64,000 nt of DNA from Romanomermis culicivorax. Lineage: Eukaryota > Nematoda > Enoplea > Mermithida > Mermithidae. Made by a program: the position numbers and the translations under genes. This document shows, piece by piece, positions 1 through 64,000 of the stretch. Under the pieces are notes generated by a model. The model made no database searches. It saw nothing but the letters and a program-made list of their open reading frames with translations, and was not told the origin of the DNA. Location: assembly GCA_963922205.1 (NCBI GenBank), contig CAWUHX010000012.1, positions 186,001 through 250,000 on the forward strand. Direction: 5' to 3'. Positions within the stretch are counted from its first letter, which is position 1, and each line of letters opens with the position of its first letter.

Positions 1-1
1 T

Positions 2-3000
2 ACTAATACAGGATTTTTTGGATCAAAAGGTATTGTCTTCGACCAAACCGAAATGCAAAATCTAACCCCACATGTTTGTAAGGCAATCGTTATAGACAAA
101 GAACACAACGGTCAAAAATTATACGAAACCCAACCAGGATTTTGGTCAACAAATAACTCCCTAAGCGTAGAATACACATGGTGTTGTACAGACCATTGTA
201 CCTCAGTCACTAACGTCATCATAGAAATAGGACAAATAGCATCTTGGAATGGAAAATCTATGACAGGTACATTAGGCGACCTAGGGTCATGCAAACCGAC
301 ATCAGGTCATTGTGTCACAGCCGACGGATCCATTATCTGGAATGAAACAGCATTTGAAAACTTATGCCCCTTCGAATACAAAAATACACATCCCATAAAA
401 CTCACACCAACCCACATGATAATAGAAGAGCTACAAGGTGCATTTTCGGTTAAAAACACACTCTTTTCAAACCCCAATTGCCCAGAAATCCAAGACAGCA
501 TTCTAACCGAACAAGGCATTATCGTACAATTAGACAAAAGCACCCCACATCGTAATGCATTTTTAACCCCAAAAACCAACGAAACTCATACTACACTATA
601 CGATTTTGATGATTTTGAACCCATCAATGCAAAACTAAACTATCTAGCAGACAAAATACAGGAATTCGAAATTCAAAATTTCAAAAATGTATGGAATGAA
701 TTATGCAGACAGGCACAGCGTCACCTTGATCTCGTATGGCAAATTTTACGTCTTGATGCAACCCTTGGAGCCCGTGCATTCCTACAGCGAACGGACATAA
801 TAGCAGAATTCACAGGAGAAGCCCTCACAGTCTGGCCCTGTAAACAAGTAAATGCATCTAAAATCTTTTACAACCACAAAATCAACCAAACATGCTACAA
901 ACTTTTGCCCATCTTCGTAGGAACCGAACTCATGTTTTCAAATCCAGGAGGCAACGATTTGACCCCTTTTTCGCAAACCGTTGACTGCCATCACATGCAT
1001 GTAGCCCTTTACAAACAGAATAATACATGGGTCAGTGAAACAGGATCCCTGCATGTCACAAATTTACCTTTAGAAATCATTTGGAACCAAAATTTTTCCC
1101 TTTTCCATTTTAATACACCCGCAATTTTCCATGATCAACTTGCAACAATTTCGACAAACTTACTCTTTTTGAAACAATACATTTATAAAACTCACACACT
1201 TGAAAACATTGTCAAAAAACTCGTCAATTACACTGCCCAAATGTCTCTCAATTCCGATACAGTTTACAACATGATCTCAGGCACTGGCCAAGCACTCGGA
1301 AATACACTCTCTGGCGCCGGTCAAGGCATAGAACATGTAATAACCGGTACCACCCAAAGTCTCACAGACGGATTAAACAATTTACTCAAAGGACCCCTGC
1401 AAATCATTATAAATCTAGCTGTTATTACTGTAGTTTTTGCAGGCATCTTTTATTTGTTTCTCGTTCTTCGAAAATACTTCCCCTCTCCAAAGCATCATGC
1501 CACAAACGAACATGCATACGAAATACCTTCAAACAACAGACATTTACATGAGACCATTCCCCCATCATTCGGCCATGCTCTCTTAGAATTAGCTAATCGT
1601 CGTGGGGCACAAACGCAGCAGAAATACGTCCTTGTCGATATTGATACCCCCCGAACTCCTACAATCGAACTCATTAATCAAATTCAGCAATCCGCATCAA
1701 ATAAGCCACCCCAAAATGTACCTGAGAAACATACCCCTCATATTCCAATCACACTTAACGGCAAATTAATGACAAAAGGCATGATTGACACTGGTGCAGT
1801 TTACTCACTCATTGATTCCCGAATCGCTCAACTTTTACAGTTAGACATGAAACCCCCGCTAGTCCAAGCAAAAGCAGCAAATAATCTCCCGATTCACTTT
1901 GTAGGAACCACTTTTGTCACAGTGACAGCCCAAACAATCCAGGAAACAATCATGGTCCATGTCCAAAAAGATTGCACAGCAGACATTCTTTTAGGCAAAA
2001 ACTTTCTCAGTCGTTTTTCGGAATACACTATCAACAATCAAAAATCACAGGTCAAATTTGGCAATGTTATACTACCTTGTGATGGCCTAGAATATAGCCC
2101 TCTTTCAACTCGTGGTGGAACTTATTTGGATGAGAAATTAGAATTACCACCCCGTACAGTAACCGAATTTACTGTCCCCTTGCCCAAATCGTACCTACAA
2201 GTTAAACAGCTTGAATTCACCCCAAAACCCAAACAGAATCCCAAAGTCCATTTCGCAGCTTGTATCTCAGAAAACCAAAACAGTCGCATACGCATATCCG
2301 TCTTAAACACACAAGAAACAGCCCAAATTCTTTATCCTGGAACATGCATTGGTACAGTCTCATGTTACATCCCAAAACAAAATGCTCCCGCTAATCTAAC
2401 CCCTTCAACGCAAAACCAGCCCAACCGTTTTGATACATTCACATGGTTAAAAGAAAACGTCAATTTAACCTCCAGTGACCTCACAGAAGCAGAAAAAACG
2501 CAACTCCTACGCGCCCTATCGAAGTACCCTACATTATATGCTAAATCCAAAATGGATGTAGGTAGAACCACCCTCGTTTCACATACAATTGACACCAATG
2601 GCTCCCAACCCGTACGTAGACAACTTTATCGGACTTCCCCAAAAGAAAAGCAAATCATACAAGCAGAAGTTGAGCAACTCGCAGCAGCAGGTGTCATAAG
2701 CCAAAGCAACTCCCCATGGTGTACCAACACAGTTTTAGTTCCCAAAAAAGATGGAGGCCATCGTTTATGCATTGATTTTAGAGGCCTCAATAAAGTAACC
2801 AAAAAAGATACATACCCCCTGCCCCGTATAGACGAAATTCTAGACACCCTCCGTGGAATGAAATATTTCACCTCCCTTGACCAATCCAATGCATATTATT
2901 CCATTCCCATAGCACAAGCAGACAGAGAAAAAACTGCATTCAATTGCTCAGCCGGCCAGTATCAATTCAATTACCTCCCCTTTGGACTCACCAATGCCCC

Positions 3001-5239
3001 AGCCACATTCCAAAGATTAATGGATGTTATTCTTTCGGGTCTGCAATGGAACACATGCCTTGTATATCTCGACGATGTTTTAGTATTCGCAGACTCCCAT
3101 GCCCAAATGCTGGAACGTTTAGACACTATTCTTGCCCGGTTCTCACAAGCAGGCCTCAAGCTAAACATACAAAAATGCAAATTCTGCCAGCCCCAAGTCC
3201 AATACTTAGGCCACGTCATTTCCCAGCAAGGCATTTCACCAGACCCCCATAAGGTCCAGGCCATTTATGACATACCCACGCCCAAAAGCTCAAAAGAAGT
3301 TAAGTCGTTCCTTGGCCTACCCTCATATTATCGCAGATTCATCCCAAATTGCTCTCAAGTTTCTAGCCCCCTCACATCACTACTCAAAAAGAATTCAGAA
3401 TTTTCCTGGGGCCCTGAACAGCAAAATGCATTCACTAAGCTAAAAGAACTACTCATTCATGCCCCAATACTACAGCATCCCGATTTCACAAAACCATTTA
3501 TTCTGCAAACTGACGCCTCAAAACTCGGAATCGGTGCCATTCTCAGTCAACTAGATATTAAAGGTCAGGATCGCCCCATTGCTTTTGGGAGCCGCACATT
3601 GAAACCTGCAGAACGCAACTACCCAATCACAGAGTTGGAAACCCTTGCAGTAGTCGAATTTGTCAAGTATTTCAGCCCCTATCTTTTCCAGCAACATGTC
3701 ATTGTACACACTGACCACACAGCAGTTCAGGCAGTCTTACAAAAGGAAAACCCCTCCCCTCGCATTGCCCGTTGGGGATTAGCCCTCTCCGGTATTCAGC
3801 TAGACATTCGACCCAAGAAAGGCACTGCTAACTGCAACGCTGATGCAGTTTCTCGGTTCCCCTCACAGACAGCAAAACAATCCTTTGATATTGAGCAATT
3901 AGAAACCCGCCCCAAAATATCAACTATCAATTCAGTTTTGGAAGCCGAAGCAACTGAACAAGAAGAGCAACAGAAAAACTTTGCCGAACTCCAACGCACT
4001 GATCCAACTGTCAAAAGTATTTTAGCAAAAATCGCCCAAAAACACCCCCTTACTCTGATCAAATTCGCAGTGCATCAAAACATTCTCTTCCGTATAGTCG
4101 ACAAACAGGCAAAACTATACATTCCCAAGTCGCAAGTCCAGCATCTCATCGCCTCACATCATGACAGCAAATTCGCAGGTCATTTTGCGGCCCGGAAAAC
4201 CCTACACTTGCTCAGACAGAAATACTTTTGGCCCCAAATGAGCCGTGATATCAAACGTTACTGCAAAACTTGCCACCCATGCCAGACACAGAAAGCTCTT
4301 AGACACAAAGTGCATGCAAACTTGGTACCAATTCAGCCAACTGGCCCATTTGATCGGGTTGGTGTTGATTGCATGGGACCGTTACCCCTCACTGAAGACG
4401 GCAACCGATTCATTGTCGTTTTCATCGATTATTTCACAAAGTATGTAGAGGCATTCCCGACCCCTGACATCACTGCAGCCACTATTGCCAAGCTATTCGT
4501 GACCAAAATTGTTTGTCGTCATGGGTCCCCAAAAATCATCCATTGTGATCGTGGCACCGATTTCGTATCCGATCTTTTCTCACGGATCACCAGTTTATGC
4601 AATACTCAGAAAATTCACACTACCCCATATCATCCCATTGCCAATGGAGAAGTTGAGCGTTGCAACCAAACCCTAGCCACCCGTATCCGCATGTACATCA
4701 ATTCAAATCACACTGATTGGGATACTTATCTCCTGTATGCCGTTTTTTCGATCAACATTCATAAAAATGATAGCACTTCGTATCCCCCATTTGAACTACT
4801 TCACGGTAGGCAAGCTAATCTGCCATCAGATGCAGCTTTAAACTTTTTCCCCACGTCCTACATGGTTGATTTAGATGATTACGCCCTTCGTGTAAAATCG
4901 CATTTCACAGAAGCACTCTCAACCGTGCAGAAAAGTTTGCAAAAAGCCCAAGCCCACTATACCCGTCAGTATAACAAACATGCTCAGAACATACATTACA
5001 AGGCAGGTGATCTTATTCTCTACAAAAATCATTCGTGTAAACAAGGGCTGACTCCCAAATTCCTCCCTCGCCAAAACGGACCCTATACAGTTACGAATTT
5101 CATGTACCCCAACGTTACACTCAAACACCCCCATAAGAATATTACATTTACGGTGCATGTAAATGAGACAACCCCTTTCTACCCTCGGAAAGCAACTATC
5201 GAATCTACCCCCACCCTTCCTCAACCTCGAAAGCCTTGA
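2..5239 (+). CDS. Env-like glycoprotein fused upstream of Ty3/Gypsy Pol (PR-RT-RNaseH-IN), 5'-partial
   Basis: The frame is open from the window edge to the stop at 5237-5239. The first Met is at 53, and residue numbers count from it, but the reading frame continues upstream, so the true start lies outside. Residues about 1-448 look like a secreted ectodomain: more than ten cysteines, about nine N-x-S/T sites, and one hydrophobic anchor at about 449-473 followed by a basic stretch. Then, without a stop, come a retropepsin D-T-G (about 579), RT with YLDD (1005-1008), RNase H with T-D-A-S (about 1153-1156), an integrase zinc finger (about 1364-1413), an integrase core with D1439, D1499 and E1535 (DD35E), and a C-terminal GPY/F-type module. 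Domain order and the GPY/F module indicate Metaviridae (Ty3/Gypsy). The intact 1700-codon frame suggests a young copy. The envelope family is uncertain; a C..DG.I.W..CP pattern is only loosely reminiscent of chu/rhabdovirus-like glycoproteins. C-rich codon use differs from the host genes. Confidence 0.93.
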   Translation, partial: TNTGFFGSKGIVFDQTEMQNLTPHVCKAIVIDKEHNGQKLYETQPGFWSTNNSLSVEYTWCCTDHCTSVTNVIIEIGQIASWNGKSMTGTLGDLGSCKPTSGHCVTADGSIIWNETAFENLCPFEYKNTHPIKLTPTHMIIEELQGAFSVKNTLFSNPNCPEIQDSILTEQGIIVQLDKSTPHRNAFLTPKTNETHTTLYDFDDFEPINAKLNYLADKIQEFEIQNFKNVWNELCRQAQRHLDLVWQILRLDATLGARAFLQRTDIIAEFTGEALTVWPCKQVNASKIFYNHKINQTCYKLLPIFVGTELMFSNPGGNDLTPFSQTVDCHHMHVALYKQNNTWVSETGSLHVTNLPLEIIWNQNFSLFHFNTPAIFHDQLATISTNLLFLKQYIYKTHTLENIVKKLVNYTAQMSLNSDTVYNMISGTGQALGNTLSGAGQGIEHVITGTTQSLTDGLNNLLKGPLQIIINLAVITVVFAGIFYLFLVLRKYFPSPKHHATNEHAYEIPSNNRHLHETIPPSFGHALLELANRRGAQTQQKYVLVDIDTPRTPTIELINQIQQSASNKPPQNVPEKHTPHIPITLNGKLMTKGMIDTGAVYSLIDSRIAQLLQLDMKPPLVQAKAANNLPIHFVGTTFVTVTAQTIQETIMVHVQKDCTADILLGKNFLSRFSEYTINNQKSQVKFGNVILPCDGLEYSPLSTRGGTYLDEKLELPPRTVTEFTVPLPKSYLQVKQLEFTPKPKQNPKVHFAACISENQNSRIRISVLNTQETAQILYPGTCIGTVSCYIPKQNAPANLTPSTQNQPNRFDTFTWLKENVNLTSSDLTEAEKTQLLRALSKYPTLYAKSKMDVGRTTLVSHTIDTNGSQPVRRQLYRTSPKEKQIIQAEVEQLAAAGVISQSNSPWCTNTVLVPKKDGGHRLCIDFRGLNKVTKKDTYPLPRIDEILDTLRGMKYFTSLDQSNAYYSIPIAQADREKTAFNCSAGQYQFNYLPFGLTNAPATFQRLMDVILSGLQWNTCLVYLDDVLVFADSHAQMLERLDTILARFSQAGLKLNIQKCKFCQPQVQYLGHVISQQGISPDPHKVQAIYDIPTPKSSKEVKSFLGLPSYYRRFIPNCSQVSSPLTSLLKKNSEFSWGPEQQNAFTKLKELLIHAPILQHPDFTKPFILQTDASKLGIGAILSQLDIKGQDRPIAFGSRTLKPAERNYPITELETLAVVEFVKYFSPYLFQQHVIVHTDHTAVQAVLQKENPSPRIARWGLALSGIQLDIRPKKGTANCNADAVSRFPSQTAKQSFDIEQLETRPKISTINSVLEAEATEQEEQQKNFAELQRTDPTVKSILAKIAQKHPLTLIKFAVHQNILFRIVDKQAKLYIPKSQVQHLIASHHDSKFAGHFAARKTLHLLRQKYFWPQMSRDIKRYCKTCHPCQTQKALRHKVHANLVPIQPTGPFDRVGVDCMGPLPLTEDGNRFIVVFIDYFTKYVEAFPTPDITAATIAKLFVTKIVCRHGSPKIIHCDRGTDFVSDLFSRITSLCNTQKIHTTPYHPIANGEVERCNQTLATRIRMYINSNHTDWDTYLLYAVFSINIHKNDSTSYPPFELLHGRQANLPSDAALNFFPTSYMVDLDDYALRVKSHFTEALSTVQKSLQKAQAHYTRQYNKHAQNIHYKAGDLILYKNHSCKQGLTPKFLPRQNGPYTVTNFMYPNVTLKHPHKNITFTVHVNETTPFYPRKATIESTPTLPQPRKP

Positions 5240-5256
5240 ACGAGGACGTTCAACTC

Positions 5257-5270
5257 CGGAAGGAGGGAAA
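5257..5270 (+). other. Polypurine tract of the LTR element
   Basis: A purine-rich run (GGAAGGAGGGAAA) sits immediately before the LTR start TGTAACG and 17 nt after the pol stop. This is the expected plus-strand priming site. There is no room for a downstream env gene between the pol stop and the LTR. Confidence 0.85.
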
Positions 5271-5372
5271 TGTAACGTACCTGCTAAAGCAGTACTGTAA
5301 ACATGTAGCATACTGTATGTAACAGACATTTATTAGATATTATTTTATTTTCACATTTTATCGTCTCAAGGA

Positions 5373-5395
5373 TGTCTGGGATTCACACCCAAACA
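5373..5395 (+). other. Conserved hairpin in the LTR
   Basis: The sequence can form a stem of TGTcTGGG with CCCAaACA. In the solo LTR (61918-61940, minus) the same place forms a perfect 9-bp stem. One G-C pair here is A-T there (a compensatory change), and two mismatches here are paired there. It may be a structural RNA or protein-binding element of the U3/R region. Confidence 0.45.
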
Positions 5396-5865
5396 TTCCT
5401 ACAAAATTACGTGAAGTACTTTATTTTGATCCGTTCACACCCCGGTAGCCCAATTAAGATGCCCTAATTAATTTGCACAAACGGCAGCTGTTCCCCTAGA
5501 ACCTACACTAAACTACACATTCCACAGCTACCGTAATCCCCCGTAAAAATCGTAAACAACACCTGCACACAGTAAAATACGTAGAAGCCCCGCCGTACAG
5601 TAGTCTCAAGTGTAACAGTAGCGGCGGCCCCACAAAACATGTGTATACAGAGAAACCGATACAGGAAGCATGCACAGAAGCACAGAGGTGTGGCCAAGCC
5701 CACCGTAGAAAGCAAGTGAAGCACAGAAAGCATACGGTACCAGAAAAGCGTTAGAGAGGCGTAACTAAGAAAGCATAAAAAGCGTAGCCGGAAACGACGA
5801 TTGGCGGAAGAAGATGGACAGAAGCTCGACCTCCCGCAGCGTCCAGGGAGTGGCCAAAATCGCCG

Positions 5866-5873
5866 TATAAAAG
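5866..5873 (+). promoter_or_regulatory. Candidate LTR TATA box
   Basis: TATAAAAG lies inside the 3' LTR. The corresponding position of the solo LTR reads TATTTAAAG, followed in both copies by a purine-rich stretch and GCAAAGCGTG. Conservation of the neighbourhood suggests the LTR core promoter; this is inference from motif and position only. Confidence 0.5.
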
Positions 5874-6174
5874 AAGAAGCAAAGCGTGATTTTGATCATC
5901 TTTCGGATTCTGATTCTGATTCTCATTCTTGTGTTTTTCCGCGCTCGCCCCGTCTTTATACATTTGCAAGCGGCCGACTATTCGAAAGCATTTAAACCGA
6001 GGCCCCCGTCCGTATTTTAATTCAAAGCGCGTTTATTGTCGACGTTCAAGCGACCGTCGATCCCTGTTGTTGTATTGTAATCGTACGCCGCGCCCCCGTC
6101 CCGTTATTTACCCCGCCGTATCGACCGATTGGTCCAAGTAAAGTACCTCACAGAAATCTGGTCGTTACAGATGA

Positions 6175-6303
6175 TTTTTTGTGTAAAGTAACTGCGTCCA
6201 TTGATCAGAAAATGGTCAGAAAACCCTTCCCCTCAAAATTCGTGGAAAAACGCTCGTTTACACCCAGCATACTCTTTTGTGTAAAGTGACTGCGTCTATT
6301 GAA
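6175..6303. repeat. Short direct duplication next to the LTR
   Basis: The string TTTGTGTAAAGTRACTGCGTC with following YATTGA occurs at about 6177-6204 and again at about 6276-6303, a 99-bp offset. No coding potential is seen. The rest of 6304-6870 shows no recognisable gene. Confidence 0.5.
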
Positions 6304-6872
6304 TTTTCCGTGTTCGAAAACTCCTTCCACCAAAAGAATACTGCGAGTTGAAAAATGTTACTTTTGGAATCTGATCATCGATCTGATGAATATTGTTACT
6401 CTACGTTTTAATATACCTATGTACACAGACGATACGAATGTCATTTTGATTCTTTGTTGGCAGTGTCATCGTTTACTGTATATATACGCACATGTTAATC
6501 AGCAAAACACTGTCTGTATAGTCGCTTGTCTGTACAGACTGCAGACTGTATATCCACCGGGCTATATAGACTGCAGTTGAGCCACAGCCTTTGCCTTACG
6601 CTACTATCGCTATTTACAGTACAGCCATTTTAGTTCAGAGTAAACCATCTCACGGTAAAACAGGATCATTAAATCGGATATCGCTCTTCACAACTACTCG
6701 CAGTTAGTCGTCGCATCCAGCTGGAAGGGCATTCAAAAACAGATTGAAGGAATCAAATTTTGCATGAAAACTTTCTTTTAGCTTAAAAGTCAGTGGGCCA
6801 AAGACAGCTCATAGTCTACTTTCTAAATGCTGGTAAAATGCTTGCCGCTAAATTATCCGTAGTGTGGAGTTG

Positions 6873-7213
6873 AAATTTCGGAATTTTTAGGGATGGCGGT
6901 GGCCACGCCGAAATTTCTCTGACGCTGGTTATTGGGGGTTTTCATGATGAAGGGAAGAAAGAACAAGTGAAATTGTGCATGGGAAAAGCGCCAAAGCGAA
7001 GTTATGGGAAAAAATTTGCATCACTTATGCAATGATGTCCCCATATTCGTCCACCTTTTCTTCTTCATTGTTCTTCAAATTATTCATTTATAAGAGCCTC
7101 AACAGCGCTGCGCCCTTAGGGCGCAGCTGCTGTACCCTAAGCCTAAGCCTAAGGAAAATTTTAAAGGTAAGGTAAATTCGGCGGCCACTGCCACCCCTAA
7201 TTTACCCGAAATT
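6873..7213. mobile_element. Foldback/MITE-like element with ~40-bp inverted ends
   Basis: The left arm at about 6873-6925 (GAAATTTCGG...GGCGGTGGCCACGCC) is repeated in inverse orientation at about 7160-7213 (GGCGGCCACTGCC...CGAAATTTC). Arms are imperfect, about 40-50 bp, and flank about 240 bp without coding potential. A small GC hairpin (GCTGCGCCC/GGGCGCAGC) lies inside at about 7108-7128. Target duplication not resolved. Confidence 0.55.
7135..7154. repeat. Short interstitial TTAGGC-type repeat
   Basis: The + strand reads CCTAAGCCTAAGCCTAAGG, i.e. about three units of TTAGGC on the minus strand. TTAGGC is the telomere unit of nematodes. With only three units it may be coincidence. Confidence 0.35.
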
Positions 7214-7319
7214 TCGCTAGCTATAAATGAATTAAGCGTCGTATGTAATAATCACGAATCAATATAAAACCTGATACATATTTCAAGTTCATAGGTATAC
7301 TTCTAGCCATTCCCACCAC

Positions 7320-7391
7320 GGGGAATTAGCTCAGTGGTAGAGCGTCTGCTTTGCATGCAGAAAGCCGTGGGTTCGAACCCCACATTCTCCA
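7320..7391 (+). tRNA. tRNA-Ala (anticodon UGC)
   Basis: A complete 72-nt cloverleaf can be drawn: acceptor stem GGGGAAT/ATTCTCC with discriminator A; D arm with GGTAGAGC; anticodon loop TTTGCAT giving UGC; T arm GTGGG-TTCGAAC-CCCAC. The G3:U70 wobble pair, the identity element of alanine tRNA, is present. Internal A box (TAGCTCAGTGG) and B box (GGTTCGAACCC) are intact. There is no intron. It decodes GCA-type alanine codons. It lies between a foldback repeat and the 3' side of PPWD1, on the opposite strand to that gene. Confidence 0.97.
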
Positions 7392-7395
7392 TAAC

Positions 7396-7400
7396 TTTTT
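7396..7400 (+). terminator. Pol III terminator of tRNA-Ala
   Basis: Five T residues begin 5 nt after the mature 3' end of the tRNA, the usual RNA polymerase III stop. Confidence 0.8.
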
Positions 7401-8470
7401 GGCATAGTCGTGCAAAGCCTAGAAAACAATCTATGTAGACTCGAATCGACCGTCTCAGTAGGTTGACCGACGATAAAAGCATCCGTTTTTGGACATAATT
7501 TTTCAGAACAACGACTGTTCTAATGAATCGACTTTACTGATGAAATCGACTAGAACCGGGCTATACCAAAATTAGACGACAGTTTTACGATTCAAATTTG
7601 AGAAATCAGATTGCTTTAGGAGCTCAGGCTTAGGCTCAACTTACTGGGATAGTCGACTCACTGGGATGGTTGAATTTGGGACAGTCAACCTGATGGCACA
7701 CAACCAGTGAAACGTACATATTAAGAAGTTTTTCTGCACAATTTTAATGAATATTATGAGTGAATCATCATTTCAATGTAATGCTGATTATGTTGACATC
7801 TTCAAATGGTTTATTATTCTTGGGATTTGTTTTCACTTTGCTTATATTCTGCACAACTTCCATTCCTTTCGTGACTCGTCCGAATACAGTATGCTTATTG
7901 TCCAAATGAGGCTAAATAAGAAACAATCAAATATCAAAATGAACACAAATCTTGAGAAATAACAATAAAAAAACGCACTGAAAGGAGGATGAATCTGACC
8001 TTGACACAGAGACAACTATTCCGGACACTCGTTCGAATCAGACATGCACGGCAAGAATTTTCCAGGGGGGAGGGTCCATGGACTTTTTTCCCTTTTTCTT
8101 TTTCAAAAAAAACAAAAAAAAGTTCTGCAAGCTTGTTTTCGACACAAACTATGCAAAAAATCATGAAAAAAGATTGCAAAAAGTTCAGGTAGGCGTGTTT
8201 GAGCTTGACGACTTTTTTGGCCAGGGAGGAGGGTGGCCAGGGTCTCGGGTATGGGGGTTTACCCTCTCCTACCATCCTATGCGCATGTATGGTTCGAATG
8301 CGAACAAGTAAAAAAATCGTTCTCAAAAAATTTACGTAAAAAACGATGACCATTGCTCATTGGGTCCTAGTCTTGACACTGATTCAAGGTTTCGACTGGA
8401 ATATTTTGAGTAAGAAAGTGAAAAAATTCAGTTACTAAATCACAATTAATTGTATAAATTGAAAAAATAC
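7401..8470. other. Stretch downstream of the last visible PPWD1 exon; no gene seen
   Basis: The stretch is AT-rich with runs of T and A (8080-8200). It was read on the minus strand for the expected PPWD1 terminal exon (a cyclophilin C-terminus starting P-W-L-D) and none was recognised. It is probably last-intron sequence if the exon lies further left. Confidence 0.5.
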
Positions 8471-11400
8471 CGTGGGACAAACAGTGATGAAAAATTGTGA
8501 TCCATTTGTATTGGGTCCAGCGTTGGCCATACTCATCGTGTAAGGGCGATCGTGCTTCAGCGAATTGTGAAATTCATCTTCAAAGTCATGACCCCATATA
8601 CTTTCTCCGCCCATACCAGTACCTAGCAAAAATAACGAAGTTCTATATATTCTGTGCCGTAAATATGCATAAATTTTACCGGTTGGGTCACCAGTTTGTA
8701 TCATAAAGCTTTTAATAACCCGATGAAACGTATGGCCGTTATAGTAGCCGTTTCGGGTGTGACCGCAAAAGTTTTCAACGGCTTTTGGACATCTAGAAAA
8801 TATTCTATAGAAATCACGGACAAAAAGTGAGACAAGAGTTCATGGAGGCGGATAAACCCGAAATGTTATTTTTCCAAAAAATCATTCACAAATTTCCGAT
8901 CATGTATATTTTGAAACTGTGAGTACGTTCAATAACTTAAAAATAAAACTACATTTTTAAGCTCAATTAAAGAAAATAGGGCAATGAATAAAGGAAAGTA
9001 AAATAAAACAAAAAATAATTTAAACTGTACTCACTCTTTCGCGAATAACTTGCAACAAATATCGCCAAAGGTTGTATGGATTACCGCCGAATCACTCAAC
9101 CGTTTGACCGACTGAGTTTCCTAGATATGCTGTAAATACAAGATCCAATGTTCAAAAAACAGAAAAAACTGTTACTTCCATCGGCGTCAACATATCTTCT
9201 TTTTTCGGCTTCTCATTGAAAATATCTCTTTCGTTGTCCACTCCTTCAGTCTCGTAAGGTTCATTGTTGGTGAACAAATATAAGCGATTCTTCTTATACG
9301 CGGCAGCAACTAACAATGGGTCAGGTTCGCCTAAGGATAAAACAGATAAACAATAAAAAAACGGAAAATAAAAAAAATTACTTCTTTGGAGCGATGGATT
9401 GTCGGATGCTTCCATTTCTGCTGTCCGCGTAGCTCCAGCTTGAGCGCTAGTAACGCTACCGCTAAGAAGAGGCACGGCTTTACAAAGAGTGATATTTAAG
9501 AATCGCAAATGTTCTTTTCTACCTAGAGAGAAATGACGAATTAAAAAAGTTTACGCAAAAAGCTGAGCACGAAAGAAAGTTCCTCAATTACCTACCTCCA
9601 ACGTTGAGAACAGTTACAACCTTCCTAGGACGAACAGGCAGCAATTAAATCGGATGATGTAACAAGGATTTCAAGTCATTTTAGAACCCTGACTACGCTA
9701 TAGTCCTCCAAAAAACTAAAACACAATATTCAAAAATTCGTGAACTTTTGACAACGAATTTCAGATACAACCACGGGCTACGAAGATTCGAAAGATTTAC
9801 TTTCATTCTACTCAGTTAACTAAGGTATACGATTTGTAATCCGTTTCTACGGTTTTATCGGAAACTTTTACCTATAATCCTAACGACTTTATTCGTCACT
9901 AGATTGACTACTTTGACGCCACGCATAGTCGAATAAAGCAGAAAATTTGACGTTTCGTCATAAATTAGATTGATCAACCTGTACGAATCAATATTCGACG
10001 ATTGTTGCAAGTCTTTTTCGATGGCCATTCGTCGGCTGAATTCTGGGCCAGAAAATCCCGCTTGCTCTTTGTCGTTTGCATAATTGGACAAGTTTTCGTC
10101 GATTACTTTAGACAAACGACCCGTTAGAAACCTGAAAATCGACTCGAACATTTGTGACTTGACTAGGCAACCAAGTTCATCACTTCATGAATAGAACTGA
10201 GTTCGTAGATAAATGTTGTCTCTGAATATCAGACATTACAATGAATCTCGAAAATCTAACCAACAAGATACTTTTTAATAATCCAAATCGAAAACCGCAG
10301 ATATTATCATCATTTTGTTAGAAATTATAAATGAATCTTATGAAAATTTGAAAACCAGATTTACATCAAACAACCGTCGAAAAATTCCACAAAACCATAA
10401 AATGTCAATTTTACTTGAATATTCGGATTTTTCGATCTGTGGCGAAAGTTGCGAAATATTTGCCATCTGGGCTAATCGTCAAGCTTGTAATCGTAACCTT
10501 AGACTTCGCAAACTCGTAAAGATCCGTTTCTGTTTTATACTTGAACGATAAATTCTCTGGAAACTGATAATCATTTTTGGCGCCCGACCAATATTCGACC
10601 ATACCCTGCTCATCGATCGAAACTGTGCAGTCGAAGACGTGATTGTACTAAACGCAGAAAATTTGGAAACAGTTACCACTGATGTTGAATTTACATTATG
10701 ATAAATTATTTATGTTTTTCAAAATCTTGCCAGGCATGTTTGTCTAAAAAGTCAAAAATAAGGGAAGTCGAGAATTAGAGGTTCTGACTGAAGTGAAAAT
10801 TCCACATTTTTGGATCTATGCATTTCGCTTTACCTCCATCAAACTAATCGGATTGATGTGTAAACAGTCCAAAGTTCGCAGAGGTCTACTTTCACCTCGG
10901 GCGTCGAAAATGTGAACCAAATTCGACGAACGCTGAGCAACAGCCAAATAGGGTACAGCGTCTCCAGTCCCGTGAATAAAAACGCAAGACGACAGTTGAT
11001 AATCTAATTTAAGGAAATTGATCATATCGAAGTTGATAACGTCGAAAATTTTGGCCGCCTTGTCGTCGGCAATCGTACAAGCCAGTGTCCCGTTGCAGTT
11101 CCCGATCAGTTTTATGATAGGAGCTTGAAGAAAATGAATAAGAATACTTGACAACAGAAATAATATTGATGCCCCATGTTAAAACGCAGATCAGAATCAA
11201 CAGCATTTCGAATGACAAGAATTAGTAATCACTCAAGATATGTCTTACAACAGTGGTTCATAATTTTGAGCTTCAGAATGTTAAAAAAAAAATTGGTTTT
11301 TGGTATAGAAAATGCTACGTATAGCAAATAGAATGAGGAAGAAAATGCAATATTCCAAGAAACCCCCGCCAGAGACCTACGAACATACTTGGTATAAAAT

Positions 11401-12325
11401 GGATAAAGAAAACCAAAATATGAGGCATAAGACTCGTACAATCGTGAAAAAATATGCTATAAAAATCGAGCAGTAAATATATGTACACAATTTCTCATTC
11501 CGATTCTAAAATCAAATTAAAAAATAAACCTCCAAAAACACATAATACAGTTTGATACGTTGCCTCGGTGGAGATTTAAAATTCAGGAATGTTTTTCTAT
11601 AAAACGTTCGTGAAAAATGAAGCGGGAAAGCAAGTACTATACTCATAGTTTTTTTGTAATTTTCTGTTAAACCACATGTCACGTGGTTTAACAAAATTGG
11701 AAATTTGAGAGAAAACTCAATCAACCCCCAACAACTTTTTGGTGAAAAAAATTCTAAAACAAAAGCTTCTGATTTTGGTGACAGTACTTATTCTCTTCGT
11801 TTTCAAATTTACAAACATTCTACACATAAAAATGGGCTGTAAAGGCACTGGATTAATGTTTTGAGAACTTACTTAAATGCGCCCTAAAATGTTTAACAAA
11901 TTCGACACCTTCGGCGTGAAGTTTTTTCCAAAATTTTACATGACCGTCGCAGCTAGCAGTAATTATAAAATCCGTTCTATAAGAGGAAAATATTTTAATG
12001 ATAAAATTTTTGGTATATTTGCAAAAAAATATCACTTTGTAGACATAACGTGCGTAACTGTATCCCGATGCATGAATGATTTTTGATACGCTTCGGCTGC
12101 CGGTATGTTTCGTAGGTAAGCATCCTCGAATTTCAGTTCTGAACATATAATAAAAATTATAAAATGGTTTGAGGAAGAGTGCAGCTTACTTTTAATTTTC
12201 TTCTTCAACTTTCCATCGCGTTTCGGTTCATCAGCCAACGACGTTGTGGGTGAAGGACCGATATCAGCATCGGATTCGCTTCCACTCGGTTCTGCTCGAC
12301 TTCTTTTGCTCGCTGTCTTGGACAT
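8471..12325 (-). CDS. PPWD1: Peptidyl-prolyl isomerase with WD40 repeats (spliceosomal), 3' exon missing from window
   Basis: Eleven exons (minus): 12325-12190, 12138-12036, 11976-11873, 11123-10834, 10647-10415, 10131-9872, 9522-9382, 9330-9176, 9120-9035, 8792-8680, 8622-8471. All junctions have GT/AG and matching phases, giving 591 codons without a stop. The acidic/basic N-terminus is followed by a PPWD1-specific segment ([19 protein letters not shown]), WD40 repeats (e.g. [33 protein letters not shown]) and a C-terminal cyclophilin domain ([26 protein letters not shown]). Known family: a nuclear cis-trans prolyl isomerase found in spliceosomal C complexes. The family's last ~47 residues (from the W-L-D-N-K-H-T block) are absent after a good donor at 8470. 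The start ATG lies 10 nt after a TTTTGCTCACAG acceptor (AG 12337-12336), compatible with trans-splicing. TASP1 lies just upstream. Confidence 0.93.
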
Positions 12326-12531
12326 CCAGAAGGAGCTGTGAGCAAAAATCCAGACATAATACAGTTAAATTGGAAGCTATAAAAAAGTATAAAAATTTGA
12401 AATACAAAAGGGAATGAAGGAAATAATAGAAAATGTTTTATTGCATATAGAAAAATTAACAAATAAAAGCTAATATATACAGACGGTTAATTTTCACGAG
12501 AGTTGGAAACTATAATATAGAAAACCGCTTT
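12326..12531 (-). promoter_or_regulatory. TASP1-PPWD1 intergenic region with operon-like spacing
   Basis: Reading on the minus strand: TASP1 stop at 12534-12532, AATAAA poly(A) signal at 12442-12437, then about 100 nt to a pyrimidine-rich acceptor (AG 12337-12336), then the PPWD1 ATG at 12325. This is the geometry of nematode operons, where the downstream message is trans-spliced. Ordinary head-to-tail genes are the alternative. Confidence 0.45.
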
Positions 12532-15500
12532 TCACACTTCGAATCCGACGTCATTTAATGATAAATCCTGAAGATAAATAAAAATTTTGAACGACGCGTA
12601 TGTTTTTAATTTATGATCAAATTCATCTTTTTCTTTTCAAAAACAGGAAACACACACCTGTAGGAAGATTTCAACATTACCTCCGCTTACGACTTTTCCA
12701 TTCTCGGATTTTGAAGAAAAACTTTGCAATTTAGTTTCGCCATTTTTTCTCCTCAAACCGTAGCCGATTACCATTTCTTCAGAATTATGCACATAAGCCA
12801 ACTCGATCAGTAAATCAGAAATATTATTTTCTGTCTCAACATTCGTTTTGCATTTTTGACAAACAACAACAATAAAACCGGCCGTTTTACGACAAGTATC
12901 GAATTCGTTTAATAAACGAGATTCTAAATAACGAATTTTGAAGAAATTCTGAACAATGTCCATTAAACACGAATTTTCATCCTCCCTTAGCTTTTGAAAG
13001 ATAAATTCGGCACAACTCCGAGCGAAATGCGTTTTGATTAGGGTTTCGCCGCAACCGCTAACAGTGATCTGAAGGAAAGTTTGGAGTGACAAATTTTCAA
13101 AAATTAACATAATCTCAAAGAGATACTTCATAATAAAAATGCATATGAATTAAATCAATAAAAAAACTTACGGTTATAGAAAGATCATCAGCATCTTCGG
13201 CCCAACAAGCGCATCCATAAAATGCGGCCGGACCCAAACGACCAGGTTTTTTGAAGAGTATTCCTCCACTAGAACAAGCCGCAACAGTGGAACCGGATGA
13301 ATTCACAACTAAGCAACCAACTGTATCCGATGCCTTCAAAAACGAGATTTTCAAACAAATAATAAAATAAAAAACGAAAGGCCTGAAAGATTTTTGAGCA
13401 AGAAGACAACACACGTCAGATCAAAATCAATCAATTAATTACCAACAAAACATTTGGAACTTATACCATAATATCTCTACCAGCGATTTCTTCACCGGGC
13501 TTAGAGCCATTCATCTTTTTTAAACATTTTTTGTATCGATTGAAACTTGCGCGAGTAATTAGGGATTTTTCTTCTACAATACCGATGTCATATTTCAGCG
13601 CAAGCTTTTTCGCTCCATCTCCGCAAATTGATAGTGGAAAAACAAGAGGCGATTCATATAACAAGCCTTCAGCATGCCTGCAAAAATGAGTAGAATAGCA
13701 AAACTGAATAAGATTTTCACATGAAAGTTTAAAAAAACTTCCGATAATCCTCCACTCTCAATTTGAGTCATTAAAATAGCATGATATCCAGGATTTTTTA
13801 GGGCGACTCCCATTAGCATTCGTGCTAATAAAAAGTGCTAATATAAATAGTTTATTAGCACAGTTAGCACGGTTGACAAATGTTACTTTGTTGATGTCAA
13901 ACTAGTGTGAGTTTGTCAATTCTGATAACAAGCTTTTATTGTATTAACTCATGAAATCATGCCTGATATTGGTACTTTTAGAAGGAATAAGACGCTCATC
14001 TGATTCTAATTAAATCAGCTCATCCTTACCTTATGCACTTGATTAGTTGACCGACAAGTAAATATAAAGTAGTTAGTTTGACAGTAATACTTTTAGGAAT
14101 CACCAAATTCGCGTTCTGTTCGGATAAAAGTTTACATGTTTTCATAGGAACTGCAATGCGACTTCAGTACAGGTTTTTTTTTCAGAAAACGTACAATTAT
14201 ATTTGCTACTACTCACTATTACTGATTTGCCTAAACTTCAGCATATGTCAAAGCAGCTGTTTTCAAATTACCCATGTAGCGTCCAAGAGGTAAGAGCCGA
14301 AGAGAATTCAGATTCGAGCCACAGTCATTCACTGTGCAAAAGTGACGAAGAGAATGAAGATATTGACGAAGTTGTTATTTGCGAAAACGGTGATTTTTGA
14401 TTTTTCACCACAATTCTGTGACATCGTTAACTTTCTTCTCGAACATTTTTCTAAAATTTCTCCCTTTCAGTCATCAGTGCTAACGTCCAAAATTTCTCCC
14501 TTCCAGTCATGCGTACTAACGTACGAAAATTTTCATTGGCATCGCTCTGGTTTCATTAGCACCGTGCTTAAAAACCTTGGTGATATTTAAAAGTTTTTAT
14601 TTTTGACAGACAGGTACTACCTCCAAAAAGATTATGCTGATGTTTTCATTTGTTTTCAATGTTGATTACATGATAAAACGTGTACTAAACGTGATTGACT
14701 GATCAAAAAATGATTCACTTGAGTTGAGGTTAGCTCGTGAAATACATAATGCCTATGACAACAACGTAAGGGAAGAGGAGGATTGAGCTACACTGCCCGG
14801 GTCTTCAGGTCTCGAAAAAAGTTACGCGATTTGTTCAATTCGTGAGAAAATTGTTTTTTAGCAGCCTACTTTAATAAAAAAAGACTTATTACATACGAGT
14901 AATTGGGGGGAGTGCTATAGGAATCTCCTCCAGAAATCGTCGACCATAGGCTAGCTATTGGGCGACCCTTGTTGGGCACCCTGTTGCTGGCAGAGCCGCG
15001 ATTGGGAAGTCGACATTCAAATCGATAAAGTGGACGACCGTTGGCGCAGACAATTTGCACAGCAACGGAGCGCCACAAAGAAAAGCAAGTGATGACGAAA
15101 AATCATTCGATCATTCATCGTATTTTTTATTATATTTCTTGGTGTTTATGCCGGCGTCCACAAATAAACCTTTACCCAGCAACATCGTTTTAAATTTACA
15201 TAAATTATTTAGTGGTTCGTCCGCATTCTTCATAGTATTTGGTTATTCATTTTAGTGTTTCATATTAGCGTCGGTAGTATGGTAGCAGCGAAGGGCCATA
15301 GGCCCGGGCGCCGTCGCTTGCAGACGTCAAGCGGAAGGAAGACCTACCCAGGGATCCTTCAAGCATCGTTCCTTCCTGAGGAATTATATTTTCCTCTTGA
15401 AGTCTACGAGGAGGCGTTGTGAGGCCCCTGAACAAAGGTAGGTGAAGGTTATTGCCAGGTCTGGGGGGGAGAACTGTTGCGCGATATCCAAGGCCTAGCC

Positions 15501-18500
15501 AAGGAATAGCTCTAACTAGTTCAGCCTAAACCAAACCTATCTTTCTTTAAACCCTAAGGAGAGACCTGCACAATACTCTCTCCAAGATTTCCAAATCCTA
15601 TAGCCAGCCATATGGTAGTCGTAGGGACGCCCATGCTTTTGGTCGGAAAAAATACTGGAAACATGTCAATTTTTGAACCAAGAATGGTATAAAAACGTAA
15701 TTATGGGGAATCAGTGACCAGGCCTGTAGGCAGGGGGGTTGGGGGCCATGGCTCCCCAAATGTTTGAAGTGTTGAAAAAAGGCAAAGGTTTTGGTTTTTC
15801 TTTCAAGTCAAGTTAGAAAAAAGAAAGTCAAGTCAGATATGCCAATTTTACCGTAAATTGAGTGAAAAAAAGTGTGCCCCCCCCCCGAAAAAAATTCCTG
15901 GCTATAGGCTTGTCAGTGACCCCCGGTCCTAAAAAAGCCACTCGACCCCACAGACTTCAGGACGCCCTTACATGTATGATTTATCAAATGAGAAAATAAT
16001 GAGGTAAGAATTTAACTTTGAGAAAAATGAACTTGTAGACTGACAATTTAGAGTTTTTCATGTTCTACACAAGAAAGAATTGAATACTTACAAACATCCA
16101 GACTACCCCATAGGGAGAAGTATGAGTGGGTATTACTACCCCCACCTAAAGACCTAAAAATTGATCACTGGTTGCCTGGTTTTGGAAAAAATGACGTGTT
16201 TAGTGGACATTTTGCCACACTACCCCAGCAAACTTTTATATTTACCCCTACCTGAAAATCTGACCTTGGGGACGTCTGTATACATCGATAAATCTTATTC
16301 TTGAACACGTGTATATATCTACCCCAAAATAATAAATGCAAATTTTTCAAACGGACCTATTTGGAAAATGTACTTCAATTGGACATTGGCCATCAGGATT
16401 ATAATATATTCGTAAGACAATAGGCAAGGTGGCCTGCATCATTATATGTACTCAGTTTTCTATCCGGCGCATCAACATACGTGACAGCTGCAACTCCGAC
16501 AAGAAAAAAACTTTGGTAATGATTTGCATCAAAATATTTGACATTTCGACGTTTGTGTATTACTTGGAAAATTTCACATGTAATTGGAATTAGAGACGAC
16601 CAGGTGCCGACTTTTTTGCCGGGGCCTCGCCTCACACATAGTAATGATAAATGAAGGAGAAGTTTAAAAAAACTTTCGGAAACACTATCGTCTCAGAGTA
16701 TCACATTTTGGAATGCGGAATCAAGCAAAATCCGCAAGTAACAATAATTTGAGAACATTTTTAGCCAGATGCATCCACTTAATTACAGCAGGAAATTTAG
16801 ATGGAATGTCAAAGTCATCCAAAGACAGCAGATAATTCGGCTTAAAATTTTCTGGAAAATGCCTAAGTGAACGGCAGAATTCAGGTTATACGTTCTGATA
16901 AGCTGAACTGAGTCAACAGACATTTCCAAGGCTTAAAGGCATGGGTGCCATACATGTAATTGGGGGGGGGGGAAGTGCTATGGGAACCCCCCCAGAAATC
17001 GTCGACCATATGGCTAGCCATTGGGCGACCCCCCCCCCCAGGATTTTCCAATCCTATGGCTAGCCATATGGTAGCCCTAGGGACCCCCATAGTTTTAGTC
17101 GGAAAAATACTGAAAAATGTCATTTTTTTCCATGAAAAATGTCAATTTTCGAACAAAAAATGGTCAAAAACGTCAATTTTCTCGGCGCTTCGCGCCATAA
17201 GTACATATTTTATCATTTTTTAGACAAAAATTACTACTTTTTAAACAGTTTTTCATGGAAAAAATCGAATTTTTTTTCCTTCAGGGACCCCTCCCCCCAA
17301 AATTTTGGGAATTACTGACCCCCGGCCCCAAAAAAAGTGCTCCAACCCCCCTCCAGACCTCGGAGCTCCGTTCCATGTATGATGGGTGCATAAGGTCAAA
17401 GTTTTAGGTGGGAAATAAATTCTACAATTATGATACGGCAATTTTTTATGAAAATCAAAACCGTAATTTTATTTTAATTTTATAGTTCTTCCTGTTTGGC
17501 AACAATTCAAAGTTGGCAAATATGCCAACGCCTGGGTTGCTGCGAATTATTTGCGTGCTGGTGTCCTAGTCCCAGTGTTTTTTCTGCATCCGGCTTCCTG
17601 CATAGTGCAGAAAAGCCAAAAAAAGTTTTTGCACTGCTGTTTTCTCCTGTTACAATATAATAATGGTGAATATAAAAAAAGCAAATCAAATGTGTAATTT
17701 ATTATTCAGAAGTGCATACATGCGTACACATTTTAAAGTCTTAAAATAAGAAAAATAATTGATTTTAAAAGTTCAGAACCAATGACTGACACATTACAGA
17801 AGAATATATGTGATCAAACATATGACAAAAAATTCCGCACCAGTGCACAAATCACAAAAAAAAAATTCTGCACGAAGCCTAAAAAGTCTGCACTGTGCAG
17901 CAAAAAAACACTGCCCAGTACAGGACCAGAGATGAAAAAAAATGAATGATGGAGTAGAACAAACTGATCTTTTCTACTTGTCTAGCAGCGTTATATTTCA
18001 ACAAAGGTATGTCTTTAACATTTTGTCTTTGTCATAAACTTTGTCATAAAATGCAGCCAATTAAGACTTGAAACTCAGCGCTTGATGCTTAGTTTTTAAT
18101 CCAAATAATAAATAGCTTATCTTTTGAATGTTCATGCATTAAATCACCAGTCTTACAGGTACCTAAATTGTGAATACATGGTCTTTAGAATGATAAGATA
18201 ATAAATCACATAAATCACTTGATGGTCCTAAAAAACCTGGTTTTCGGAACTGTTAGATGGTAAATAACTGCTCAATCGATACTTGAATAGTAAATAACTG
18301 ATCTATTAATTGTTCAGACAATTTATAACTGGTTTCCGATACCTGAGATATAAGTACACGGTCTTTAGAATAATCAAATAGAAAATCACTGGTCCGTAAG
18401 TTCCTAAATAGTAAATACCCGGTCTACAAAATGCTCAGAATAGTAAATCACTAGTCTGTATCTACCTCTATGGTAAATATCTGCTCTGCAGAGTGCTCGG

Positions 18501-19811
18501 ATGGAAAATGAGTAATCTTATGTGCCTAAATTGTAAGTTCCTTGTTTATAGAACACTCAGATAGTAAATTAATGACATGTAGGTAACAAATAGTAAATAC
18601 ATGGTCATCAGAATGATCAGATAGTAAATCCTGGGCTAGACCTCAGCCCAAGGATAATCCCAGAAATCTCCTCCCATGTGCAGCTATGTATGAAGATAGA
18701 GGTAAAATATGCCTTTTTGCCGTTCAGTACCCATTGAATCTTTTTTTGTTCGTTGTGTCACGCCGCAGACGGTGTTCTGTATAATTACGTAGTTCCCTGC
18801 ATATAACATCCTGCTATACCATATGATGCTGTCACGTTATTATTATTTTTCATAATATGTATTGCATACCTGATTGTGGAGAAATTGTTATAACATATTA
18901 TATGTTATAACATGGTTGTAACATTGTATATGTTATAACATGGTTGTAACATTGTATATGTTGTAACCATTTTCTCTACAAACAGCTATGCAGTATATTA
19001 TCAAAAATGTGTACACCCAACATATTATTCTTCTCAAACTAACCACAAACTCCTGAAGATCGACTACCCAATAGCAACCATTAAAAAAAGCAGACTCATT
19101 TTTTTCAAATTCACATAACCAGTACGACACTTCCAAAATTTGATATACCATTAAGTCACGATTCTCCCATGTCAGTCGACAAGTAAGTCATTCTTACCAG
19201 AATAGTAAATGAAATCCACTAGCAGTTTGACAAATTCTAATCACATTATCATGTCACATTAATTGGCAAGTTTTCGACAATTTTCAGACAACACTTATCG
19301 GGTTGCAATGGATACGGGACATGAGAAGAAAAATAATTTCATGCTGGTCAGCGAAGAAACTTTAAAAAACGTTTTTGAAGAAATATCATATTGACCAGAA
19401 ACAAAAATGTCGTGTGCTGACGTTTCAGAAAAACAGGAAAATCCATATATATGTCAAATCATGAAAATTACCATCAATAGCGCACTTTTCTAGCATGACA
19501 AACGGCACATCGATCGGATTTTTAACGCCCGACATTGCGCCAACAGCCGCGAAGAGCAAATCTCGTCCTTGCATAAGGCATGCATCACATTCTACGCGGC
19601 CTTCTTCCGTTAAATTGGAGCCCAATCCTGCGTTGGTAGACGGAGAATTTTCCAAGTGTACGATCCCCCGTCGACAAATTACGGTCGGTGAATCGAAGTT
19701 TGGTTCGGCCACTATCGATTTGCATAGTCGTTTCGTCAACTTGACTAACTTTTCGCGACTTTCGTTCGAATATAGTCCGGCTCCGCAATGGACGACGACC
19801 AAAAATTCCAT
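12532..19811 (-). CDS. TASP1: Taspase-1 (threonine aspartase)
   Basis: Exons recognised (minus): 19811-19472, 13677-13467, 13333-13172, 13068-12658, 12567-12532 (last codes 11 residues and stop). The sum is about 386 residues; vertebrate taspase-1 has 420. Known family: an Ntn-hydrolase that self-cleaves before a threonine and then cuts MLL, TFIIA and other nuclear proteins after aspartate. Seen here: an N-terminal VVVHCGAG block, NSPSTNAGLGSNLTEEG, GAMSGVKNP, the self-cleavage site S-D|T-V-G at the start of the third recognised exon (Thr nucleophile), then CSSGG, KKPGRLGPAAFYGCACWAED and SGCGE. Phases agree for the last four exons, but exon one ends in phase 1 while the 13677 exon needs 2 nt, so a small exon (length 3n+1) is probably unrecognised in the 5.8-kb first intron. 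That intron is full of MITEs and a minisatellite. Confidence 0.9.
13820..14075. other. Hairpin-rich segment of TASP1 intron 1
   Basis: GTGCTAATA and TATTAGCAC form an inverted pair around 13832-13860, with further GCTAA/TTAGC motifs nearby. Related GTGCTAAC/TTAGCACC motifs recur at 14480-14570 beside a ~36-bp tandem duplication (AAATTTCTCCCTTYCAGTCAT). No gene seen. Confidence 0.35.
14203..14400 (+). pseudogene. Possible exon or gene fragment inside TASP1 intron, unknown product
   Basis: An open frame, ending in TGA at 14398-14400, reads like protein rather than noise. It has a mixed N-terminal part, then a serine/acidic tail (KSDEENEDIDEVVICENGDF). It lies on the strand opposite TASP1, and a T-rich AG acceptor (TTTTTTTTTCAG) precedes it near 14185. 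No partner exon or family was recognised. It could be the last exon of a nested gene, a transposon remnant, or chance. Confidence 0.25.
14892..15978. mobile_element. Old, interrupted hAT-like MITE (family C)
   Basis: The left end (CATACGAGTAATTGGGGGGAG to about 15010) and right end (about 15585 to ACATGTATG at 15978) match the two ends of the element at 16949-17381. The middle is broken by about 575 bp of unrelated sequence (15011-15585), and a further ~190-bp stretch (about 15710-15905) does not match. Flanks ACTTATTA and ATTTATCA agree at 6 of 8 bases, consistent with a decayed 8-bp target duplication. Confidence 0.7.
16949..17381. mobile_element. hAT-like MITE (family C) with 8-bp target duplication
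   Basis: This 433-bp element has terminal inverted repeats CATACATG.A. It is flanked by the perfect direct repeat ATGGGTGC (16941-16948 and 17382-17389). An 8-bp duplication is the signature of hAT transposases. Inside are homopolymer C and G tracts and the motif pair GGCTAGCCAT/CCTATGGCTAGCCATATGG. There is no coding capacity. Near-identical copy at 22860-23290. Confidence 0.88.
18120..18640. repeat. Degenerate ~61-bp minisatellite
   Basis: Repeated units of the pattern TAAATCACTGGTCTGTA..., CCTAAATAGTAAATAC..., GGTCTTTAGAATGATCAGATAG recur about 8-9 times with point changes and small indels, inside TASP1 intron 1. Confidence 0.75.
18886..18966. repeat. 28-bp tandem repeat with self-complementary core
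   Basis: ATGGTTGTAACATTGTATAT with following GTTATAAC occurs at 18911 and 18939 with one diverged partial unit before. GTTATAAC is palindromic, so the array can fold. Confidence 0.7.
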
Positions 19812-20341
19812 AGTATAAAAAAGTAAACATACAAGATTAATTTTAAAGAACAGCCCAGACGCACGAACATTTTGGGAGCATATTCGCCAAATTTCTCATG
19901 ATTATAACATCCAACATCATACCCATTGACTCGCGAGATTTTGAAGAAAAAATGTATGCTTTTAGATTTTATGATTTCAAAATTTTGCCATTTCGCAAAT
20001 ATTGTTAGTGTGAAACCTTTAGCAATCAATTACGAAGGAGAAAATTTAATTTTTCATTACATTTGACACTACATGAAAAGAAATTGATGTCAATCATAAA
20101 ACGAAATGATAGATACGAACTATATATGCGCTATACTAGCAAAATCCGTAAAACGACGCACGTAGAAACTTAACTTAACTTTTTTAAAATTTGTACCGCC
20201 ACAAAATTGACAAGGTACTCAAAAACAGAGCTATTTAGGTGAAAATTTGGGAAGAACTGTAGAAAAACTTTTATAAATTCGCATTTTTCAAATCCATGGA
20301 TTTGAGCGAAATGTTTAAATATGCATGCGTTGTTTAGAACT
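19812..20341. other. Gap between the 80-codon gene and TASP1
   Basis: Mostly AT-rich. On the minus strand a short stretch at about 19860-19935 has gene-like codon use (reading VNGYDVGCYNHEKFGEYAPK), but no family, clean exon borders or start could be established. Nothing else seen. Confidence 0.4.
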
Positions 20342-20584
20342 TTACGAGTCGGATGGCGAATTCGCTAAGGCAAATACATTCGCACTAGGGTCACTTTTCA
20401 ACTTTTTGACCAATTTTTCTAAAAATAGAACGTGAAAAAATGCCAACAATTTTGCAGATTTGACCGTAAATTTCAACCGACGACGCAGGGCATATTTATT
20501 TTTAATTTTGGCAACTTGAGAAGCGTTGGCCCAATTAGTAGATGTAGAAGCCGTCGAAGTAGACTTTTTACGAACCGACGCCAT
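20342..20584 (-). CDS. Unrecognised 80-residue basic protein
   Basis: ATG at 20584-20582 lies 10 nt after the stop of the glutaredoxin-like gene, and the frame ends TAA at 20344-20342. The N-terminus is Ser/Thr-rich, followed by a basic helix-prone region (KIKNKYALRRRLKF), a short hydrophobic stretch (LLAFFHVLFLE) and a Lys-rich segment. Codon use resembles the neighbouring real genes. No intron gives a longer product in the frames tried. No function is recognised. It could be a second cistron translated after trans-splicing, or a conserved 3' UTR ORF. Confidence 0.5.
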   Translation of the reverse strand: MASVRKKSTSTASTSTNWANASQVAKIKNKYALRRRLKFTVKSAKLLAFFHVLFLEKLVKKLKSDPSANVFALANSPSDS

Positions 20585-20594
20585 GTGTATACGA

Positions 20595-21364
20595 TTAACT
20601 TTTCTTGTTAGCCGGGTCGGCCAAATATTCTTTCAAGCTATCGAAAAATTTATCTTCGTCAAAATTTTTCTTCAACAAAACTTTGTCGCCTATACGCAAA
20701 ACGGGCACGTCGTATTTGTATAAGTCGAAAAACTTTTGATTCTCAAGCAGAGATATATCGATCTCTTTCAGCGATATCTTAAAATATGTGTTACAGATAG
20801 GCGCTTATCATTTCAAATTTCTTTTTTTTACAGAAATGGTAATCACCATTCACAATTTATACCTGACGATTATTTTCACGTCAATTTTGACATTCACCAC
20901 ACCTCATTTTTTCACTTTATGATAAATGTGACTGTCTTTCCTCATATCCTGTAAACATAAGATAAGTAAAAAACACAGATAATACGCACTATTGAACTGT
21001 CAAAGAACGAAAGTCTGGAAATTTTCGGCTTATCCGTTTACGCGTGTGTGATAAACTATGTGAAACATTTTTGTTTGATCAGAAGCTAAATCTTTTTCGA
21101 TTCAGAATGATAAAAAATACGTTAAATTACATGTACATATTTTTCGATTTCTCCAATTTTAAAATTTTGGTAAGCATAAGGATGCAAGATTCAGTTTCAT
21201 ACTTGATCTTTAAAAGGCTCCAATTGGCGTTTAAAATGTCGGCAAAGGCTGCACGTCGGCGAGGTGAATAACGTTAACGCCGGTTTAACCTTGAAGACCA
21301 CTTTCGAACCAGAATAATGTCGTAAACCCGAACCTGAAATGCTGCAGAGCGCGGCTTTGAACAT
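20595..21364 (-). CDS. Glutaredoxin-like (DUF836 / C5orf63-type) thiol protein
   Basis: Two exons, 21364-21203 and 20777-20595, joined in phase 0, give 114 residues. The N-terminus (MFKAALCSISGSGLRHYSGS) is basic, hydroxylated and free of acids, which suggests a mitochondrial presequence. It is followed by LTLFTSPTCSLCRHFK with a thioredoxin-fold C-x-x-C, then EIDISLL, YDVPVLRIGDKVLL (cis-proline strand) and a C-terminal helix. The family (yeast YDR286C, human C5orf63) is glutaredoxin-related with little known biochemistry. The ATG lies 26 nt after a TTCTTCTTAG acceptor (AG 21392-21391), itself about 100 nt after a DHFR poly(A) signal, so it may be the second cistron of an operon. Confidence 0.85.
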
Positions 21365-21676
21365 TGAGTAAAAACTGGCGACGAAAAAATCTAAGAAGAA
21401 TAAGAAACAATACGCACACACGTAGCAGAAAATAAAGCAAAATATGCACAATTGGCAGATAGAAAGGTAAATATAAATACGTTTACCTGAATCTTTTATT
21501 TGAAACAAAAAAAGAACTTCGAAAATTTTGAGCAATAGCTTCTTACTTCGAATATTTTATGAGTTAATCGTTAAATCTGAAAACAATATTTTTTGACACA
21601 CACAAGAAGCTTACAGAAGGTAGCAAAATATTTTCGGTATAAATAATTTTTCGAAAATTCGATAACTGAGTAAAAT
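21365..21676 (-). promoter_or_regulatory. DHFR-glutaredoxin intergenic region with operon-like spacing
   Basis: Minus-strand order: DHFR stop (21679-21677), AATAAA (21500-21495), about 100 nt, acceptor TTCTTCTTAG (AG 21392-21391), glutaredoxin ATG (21364). It repeats the arrangement between TASP1 and PPWD1. Confidence 0.45.
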
Positions 21677-22240
21677 TCATATGGCACGAATATTTTTATA
21701 CACATGAAATCGATAACGTATACCAGCTTCTTCTTGAATATCCTCTGGAATATTCGGCATTTCAATTTCTTTCAATTGCGACCAATCGGGTTCAGGAAAA
21801 TGAACGTCGCAATCGAAATTACCTTCAACTCTCGTCAAATAAAGCTCGTTGAAATAAGATGAATCTAAACCCAATTTATAAATATCTTTACCGCCAATGT
21901 TCCAAACAGTTTCTACCGTATCTTTCAGATACTGATCATTAATCAAGTATTCGTAGAAATCGCTCAAATTTCGGAAAACGTAAACACCATCGGGCAATTC
22001 TTTTTGGTCTAACGTGCGACTGAGGATGACGTTGATACGATCTTTTAGCGGGCGGTATCTAGGTGGTATGGATTCCCAATTTTTTCTACCCATTAAAACA
22101 ATGTTCTTCTTATCCGGGTCTTCTGTTCTGGTAGTCATACGTTCAAAATACTGCATTTCCTTGGGCAATTTCCAGGGTAACTTGTTGTTTTTGCCGATTC
22201 CAAAATTGCTGCACGCAGCGACAATCAAATTCATCTTCAT
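21677..22240 (-). CDS. DHFR: Dihydrofolate reductase
   Basis: A single uninterrupted exon of 187 residues, the same length as human DHFR. It reduces dihydrofolate to tetrahydrofolate with NADPH for thymidylate and purine synthesis, in the cytosol. Seen: the N-terminal MNLIVAACSNFGIGKNNKLP block with the LPW motif, MGRKNWESIP (folate/NADPH site), RPLKDRINVILSR, WNIGGKDIYK (the G-G of the NADPH site) and a C-terminal YRFHVYKN strand. The first in-frame ATG is at 22240 (MKMNL), with a second two codons on; frame upstream to 22330 is open but has no ATG. An acceptor TTGGTTTAG (AG at 22331-22330) lies 90 nt upstream, so a 5' UTR intron or spliced leader is possible. Probably first in a minus-strand cluster. 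Confidence 0.96.
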   Translation of the reverse strand: MKMNLIVAACSNFGIGKNNKLPWKLPKEMQYFERMTTRTEDPDKKNIVLMGRKNWESIPPRYRPLKDRINVILSRTLDQKELPDGVYVFRNLSDFYEYLINDQYLKDTVETVWNIGGKDIYKLGLDSSYFNELYLTRVEGNFDCDVHFPEPDWSQLKEIEMPNIPEDIQEEAGIRYRFHVYKNIRAI

Positions 22241-22859
22241 GTTACAGAGTTGAGTTGAATAGGCGAAATCGTTTCGATTATCGAATAATCTTGATAATGA
22301 TGATGATGATGATTTTATTCGAAGCAGCACTAAACCAATGTTAAAAAAGAATACAGTGAGACGATTTAATATTTTCCAAAAATTTGCAAAAAATCTTCGA
22401 GGAAAAAATGGGTTTTATAATTCGATCAAAAATCAAATTAATACGCTAAAAATGGTGTTTTGAGAGTATTTTAATGCGATTAATCATTTGATATCACTTT
22501 TCAAGAAAGAAATTTGTCAACTGTAGAAATACGATAATTATGAAGACAGGCCCGTGCCAGGGGAGGGTGGAGGATATGTCCCTCCCTATGGAGTTTAAAT
22601 TTTTTTAAAATGATGTGTATGTATTTAACGGTGAATTATGACACTGGAAAGTTAAATGGTATAAAATATCCACGGCGCAACGTCCAATTATAATGAGTGA
22701 AGCATTAAAAGCGATAAAAGCAACTAAAGTACAACACATAATTTTCAATGTATTGATAAATGCAGTTATTTTTGTGTTTTGCAATATTTTGTAAGTATTT
22801 TACTTATCATATCTCACTATTCATCGCATATTTATTCCAATATTTTTTCTGAACATTCG
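22241..22859. other. Region upstream of DHFR; no gene seen
   Basis: Contains the DHFR 5' UTR with an ATC/ATG triplet run (22290-22312) and AT-rich sequence. Promoter elements could not be identified. Confidence 0.5.
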
Positions 22860-23290
22860 AGGGGGGGAAGTGCTATGGGACCCCCCCCCCCCCCAGAAAT
22901 CGTCGACCATATGGCTAGCCATTGGGCGACCCCCCCCCCAGGATTTTCCAATCCTATGGCTAGCCATATGGTAGCCCTAGGGACCCCCATAGTTTTAGTT
23001 GGAAAAATACTGAAAAATGTCATTTTTCCCATGAAAAATGTCAATTTTTGAACAAAAAATGGTCAAAAACGTCAATTTTTTCGGCGCTCCGCGCCATAAG
23101 TACATATTTTATCATTTTTTAGACAAAAATTACTACTTTTTAAACCGTTTTTCGGACATTTTTCATAAAAAAATTCAATTTTTTTTCCTTCAGGGACCCC
23201 TCCCCCCAAAATTTTGGGAATTACTGACCCCCGGCTCCAAAAAAGTGCTCCAACCCTCCCCCCAGACCTCGGAGCTCTGTTACATGTATG
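22860..23290. mobile_element. hAT-like MITE (family C), left end lost
   Basis: Near-identical to 16949-17381 over its length, including the poly-G/poly-C tracts, GGCTAGCCATATGG and the CGGCGCTCCGCGCC hairpin, and ends in TACATGTATG at 23290. The first ~12 bp of the left end are replaced by unrelated sequence, so no target duplication can be read. Confidence 0.85.
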
Positions 23291-25514
23291 CCTAAGTACA
23301 AAAAAATTTCCTCAATCCAAAAAAATTCCTCAAAAATGGTCGATTGAGGAAAAAAACTGTGTCCGCATCACTGTTTTTTTCCACGAATGTGGAAAGGGGT
23401 CAAATTTTTTTCCATATGTGGAAAAAAATTTTTTTGATCTTAAAATCCTCGTTTTTTCGCCTGAAAATGCTAATAAACGCTTTGAGTGTTTTTGAGCTTT
23501 TAAAAGCATTCTGATAATCATTCTGATCCTACATATCTCGAAAATTAAATTTAAATTTTGTGTTCATAAATCTTAATTTCTAGAAATTCATCATTTGAAA
23601 AATTCCAAAACCATCAATTTGTTCGTAACCTTTCATAAATTTGCCCGAAAAGCTAGAGTCAGAAGCGTAGAGATTTTCCAAAAATACTTCCATGAAGCTT
23701 TTGAATTGAATTTACGTTAAGAAAAGAACAAACGCTTCAAACATTTGAGAAAGTTGACGTGTTGATCTTTCTTTAAAAAATCCATGAAGGAAAAAATGCG
23801 GATCTTCATTCAATATAAAGATATAATCCGAATTTGAGAATTAAACATGAAATCACGCTTTTTTATTTTTGCACAGGATACATTGCAATGTGCAACTTGG
23901 GGGAAAAATTCGGTTGCACATAGAAATTTTTTGGTTGCTCACACTAAAATTAATAAGTTCATCTGATTTTATCAGAAAAACGATGAAAATCTTAGTTTTT
24001 TGTGTTGCATTTAATTCTGGTCAGTTTTAGACTTTGAAAACTGAATTTCCTGAGTTCTACAGAAAAAATGAAAAGTCTGGCAACTGTAATTTGTTCGGTG
24101 CGGAGCGCCGGAAAAATTTAGATTTCGAGACTTCTAAAACATTGGAAAATTCGTTTTTTCATCTAATTCTTCTGCAACTATTGCATATCAATCTCAGATT
24201 TTTCACCGTTTTGAAAAGCGGGGACTGGAGAAAAAATTGTATTTTGCTGAAGAATAAATCTTCTTAACTTTTATTCTGTGAGGAAGGACCTTATTTTTCT
24301 ATTAATTCGATGATATTTCAGTCGGGTGGGAAAAATAGAAATTCGAAAATAAGGCAAGCAACCAATGATTTGGATTCTTCATTCTTCAACCAACAATATC
24401 TCCGGTTAATGCCCTCTTTTGAGTTATTATTTTCTAAATTCAAAAAGACTATGTTTACCATAGGCAAACTTATAAAAGTTCACAAAAAAATTTTGTGGAA
24501 ATAATCGAAAAACGTCTTGATTTTTTTATCAAATAAGTACAATATCAGGCATTTATTCAAAATTCGTTGATGTTAAAATGCTGTGGGCGGGCATGAACTA
24601 GAGAGAAATTTTCTAACCACGCAATTATAAAATTATAAATCATTTGAAATTCTGCGCGAAGCGCAGGAAAATCTTCAGTAATTTCCGTTTTAAAACGCAT
24701 ATAATGCATTATCGGACATTAAAATTTATACCCTAATCAAAAGGGCCCTCAGGGTACAGGTTGCACCGTGCAACTTGGCAGTAAAAAGTAGGTCGCACAG
24801 TCCGAAATTTGAGGCACTTATGGAGTTTCGGGGGTACAGAATTTTTTCCAAAATTTTCCAAAATTTGCATATTTCCTTTTAAAATGATGGCGCTGATTAC
24901 GAATACGTCGGTAATTTTCCATAAAATCGAATATTTTGACTGAAACCAGGGTGTCCCATGACAAATTTGTTTTGCGAAATTTGTATATTCGTGTTTATGT
25001 TATTGGTAAATGGATGATGCTGATTACGAATATGCTAATAGTATTTCATGCAATCAGATACATCGATCAGAAAACATCAACTGACATGTCTGCATCTTCA
25101 TCAACCTGCAGTTTTAATATACTGATAAAAACCTTACACAAAAAGTGACTGCAGTAATTAACAAAAAGTGACAACAGTAAAATAACCCTTAAATCGCGGC
25201 TTCAGGGTAAACCAAGCGAATATGTTCAACAAGAGAATAAAACGGATTATTCGAAAAACGTTGGCGCCAAAGAAACTGAGCTAAGTAATTTGTTAGCAGC
25301 ATTGAAAATTTTGAGCCGAAAATCAGAGAGATCGGAAAAAGCACGAATAATATTGGATATTATTTAAAAACTTAACAGGAATAGCATTTAAATACTATAC
25401 ACTGCTCTGACTCAAAGTTAGTTATTGATTATTGTGTATTGTGTAAAGTGCAAACTATTTTTTACGCAATAAACTGTATAACGTTGATAAAAATGCAAAC
25501 CTAATCGTTGATGT
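23291..25514. other. Repeat-derived gene-free region
   Basis: AT-rich, with short remnants of the 'GAGGAAAAAAA' repeat family E at 23305-23470 and 24050-24140 (including GGTGCGGAGCGCCGG). No exon with splice sites and family similarity was seen on either strand. Confidence 0.5.
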
Positions 25515-25917
25515 TAATCAGATTGCAAACGTTTAAAAAATTCCAATCATGGAGAGAAAAAATTGAGACTTGAAGAAAAACCTCTATTTATTTTCGGCGA
25601 CATAATTGACTGTAAACGATTAGAAAATGAAGCGAGCTAACTTGATTGATAGAAATTGTTGAGCATTAATTGGTAAGTCGAAGTAGATATGCTAACGGCC
25701 GCGCCTGATAGAACATAGTAATAATTATACCCAGCGAAGCGCCGGAAAATTTTTAGATTTTGACCTTTTAAAGTCCACCAAATCGCATCTTTTCGGTTTA
25801 GAGTTCCCCAAAATTTTTTCCACAATGAGAACCATACCCAAAATTTTTTTCCTCATTTCGAAATTTTTTTCCTCAAAAGACCCCATTTGAGGAAAAAACG
25901 GTGGTCCGCATGGCCTG
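25515..25917 (-). mobile_element. Dispersed repeat family E, reverse copy
   Basis: Matches 63545 to the window end in inverse orientation over about 400 bp. It includes the GAGGAAAAAA stretches, AATTTTTTCCACAATGAGAA, GCGCCGGAAAATTTT, the block GCTAACGGCCGCGCCTGATA and the end near ATCAGATTGCAAACG. It begins (in its own orientation) with a fold-back TTTTTTCCTC/GAGGAAAAAA. No coding capacity. Diverged fragments occur at 26650-26800 (+) and 29040-29220 (-). Confidence 0.75.
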
Positions 25918-26227
25918 GCCGGCATTGGCAGGTAATTTAAACTTTGAATTTCGAACTTTATCCTAAGCTACAGTATAAACATTCAAATACAAATAAACAT
26001 GATAACGTGCACACTTTTCTCAAGGAAGAAATAAATTTGATGTGCACCGAATGATATAAATATGAGAAAGCCTCTTTTATTTTTAGAGCAAACTTTACTA
26101 AAAATCAACTTGCTAAATCAGCTATTATGATACTACACGTATATTAATACTCAGAATGAACTTTTGAACTTTGAATTTTTTCAGTTGCAAGGCGGCTGAT
26201 CAATGATGACAGTTCAATTCAGATTAA

Positions 26228-26500
26228 CGATGCAACGGGTACCCGGACCCGGACCCGTTATTCGTTATTACCCAGTATTTTTCGCTACGCGGACCATGAC
26301 CCGGTCCCGGACCCGGACCCGGAGCTGTTATAATTCTGAAGCCGTAGGCATACTTAGCCGCAACGGGCGAAAAAGTCTGCGGCTCGCACACTTTTTTGCG
26401 GTTTTCAAAAATTGCGACCCGCAAGTCACCCACAAAACCGCAATGCGGTTGCGGGTGGCAACCCGCAACCGCATTGCGGTTTAGTGAGGTTTATGTACCC
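26228..26500. repeat. CCCGGA-rich repeat
   Basis: Runs of ACCCGG hexamers begin with GATGCAACGGGTACCCGG and are followed by self-complementary AACCCGCAACCGCATTGCGG/CCGCAATGCGGTTGCGGGT (26436-26482). A related block lies at 27438-27590 and ends GGACCCGTTGCATC, i.e. the inverse of the start here. Confidence 0.6.
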
Positions 26501-27437
26501 GCAAAAAGTTCTCGGGTGGAGTACTTTTTGCAGTTCTGGCAGCCGCACTTGATACAGTATATGCCGTTTCGCGCTGAATAACACTGAATACCTGATCTTT
26601 ATCAACTAGAAAACTCAATTATTTCCAGAATTTGCTTTGTCCAGAGTTTTTTTTCTGCAAAGGAATCTTTTGAGGAAAAAAATTCGGGAATAAAGAAAAA
26701 AATTTATGCAAGGTTCTCATTGTCGAAAAAATTTTCGGGAATCGGAAACTGAAAAGATGTATTTTGGTGAACACTGTTTTTCCCGCCGGCTTTTTCGTCA
26801 AATGGCGATAGGGGTAAAAAATTTTTCCCCAATTTTCTAAAGTCTTTTTTCGCTTAAAAATGCTCATAGACGGTTTATTTTAGTGTTTTTAAGCCTTTAA
26901 AACATGATGTTTTTAGAGCGGTTGATTTTTTCCACATGAGAACCGGACCCAAAATTATAACGGATATCGGATACAATTTTCATCAATCAACCACTGATGA
27001 TGATTCAAGCTTTCTTGTTTCTAAAAATAATTAAAATAACTTCATCAATATTTATTTAACGTTCAACTTGCATTTACAACTTCGACAAAATCAAATTATA
27101 CTTTAAAAATAATAGTTTTTCGCACAACAAATCACCCAGTCGTGAACGGTGAGGGTCGTAAACAGGCCGGCACTGCTAAATAACTGTTCTGATGCATTTA
27201 GCCTTATTGCTTTCGGTAATTTGAGAATAATCCCATAGACCACTCGAGCATTGTTTCAGCATTTTAGTTGACGAATAATAAATTTATATTTATATTTTAA
27301 GTCTAAATAAATAGTGCAAAAATCATTTTTTGTTCCTTTTATTGTATTATGTATAATATAATTATGCTTAAATGTAGCTTGTGTAAATATGTGTACGTCA
27401 TCGATGTGTATGTTAACATGTGTATATATCATCGATT
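26501..27437. other. Gene-free region with a family E remnant
   Basis: About 26650-26800 is a diverged family E fragment in + orientation. The remainder is AT-rich with no recognisable gene. Confidence 0.45.
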
Positions 27438-27590
27438 TTTAGAGATTGGGCCCGGACCCGGACCCGAACCTGATATTTTTTGAATAAACTACCCCGACCC
27501 GGACCTGGACCCAGTATTTGAAAAATTACAGACCCAGACCCGGACCCGGACCCGTTATCATTAAAAACTTGGACCCGTTGCATCCCTAAT
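27438..27590. repeat. CCCGGA-rich repeat, second copy
   Basis: Hexamer runs of CCCGGA, ending in CCCGTTGCATC. Together with 26228-26500 it suggests a dispersed element whose ends are GATGCAACGGGT. No coding evidence; the translated Pro/Gly or Arg/Thr runs are a by-product. Confidence 0.55.
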
Positions 27591-27964
27591 TCAGATATAT
27601 AATAGTACATTCAGATGAAAGGATTTTTGCGAAATTATCATAGATAAAAAAAGCAAAATCAAACATAGAGAACAGAATAATTCATAGAGATCGGTGATCA
27701 GTCAATTAATCTGAGTCGTAGGCCGAAATCTTGCGAATGTTGTTCGCCTAACTGCTGCAGTCAACTCGCGAAAGAAAGATGTCCATATACGCAGGTCCTC
27801 TATTATTTACATGAACATCTTTCTTCTCGCCGAAACTGATTGGGGAAAAGAAATAGACTATAATGAGTCAGCTGACTTTTATTGGTATAAAATATAACAG
27901 TTGCACAGGGTGGTCCGAAAAAACGGCTGGCTTTAAGGATGTCATCACCCAGGCAGGCGACCTA

Positions 27965-28208
27965 TGGTCTGTTTTTCATAAAATGCTTCCAAATAGAAAA
28001 GTGACACAAATCAGTACTGTCGTCAAAATCTTTTACATAAGCTCTTATCGTAAAACTTTTTACTCGAACAATTGTTAAAGATGAGGTCAGTACGCCCATA
28101 AATTTCCAGCCCAATACGATATTTTGTTTATCAGAAAATCGTGAAAATTTGAAATACAACTTACTTTCCACTTACACTATTCAGAAGCATTTCAAGAAAA
28201 ACAGACTA
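27965..28208. mobile_element. Tc1/mariner-like MITE (family A)
   Basis: A 244-bp element with ~33-bp imperfect inverted ends (TRGTCTGTTTTTCWTRAAATG CTTC) flanked by TA. Internal sequence is shared with 32586-32814. TA duplication and CAGTC-type ends are typical of Tc1/mariner. Confidence 0.75.
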
Positions 28209-30297
28209 TAGTGTTCACATTTTTTCATCGAATAGTCTGTGTCTGCTCTTTTTTTCACCATTAAATTTCATATCTCAAACAGCACACCATGAGCCGAATT
28301 CACTTGTTATAGCATCAACCGTGTATTTGGTATTTGGCGACTGTGGTGGATGCTCACTGTAAAAATACTTCATCTCGTATTAAAACTGGATGGACTAACC
28401 AGTGAATATTTGATTTCTGAACTATTTTACGTTTTCCTTGAAATGCTTGAGAACATTAAGATTCTAAAGCAAGTACTAATTTCTGTTTTTTCCTGCTAAA
28501 CCATATGTCGCATAGGATTAGAAATTTGTGAGCCTACTCAATTAACTCTTACTATTATGGGTTAAAGATTCCTACTGTAGAAACATCATGTAAACAATCT
28601 TGAGAGCGGTATTTGTTTTTGTCATTTTTTAATGAGCTAGAATTTTGTAAAAAACAGAATATAACAATCGTCAATTTTGATAATAATTAGCGAGAGTACA
28701 GTTGCGAGAATATTCCCATTTTTCTTAAATTGTTTAACATAATGGCTTGCGAGAAAACCGAAAACCTAAAACTTTTTTGTTTTTTTTAATTGTTGTTTTA
28801 TTTTTTATTGTCTGTTTTTTAAATGCTTGTAACACAGAAATGCTGAAAGTAATTACGCATGCAGAATTTCGTGTCAAGACTATATCGTTGTTGACTGTAT
28901 GTTAGGAATCGATCAACCAGCGGCTGTAAACTATGATTAAACTCTCAACTCAACTCGATAACTCTTTCAAAAATACTTTCCATTTGATGCGAGAACTGTC
29001 CAAAAAAAATCTCGCACGGCTAAAAAAAATATTCGCTGCTCTGCGCAGAAAAAGCTAAGCAAATGACCAGCGCTGTGGCGCGATGCGCCGGATTTTGAGA
29101 TTTCAAGTTTCCAAAGCACACCAATTGTATCACAATCTTGATTCCCGAATTTTTTTCAATAAATGAGAACCACATGCGAAAATTTTTCCTAATTTCCAAC
29201 TTTTTTCCTAACAAATAGCCTTCAATTCCGTCAATAACTTCAATTACCGCGTTTTTTATTGTAATAGTGCACGTGCGGTAATTGAACGAGCAATGCATAC
29301 TTCATTTCATCTTTTTTCGGTTACAAGCATTTAAAAAACAGACAATAGGTTTAATTTGATACGCAGTTTTGACGGAGCGAAAAAACTTTATACGGTAGAA
29401 AAACGATAGATTCTTCTATGATAATGAAAGGACCAAAATCATAGGTAGCCATGATGATCCACTTCTGATTTTTCCCATGTTGAACTTACTTTTATGTGGT
29501 TGTGTATCGACCACTAGACGATGATTATAGTTTGTTTACATTGGTGTTTCCTTGAATTAGACGAAGACTGTTCACATTGGTGTTTCCTTGAATTGAACGA
29601 TTTGTTTGGAATCTGTCAAAAATAGTCTGAATGTTAGATTGATTTTGGCGCCGAACGCAAAATTCCGGAGAACCTCAGATGTACCCTATACTCCATTCAA
29701 TTTGAAACGATTATTTGAAATGATGAAATGATACGGAAAAAACTAGTAAGCTTTACTGTAATCGATGAACGAAAAAAATTCGTTAGTGAGCGGCAAACAG
29801 AACAGCTGAAAATTTCCGTCAGTAACCTGGTTGTGTTCAAAATTTCTCGAGCAGCACTCAATTATCGACGCAGTTCTGACAAAATTGACAATGGATAAGC
29901 CGTTTATGTTTCAATGATTTTCGCCTTTGCTATTCTCATACGTTTATCTACAGTATAAAGTTTTTCATCAATTGAAAATTGCGTATCAAATCAAGTTTAC
30001 TTTTTTGGTTTTCGCTGCGTCTATCATTTTAAATATAATGAACCATAGTTACTGTTTGGTAGCTGGCGGACCGTTTTTTCACCACCCCGTACATATATAT
30101 ACAAATCAGAGGAATCGTGTGTCTTTTTCTTTCATTTGGACGTCCGTATGAAATTGATGATGAATGCTGAAATTTTGGTTAAGCATCACTAAACCAGATG
30201 AGGAAAAATGAATGAAATATCTTCAACCGTGAAATGACAGAAATATGTATAACTTTCATGCAGATTTGTGTATCTTTTCTTTTAATTTCACTATTAA
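28209..30297. other. Gene-free region downstream of the GPCR
   Basis: Contains a family E fragment (29040-29220, minus) and remnants of MITE family B (29390-29450, 29750-29960). No exon was recognised on either strand. Confidence 0.45.
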
Positions 30298-33200
30298 TTA
30301 CTTCCCGTTTTCTTCCGTAAACTCCCAAGGCACATCTTTTTCTTGAACTTGACAATCAGTTAAAATCCATTCATTTTCGGGTATTCTTTTTTGACTGTCG
30401 ACTTTCAACGCCGTCGATGGTTTATATACAGTCGCGAGATTGTTCCAGCAATAATTGTCGTTTTTTGATTTCCCGTAAGAAAATTCTAGAATTTTTGCAA
30501 GAAAAAATGACAAATTGTTGGGCAACATTATGCGAATCACCAAAAATTTTTGTTACTTTTGAGTAAACCGTGAATTTCCAGCTTAATTTGATTATTACAC
30601 GAGTAATAGATGGGCAGGCGCAGGAAGCCGGTCAAAACCGTACTCAAAGTGATGAGATCCGTGGCGAAAGTGTAAAAAACTTGATTTTCGAATAAATACG
30701 ATTGATTCACATTCTCCCATATTGAAATGACGAAACTCAATAAATTGGCTAATAAATAGGTGGCCACGAGGACCAGGAGCATCCGGGTAGCCGCTTTAAC
30801 ATTTTTTCGCCGGGTCAACATAGATTCGTCCTGAAATAGGAAAAAATATCAATAGTAGATAGACAGGAACAAAAAGAACACGTTACCGAAATTATACGCT
30901 TATAAAATCATGATTAAAATCTTTTGGAGTTTCCTGCACATCATACTTTTATTCCTCTGCAGTTAAAAATGGCTACAGATCTGCTAAAGCGTGCTAATCT
31001 GTCTGCGACTTTCAGTTTTTCCGATATTTCAAAGGACGTCATTTTTCACATGTTTCTGAGAAAGCATGAGAGTCATGTTTCATGAAAATATACACAATTT
31101 TCACTTATAGAAAACTTTATATTGTAGAAAAAAGCTATATTTCTTCATGCGAATGGGAAAAGCCAAAATCGTTGAAAAAACATCATACTCATCATCGGTT
31201 TGGACAGAATTGTGTCTATACCTGAGTGCTGCTCGACAAATCACATACGTCATTCCAATGTTATGAAAAACAGGAGTCACTATTTTTCTCGGTACTTTGC
31301 TGAACTTTATTACTACTAGAGTACACTTATTTTGAAATGGTAGGTTACTGTCATTAATGAGAAAAACGTCCTCGTCCATCAGCGATACACAGATCGACTG
31401 GTAGTTTTCTCCATTTACCTATAGTCAAATGCATTCAATTTTCAATACGGTTCTATCAAAATCAAAAATGAATAAGCAGGATGTTGCTTCATTGATGATG
31501 GCCTCCTCTTCGCTATAAAGAAATTGATTTTTTCTTCTACAGTAAACGGCTTTACGTTCCGTATAATTGTTGTCAAATTGAACCTGTACTTTTTCTTATT
31601 GCTGAGAAAAAAAATATTTTTCGTTTGATTGAAAGGCTAAAATGTTTGAAAATTTAATATTTTGCTCACTTCTGCGCAATTTCCTATGGATTGACGGGTT
31701 AGTTTCCTCCTCGTCGAATCCGGGTGTTGCGAAAATTTGAATATAATGGCGCCGTTCAAAACGATCAGAAGTATGATAGGTAGAAATACGTGGGCAACGT
31801 TCCTGAACCATAGAATCACCCAAAGTCGATATTTTTCGTTGCGAGCCATGGACGTCAATACCAATTCAAAAGCCTCAAAACCCGAACACTCCGGTTTATG
31901 AACGACGTCTATTTCCCAATAAACAATGCCTGTTTGAACAGAAGAGACTTTTATTGTAAATGGTGATCGTACAAAAAAGCTCCGTTTTCCATGCTATGAA
32001 AATTACTGAACGTAAAAATTTCCTGCTTTTAGTTTCTTGTATTGTAATTTCATGGATTTGATTAACAGTACAGTAAGTGCCGAGTTGAAATTCTTTGATG
32101 TCAATTTTCACGTCAAATTTCTAGATTTCCTATAAAACTCTTTTTTTGGCTGGTCTTGGATCAGGACAGCACATGCGACATGACGAAATTCTGATAATGG
32201 AAACGATAGCCGTCTAAAATCGGTTCACAAACCGATTCTTGATTTTCTACAGACGGCTTGGCCAATTTCATATTTGTAAGAGTCCAATTTACACACAAAG
32301 AATTTGTACGATCTATGCATCCTATACAAATGATAGCTTGCACGGAGTTTCAGAATGATATTAAAATTGGAAATTTGAAAATTTTATAATTCGGAGCACG
32401 TAACAGGACCTTATTTACACCAAAATTTCCATAGCTTATAATAATAGACACGTATATCTATAACTGCTGATTTCAGCAACTACGAGCAGATACAAACATA
32501 AGGACAATTTTATTTCATTGAGCACATCGAAATCCTAAAATTGCTTAAGATGCTTACGAATGAATTCCATTTTGTTACCAATCTACAGTCTGCTTTTTAT
32601 AAAATGCTTCCAAACAGAAAAGTGACACAAATCAGTACTGTCGTCAAAATTGTTTACATAGAGCTCTTACAGTAAAATTTTTCGCTCGAAGGTAATTATG
32701 CTCACAAATTTTCAGTCCAATATGATATACTGTTTATCAGCAAATCATGAAAATCTGAAATACTTCTTGCTTTCCACTTTCATTATTTAGAAGCATTTCA
32801 AGAAAAACAGACTGTAGAGCTGCTCAAGTTTTGCTTGTTAAACCGAGATTATAGTTGCGCTCGAAATTTGTCCTCGGCGCTGGGCGCCACGAATTGACTA
32901 ATCATCGAGTAGGCGCCTGCGCTGAGCCAGCCCTATTTTTAGGCGCAAGATAAACATCACTCGAGATTCCGTCCTGGATCTCTGAGCTAGTGCGCCAAGA
33001 AGTATGACTTGATCATTTTATCCCGAGCACTAGCGGCGGCGTTCGAGCGTTTCAAATTAGAACATGTTCTATTTTTTCGGGCGCAAATCAGGGAGCACAC
33101 TAACATTATTTTGTATTTTTTGTCGGAATTACACCGCAATTTTCTATATCATAGATTGCTTTGATGACTTTATGTGGCCACCAATAAGTGTCTGGAAGAT

Positions 33201-34188
33201 CGAATGATGTGAAAAGCGATTTAGGAAAAAAGAAATTTGAAAAAGAAATTTAAAACAACTGATAGTTTTATCCATTTAGCTGGTCAAATGAGTGTCAAAT
33301 ACAGTTCTATACAAATCAAAAATGAATAAGCAAGATAATGACTAATCATGCGATCATATCTGGATAATTTGATTCATGACAATATACTAATGTCGACAGT
33401 GAACCGTTGCAGAAAAATGTTCGTATTTTTGAAAACTGTCCCAAAGAGAGATGGCTGTTGAACAGATTGGGATCGGTTTCAAGTTCACTTAACTACCTAT
33501 TATAACGCCGAAAAAATTAAAGCCATGAATATCGAATTAGCATTTTAATGATCATCTTTCTATCAGTTAACATCCTCTTATCATAATATTCTTAAAAAGA
33601 AATAGATTCGGCATTGATGGAAGAAATTCAAAATGCTTAAAATCAGAACAACATGACGGCCAAGGCAACCCGCGTACCTTTAGTCACTAAGGCCACGCAA
33701 ATTATGATTGCCAAACCGACAAACCTTTGCCCAACTGAAAAACTACTTTTCATCCAAGCCGAAAAGCACCTATCGGCCGAAGCGGCTACTATCAAATACG
33801 TCGAGCCGGTGATGGCCGCGTGGCTCGTGGCATACAGTACTTTGACGTACCGGTTCCACATTTCGTACAAAAGCAAAGATTCGAAATAGTCGTACAAAAT
33901 TTGAACGGAGAAGAGAAAAATGTAAGAAAAAGCGATAAAAGAATCGACGACGGCCAATAATAGTAAGAAAAATAGTTGGCTGGCAACCAATTTCGGCCGA
34001 GAAAGTACGTAGATTAAAAGTAGATTGCCTGTAGCGCTGCAGGACGCCACGCAGGAACCGAAAACCGAAATAAGATAAAAACGTTCGGTTATGCAAATTC
34101 CTTTTTCGTAATGGCATTTGGAAGCATTTTCTACCACGGTATCGTTGGATGGTTGTGGAAAGAAAGTGAAATTTCCGTGACCCATCAT
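30298..34188 (-). CDS. Class A GPCR, nematode FMRFamide/neuropeptide-receptor-like
   Basis: Four exons, 34188-33678, 31929-31670, 30830-30557 and 30485-30298, with GT/AG borders and agreeing phases, give 410 residues. The N-terminus has three N-glycosylation sites; TM1 has the G-N of helix 1; TM2 and TM3 follow, with ASADRC at the DRY position. TM4 ends at the first junction. Exon two carries extracellular loop 2 with Cys and TM5 (FLPIILLIVLNGAIIF). Exon three carries TM6 and TM7, where NPxxY is replaced by LRLPIYY. The last exon, after a 71-nt intron, codes a 62-codon cytoplasmic tail; if that intron is retained, translation stops eight codons into it. FMRFamide-type receptors of nematodes have similar TM7 ends, but the ligand is unknown. 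AG at 34196-34195 lies 7 nt before the ATG. Intron one contains a MITE. Confidence 0.87.
32586..32814. mobile_element. Tc1/mariner-like MITE (family A) in GPCR intron 1
   Basis: Ends are CAGTCTG...CAGACTG with ~30-bp imperfect inverted repeats, flanked on both sides by TA (32584-32585, 32815-32816). The interior is about 80% like 27965-28208 by eye. Confidence 0.82.
32830..33080. other. GC-richer dispersed-repeat-like segment in GPCR intron 1
   Basis: Contains GGCGCTGGGCGCC, TAGGCGCCTGCGCTGAG and GAGCACTAGCGGCGGCG, unlike the AT-rich surroundings. Similar 'CGAGCTCGGGTTTAAG'-type motifs recur at 36440-36800. No coding evidence; probably a decayed repeat. Confidence 0.3.
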
Positions 34189-34623
34189 TATATGCTGCAA
34201 AACGACAAGTTATCCTGTAAGTGCATCAAGAAGATTTGGAATCTGTGGTTTACTGTAGCAACCCGATTTTAGAGAAAGTTTTCTTTTGAATCAGTCCCGA
34301 GACATCGTACACTATTGTTTTTCGACGTTTCTATTTGAGACATGAACTATGGGTACAAGGTGTTCCCTAAAGTCAACTTGCATTTTCATTCCAAAAACTG
34401 TATTAGAAGCAATATTATAAATAATCTGTTATTATTTATTCATTTCCAATTGACACTCGAAGCTGAGAAATGATTTTGCTGTTGAAAAACCTGCAATGCA
34501 CGTGTGGACATTTTTCTCTCATGTTACTACGGTCAACTTTGCGAAAAATATGTCCCCGATGTCGGATGTTTTTCCTCTGCCCGTGCATTTTGTTTTCCAA
34601 GTCCCATTTCAAAAAATTGACTA

Positions 34624-35024
34624 CGGTCTGTTCTTTTCCAGAAATTCTACTAATTAATAAAAGTGTAAAAAAGCACTATTTGATATTCTTACAATTTTGC
34701 GCTAAACCATACGTCACATCGGACTGAAAATTTATGAGGATACCTTTAATAAATTTGATAAATTTAATAAATTTAATAAAATGCTTGTCGTTGTTGTTGT
34801 TGTCATGCCTGTCGTTGTTGTTGTTGCCAAAAAACAAGTACTGTCCTAGTCGTTTACACAAACATTTTACTGCAGGATTTTTTACTCAAAAAAGGTAAGG
34901 GTTCGTTCAATAGGCTCGCAAATTTTCAATCCTATTAGACATATAATTTAGCAGGAATGACAAAATATAAAAATTTACCTGCTTTCCACTCTTGATATTT
35001 ACAATCATTTCATGAAAAGCAGAC
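34624..35024. mobile_element. Tc1/mariner-like MITE (family A), expanded copy
   Basis: The left end CGGTCTGTTCTTTTCCAGAAATTC and right end CATTTCATGAAAAGCAGAC have TA on both outer sides. The interior has gained an ATTTAATAA tandem tract (about 34745-34780) and a GTT/TGT triplet tract (34789-34835). Confidence 0.6.
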
Positions 35025-36849
35025 TACTTTTTGAATAAAAATTTTTATAGTAAAAGTCTGGTGTAAACTACAATGCTATTTTTTGAATGATTAAAATTTA
35101 CAAGCGTTTAAAAATGGTCTACAGTGTAGTATCGTTTCCATTTACTTACTTTTAGAAGAAAAAGGGCCGATGTCAGTGATCCTTCTGAAAACTAACGAGC
35201 AAATAAGGAATGAAAAATTCTTTTTATCGAAAAATTCGAAATACGTCTTTATAACCGGTTTGGTGTTGAATCTATAAGCTGAAAATTTGATTCAAAGAAA
35301 TTTTCTGACACTTGGATATCAGAGGAGAATAAACATTCCGTTGCGACATGGCTGTTTTGACAAGATCAATCGGCTTTTACTCCTCGTCAAAAAATTACTT
35401 TTTGACAGATCGATTCGAAACTTTTCTGACGCGCTCAGCTAACAACCATTAGCCAATAATCTGGCATTTTTCCATATGATTTGATTATTTTTTATATATC
35501 ATCTAAAAAAGTCACTTCTCTCGGAACCACGATCAAACAGCTCTTATCCGGCATTTACAGGCTATTTCAAATCAGATCCAGTATAATAGATGTATTGTAG
35601 GATCAAAGCTACCCATAAAATGCTCAAGTGGAGCGGTAAAAAGGAAAACGTTTGTATAAAATCATTGGCACGTGCTTTCGTCTAACATAAACAAGAATGG
35701 AAGTCAGATTCTCAGAATATATGATAAGAAAAGACGTTCATATTGGAAAATGCCTCAGTAGTAATAATGATTAATGAAAAATCTTGCTTTCGGTGTTGCA
35801 TAAAAATCAGCCATTTTCTCTCGACATTAGCAGCATAATGTGTGATGAAAGTTGATTCATTACTCAGATTTCAATCTTGCCGCGCCTATGTTTAAAGTCG
35901 GCTCAAGATGATGCTTCAATTAAACAACCTAGACGCTAGATATATGCAGCAAAATTTCAGCAGCAAAAAAATTCAGTCCAAATTATTCATGTTATGAATA
36001 GCAGATTTTCAAGTAAAATTCAGAGAATAAAGGGTTTTCCAAATAAATGATTCTTCGATCAATTCTTATCTAATGACTGGTGATTAACAAACAGGAAAAT
36101 CGTTGCCTGATTGTACTATTATACTATACTATATCCGTTTTGAAATGATCGATGCAGCAAAGTCGCAGTCAAACTTTTATTCAAAATTATGAGAGGCTCG
36201 TTAACTTTATTCAATAAATTTTTCCTCCATGATACAGAGTCCTTGATGATCTCTCTTTACAATCATTTCAAGATCATCTAAAACGACTTCCTGATCAGTA
36301 GTTGTACACAAAAGGCTGCGTTTACCGGAACTTCGACCGCTGCATCGAGCATTTCAGGATGAATGAAGTATTGCTCAAATTTCCTGTGTCACATTTAACA
36401 CACTTTATGCAATCAGCCAATATTTTAATTCATAATCCTGAGGCCGGTTGCCTTATTCGGGTTTAAGTCCGAGCACGCGATTATCTCGGGCTAGATATCA
36501 CGAGCTCGGAAAGAACCCGAGCTCAAGCGGTGCGGTTGCAATAAATTTTTTAGTCTAATTCTGACCGCGACGTCGGTTTCAGTTGCACGCAAAAGTTGAT
36601 CGTCATGAGGAGCAGGCTTAAGTTCGAGAATAATAGTGTTTTCAATCGAATTAAGCATCACGGGCTACCTGCAATTGTGTTCGTGGAATATAGATTTCTA
36701 CAGTAATAAGAATCGGGCGCTAGTCTTCCTTAGCTGAGCTGCCTAACTTGGGCTCTATCTTAATTCTAAGCTTCCTGAAATATAAGGATTCAAGATGAGT
36801 CTAAATCCTGATTACGGACAACCGATGTCAAGTTCTTGTAAGTATAAAT
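35025..36849. other. Gene-free region upstream of the GPCR
   Basis: AT-rich with no recognisable exon, apart from a GC-richer stretch (36440-36800) with self-similar GAGCTCGG/CCGAGCTC motifs that looks like repeat debris. Confidence 0.4.
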
Positions 36850-37067
36850 CTATTATCTGTTTTTTATAGAATGCTTCTAAATGAACAAATCGTTCATACA
36901 AACTATTTTTTGAAATATTTTCGCAAAAAAATCATCAAAGCAACTGAGTTGCCTGAAAAATTCGTGTCGTTTGGCAGAAAATTACCAGAATAGTCCATTT
37001 ATTCCAGTTTTATTTTCCAGAAGCATTATAGGAAAAATGAGGATAAGAAGGTTACACTATAGTTATC
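36850..37067. mobile_element. Diverged MITE family A copy
   Basis: Left part ATCTGTTTTTTATAGAATG CTTCTAAATG and right part AGAAGCATTATAGGAAAAATG resemble the family A inverted ends. It is degraded and its borders are approximate. Confidence 0.4.
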
Positions 37068-37956
37068 GTAAATATGAATCTATAGAATCCTTTTTATTAC
37101 AAAGTAGCTCTACAGTTAGTTGATTTTTTGAAACTCAATCAGAAAAGGAAATTGTGATGCATAATTCATTCTAATTATTTCTAATTTTTTTCATTTCATT
37201 ATTCCATTTCTAATTTGTAATTTACATTTCTTTCATTCCTACTACAAATTTAATTTCTTACCTTCTTAATAAATCTTTATTTTCACCTCTTTGCTTGGAT
37301 AGTTCCCAAGCTAGAAAAAGAAGTGGACTAGATTTTTGAGAACTTGGGTTAAAGTTGGAAAAAATTACTTTCGTTATATTGGATTTTCATTCTTTCTCAA
37401 AAAATTTTCCATGTCTGTGAAAAAGTATATTCTGCAGCATTGTGCATTCTGTCCTTCGCCTGGCGTCAACTACAGTAAAATTTTTCTATATGAAAATTAT
37501 ATGCACATGACTTCAAATGTAAAGAAATGGTAAACCAATGGCATTCTAACTCCCAACCGATTCAAAACTCCTGCCCCTCACACTAGCTGAAAAATAGTGA
37601 GGGAGGCATATTATAGTCATTTTCAGCACTATAAAAAAACCTGAGGTTGGTTGCACTAACCCAACGTTAGGATAATCTCAACATTAGGATCAAATTGAAA
37701 ATCCTGAGTTTGAGCTAATCGCAATGTCCAAATTATTTTCTTCCAGTGCACAAACAATACCCACTGTAGGATTAATTAATACTGAGGTTTAAGCTCGAGT
37801 TTGGGAATTGCAGACATTTTTATATTTATCTGCTTTAGAGGTAAGAAAATTATTCGAAAATGTTGGTGAAAGCCGACAGCTCGATAATCACGACATTGAG
37901 CTCGTTATAATCCTGATGACATTCAAATTATACCAAACTTGAGATCAAACCGAGTC

Positions 37957-38375
37957 TTATGATTCTCCATTCCTTGGCCTTACAATCGCATAAAAATTAT
38001 ATAACGCTTTTTATTTTTGCCCGTAGGCACACAATGAACGAATAATAATACAGTGGTTATAGTAATGCGACGTTTCGGTAGTCTACCTACTACCTTCCTC
38101 AGGCGACAATAAACTCCTTTTTACAAAATTCGCTGCTCGAGGGAATTGAACCCTGGTCGTTTGAATGAGAGTCTAGAGCGCTACCAGTGGTAGGAGCAGC
38201 GAATTTTGTAAAAAGGAGTTTATTGTCGCCTGAGGAAGGTAGTAGGTAGACTACCGAAACGTCGCATTACTATAACCACTGTATTATTATTCGTTCATTG
38301 TGTGCCTACGGGCAAAAATAAAAAGCGTTATATAATTTTTATGCGATTGTAAGGCCAAGGAATGGAGAATCATAA
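37957..38375. repeat. Perfect 182-bp inverted repeat around a 55-nt tRNA-like loop
   Basis: Arms 37957-38138 and 38194-38375 are reverse complements with no mismatch found by eye. The loop (38139-38193), read on the minus strand, has a B-box-like GGTTCAATTCC in a T-arm-like AGGG/CCCT hairpin and an A-box-like TGGTAGCGCTC. The innermost arm bases (GCTGCTC/GAGCAGC) extend it like an acceptor stem. Outside the arms the similarity stops at once. No open frame spans it. It could be a foldback transposon, a tRNA-derived element, or an assembly/replication palindrome. Confidence 0.85.
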
Positions 38376-39541
38376 TGTTATACACCAATCGCAAAGAACC
38401 TTTCGCCAAATATCAAACCGAGTCGTCTTTTTGTTCGAGATTATCTTCAGCTCGAGCTTAGACCCCTTTAGTGCAACCGATCTGCAAATGGGAGAACAGA
38501 GTAAGGCATACAAAAATGCTCCTGATTCGGCCATGCCTATATTAGGGGTGTGCGCCAAATACTGTACCTACCCGGTTCTCTCCCACTATACTCGCACTCC
38601 CACAGCAATGGCACGATTTTTTTTGAAAGCAGAACGGGAGCCACAGGAATGGGTAAAATTGCTTTCCATCTGTAATCACGCAAAAAGCGCTATTTCTGCA
38701 AATTTCAGTATACAAAAACTATGAATGATGCTATTTTGTTTAATATTAAATAGAAGAGAATAAATTTGTTTATAGCTTGTTATCAGTAGAACTTACAGAG
38801 TGAATTCTGTACAATATGTTATATAAAATGAGTGAATTAAACATTGCACAATCGATTTAGTTCTAAGAAGACTTTGTGCTGTGCTGTAGCTTTTTTTCTA
38901 AAAATTTGAGTGAGATTGTATGTGACACTTTCCCACGGTTGATTCCTTTTGTTGACACTAAATCTAGCAAAAAAGTTCAATGCACTTAGAAGCACACATG
39001 TGTGAGGGAGGACATGGGCGGTACAAACTACCTCAATGGTCTTGAAACTGGAAAATTTATGAAAAAAAAATTTTTGGTCAATTTTTTTTGAATTTGTTGT
39101 CTCAAAAAACGCAAAAAAACCAAGATCCACCCCTGTACCCTCCTCAAAATTTCGTAGATGCACATGCTTGTCTAGTATACCACACATTTAGCTAAACCGG
39201 TATTATTCAGTATTTCAATTACTGTAAACTTAACTTTATCAATGCACATTCACAATAAATAAACCCTTGCATTCAACATTTCGTTTTCGTTTTGTTTATT
39301 ATTTTGCATAATTATGTGCTGTGATTGTTGGCCATGAAGGCCGGAAATATTTAGTGTTTGTTTTGGTGGTAAACAAAGAAGGTTTTGTTTACTAGCTGGT
39401 CTTTAGAAACAGCACGCCATTTTTGATTATTGATTGGGGCTAGCCTACTGACCGTTACCCGAGGCCTTTTTCCAGCCAATTCCAAACTGGTCTCCGCCGT
39501 GCCCACCTTCTACCTTCCTCCCCTGTTAACACATCTTTCAC
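38376..39541. other. Flank between the palindrome and the CsRn1-like element; possible 5' LTR at its end
   Basis: No gene recognised. The last ~300 bp contain CAATAAATAAACC (39251-39263) and end in TTCA just before the primer-binding site, so part of it is probably the 5' LTR. Its left border could not be fixed because no second LTR copy is visible. Confidence 0.4.
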
Positions 39542-39592
39542 TGGTGACCGTACCAGTTTGGAACAGGAAGGGTACAGGTAAGTAGGGTAAGT

Positions 39593-41148
39593 TTGTTTAT
39601 TTGTTGTTTATTTGTTGATGTTTATAATATTTTGTTTGTTGTTTTGGCACATTTTCCTACATTCTTTTCAAAAATCGAACCCAAGCGGTTTTCGTGTGGT
39701 CGTTTTGAAGACCAATGTTATCGAGTTCTATTAAGCCTTAAGCCAATGTCCAAACCCCCTTCAAAATTGAACATCCTGCCACCCAAGGCGGGCGACCCCC
39801 CTGCGCGACTACTGCCAGCCATGACCCCCAACCCCACTGCACAAGAGAAATTAGATCTTATGGCTTCACAGATGGACAAAATTATGCTCTTGTTAGGTCA
39901 AATGCAAAGCCAGATCTTGGCTCAACAGCAAAAGATCAATGACCTTGAAACAGGCAACTTTCCAGTAAGCCCATCTCATATTCTCCCTCCTCAATCTTCA
40001 GGCCCGTTGCCCACCGAGCAAGGGGATTATGGGTTAACCAACCCATCCCATACCTTGCCGGCCGAAAGTTGCTGTGACCCCAATGTCAGCAATGACGTTT
40101 TTCAATTAATACGAAAGGAGATGCTTCAAATTTCAAATCAAATTCAGCAGGGAGTCGCTAATTTTACCCTTCACATGGGCATTGAACCAAAGTTAGTTTT
40201 GCAATTTTTCAAAACTTTAGATCAATAGTTTAAAGACAATCCTCCCTTGCCCGAAAGTGTCAAACTCGAAATTCTGTGATGAACAACCGATCCCGACGTT
40301 CATCATTTTATGGAAGATCACACTTCCTATGATGACGCCAAGCAAATTCTTTTAAGTTTTTTAGCCTCCCCCGGAACTTTGAGTGACCTTCATCGAAAAT
40401 GGTCTACTATTTCCTAAGGGGATTCCAAAAGTTGCGTTCAATTTGTGAATCAACTATATTCTTATGCACCTACCCTTTTTCAGGACAAGGAAAGAGATCA
40501 AATGATAATTACTCAATTTTATAGCAAGTCGTCTCCAGTTATACAGGTGACATTGGAAGAGCACAAGGGTCAAATTGGTTTGCTTCAAGATTTAGTCACT
40601 TTTGCGATAATTTGGAGAGGGAACTGAAAATTCAAGATGAATTATTCGAACAATGGCTACAAAAACACCACTGCCTTGTGATTAATGAAACAAAATTGCT
40701 GGATCAAGTAAGCCATGTGGCCAATCAGGATTCACCACCGCCAACAACACCCTTCAACAAATTTAGAGGTAGCAATTTTAGAAATTCAACCACTAGTTCA
40801 TCTTACAGAGGACAAGGTAACCATAATATGGGCCCCCAGCATGGTAGCTACAGTGGTAACCCCTCATGGCCTCAGCAACAACCACCCCCCACGCCACCTC
40901 CTGCGCCTGCTGCACCTGTGCCTCCAGGGCAACCTAGCAATGATGCTATTCTGGCTAATAATGTTCTCCTTGGTCAACTTATTGACCTCTTACAAAAGAA
41001 TCAAATTGTGCCACAGACCCTTACGCCTAGCCTTACCGCATCCACTGTGCCAATGCAACCACCAGGTCTCTCTAGAACACACATATATTGCGGGTATCAT
41101 TGCATGTTTGGACATTCAATTGAATGTTGTGTAAAGTTACAAGAGTAA
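39593..41148 (+). pseudogene. Gag remnant with CHCC-type finger
   Basis: Reads in pieces 39593-40228, 40445-40627 and 40612-41148, separated by stops (TAG at 40226, TGA near 40279) and a frame change near 40615. The N-terminal part has a Pro-rich region and a coiled-coil-like Gln-rich helix. The C-terminal part has a Pro-rich linker and the finger YCGYHCMFGHSIECC, after which the frame soon stops. Capsid-like function is inferred from position. Confidence 0.75.
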
Positions 41149-41803
41149 ATCAAACAGTAGACATTTCCGTGTATTACTCTAATACACCTGAAAATTCTTA
41201 TCAACCTCGAGTGCCCACACAATTTTCAAACCAGCCTTGTTTGGTGGCTCCGTCCTCTACCTGTGAAGGCTACGGTAGTTATACCACACCTTCCAGGAGA
41301 CCACCGGCATGGAAACCCTCAACATATTACAGTAACCAGCCACATACTCCAAATGTTCAAAGTACAAGTGAGAATTTAAAAGCCCAAAACCAGTTTCCCC
41401 CCCCCCCCCACAGTACTATAATCCGATTAATGTAGTTTCTTTTCCACCTATGACCTCTAATCAGGATCAAAAACCTGCCGCCCCTGTTACACAATATAAC
41501 TCTATTAATATTTCTAGGAATCACTTACAGGCAAGAAATAAGCAGGAATCAAATGCTAGCAGTACTAAAGAAAACAAGACGATGTCATTTTATAGCAACA
41601 AATTCACACCTCCATTGGAAAAAACTAGAGGTAATAAAATGAAATTTCGCAAAATTTAACTATTTTTCAGGATACAATGGACACAGTGGAAAATACCATT
41701 TCCACTGTGAGCACCACCAACAATCGGCCTGGATATTTTCACCATTTAACATCAACTGAGATTATGTTTTTCCAGAAATATTACAAGACTCGACCATTGG
41801 AAG

Positions 41804-42118
41804 TTGAAGCCAAAATGGGTAGGTAATTGGAGCGGCTTAGCACTTCTAGATACTGGGGCCATGACCCCCATTATTGGATGTGACATGTATGAACACATTA
41901 CTCATACAGACCCCAGGAATTTGCCCACTTCTGGATATATAACGGTTGCCAATGGGCAACAAGTCCCAAGCTTGGGACCAGTCAATTTTTACACCAGGCT
42001 CGAGCAACTGAGCACACACATTATCCATTACACTGTATTAGTGTCGCCAAAATCCACAATTATAGTTGGTATGGACTTCTTAGCTCATGAAGATATTGGA
42101 GACATATTTGATTTCTGA
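41804..42118 (+). pseudogene. Retropepsin remnant
   Basis: The D-T-G-A active site is at 41849-41860 in the context LALLDTGAMTPIIG, and IIVGMDFLAHEDI near the end matches the second conserved block of retroviral-type proteases. The frame ends in TGA at 42116-42118. Confidence 0.8.
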
Positions 42119-42482
42119 AATAGGACCCTTACCATTGCAGATAAACCAGTAAATTTCAATATACAATGCCCAGATTAACCATTGAGGTCTATAATGTGCC
42201 CTCCTCTACCACCCCCACCATCAATAACCTCTACACCACCAACAACAACATCAATCAATGACATATCACTGACGCAACCAGTAAAAGACATGAAGAGTGT
42301 TTCGATACAATCCTACACTGATCAAATTATTTAGGGTACTGTCTGGTCCCCTGAAAAGTTTGTAACTTCATCTCCATGTGTAATCGCTTCCAATGACAAT
42401 TCTTCATCACTGTCAATCGAACCCGCAATTGTCAATCCACAATTCGATCATTTTCCAGTAGTAGTCATAAACAACCAACAAA

Positions 42483-43429
42483 ATGATAAAAGTAAGTAGA
42501 AACAAAATTACAGGTAAAGTGGCAATGCTTGTGCACAAGGTCATGACCTCCTCTAATGCCACTGCATCCCCTCACGACAAACCATCAGAAAATGTTGACA
42601 ATGTTGACAAAGTTGTAGCCAAATCTAACCTAGACAGTGCACAGAAAGGTAAGTTGCATGAGTTCTTGCTTGCAAATAGCTCTGCTTTCAGTTTAGCAGG
42701 CGATCCCCCTACAGTAACCCACCTAGTGCAAGATGCAAGATCGGTAGCTAAACATTATTATCATGCGCCCATCCAACAATGCCATATCATCAGAGAACAT
42801 ATTCAGGATATGCTAGACAAACAGGTAATAGAACCTAGTTGGTCCACCCCCTTGTTTTTAGTGTCCAAAAAGGACTGGTCTTGGCGCCCCATAGTGGACT
42901 TTAGAGGCATCAATGATGTTACAAAAGACGACAGGTACCCTTTCCCAAGGATGGATGGTTACTTAGACAGCTTGGGAGGGACCAGGTACTTTACAATGCT
43001 TGATCTAAAAAGTGGATACTGGCAAGTACCAATGGCCCTGGGTTCTAAAGAAAAAACTGCGTTCATCTCGCAAGACAGATCATATCAATTTATGCTAATG
43101 CCTTTTGGCTTAAAAATGCTCCCGCACAGTTCCAAAGGCTAATGGAAAGAGTTTTACAACCTTATGTATGGAAAATCTGCCTTTTTTATATTGATGATAT
43201 TATTGTTTTTTCAGAAACATTCGAGCAACATTTAGAGAATTTACCAATTGTTTCTGACTGTTTACAAGCTGCCAATTTAACACTCAAACCCAAAAAATGT
43301 GACTTTTTACCTATGCAAGTAAGTTTTCTAGGCCTCATATTGAATACCAATGGAATAATGCCGGATCTGAAAAAGATCAAGGCCGTGACCAAATTTGACT
43401 TTCCCCGTGACCAAAAAGCCCTACAATGA
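42483..43429 (+). pseudogene. Reverse transcriptase remnant with frameshift
   Basis: Conserved RT blocks are seen (WSTPLFLVSKKD, RPIVDFRGIND, RYFTMLDLKSGYWQVPM, FMLMPFGLK). One base is missing in the A-run around 43110-43118, which shifts the frame. The catalytic YIDD (43187-43198) is in the next frame. A TGA at 43427-43429 interrupts the connection domain where the family has Arg. Confidence 0.88.
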
Positions 43430-43432
43430 CTT

Positions 43433-43888
43433 TTGGGCATGGTCCAATGGTGTAAATGTTTAATTAAAAGTCTCCCCCAAATGGCTGACCCGTTATACAA
43501 ACTTTTAAGAAAAGATGTTAAGTGGGAAATTACTGAAGATCATATTTCTTCTTGTAAGGCAATCAAACAAGCCCTAACATCAGCCCCATTTCTGCAATAC
43601 CCAGTATATGACAATTCTGTGACGTTTGTGATCCAAACAAATGCTAGCAGGACAGCAATTGGAGCCATATTATATCACAAAAATGCTACCGATAAGTGGA
43701 CAATCGCCTATTCCAGCCAAAAATTGTCTAAGCCCGAAACGCACTATTCCACTACAGAAAGAGAATGGTTTCAAATGTACCGTCACTACCTTTTTAGATC
43801 AAAAGTTATCATAAGAACGGACAATAAGCCCCTAATGGGCATGTTTAAAAATACTTTAGTTCAAAAAAATTTATGTCTCCAAAAATGA
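43433..43888 (+). pseudogene. RNase H remnant
   Basis: Continuation of the polymerase: the first catalytic position reads T-N-A-S instead of T-D-A-S (43640-43642), so a metal-binding Asp is lost; S-Q-K-L-S and T-E-R-E-W blocks are still readable, and R-T-D-N follows. The frame ends in TGA. Confidence 0.82.
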
Positions 43889-43927
43889 TCAATTTTTGTA
43901 GATTCTTTTAATTTTTCTGTAGAATAT

Positions 43928-45000
43928 GTGTCCCAAAAAGAAAATGCTTTTGCAGACTTTCTTAGCCAAAAATGTGACATTGATACACAAGACAATGGCA
44001 AACCATCAACCTCGGACCCAACATCGAGTGGCGATTCAATTAATATTGTCGAAATGAGAGCCAAATCAAAGCAAAAATTGGCCCCACAGCCACAAGCTGA
44101 CATGGAGGTTCCCAAAATGCCAGAAGACAATAAAATTATCGATCCATCTGACCTACTGAACCAAGATTTATGGCCCTTTATGCAACAACAAATTGCTGAT
44201 GCTCAGAAAGTTGATCCCACTTTAGACCAACCATGGCAAAAGGTGGAAAATCAGGTAAAAGGATTTTATACTCTCTATAATGTTCAGCATAGGGAAGGTG
44301 CAAAAGATGAACCAGATCAAATTGTTCTCCCTCAACCTTAGCAAAAAAAGCCTTGCACCATTTTCATGGGTCTAATTTGTTCAGCCACCAGGGTATCAAC
44401 AAAATAATATTTTTGGTCAAAAAACATTTCTGGTGGCCCCACATAGAACAAGATATCCAAAATTGGATTAAATCATGTGAAATATGCCAAAAAAACCACG
44501 AAAGATTGCCAACCGCCTCTGCCACTATGCCCAATTCAGTCAATGGTCCCTTTTGACATCATCCCTTCCAATATTGTCAACATTTCCAATGTTTCCAAAA
44601 AAATGCCTTACCTGATCTTCTTTCAAGATTATTTTATGAAATACGTGGAAGCTGCTCTCATTCCCAATACATCTGCGCCAGTATTGTAGATACTTTTGTA
44701 AGATTAGTTGTGTGTAGATATGGGACCCTGAGGCAGTTATTAAGTGATCACGGATCAGTATATACCTCTAAACTCTTAGGAGAAGTGTGTGAGTTGTTGA
44801 ACAAAAGAAAAATTCAAACCACAGCCTATCACCTACAGTGTAGCGGCATGGTAAAACGCTTTAATCGCACTTAAATCGACTGCTTGTGAAGATTAGCTTA
44901 TAGTAATACGGAAGATTGTCCCAAATTCTTGGATCTCGCGTTATTTTCTTAGAGAGCCACTCCGCACAAAACGACAAAGAAGAGCCCACACAGCCTACTT
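43928..45000 (+). pseudogene. Integrase remnant
   Basis: Linker 43928-44341 ends in a stop. The zinc finger H..H..CEIC lies at 44353-44520. The core follows in several frames to about 45000: the first catalytic Asp region reads S-N-I-V, S-D-H-G-S is kept, and the Glu position reads G-M-V-K-R (Glu lost). Downstream similarity fades near 45000. Not functional. Confidence 0.8.
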
Positions 45001-46879
45001 TTCAGGAGTAAGCCCTTGTTAGTTACAGTGTTACATGTGCATGATTTGTGGTGGTTAGTAAAGAAGGTCCACCCAATCCCATAGAGTCTGATCTCCAAGG
45101 CAGATTTCGGTTACATGTATTATGCTTATCAAGACCTCTTTTCAAACGTGCTATGACTTAAACTAAGAGCCGTTTCGTGTAACTGATCGAACATTGTTGC
45201 TTCGAACGTCGGTGGCAATTAAATTCATATTATAAAAGTTGAATAAAAGCTTAATACTAAGAGAAATTAAAAAATAGAATCCAGCAAGTTTTTTTCCATT
45301 TCCGCAGGTCATAACATTATTGAACATGAATAAAGAATTAATGTTTTCTCAAGATGATTATTTGAAGTATAGAGCATCAAACAGGAAGGAACAGTGATCT
45401 TCGGCTAATACAAACCTTCTTTCCGCAATGAAATATCGCCCATTCGCATTCAATTAAAATTTTCCACCTTGAAAACACTGTTTAATAAGCTTTTTAGCAT
45501 CGTTTGACAAACTCTTTCAAGTCGAGATTAGTTTTTCATACTACTCTCTGCTTTTAATCCTCTCCAGTATTTTCTATCCTTCCGACCCATTACAGACCAA
45601 TAGATCACTAAAAGGCGTGATATCTTAAGATTTTATTAAGTACAGCAGTTGCAGTACAAAAATTAGTCGAGAAGTCCAACATTCTTTAGTTCAATAATCA
45701 TTTCAACAGTACACTCTTTTTTCAATAGTTCACTCCAAATTGAAAAAAAATCCAAATTGTTGCCAACGGCGGATTTTTATAAAAGAAAAAATACATTTTC
45801 CAATCAAATCATTTTCTGGCATATAAAGCTATTTTCAAGAACACCAAAACTATAAATCAATCGAAACGTAAAAAAATTCAGAGCTGGAATGTTGAATTTC
45901 TAACAGAGAAATGCATAATGTCAGTCGGTTTTGACATCATTCACACGAGTGATGTTGTTAACCGAAACCAAATTGTGAAAGTCTTTCATTGGTATCAGAA
46001 TGCTACACATCAAATTTTATCGCGATTACTCTTTAACACCCTTCGAAGAAAGGCATATTGAAGAAGGTTTCTCCCACATAAGCTTCTTGGAATGATTGGA
46101 TGACACTTTAACTAGGCTCTGAAAAAAGTACTCGTATTACTGCTAAAAAACAGAATAGTCCCCAAACATTTTGACTTACTCGTGTATCATTTCGAGACCA
46201 CATGTTGCCATAATACGTAAAATGCTTCTGCTGCAAACCTATGAACTCTTTATTAAGACATTCAAACTTTAGGAGGTTATTAGCTACCTGAGTACACCCA
46301 GTGATTTATATGTTTTCGAACTATGACGTAGAAACAGTGTTTTTATTACTCCCCGATGGGATTTAGTGGATGTGCAACTCGTTGTTACGCGCAAAAAAAC
46401 CGCAAAGTAGGTACGAAGAGTAACAATCTTCTTCATTTGTAAAGGTGGAATGATATTGGATTATGACTAGGAGCTCTTTCAAGTAGGGCTATGGATTAAC
46501 ATCGTTATTGAATTAATGAGCAAATGTCAAAACATGTTTACATTAGGTCTGATGACCCGAATGACAGAAAGTACTTTCCTGAGATAGAACACTACACATG
46601 ATAAACGATCTAAAGGTGTTCAGAAAGTTCTACCATAATATCTCAGGACTATAATACATTTTCTATGAATAAAATTCAACACATTTTCATAAGCTGGCAG
46701 AGTTTCGTAAAGTTTCTCCAGAGGACAGATACGTGTAACATATTTTTCCCACTTGAAACATCACATTTGACGCGGCGTTAACACATATTCCCACGACAGT
46801 ACGAAAAATCTTGAATGGATAAAGCACACTGATGACGAGTTTTATGTTGCCCATCTCTATTCTTGGCTTACTTACAGTA

Positions 46880-46985
46880 ACCTAGGAGTTCAGGAGTCCA
46901 AGATTTCAGGAGATCTGAAGTTCATGGCTGCGGGTCAGAAGTTCAGGAGTGTCAAACTAGATGTTCAGGAGTTCAGGAGTAATTT
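46880..46985. repeat. Cluster of TTCAGGAGT direct repeats
   Basis: AGTTCAGGAGT or AGAAGTTCAGGAGT occurs four times within 100 bp, with related TTTCAGGAGA. The same word forms the palindrome at 47504-47539 and recurs near 47570. Confidence 0.6.
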
Positions 46986-47503
46986 TATGTTATCAACAAA
47001 GTCAAACATCGATTTTTCTCTAATTTTGTGTCACAACACTGTCCATTTTCCTTTTATGTTTAGGTCGAAATAGTTGCCTACATGAGAACTACATTCCGTA
47101 AACTTAAGATTTTTGACGATCAATCTCGATAAAACAATACATTACATGGTGTAGCACTAGAATGACCAGTGGATATGGTAGCTAATCGTACTTTCAGGAA
47201 CAGACGTCTAGTCATGTACGCGAATCTAAACTCATTCTAGCAGCTCCTTCTTCAATCTTGAAGTTGGTTTCATGCCTTATCATCATTTAGATTAGTTAAA
47301 TTTTGAAGGAGTACGAAAATTCATTAAGGGATAATAATAGCAAAATCAACTCTCTAAGAGTCAATGTTCGACTCCTAGAAAACTAGGACTCAATATTTGA
47401 CTCACAAAATTTTGTTACTCCTAAACATTTAGATTCTTGGTGCAAGGAATTTATTTCTAGTGATAGAAAAACGACTACCATCTAGTAGAAGGAAGAAAAG
47501 AGA

Positions 47504-47539
47504 ATTTCTACTGAACTCCTAAAGGAGTTCAGTAGAAAT
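47504..47539. repeat. Perfect 17-bp inverted repeat, 2-nt spacer
   Basis: ATTTCTACTGAACTCCT, AA, AGGAGTTCAGTAGAAAT. No mismatch. No coding context. Confidence 0.85.
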
Positions 47540-47699
47540 GTTGGCTCAAGCAAATTTTTCTACTCTCCTAGTTCAGGAGTCATTCATGCCTATTCAAGCC
47601 GATGTTGATTCATTTAATTTATTTCAAGTGTTCTCAACCCAGGAAGTCAGAAAATTTAAGAAAGGATCGCTTTTCTGACTTGAACCAAAAAAGCACTCC

Positions 47700-48640
47700 T
47701 CATGATAATTTGAATATATGGTGCAGACAAATTAGTTTACGTATAGAGCATATATGGATACTAGATGTGGTGTGAATATGAGGTTCGATTTTATTCTACC
47801 AAATGCCGAGTTTTTGTGTCAAACTTAAAAATTTATCAATTGCAAAAATTTCATTTTTTAAGAATTTTATTGAATGTTGCAGTGGAACTAAAAGTCCAAA
47901 AAACCAATTGAATCAATCGTTTTAAAGCTACATTAAAATACTATCGTTTTAAAAAATTTTCGCGAAGAATTGTAAAAAACGACTTGCACATGAATAATAA
48001 TTTGAGGCAAAAATGTGCAATAAATGATATGTAAAACTGGAATTTGATTTATATATGCTGAAATCGCTCAAATTATTTGTATCGTGTAGTTATGAATTTT
48101 TGCATGCAGTTAGGTACATAGATGGAACATGTTGTGGTTGAGTAGGGTTCGATTTTATATGAGCAATCCCGAGTTGTAGAGTTTAACATGAAATCTTGTC
48201 AAGAATAAAAGTTTAATTTTTTGAACTTCATCACTTAAGTTGTAGTGGAACTAAAAGTCCAGAAAAACACTGGAATAGCCGTTTGAAAGCTGCATCAAAA
48301 TACTTCTTTCAAAAAAAAATTCATGAAACATTGTCGGAAATTGACCGAGACATGAATAATAATTTAAAGCAAAAAGTGCTATAAATGACATGTAAAACTG
48401 GGATTCAATTTACATATGCCGAAATTGGCAACTGGATTTTTATGATGTACCTTTAAATTTTTGCATGAAGTGCACATAGATAGCACATGTTATGGTGAAA
48501 TCGGGTTCAATTTCATGAAAAGTAAAAATTCAATTTTTTTATACTTTTTTTTGTACACTGTATTAGAACTACTATTCGGAGGGACTGTTGCCTCTATGTT
48601 TCCAAAAGCCTATTCAATCTATTATTGATTAAAAAACCGC
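47700..48640. repeat. Tandem array of about three ~320-360-bp units
   Basis: The word AGTGGAACTAAAAGTCC lies at 47879 and 48241, and a diverged form at 48561. The linked motifs CATGAATAATAATTT, GTAAAACTGG and CATAGAT..CACATGTT recur at the same offsets. Units are diverged by point changes. Satellite-like; no coding potential. Confidence 0.75.
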
Positions 48641-49245
48641 ACTTGAGAGTCTTCAGAATTGCGAAGAAATACATGTGATAAAATGGAATTATTCGCATTC
48701 ATGAATTTTGAGCACTTTACACAAAGATAGCTCAATGAAAAAAAATATATTGTGCAAAATGCTCAGAAGATACGAAATCAGCGTAAAAATTTGTGCAACA
48801 TATCTCCGAACGAGGGGAAATGAAATTTTGACTTATCCTCACTCAAGGCGGTTCTTACAGAAATTGACTCTAGAATCCCCCCAAAGTCATTTTTCATCAG
48901 ATTACTCTGGAAATCTGACAGTTTAGACCATGTGGCATTTTTTAGCAGAATTTTTATTTAAAATACGGATAAATGCTTTATGCAAAGAACCACAAAACGT
49001 AGCGTTTCATAAAAAACATGTTGTGTAGTTTTACATACTAGTACCAAGGTTAAATTCTCATTTGATTTTTACACTGCTGACAGCTTGAAAGTGGCGTGGA
49101 TAGGTTTTCACAGATTTAAAAAATTTACAAAGAGAAATATTATATGAGTTATTCTAAAGGGTTTCATTGCACCCGAGCTTCCCAGCTGGAAATTTGAAAA
49201 ATTGTAGATCTATTACAGTAAATTTGCAGATAAAAGGTAAGAGTA
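48641..49245. other. Gene-free region
   Basis: AT-rich; no recognisable exon, RNA gene or repeat on either strand. Confidence 0.4.
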
Positions 49246-49602
49246 CCTGAGTACTACTTGAGAAATTTAACCATTGGAGGAAATTTTCAGCTGAAGTTTT
49301 GCCGCTCATTGGGGAAAAAAATTTCATTGATTACAGTAATAAGCTTATTAGTTTTTGCCATCGAGACTGATATAGGAAAACGCTAAATTTCTCCGTGAGA
49401 ACGAGAAGGTCAAAATCATTGGAAAAACATAAACATTATGCTTAAGGACTGTGTATTTGAGAAGCACTGGATACTTGAGTACCTGAGTTCTACTTGAGAA
49501 ATTTAACCATTTAAGTTATTGGGGGAAATTTTCAGCTGTCAAGTTTTGCAGCTCACTGAGGAAAACAATTTCATTGATTACAGTAATAAGCTTATTAGTT
49601 AA
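49246..49602. repeat. Direct duplication of ~120 bp
   Basis: TACCTGAGTWCTACTTGAGAA.. TTAACCATT ... CATTGATTACAGTAATAAGC occurs at 49246-49358 and 49475-49602 with small indels. Confidence 0.7.
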
Positions 49603-49877
49603 ACATACTTTCGTGAGATCACCGCATCAATACAAATTTGAAAATTAATGGAGTATTGTCGAAGTTGAAATTATAAACACACTTCTATGAAAATGGAACC
49701 ACTAGATAGAGGTTAAATCCAATTTTGAAGTTTCATGTTCGAATCTCAGCCCACCTAAAAGTCATACATTACATTGAGACCGTACGCACAATTTTACCGT
49801 CGGAAATTCATTTCCGTTGAAGTTTAGAGAATTTGCAACTTTTCCTTTTAATATAAATTTGAATAAGTGAGAAACTA

Positions 49878-50225
49878 AAGTCTCTTTATTTTGAAATGGC
49901 AGATGCAGCGAGCCGATGAAGATAAGTTCCATTCGGAAAAAAAGGTGGGATTATTACTGTAATCAATGAGAAAAACTTTCTCGTCTGTCAGCGACAAGCA
50001 GACACTGAAAATTTTCTCTAATAATCTGGTCATGCACTTGCGTATCGGTAAGTTTTGTACAAAAGAAAAATATATAAGCACGATGTTGTTAATTTGATTC
50101 TGGTTCCCACACAATAAATTCATATTTTTTTCTGCAGTAGTATAAAATTTTTCACTCCGCGAAAATTGCTCCTTTTTTTGTCGTCGCTGCATCTGCGCAT
50201 TTGCGACTTCAAAGTAAATTGGCTA
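49878..50225. mobile_element. Tc1/mariner-like MITE (family B)
   Basis: Imperfect ~37-bp inverted ends (AAGTCTCTTTATTTTGAAAT.. GCAGATGCAGCGA and its inverse) are flanked by TA. The interior carries TGTAATCAATGAGAAAAA. Partial copies occur at about 50308-50500, 55603-55840, 56780-57026 and in GPCR introns (31100-31410). Confidence 0.7.
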
Positions 50226-50227
50226 TA

Positions 50228-50876
50228 ATAGTGGCGCATAAGTTCTCAATTTTGCGTGAACACCATTCACTTAGTAATCGTGTTTCTATTGGCTCAAACA
50301 GCACTATAGTCCAGTTACTTTAAAATGGCGGACACAGCGATAAAAAAGGGTAGGTTCAATTTGACGCACAAAACTATATACTGCAAAAAAATATGTGTCC
50401 CCTTATGACAGGGGAAGATCAAAAACAAAGAAACAGCAAGGTTATTGGACGAAAAAGTTTTTCTCATTGATTACAGTTATAAACTTACTATTTTGTCCGA
50501 ATTGAACTTACTGTCAATGCTTTCATCTGCCAATACAAAACCAATAAAAGTATGGAATTGTACAAAAAAATTTTACTCAAAAGACCATACCTCAAGGATC
50601 GGAAAGATAATGTTATACAATTCGAACAGTACTTACAATTTTTGCCATTGGCCCAATTCGCACTAAATTTTACATGAGCGTGGTAAAAAGTTATAAGTCT
50701 GCCTGCAGCAACTATTTCAACTTCAAAATCACAAGATGGTAGTAGTAGTACTTGCATGCAACGGAGATTTGTGTTTGGGGATGGAGAACCACTTTGTTAG
50801 GACATCTGTTAAGACTACTGCACAACTATTATTATAAATTCCATAACTATTATTACTACCATTACTACTACTATTA
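50228..50876. other. Partial MITE B copy, otherwise nothing seen
   Basis: 50308-50500 resembles family B (TATAGTCCAGTTACTTTAAAATGG and TTTTTCTCATTGATTACAG). The rest is AT-rich. Confidence 0.45.
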
Positions 50877-50910
50877 CTCCTACCACTACTATTACTACTA
50901 CTTCTACTGC

Positions 50911-50982
<72 letters not shown>

Positions 50983-51033
50983 TAATACTACTACTACTAA
51001 TACTACTACTAATACTAGTACTACTACTACTAT

Positions 51034-51114
<81 letters not shown>

Positions 51115-51150
51115 TAATACTACTACTACTAATACTAATACTAATACTAG

Positions 51151-51200
<50 letters not shown>

Positions 51201-51339
51201 ATACTACTACTAGTACTACTACTAATACTACTACTACTACTACTACCATCACTAATACTACTACTACTAATACTACTACTAATACTAGTACTACTACTAA
51301 TACTACTACTACTACTAATACTAGTACTACTACTACTAT

Positions 51340-51420
<81 letters not shown>

Positions 51421-51505
51421 TAATACTACTACTACTAATACTAATACTAATACTAGTACTACTACTAATACTACTACTACCTGCCAGCACACTACTACTA
51501 CTGCT
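50877..51505. repeat. Large ACT/AGT microsatellite
   Basis: About 600 bp of ACT triplets with AAT, AGT and ACC interruptions, arranged in a higher-order pattern: two blocks of about 340 bp (50920-51210 and 51260-51470) repeat the same series of interruptions. Minus-strand frames read as poly-Ser or poly-Val and are not supported as genes. Confidence 0.95.
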
Positions 51506-53132
51506 ACAACTACCACGACGTGATGAGAGTGGATGTATCCAGGAATCCCGGAAAGGCACGTCAAAAGACGTTTAGAACCAAGAGAGTTGACGACTTTCCA
51601 TAACACACAAGGACATTGACTTTCTACTGAGCCATTTAATTCCTAATTTTGTTTTTCATAATAGAGAAGCTTACCGTCGTCATTTAGTGAACATCTCATC
51701 ATGACCGCTGAAACCGCAAAAAATAGAATGAGGAAATTGAAGCGGAAAAACATAAATTGGGAATGAAAGTGTCGTACCGCCCATAAATATGCGAATGAGG
51801 CACATGGGAGGCCTATGAAAAAACAAAACGGGGCGAAATTGTGAAAAACAAGAAAATAACTTTAGATATCTGGAAAGTGCATTGAGGTACTGCTCGGACT
51901 TGATCATGGAACGTATTTGCACCCCGTCTCAAGTCTTTATTTGTCCATGCGGGAATTCTTAGCACAGAAAACATTAATACTTATATTGGCAAAAAATTAT
52001 AAACGAATTGTCACGCTAAAGAACTATCGAATGCATAAAATTTCGTATTTCACGATTCCAATCAAAAAGCACTTCTTACTCTCGACAGACTATAGCAAAC
52101 TAAAAATTCGAAATTGTCACAACAATCTTAGAAGTAACACTATTTTTTTACACTACGGTCAGATGGTAAAATAATATCGAGATTATGTAGAAGGAAATCG
52201 TCACATGAATAGGTTCACCGTTTAATAACTTATATATCCGATGCGTAGTCTAATTATCTTTGGAATCCTTCGACCCTTATTTGAAAAATAAAACGTCTGT
52301 TTGAGTCAAGCACACTTCACTTCATCTTACCTCTCTGATTTCAAGTTCACGGAGGCGTTCATGAACCAAGTACAGTAACGTCTACGTTTTCCAGAACTAA
52401 AAATGATGTTCCATAGTACTGGAAGATTCTAGCAGCAGTAATATTCTTTAGAAAAAAGTAGCGAGAATAATCAAACAGCATAAGCTTCGTCGCAGGTAAA
52501 TTCAGTGGTGAATTACTTGCATAGTTGCATTTTGATAAATGGTATAGCTACCTAGCACCAAGTAAAAGTATGCATAAATTACCGTAGTACTATGCAACAT
52601 ATTATCGCAATTGTATCATCCGCAATGAGAGAAATATTTTTTGTAGGAGTATTACATTTGTGTTTGATGAGACAGAACGTTGATGACAACAAATAACTCA
52701 CGCATATGAAACCAATTATCATAATCGTTATTTATTCAGATGACCCGCTCGCAAAATGCTAGTTGTGTGAATCAACTTGTCATTTTTGGCCTCCAAGGTA
52801 CCACACCGCCTTTTGGAACACAAGAACCATAACATCATCACGAATTATTATTTTGAAAATCTCACGAACTTAAACAGAGAATTTTATGGCTATCACAGAT
52901 GGTCTGTTCCCACAATTTTCACAGTGTGGAAAATCCGATAATTTGAACTCGCTTTTCACTTTATTTAAAACACTGCTGAAAAAGCTCAGATCAAACTATG
53001 AAATGTCAAGATTGAAATAAACTGGATCCTATAAAAGCACAAGTGATATAAATACAGAAAAAACAAAAATAAACAATAGGCAGGTTTCTCCATAGGCGGA
53101 CAGCAAATAAAACTTTTTCGGTAATACTGCGT
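51506..53132. other. Gene-free region downstream of the IGFBP-like gene
   Basis: AT-rich. No exon or RNA gene recognised on either strand. Confidence 0.45.
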
Positions 53133-56100
53133 TTAGAGTTCCCGACCTGCAAATCAAAATTTCGAAGTATATTTACTGTAGATAAAAGAAGCTTCGTGAA
53201 TTACCTCCAGTCACAGTCAAATAAATTTCTGACGTAATTTTGCCCAATTTATTTTTAGCAACGCAAGTATAGACTCCCGAATCGGTCGTTTGAAGATTGG
53301 TGATCTGCAGCCAACTTGTCACTTGATAATGGTCCGGGCCGCCTCGAACTTGAACGGATTTCGAAGTATGATCGCCTGAATGGATACAAATGAAAATTTA
53401 TGTCGTTCTGGCATCTCCGGGGCTAAAACAAAGCCACTAAGAAAATTTGTATCGTCAGAGTTAGGTTTACCAGACTTACTACGAACTCTGCGGTAGATAC
53501 GGAAGTTTTAAAAAACGGAACTTTAAAACGGAAACAAAAACATTGTGAATCCGTATACAACTGAATAAACAATAGATGTATGTGTGCGGTACTTTATCAA
53601 ACTCGTCTGGCATAAGTCTAAGAGCAGAACATTATTCAGTAGTCGAGACTGTGATTTTTACAACAATATACAATACAAGCGCAAGCAGCGAAGTTTGGTT
53701 CAAAAAATTATTTGCCATCGATAAAATACTGATATGGATAAAATAGTTATAAAAAAGTTTATTGTTATTGCCGTTCCGAGTATCAAATATGCAAAATAAT
53801 CAAATAGAAAATTCAGTTTCAGCGTCAATTTAAACCGGCCTACATTTCATGAGGTGGTTGGAAATGAAGATAAAATCCAGTTTTTTGCTAAAGACTACAG
53901 TACATGGCGGAATCTGAAAATAAAGATCAAGCACCAAGTTTTTACATTTTCGTTCTAAGAAAAACTTATATTACTGGTGAACTGATGTACTAATGTTTAC
54001 ATAGGAAAAGGATGAAATACAAGCTGGTTATATAATTTGAATTTTCAGCAATCTATAGTCTAATTCATTTTAAAGTGCGACCCGAAACGCAAAAAAGTTC
54101 AAAGGGCAGGTAATGACCACGCGTCGTAGCTCAACATCTTCTTTCCACAAGTTGTAGTCCTGACTGCTGCAATCAATCTAAGAAAACAGACGGCCACATA
54201 TGCCGGTAGCTTATTTCTTAGCATGAGCACCTTTCTTATTCTCAAGGCTCATCGGAAAAAAATGGAGTAATAGAAAAGAGAACGGTATCTCTGAGTAAAT
54301 GCGCCCAAGTGCACCAAATGATGTTCATTCGGGACAAATTCTTTCAAAAGGCGATTCCAGCTTACTTGGCAAGGTTATGGTCTTCTGTCTATCTTCGGTC
54401 GTGAATTTCCACTCGATCTTCGGCGTCGGGTAGCCGGAAACTTCACACGATAGGATCGTATCGGACCCAGATTTTTCTCTGGCCGACTGCGACGACGTCA
54501 TTATCTTTGGAGCTAAAAATATTATCACAGTAAGCACACACAGTAACTTGTAAATAAAATTGCAACCAATGGTTTTGGTACCTTCGTCGCATGGCTCGTC
54601 GCGAGCTATGCGGAAACGTTCGGATCGACCAGCCATCGTTTCGTCGAAATGACACTTGTTCCTGTAAGTTTTGCCATCCTCGCCGCAAACGGCGTTTTTA
54701 AACTGGCAAATGCAAACGGCGTAATCGGTGACCACGTTGTTGGCAGAATCCTTAAAGGAAAAAACATCCTTTTATTCATTCTATGAAAGGACGTTCTACT
54801 GCAACCAACTCTTCGTCGGGTTACTTTTGTATAAAATTATCAGGCGTGATATTTCTACCGAAGTATTTTTTCCCTTGTCACTCGAATGTAAATTCAAATA
54901 AAGCATAGGAAGAGATGTTACACTAATAATTTCCTCACTGAAATGCCTTTACACGAAAATTTGCATAAATGTGCAAAATCATACAACATTTTTCCAATAC
55001 TAGGAGCGAGAACAGGTATGGATAAAATTGTATTTCATAAAAGCATACGATAATAAAAAAGTCCATTAAGTTTGAAACAGCAGATAGAGCGGAGACACGG
55101 CGAAAGTTCTAATTGAAATAGCAAGACAGGCACTGGCAGCATGAGAAATTTGAACACGTTATGGTTCATTGGATAACGGCCTCTGTGAAATACTACACTG
55201 ATTATTTCTGTTATGTAGCGGACTCTGCACTGAAATTCGTATAAATGTTAACTTGCAATTTCAGTAGATGCATTGTCTCGGTAAGAATAGTGGAGAATAA
55301 AAACGATACGTTCTCTCAAGCTTGCGAAGGCAGAATCATCTTGTACACTCATATCAAATGTCCATTGGGCTTTGATATGATTTGCCGAGTGCCGAGACCA
55401 GGTGATCGTTGCATAAAACGTTTTTTAGCAGTAAGTTGTACGGAATTCGGTAGAATTGGCTTTGCAAATAAAACACGAAGTAAGTTGTACCGAACTTAGT
55501 AATGTCAGGTCAGTAGTAAAACTTCAGCTGTGAAATGAATCAGTGTTTTATAAACATACATGTGCCGTAATAGAGGACCACACTGTGAAATTGTATTTAT
55601 ACTGTTACAGTTTATTTATTTTGAAATGACAGATGCAGTGAAATGATGAAAGTAAGTTTAATTGAGAAGAAATACTAAGCTTATAATTCTAATCACTGGA
55701 TAAAATTTTATCGTTCATAAGCGACAAACAGATCGACTGCCCAAATCAAAAATATGGATGCATGATTTTGTTTATTCCATTTTGATCGACCTTTGCTGCT
55801 TCGTAATTTTCAACATACAAAGCGAGTTCAAAGCTTACACCCAATGACAAATAATAAGAGCGTACGACAACGGACATTCTAGCCAAACAAAATCGATTTA
55901 CTAACTGAACTACCGAAAAATTACTATGGAATCGATTAGTATCGGTTGTTTATCATGCAACAGTTTTTTAGGTTACTCATACTACTGAATTAGTATAGTA
56001 GTAAAAATGTTAGCTTACTTATTAACCATATTACATGTAGTGTTATGGACAAGGAAGGTTAGTGCAACACTGCTCGGAGGCTGAAGGCTACTGAATGATT

Positions 56101-57415
56101 TACATGTAATATTCACCTCAGAATTTGCACTTGAAGACCTTACGTCGCCAGACAAACCATGAGCAAACCATATGGAACAGTTCGTGTTCGATGCCAGAAC
56201 CTACTGGCGAGGTCGTTTCAAGTTTCTAAAGTGACGATAATGGCAGTGAGCTTCAGAATTCTGATTGTCGAGTTTCCACTAAATTGAAAACGACTCGAGC
56301 AATCTCATATATATTACGTTTTTCTTGACAAGCTTGTAAATAAAACAAGTTCTGTTTCATATTCTACTATTTCCTGCTACCATGTCTAAACTAGAAATTT
56401 GTGAGCCTACTCAATTGAGATTACCAACGTTTCCGCAAAAAATATTTCAATTGAAGCTTTGCGTAAACGACTCAGAGTGGTGCTTGCTTCTGTCATTTTT
56501 CAATTTACAAGCACTTCATAAAAACAAGAGTTGTAAAATGTTTAGATTTTCGAACTGCCGAATCAACTTTATTGTCTTTTTCGTCTAAGCCACGGAGATG
56601 CATAAAGCAGACGCAAGATTAGAGGAAAACAACAGACTGTGGTTCATCGTGTAGCTAAGCTCATTTGATAGAAATAGATTATAGCGTATTTAATTCGAAA
56701 TTACAGTCCAGGGGACAACCAAAAAGAGCTGGATGAATTTCAAACACAATTTTCACGTAGCATGCTGATTCAGGAGAACAACGGATGGGTCAAAATCAAC
56801 AGAACGAAACTCGTGTTTATTCATTTCTTGATTTGGATAGAACTTTGTCGATACTCTGTGCATTGCTCAAGAAATTTTGGTAATTGGAACATCGACCTGT
56901 CTCTTCACCGCTCGTTGACGAAATTTTTTTCTGATTTGACTACAGTAATAAGCTATTAATTTTTCTCCATTAAACTTACTTTTGTAAGTTTGCTGCATCT
57001 GGCGCCTCAAAATAAATAGACTATAGTAGGAGTTGAGTTCAAATCCTCAGTTCTCTGACATCCTGCATGCAGGAACAGCATCGAAATTTACTTCATCTTT
57101 CTGTAAAGTACATTGTAGACTGTTGCCGCAACGACCGTGATGCGGCGTATAGAAGGGTTTTTGGTGCGTTTGCCGGTCGTCGTTGACGATATCGACGTCG
57201 CAAGGTTCGCCTTCGTTTTTGCCGCACACCGTGCAGCAATCGCATTGATCCTTGACTTGCCCGGATTTGCATACTTCGGTCAATTGAGGGCACAATTCCG
57301 GCTTACATTGCGAACAATCGTTGAAAATAGGATTGGGTGGCGGATTGGGCTTTCGGGCATCGATCGAACAATGGTAGACAACCAAAAGTAAACTAAAAAA
57401 GACGAATTTCCGCAT
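53133..57415 (-). CDS. Secreted IGFBP-Kazal-Ig protein (IGFBP7/KAZALD1 type)
   Basis: Five exons, 57415-57092, 54750-54582, 54512-54366, 53375-53205 and 53146-53133 (last codes GREL and stop), with GT/AG borders and matching phases, give 274 residues; human IGFBP7 has 282. A signal peptide (MRKFVFFSLLLVVYHCSIDA) is followed by a Cys-rich insulin-like-growth-factor-binding N-terminal domain with C-D-C-C-T-V-C, the equivalent of the GCGCCxxC motif. Then come a Kazal module (CGEDGKTYRNKC) and an Ig domain split over two exons (SCEVSGYP..IEW and TDSGVYTCVAKN). Known relatives are extracellular proteins that bind insulin/IGF-like peptides, activin or matrix; the ligand here is unknown. The first intron (2.3 kb) contains MITE family B remnants. 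Confidence 0.9.
55603..55840. mobile_element. MITE family B remnant in IGFBP-like intron 1
   Basis: Starts TTTATTTATTTTGAAATG..CAGATGCAG like 49878 and contains GCGACAAACAGATCGACTG. The right end is degraded. Confidence 0.5.
56780..57026. mobile_element. MITE family B remnant, right end intact
   Basis: Ends CTGCATCTGG..CTCAAAATAAATAGACTATAG, the inverse of the family B left end, with TA at the border. The interior has GACTACAGTAATAAGCTATTA. Confidence 0.55.
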
Positions 57416-59590
57416 ATTTGACTGCCGGTGAAAAAGCACTCTATTTCGCCCGATAGGAAAATAATGGCTGAATTTTTCCACACAGAGACCGAAAAATTTT
57501 TATCTAAATTTTCGCATAGACGAACGATGCTCAAAGGCCTATAAAAATCTAGGCTCGTGGAGAAAGGGAGGAGGGGGCTAAAAATGCTTCGAAATTAGAA
57601 CTTTAGCTAACTTTATGTATAATATATATAAGCTGCAGTTTGCTTTTTAGCAATGGACAATTGGGGAGCTTCAACACACTGTTTGGCAAATGTGTAGAAG
57701 CTTATAACTCTTGGCCACCAGAAACGAAAAATTGGAGGTTAGCTCTTCAGTAGTAGGCAGAATGTCCAAAATGACATATGTGAAACTAGGCAAGAAGTCA
57801 AACAATAAGATAAAGACTGCTGAAAATTCAGAAGAATTGCAGCACGTGACGTGCAGTAGAGTACAAGGAGTCTATGGAACCAACTAAAAAACATAACCCA
57901 GGAAAGTGTGAATGCTATCGGACAAGCAGCGTCTCAAAATGAAATTTTTTAATAAACAGCAGTTCACAAATGAGGAGAATACTTTAGGCTCAAATTCAAT
58001 AATATCTCATAGCTGATTGATTTAGTTTTTACCCTGGTATGTTAATTAATATTTCCACTAGAATCACTAAAATTGTTGTCAACAATAGGCGTGATCGAAC
58101 CAATCAAGGAGATCATTCTAGAGATCACTTTTGAAAATAAACTAAAGTCGGTATTCGTCAGAATGTGAATGAGTTCTACCCTATCTTTTTCAAAATCAAG
58201 TTGATTTTTTAGAATCAAAATGATTTCTTTTCTTGAAATCGAGATGCACCCAATTTATAATTTTGTACATTGATTTCTTTCTTTGAATAAAGTTGCAACT
58301 TGATTTATCGCGCGGGAAAATGAAATCACTTATGCTATTTTAACATGATTTTTTCGTCGGTATCTGAATACTCCCGATGCAAAACTTGATCTGTGGGGTG
58401 TGACTTTTGATGTGATTCTTTTGATTCACCCACCTTTTCGAGGTTCAAATTAGACTAAAAAATCAAGTCACCCTTATCTCGAATTCCGTAAACCATAACT
58501 AAGATTCCGGCATTTTGCATTCGATAGAAAAATCAATCCAGTAACAGATCCCCATTTTATGCATGTTCCGAAATCACGGACTGGTTGGTACATTGTGCAA
58601 TACGACTTAATTTTTGTAACTTTTCATCATGAATTATTCTTAAATGATTCGACAAAAATTCACAAATTTAAAGGAAAGCACCGCTAAAGTCCACTTTCAA
58701 ATAAAAAATGCTCTGTGTGCTATTATTCATATGACGATTTGATTTTACTATGTTTTCCGAATAGTCATTGAGTTCTCAAAGATTCAAACTTTCAAGAAAA
58801 CTACAAATTTTCCTCGAAACGATACGTTTCTTGATGATTATCAGAGTTGATTCAAGTTTAGAAAAATTATTCAATGGTAAGTTCAGTTTTTATGGCTAGA
58901 GCTTACAATGCAATAGCATTTGACGTAAGGTTGACATCAAAAAGGAGTGGTTTATTATAAACGAGTACAGCTCGTGGTATTCTGCAGATTATTTATGCAG
59001 TTTTAAGCAGCAACGATAGTAGGTAGAATACGTGACGAACAAAGCCCGAACATTCCAGCTTGACTGCTTCAGATCTACAGACCTTTTCAAGCAAACCGTT
59101 TTTTGCACCACAATGCGGACTAAGTCCACACATGCACGTGGGGGGAGGAAGGTTTGACTCGAGCAGATTTTCATTGACCTCCAGCAGATTCTTACTGAAG
59201 CTCAGCAGATTTGACGCCCCAACAATTATTGACGAAGGAAATTGAGCAAGAGAAAAGAGAAAGCGTCAAAAAAGATAAGTGACACTGTATTTTACCAATT
59301 TTTTGAACAAAGCATATACTTGATTCTAAAGAAGTAACATTAAAACTTTAAAAAGTGCTGCCAAGCAAACAATTTCACATACATGACTTATATAGTTGAA
59401 GAATATGCTGCTTAGATCTTAGAAGACCTTTCTAAAACCTTTCTTTTCGTTATCAAGAACAAAAAAATTCTATTCTACTCCCTGTCCTGGTTGACCCTCA
59501 GCAGAATTTCTATGCTGTGGATGTGTGATTAAATCTAAGACAGAATATGGTTTGCCACGTCAAATTCAGTAATTTGAAGGTTTTTGTGAG
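57416..59590. other. Gene-free region upstream of the IGFBP-like gene
   Basis: No exon recognised. It includes a stretch of TTGATTTTTT..AAATCAA words (58195-58330), probably repeat-derived, and three AGCAGATT words at 59161-59212. The promoter of the minus-strand gene should lie near 57420-57700 but no motif is diagnostic. Confidence 0.4.
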
Positions 59591-62500
59591 TCTCAGGAAA
59601 GCAGTCTGACAATCTTGCTTCTCCTCATTGTTGCATGTAATGCATCTGTGATACGCCGAGGCTCTACTGCATCAGAAAAGGGTGGCTTTTGCTCGGATTT
59701 CAAAAATGAGAAAAAACATGCTAGATGTAGAATCCGAAAACTGGCACTCATGCCGCACAAATTATACGTAAATTTTAGTGGCAACATGTGTAATGACAGA
59801 AAGTTCATCGCCTCTGTCGAGTCCCCGAATGACCTATTTACCAGAGCATTATGACGATGACAAATACGCCATTTTGGTCGACAAAATTTATATAATTTGA
59901 AGTATATCATGACGAGGAGGTTTACTGTTGTTCTTCTTACTGTATCTAATGTCGTTTTTATGCAAGATATTTTATCGTCTCAGCAGCTGAAGGTTTATCG
60001 TTGTAGTGAGTTCGCAACCCACATGTATTCTCTTTGTGGATATTTGAACATTAGTACGCAAAAAATGAAAGTTGTAGATATTTGAAAAATTTCTCTTATG
60101 CATACTCATTTGCATACATTTATACACACAGACACAAATCAACATGTGAACGAAAAGATGAGAATCAAAAATTTAACCATCATTCCAGCAGTGCCAACAA
60201 TGCCGGGAATCGTGCGGTTGTCGGCGAATTTGGTGGTATTTTTTCAGAGGTTTCATATAAATCCGTTTCTGTATCGTATTTTTATGCAGATAACGACTGA
60301 ATTCTCCAATAATTTGAACGCATACAGTAATATGAAAGTTTTGTTACCGTATGGGGGTACGATAGACGTTTCATGTACGGGACACGACGAACATGGATGC
60401 GGTGGTGTGGGATCGTGGTGAGTAATACCAATATTTAACACAATCTTTTGAAAAGAGCACTGAATTCGGTCCTTCTCTACAATTTTACCACCACGTCATT
60501 ACAGTGAAAAGAAAAAATGGATGAATCAAAATAGAGCGTGAACAGCTCGCCCGCTTTGGAAGTGACATATACCAAGCGGGCAGGCCCACGGCGGCGGAGT
60601 CACGCGTGACGACTGAAAACCGAAATCATTGCTAGCAATCTTACTGTAGTTTTCCACGCGTCCGCTAGTTTAGAAATTTTTCTATCCCAGCGGGCACCGC
60701 TGCAAAATGTTAATTTTGAATCATTTTCATCCCGATTTTTTGCGAAATCATTGTTTATTCGGCGATTTTAACCCAATTTATTGCTAAAATGTAGCTTTCC
60801 GATGAGTTTAAATAAAAATTTCGTAAAAAAATGCCGAATTTTTGAAATTTCGAATTTTTTCCACAATTTTCGGCCAATTTTTTGTGCAATCTTTGTGCTT
60901 GGCGATGGTGACATTAATTCATGTAAGAAGTCCGACCAGTTGGGGAGTGAACCCAAAGCTTTGGGGTGGGGTCCCGAAATTCCCAAAATTTTGGGGGTGC
61001 CCAAAAATCCCGAAAAAGTAAGAAGCCCGAAAATTGCGAAAATTTTCCCAAAAAGGCCAAAAAGTCACTTTTTTTCCAAATTTTTTCGAGTTAGGGGGTT
61101 CCGACATTTGGGTATGGGGTTCCACCAAGTTAGGGTGCCCCCCCCCAATTACAGGTATGATTTTTTTGCATTTCTCTGGTGTGTAACGCCCAGATTCTAA
61201 TTATACTTTTACTTGATCCCGAAACGATTTGCGATGGCTCACGAGGGACGCGGCGACGACAAAATGATAATGATAATATAAATGGCAATAATTAAGGCAC
61301 GCCGACAGATTCTCTACGTGGATGGATACGGAATATAAAATGCTTCTGCTTTCAGAACGAATATCACATACGAAAAACATGCTTTCACAAAATCTGACGG
61401 AATCACGCTTTGCTTCTCTTTAAATACTGCTTCTCTTTAGCCACTCCCTTGGTTCGCGGGGGGGGGTGTGTTTCCAAAATCTTCTTCTGCCAATCGCTGC
61501 TTCTTGCTTCTTCCGCTTCTGTACTTTTTACACTTGTTTAGCTACGCCTTCTAACGCTTTCCTGGTACAGTATGCTTTACACGCTTCTCTCATGCTTGCT
61601 TCCTTGCCTACAGTGGACTTAATCACGCCTACGTGCTTCCGAGCATTCTTCTATATCTATTTCCTCAGCCTATACATGTTTTTGTAGGAACCACGCTACT
61701 GTTCCACTTGAGACTACTGTCTGGCGGGGCTTTTAATTTTTACTGTGTGCAGGTGTGTTTATGGTTTTTGGGGAGAATTAATGTAGCCGTGGAATGTGTA
61801 TTGTCGTGTGAATTCTGGGGACATGGTGCCAATGTGCAAATTAATTAGGGCGTCTTTAATTGGGTCAATTGGGTGTGGAATGATCTAAACAGAGTGCTTC
61901 ACATAAATTTATAGGAATGTCTGGATGTGAAATCCAGACACCCTTGAGACGGTAGATTATGAAATGAATTTATATTTAATAATAAATATCACATAGTGTA
62001 CATTATGTATTTACAACGATGCATTGGCATCTACATTACAGGTGAAATAAAGCAGGATCGACCTTCTAAGTTGCGCTCTGACCATATTATCTTCACAAAA
62101 ATCAAAAATATATGTAACTGTTGGACAAGAAATCGAAAATATCTATCTACTGCAACTATCAGAAAATTAAGTTTGATGCAGCGAGCAACTTTGCCGAAAT
62201 TCAGATCGAAATTTCCACAGTAAACTATGAAAATGGCTAGCAGCGGCGACCGCATGGTCCTAAATCGGCGGGTTAGCAGCCATCACGCGTGGTGTTGCCC
62301 GCAGCATGAAGTGACACTCCGCCTCAAGGCTCAGTGCTCATGATGGAAAATTAATAAAATGTCGTTGTGGTAAATTTGTTGAAAAAATCCCTAGATTCTT
62401 AATCGAAATCTGAAGGTATTTCTTTGATAATGCTCGCGAAAGCTCTGATTTGTTTCTGAGGAACTCCGACTGACAATGGTGAACTGTTTTCAGCCGTTGA

Positions 62501-62893
62501 AATCTTTGAATATGCCAAATTGATGTGAATAAAGGTTTTGTAGTGCTAAATATAAATTTGCCTACACCTTTGCTTGCAGCACATACTGTGATTTGCTGAA
62601 CGATTGCCAATTGAGGACTCCTGCGGGCTACCCCATGGCATGCTCTACCCTGATAGGAATCGGAACATATCATGCATCATTACAGAGAACAATTTCACAA
62701 TTGCCCACGAGTACTAAATGGTTTTGGAAGAACGGCGACATTGTACGATGATGTGCGACGATTTCAGATTTGCAATCATTTATCCCTTGTTTTTCAGGTA
62801 ACGATGGAAATACAGTTAAAGATAAAAGATATGGACAAAAATGATACTGTGGCTTGTGGTGTTGTCTATCTTATAGCTCGAGTGTATACGTGA
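59591..62893 (+). CDS. Candidate secreted Ig-domain gene, exons uncertain
   Basis: Four stretches with gene-like codons and splice signals: about 59597-59854 (after TGAGTCTCAG; a hydrophobic LTILLLLIVACNASV, then a Cys/Lys-rich part), 60328-60417 (GGTIDVSCTG, donor G|GTGAGT), 62686-62742 (TKWFWKNGDI) and 62798-62893 (after TTTTTCAG; LKIKDMDKNDTVACGVV). C, W-x-K-N-G and D-x-x-x-C in this order resemble strands B, C and F of an Ig domain. The last two pieces join in phase; the 60417-62686 junction would make a stop, so an exon is missing or the model is wrong. A MITE and a solo LTR lie between the second and third pieces. Confidence 0.3.
60916..61159. mobile_element. G-tract MITE (family D), diverged copy
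   Basis: Shares with 63157-63406 the start TGTAAGAAGTCCGACCAGTTGGGG, the middle TTCCCAAAAAGGCCAAAAA, and the end ACAGGTATG. G tracts here are shorter and interrupted. Left terminus is degraded. Confidence 0.7.
61182..62040 (-). repeat. Solo LTR of the env-pol element family
   Basis: 859 bp, in reverse orientation to the 3' LTR at 5271-6169 and recognisably similar from end to end. Minus-strand ends are TGTAATG (5') and CGTTACA (3'). It is flanked by the direct repeat GGTG (61178-61181 and 62041-62044), the 4-bp target duplication expected of Metaviridae. No internal region is present, so it arose by LTR-LTR recombination. Open frames inside it are not genes. Confidence 0.93.
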
Positions 62894-63156
62894 TTGCGTG
62901 GGATAAACAACTAATGAAACACAAGTGAATCTATACTTAATAACTATTTGCGCTTTTATGGGTTTTACTGTGAAAAACCAAATGGGTCTAAAAAAATTTT
63001 CGACTTGATTGCGCGATTGCAATGCTCAACAGCTCACAATCGAATCGAGTTGATTTTTTATCAAACATGGAGCGTTCATTCCATAAGTTCAAACCGTGGA
63101 AAGTCGTCGATGAATTATTTCGTAAGGATGAGTGTTCGTTGAAAAACCGTACTAGC

Positions 63157-63406
63157 CATACCTGTAAGACCTCCGACCAGTTGGGGGGGGGGGGGGGGGG
63201 GTAAATCCGAAATTTTGGGGGGGGGGGGTAGGAAAAAGTCGGAGTTTTTCCCAAAAAAGGCCAAAAAAACATACACTTTTTTGAACATTTTTTTAATTTT
63301 TTCCAAACTGGGGGGGGGGGGTAGGAGCGGGGGAAATGATTTTGGGTACAGAGTTGGCCAAGCTGGGGGGGGGGGTTCCCCCCCCAACCGCCCAAGTACA
63401 GGTATG
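63157..63406. mobile_element. G-tract MITE (family D)
   Basis: 250 bp with perfect 10-bp inverted ends CATACCTGTA / TACAGGTATG. It contains five long G tracts (up to 20 in a row) and one C tract. No clear 8-bp target duplication (GTACTAGC versus CTTTTCAC). The ends differ by one base from those of family C (CATACATGTA), so both may use the same transposase. Confidence 0.75.
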
Positions 63407-63544
63407 CTTTTCACTGTTTTTCTCTCCGCCCTGCTGGGCGTTTCAGTCAGGTTCACCACAGGTTCAGGCCCGTATTTAGAGGAGAAAGGCTGGGATTACC
63501 TCCTAAATTTTTTTGCATTTAAAATTTTCAGCAATATCATTGTA
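63407..63544. other. Spacer between repeats
   Basis: No gene or structure seen. Confidence 0.4.
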
Positions 63545-64000
63545 CTTATATACATCCAGACACCGTTTTTTTCCTCAAATGGGGTCTTTTGAGGAAAAAA
63601 ATTTCAAAATGAGGAAACAAATTTTGGGTATGGTTCCCATTGTGGAAAAAATTTTGGGGAATTCAAAACCGAAAAGATGCGTTTTAGTGGATTTAAAAAG
63701 GTCGAAATCTCAAAATTTTCCGGCACTTCGCGCTGGTCATGGGTATAATGAAAACTATATTCTATCAGGCGCGGCCGTTAGCATATCTACTCGGACTTAC
63801 TCGGACTTAAGTACTAATTAATGCTCAACAGTTTCTATCAATCAAGTTAGCTGGTTTCATTTTCTAATCGTTTACAGTCAATTTTGTCGCCGAAAATAGA
63901 GATTTTTCATCAAGTCTCTCAATTTTTCCTCTCGATGATTGGAATTTTTTAAACGTTTGCAATCTGAACTTCTGCGTTTATTGAAGGTGGAAATTGAAGA
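63545..64000 (+). mobile_element. Dispersed repeat family E, + copy, runs off the window
   Basis: Inverse of 25515-25917 with high identity by eye: TTTTTTCCTC/GAGGAAAAAA fold-back, AATTTTCCGGC, TATCAGGCGCGGCCGTTAGC, then TTTGTCGCCGAAAATAGAG and CGTTTGCAATCTGA. The open frame through it is interrupted in the other copy and shows no protein family. Confidence 0.7.

What the first reader, a model, noticed from the sequence alone, without database searches (positions are those of the whole stretch)
2..5239. LTR retroelement with an envelope-like glycoprotein encoded upstream of, and fused to, pol
In known env-bearing Metaviridae and retroviruses the order is gag-pol-env, with env as a separate downstream gene. 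Here a Cys-rich, multiply N-glycosylatable ectodomain with a single membrane anchor (residues about 1-473) is followed in the same open frame by protease, RT, RNase H and integrase. Only 17 nt separate the pol stop from the polypurine tract, so there is no downstream env. The frame is intact for 1745 codons. As written, translation would tether Pol to the cytoplasmic face of a membrane glycoprotein until protease, which lies directly after the anchor, releases it. I know of no described element with this arrangement, but I could not search.
Basis: partly seen in the sequence, partly recalled or inferred. Interest (0 to 1): 0.92.

Follow-up and report, generated by a model that had tools for sequence, protein, structure and literature searches.

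The report
Retroelement making Gag-Env-Pol as one protein
A jumping gene related to retroviruses carries a herpesvirus-gB-like membrane fusion protein inside its main protein chain, between the shell part and the enzymes, instead of as a separate gene at the end.

Summary
Window 2-5239 is one open frame (1,745 codons, open at the window edge): glycoprotein ectodomain, membrane anchor, protease, RT, RNase H, integrase, then a polypurine tract and an 899-nt LTR. The glycoprotein is a class III fusogen by homology: PF24664 E 1.9e-18; models of it and of a relative match herpesvirus gB, at low model confidence. The fusion is shared. Of ten relatives (32-42% ectodomain identity), eight run in frame from glycoprotein into protease, and three are complete frames of 2,327-2,597 aa: Gag - TM1 - glycoprotein - TM2 - PR - RT - RNase H - IN. 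So the element most likely encodes Gag, Env and Pol as one polyprotein crossing the membrane twice: Gag inside, Env outside, Pol inside. Two relatives end soon after TM2. A search for separate glycoproteins of about 310-985 aa found none. ICTV puts metavirus env downstream of integrase (PMC7879559); nothing I saw in ten paper searches describes this order. The window's own gag, 5' LTR and other copies were not seen: the genome search did not complete. Topology and processing are inferred.

The parts
2..5239 (+). Open frame Env ectodomain - TM - PR - RT - RNase H - IN; 5' end lies outside the window
2..1381 (+). Glycoprotein ectodomain (class III fusogen by homology), N-terminus cut by the window edge
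578..1120 (+). PF24664 Monjiviricetes_fusion match
   Evidence: (E 1.9e-18), coordinates
620..754 (+). Predicted long central helix, equivalent to residues 306-350 of P0010
   Evidence: low-confidence models
1382..1468 (+). Membrane anchor TM2
1745..2014 (+). Aspartic protease (PF13975), DTGA at 1787-1798
2036..2377 (+). Region equivalent to a dUTPase-like fold in the model of P0010 (approximate limits)
   Evidence: not tested on the window itself
2813..3220 (+). Reverse transcriptase (PF00078 match in the piece from 2801; the domain begins upstream of that cut), YLDD at 3065-3076
3407..3790 (+). RNase H (PF17919/PF17917)
4121..4297 (+). Integrase zinc-binding domain (PF17921)
4358..4636 (+). 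Integrase core (PF00665)
5060..5092 (+). Stretch with the GPY motif of the integrase C-terminus (motif recalled)
5258..5270 (+). Polypurine tract
5271..6169 (+). 3' LTR, 899 nt, TGTAAC...GTTACA, TATAAA at 5866
61401..61982 (-). Relic of a related LTR (two pieces, 77.0% and 75.8% identical)

Best explanation
This is roughly the 3' two-thirds of a Ty3/Gypsy-type (Metaviridae-like) endogenous retroelement of a lineage that encodes Gag, a captured class III fusion glycoprotein and Pol as one polyprotein. Shown for the lineage: the order and frame of the domains, the two hydrophobic segments flanking the ectodomain, the class III homology, and several groupings shared by the env, gag and pol trees. 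Inferred: the chain is made at the ER. Gag stays in the cytosol, TM1 acts as internal signal, the ectodomain enters the lumen and is glycosylated, TM2 stops transfer, and PR-RT-RNase H-IN is made on the cytosolic side. Signal peptidase may cut after TM1, and the element's protease, which lies 69-212 residues after TM2, then frees Pol and Gag. Each particle would receive Gag, Env and Pol already at one membrane and in equal starting amounts, giving an enveloped, potentially cell-to-cell transmissible particle without a spliced env mRNA. The topology resembles that of alphavirus and flavivirus polyproteins (recalled).
Against: P0008 and P0012 end 8 and 87 residues after TM2 although their contigs are longer; they may be broken copies or may use a frameshift. 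P0010 begins with Met at its signal segment, without Gag in the same frame; P0004 starts just before the first conserved Cys. The two searches that found the relatives admit only proteins of about 605-1,925 and 825-2,625 aa, which favours fused ones; one search looked at shorter ones and found none. Gag in P0012 rests on the knuckle pattern alone. The hydropathy scan also flags four segments outside TM1 and TM2 (P0006, P0007, and two in P0009). AlphaFold models are weak overall (pLDDT 50.4 and 54.5). Deep pol nodes are unresolved, P0006 and P0009 are not sisters there, and P0013 is placed differently in env and pol. Positive-inside charge around TM1 fits in only 5 of 7. No expression, cleavage or particle data. 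The window's own gag was not seen.
Confidence: 0.76

Rival explanations
1. Splicing or frameshifting separates the products: full-length RNA gives Gag-Env-Pol or Gag-Env, while a spliced RNA without the env segment gives the working Gag-Pol, so the long chain is a minor product.
For: Insect endogenous retroviruses make Env from spliced RNA (PMC12992720, passages). An acceptor-like TTTTTGCAG lies at 1434-1442 inside TM2. P0008 and P0012 lack pol in frame.
Against: Eight acceptor-like strings occur across the frame, so one at TM2 means little. The reading frame is kept through both junctions in three complete relatives, which a discarded intron would not need.
Confidence: 0.15
2. Chimera or misassembly: a glycoprotein gene landed in a Gypsy pol by chance in this copy.
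For: Only one copy is visible in the window.
Against: Eight of ten divergent relatives from other contigs share the junction. Env and pol identities rise together over 36 pairs (Spearman 0.47; the pairs are not independent).
Confidence: 0.02
3. The glycoprotein no longer serves entry; it is kept as a membrane anchor for assembly inside the cell.
For: Two anchors would tether Gag and Pol by themselves. No furin-type RXXR in 4 of 11 ectodomains, three of these cut at the N-terminus; class III proteins such as VSV G need none (recalled).
Against: The ectodomain is about as conserved as pol in the six pairs with over 1000 pol columns, and its Cys pattern and gB-like fold are kept; an anchor would not need them.
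Confidence: 0.1

Closest known systems
Env-bearing Metaviridae (Errantivirus: gypsy, ZAM)
   Same: LTRs, polypurine tract, PR-RT-RNase H-IN order, captured viral glycoprotein
   Different: Their env is encoded downstream of integrase (PMC7879559, whole text); in insect elements it is F-type and from spliced RNA (PMC12992720, passages). Here env is class III, inside one frame, upstream of protease
Anakin (BEL/Pao elements of mosquitoes with chuvirus glycoprotein)
   Same: Glycoprotein from the same broad viral group, captured by an LTR element
   Different: Pol is BEL/Pao type; BEL/Pao elements are described with Gag and polyprotein as two coding regions, and Roo, Tas and Cer-7 with env downstream of the polyprotein (PMC7642597, passages; the exact position in Anakin was not in the passages seen)
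Jingchuvirales glycoprotein EVEs near Gypsy fragments in arthropods
   Same: Same kind of glycoprotein beside Gypsy sequence
   Different: The authors report no clear evidence of capture by Gypsy (PMC10084718, passages); here the glycoprotein is in frame with a Gypsy-type pol
Rotifer TelKA, Juno and Vesta elements
   Same: Retrovirus-like LTR elements with captured genes; some have a dUTPase between PR and RT
   Different: Env-like protein is an ORF3, of paramyxovirus F type in TelKA (PMC5408684, passages)
Herpesvirus gB and Jingchuvirales/Mononegavirales G proteins
   Same: Class III fold and central helix
   Different: Not part of a retroelement polyprotein

Membership tests
Metaviridae (Ty3/Gypsy) | Pol order PR-RT-RNase H-IN | tested here: met
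   complete relatives
Metaviridae (Ty3/Gypsy) | LTR with TG...CA ends next to a polypurine tract | tested here: met
   3' LTR only
Metaviridae (Ty3/Gypsy) | Gag with CCHC zinc knuckle | tested here: inconclusive
   Pattern present in 6 of 6 gag-bearing relatives; the window does not reach its own gag
Metaviridae (Ty3/Gypsy) | 5' LTR, primer binding site, target-site duplication | not testable with these tools
   Outside the window; genome search did not complete
Metaviridae (Ty3/Gypsy) | RT phylogeny placing it within Metaviridae | not tested
   No reference set of Gypsy, BEL and retroviral RTs was aligned
Env-bearing Metaviridae / Errantivirus | Env encoded downstream of integrase (PMC7879559) | tested here: not met
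   Pol stop 5239, purine tract 5258, LTR 5271; env lies upstream
Class III viral fusion glycoproteins (PF24664) | Match to the family profile above its cut-off | tested here: met
   66.2 bits against 27; 10 of 10 relatives
Class III viral fusion glycoproteins (PF24664) | gB-like fold | tested here: met
   [not shown]
Class III viral fusion glycoproteins (PF24664) | Membrane fusion activity | not testable with these tools
   -
Anakin / Belpaoviridae | BEL/Pao-type pol | tested here: inconclusive
   No BEL/Pao-named family among the Pfam hits (which families are typical is recalled); no RT tree

The most novel reading that the evidence does not exclude
A previously undescribed lineage of endogenous retroviruses in which Gag, a class III Env and Pol are translated as one double-spanning membrane polyprotein, so that capsid, fusogen and enzymes are delivered together in cis, a third solution beside spliced env and frameshifted pol.
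Probability: 0.7. Interest if true: 0.92.

Novelty: new variant of a known kind. Interest (0 to 1): 0.87.

Why it matters
The order gag-pol-env, with env downstream of integrase, is how retroviruses and env-bearing LTR elements are described. A lineage with env between gag and pol in one frame breaks it, shows that a captured fusogen can be built into the replication polyprotein, and suggests a polyprotein topology known from alphaviruses and flaviviruses (recalled) but, as far as I know, not from reverse-transcribing elements. It also gives a capture of a chuvirus/gB-like glycoprotein by Gypsy-type elements, of which an arthropod survey saw no clear evidence (PMC10084718, passages). The model makes plain predictions on topology, cleavage and stoichiometry.

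Tried and rejected
Chance frame: rejected, the other five frames hold 67-116 stops. Cys-rich part being Gag: rejected, PF24664 and gB matches. Sequence match of the window ectodomain alone to solved structures: none at E 1. The 9-sequence profile gives 18 gB among 21 rows (one of them named ORF8 there), only the best below 0.001. One scan each of viral contigs and prokaryote genomes with A1, using two and one short peptide patterns: no relative. Search for separate env proteins with A2: none among 4703 candidates; it is limited to shared words and to 0.55-1.75 times the query length and would miss distant ones. First fold model is poor and its matches are only supportive. Host: genes in the window are animal-like; the best PDB matches of its DHFR include 8e4f, which I recall as a filarial worm enzyme, so a nematode is a guess. 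Splice-site strings: uninformative. In ten paper searches no listed title, abstract start or passage read describes a Gag-Env-Pol frame; most listed papers were not opened, and subscription journals, bioRxiv and Repbase were not searchable. My draft said 31-42% identity and filed BEL/Pao as not met; on checking I corrected these to 32-42% and inconclusive, and lowered confidence from 0.78 to 0.76 because of the length bias.

Full report
WHAT IS THERE. Window 2-5239 is a single frame without an internal stop, open at the window edge; the other five frames of that stretch carry 67-116 stops. In order it encodes a Cys-rich ectodomain, a membrane anchor (1382-1468), an aspartic protease, RT, RNase H and a zinc-finger integrase. 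The stop is followed by 18 nt, a 13-nt purine tract and an 899-nt LTR with TGTAAC...GTTACA ends. A decayed relative of the LTR (two pieces, 77.0% and 75.8% identity) lies at 61401-61982 on the other strand, so the family has been present more than once.

IT IS A LINEAGE, NOT AN ACCIDENT. A search with the window's first 1100 residues, scored on residues 1-500, gave three proteins; a search with one of them gave nine rows including the query and one already known. Together these are ten relatives, 32-42% identical to the window ectodomain. Eight of ten continue in frame into the protease: seven by Pfam, five of these above the curated cut-off, P0010 by fold only. Six of ten have a Gag-like part upstream in the same frame, each with a zinc-knuckle pattern; PF03732 gag is found in three of the six, one above cut-off, and P0012 rests on the pattern alone. 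Three of ten (P0007, P0009, P0011; 2,327, 2,461 and 2,597 aa) are complete: Gag, TM1, glycoprotein, TM2, PR, RT, RNase H, IN. Against this, P0008 and P0012 stop 8 and 87 residues after TM2, and P0010 starts at its signal segment without Gag. P0004, P0005 and P0013 start in or just before the ectodomain. The two searches admit only proteins of about 605-1,925 and 825-2,625 aa, which favours fused ones.

CO-INHERITANCE. In trees of env (11 rows), pol (9) and gag (6), window+P0004 and P0005+P0011 are well supported in env and pol, P0007+P0008 and P0006+P0009 in env and gag. Deeper pol nodes are unresolved, P0006 and P0009 are not sisters in pol, and P0013 moves. Ectodomain identity exceeds pol identity in 32 of 36 pairs and gag identity in 15 of 15, but many pol pieces are partial; in the six pairs with over 1000 pol columns the difference is only -2 to +6 points. 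The glycoprotein is therefore about as constrained as the enzymes.

TOPOLOGY AND MECHANISM. TM1 lies before the ectodomain in 7 of the 7 relatives that reach it, TM2 after it in 10 of 10 and in the window; the same scan flags four segments elsewhere. The protease begins 69-212 residues after TM2 in the seven relatives measured, 93 in the window. TM2 is followed by basic residues (2-8 in up to 25 aa, except P0008, of which 8 residues remain); the charge rule around TM1 fits 5 of 7. Sequons are denser in ectodomains (80 in 5,727 aa) than in gag (22 in 3,146) or pol (51 in 8,313), and above the shuffle mean in 11 of 11 ectodomains (2 of 6 gags, 5 of 9 pols). From this I infer Gag in the cytosol, Env in the lumen, Pol in the cytosol, with release by signal peptidase and the element's protease. 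Cleavage sites, stoichiometry and particles are not shown.

COMPARISON. ICTV places env of Metaviridae downstream of integrase and lists one to three genes (PMC7879559, whole text). Mosquito Anakin elements carry a chuvirus glycoprotein on a BEL/Pao backbone (PMC7642597, passages), and an arthropod survey saw no clear capture by Gypsy (PMC10084718, passages). Bdelloid TelKA elements carry an env-like ORF3 of paramyxovirus type (PMC5408684, passages). Cer1 was read in passages only (PMC10309623) and Troyka in abstract and passages (PMC12440569); Troyka is said to encode no env. Belpaoviridae and insect ERVs were read in passages (PMC8742986; PMC12992720). In ten paper searches nothing I saw describes a Gag-Env-Pol frame; most listed papers were seen as listings only.

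LIMITS. The window's own gag, 5' LTR, primer site and sister copies are unseen, since the genome search did not complete. No RT tree with reference families was made, so 'Gypsy-type' rests on domain order, Pfam families, LTR form and a recalled integrase motif. How the database proteins were predicted is not stated by the tool, so intron-joined models cannot be excluded for them; the window's env-pol frame is read directly from genomic DNA.

Noticed in passing
[not shown]
   Followed up: partly
window 39548-45000 (+): A decayed Gypsy-type element with gag-like, RT, RNase H and integrase fragments broken by stops, only distantly related.
   Followed up: partly
window 61401-61982 (-): LTR relic 76-77% identical to parts of the element's LTR.
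   Followed up: no
P0013: A member of this family is filed as a protein of a Desulfobacteraceae metagenome bin, probably eukaryotic contamination.
   Followed up: no
window 50815-51606: Long trinucleotide tract that yields repetitive frames on both strands.
   Followed up: no
window 6872-6904 and 7183-7215: Inverted repeat of 33 nt, 79% complementary, just before a tRNA-Ala gene at 7320-7391.
   Followed up: no
window 8435-57499, - strand: Host genes: cyclophilin, Asparaginase_2 (taspase-like), DHFR, Kazal-Ig and IGFBP domains.
   Followed up: partly
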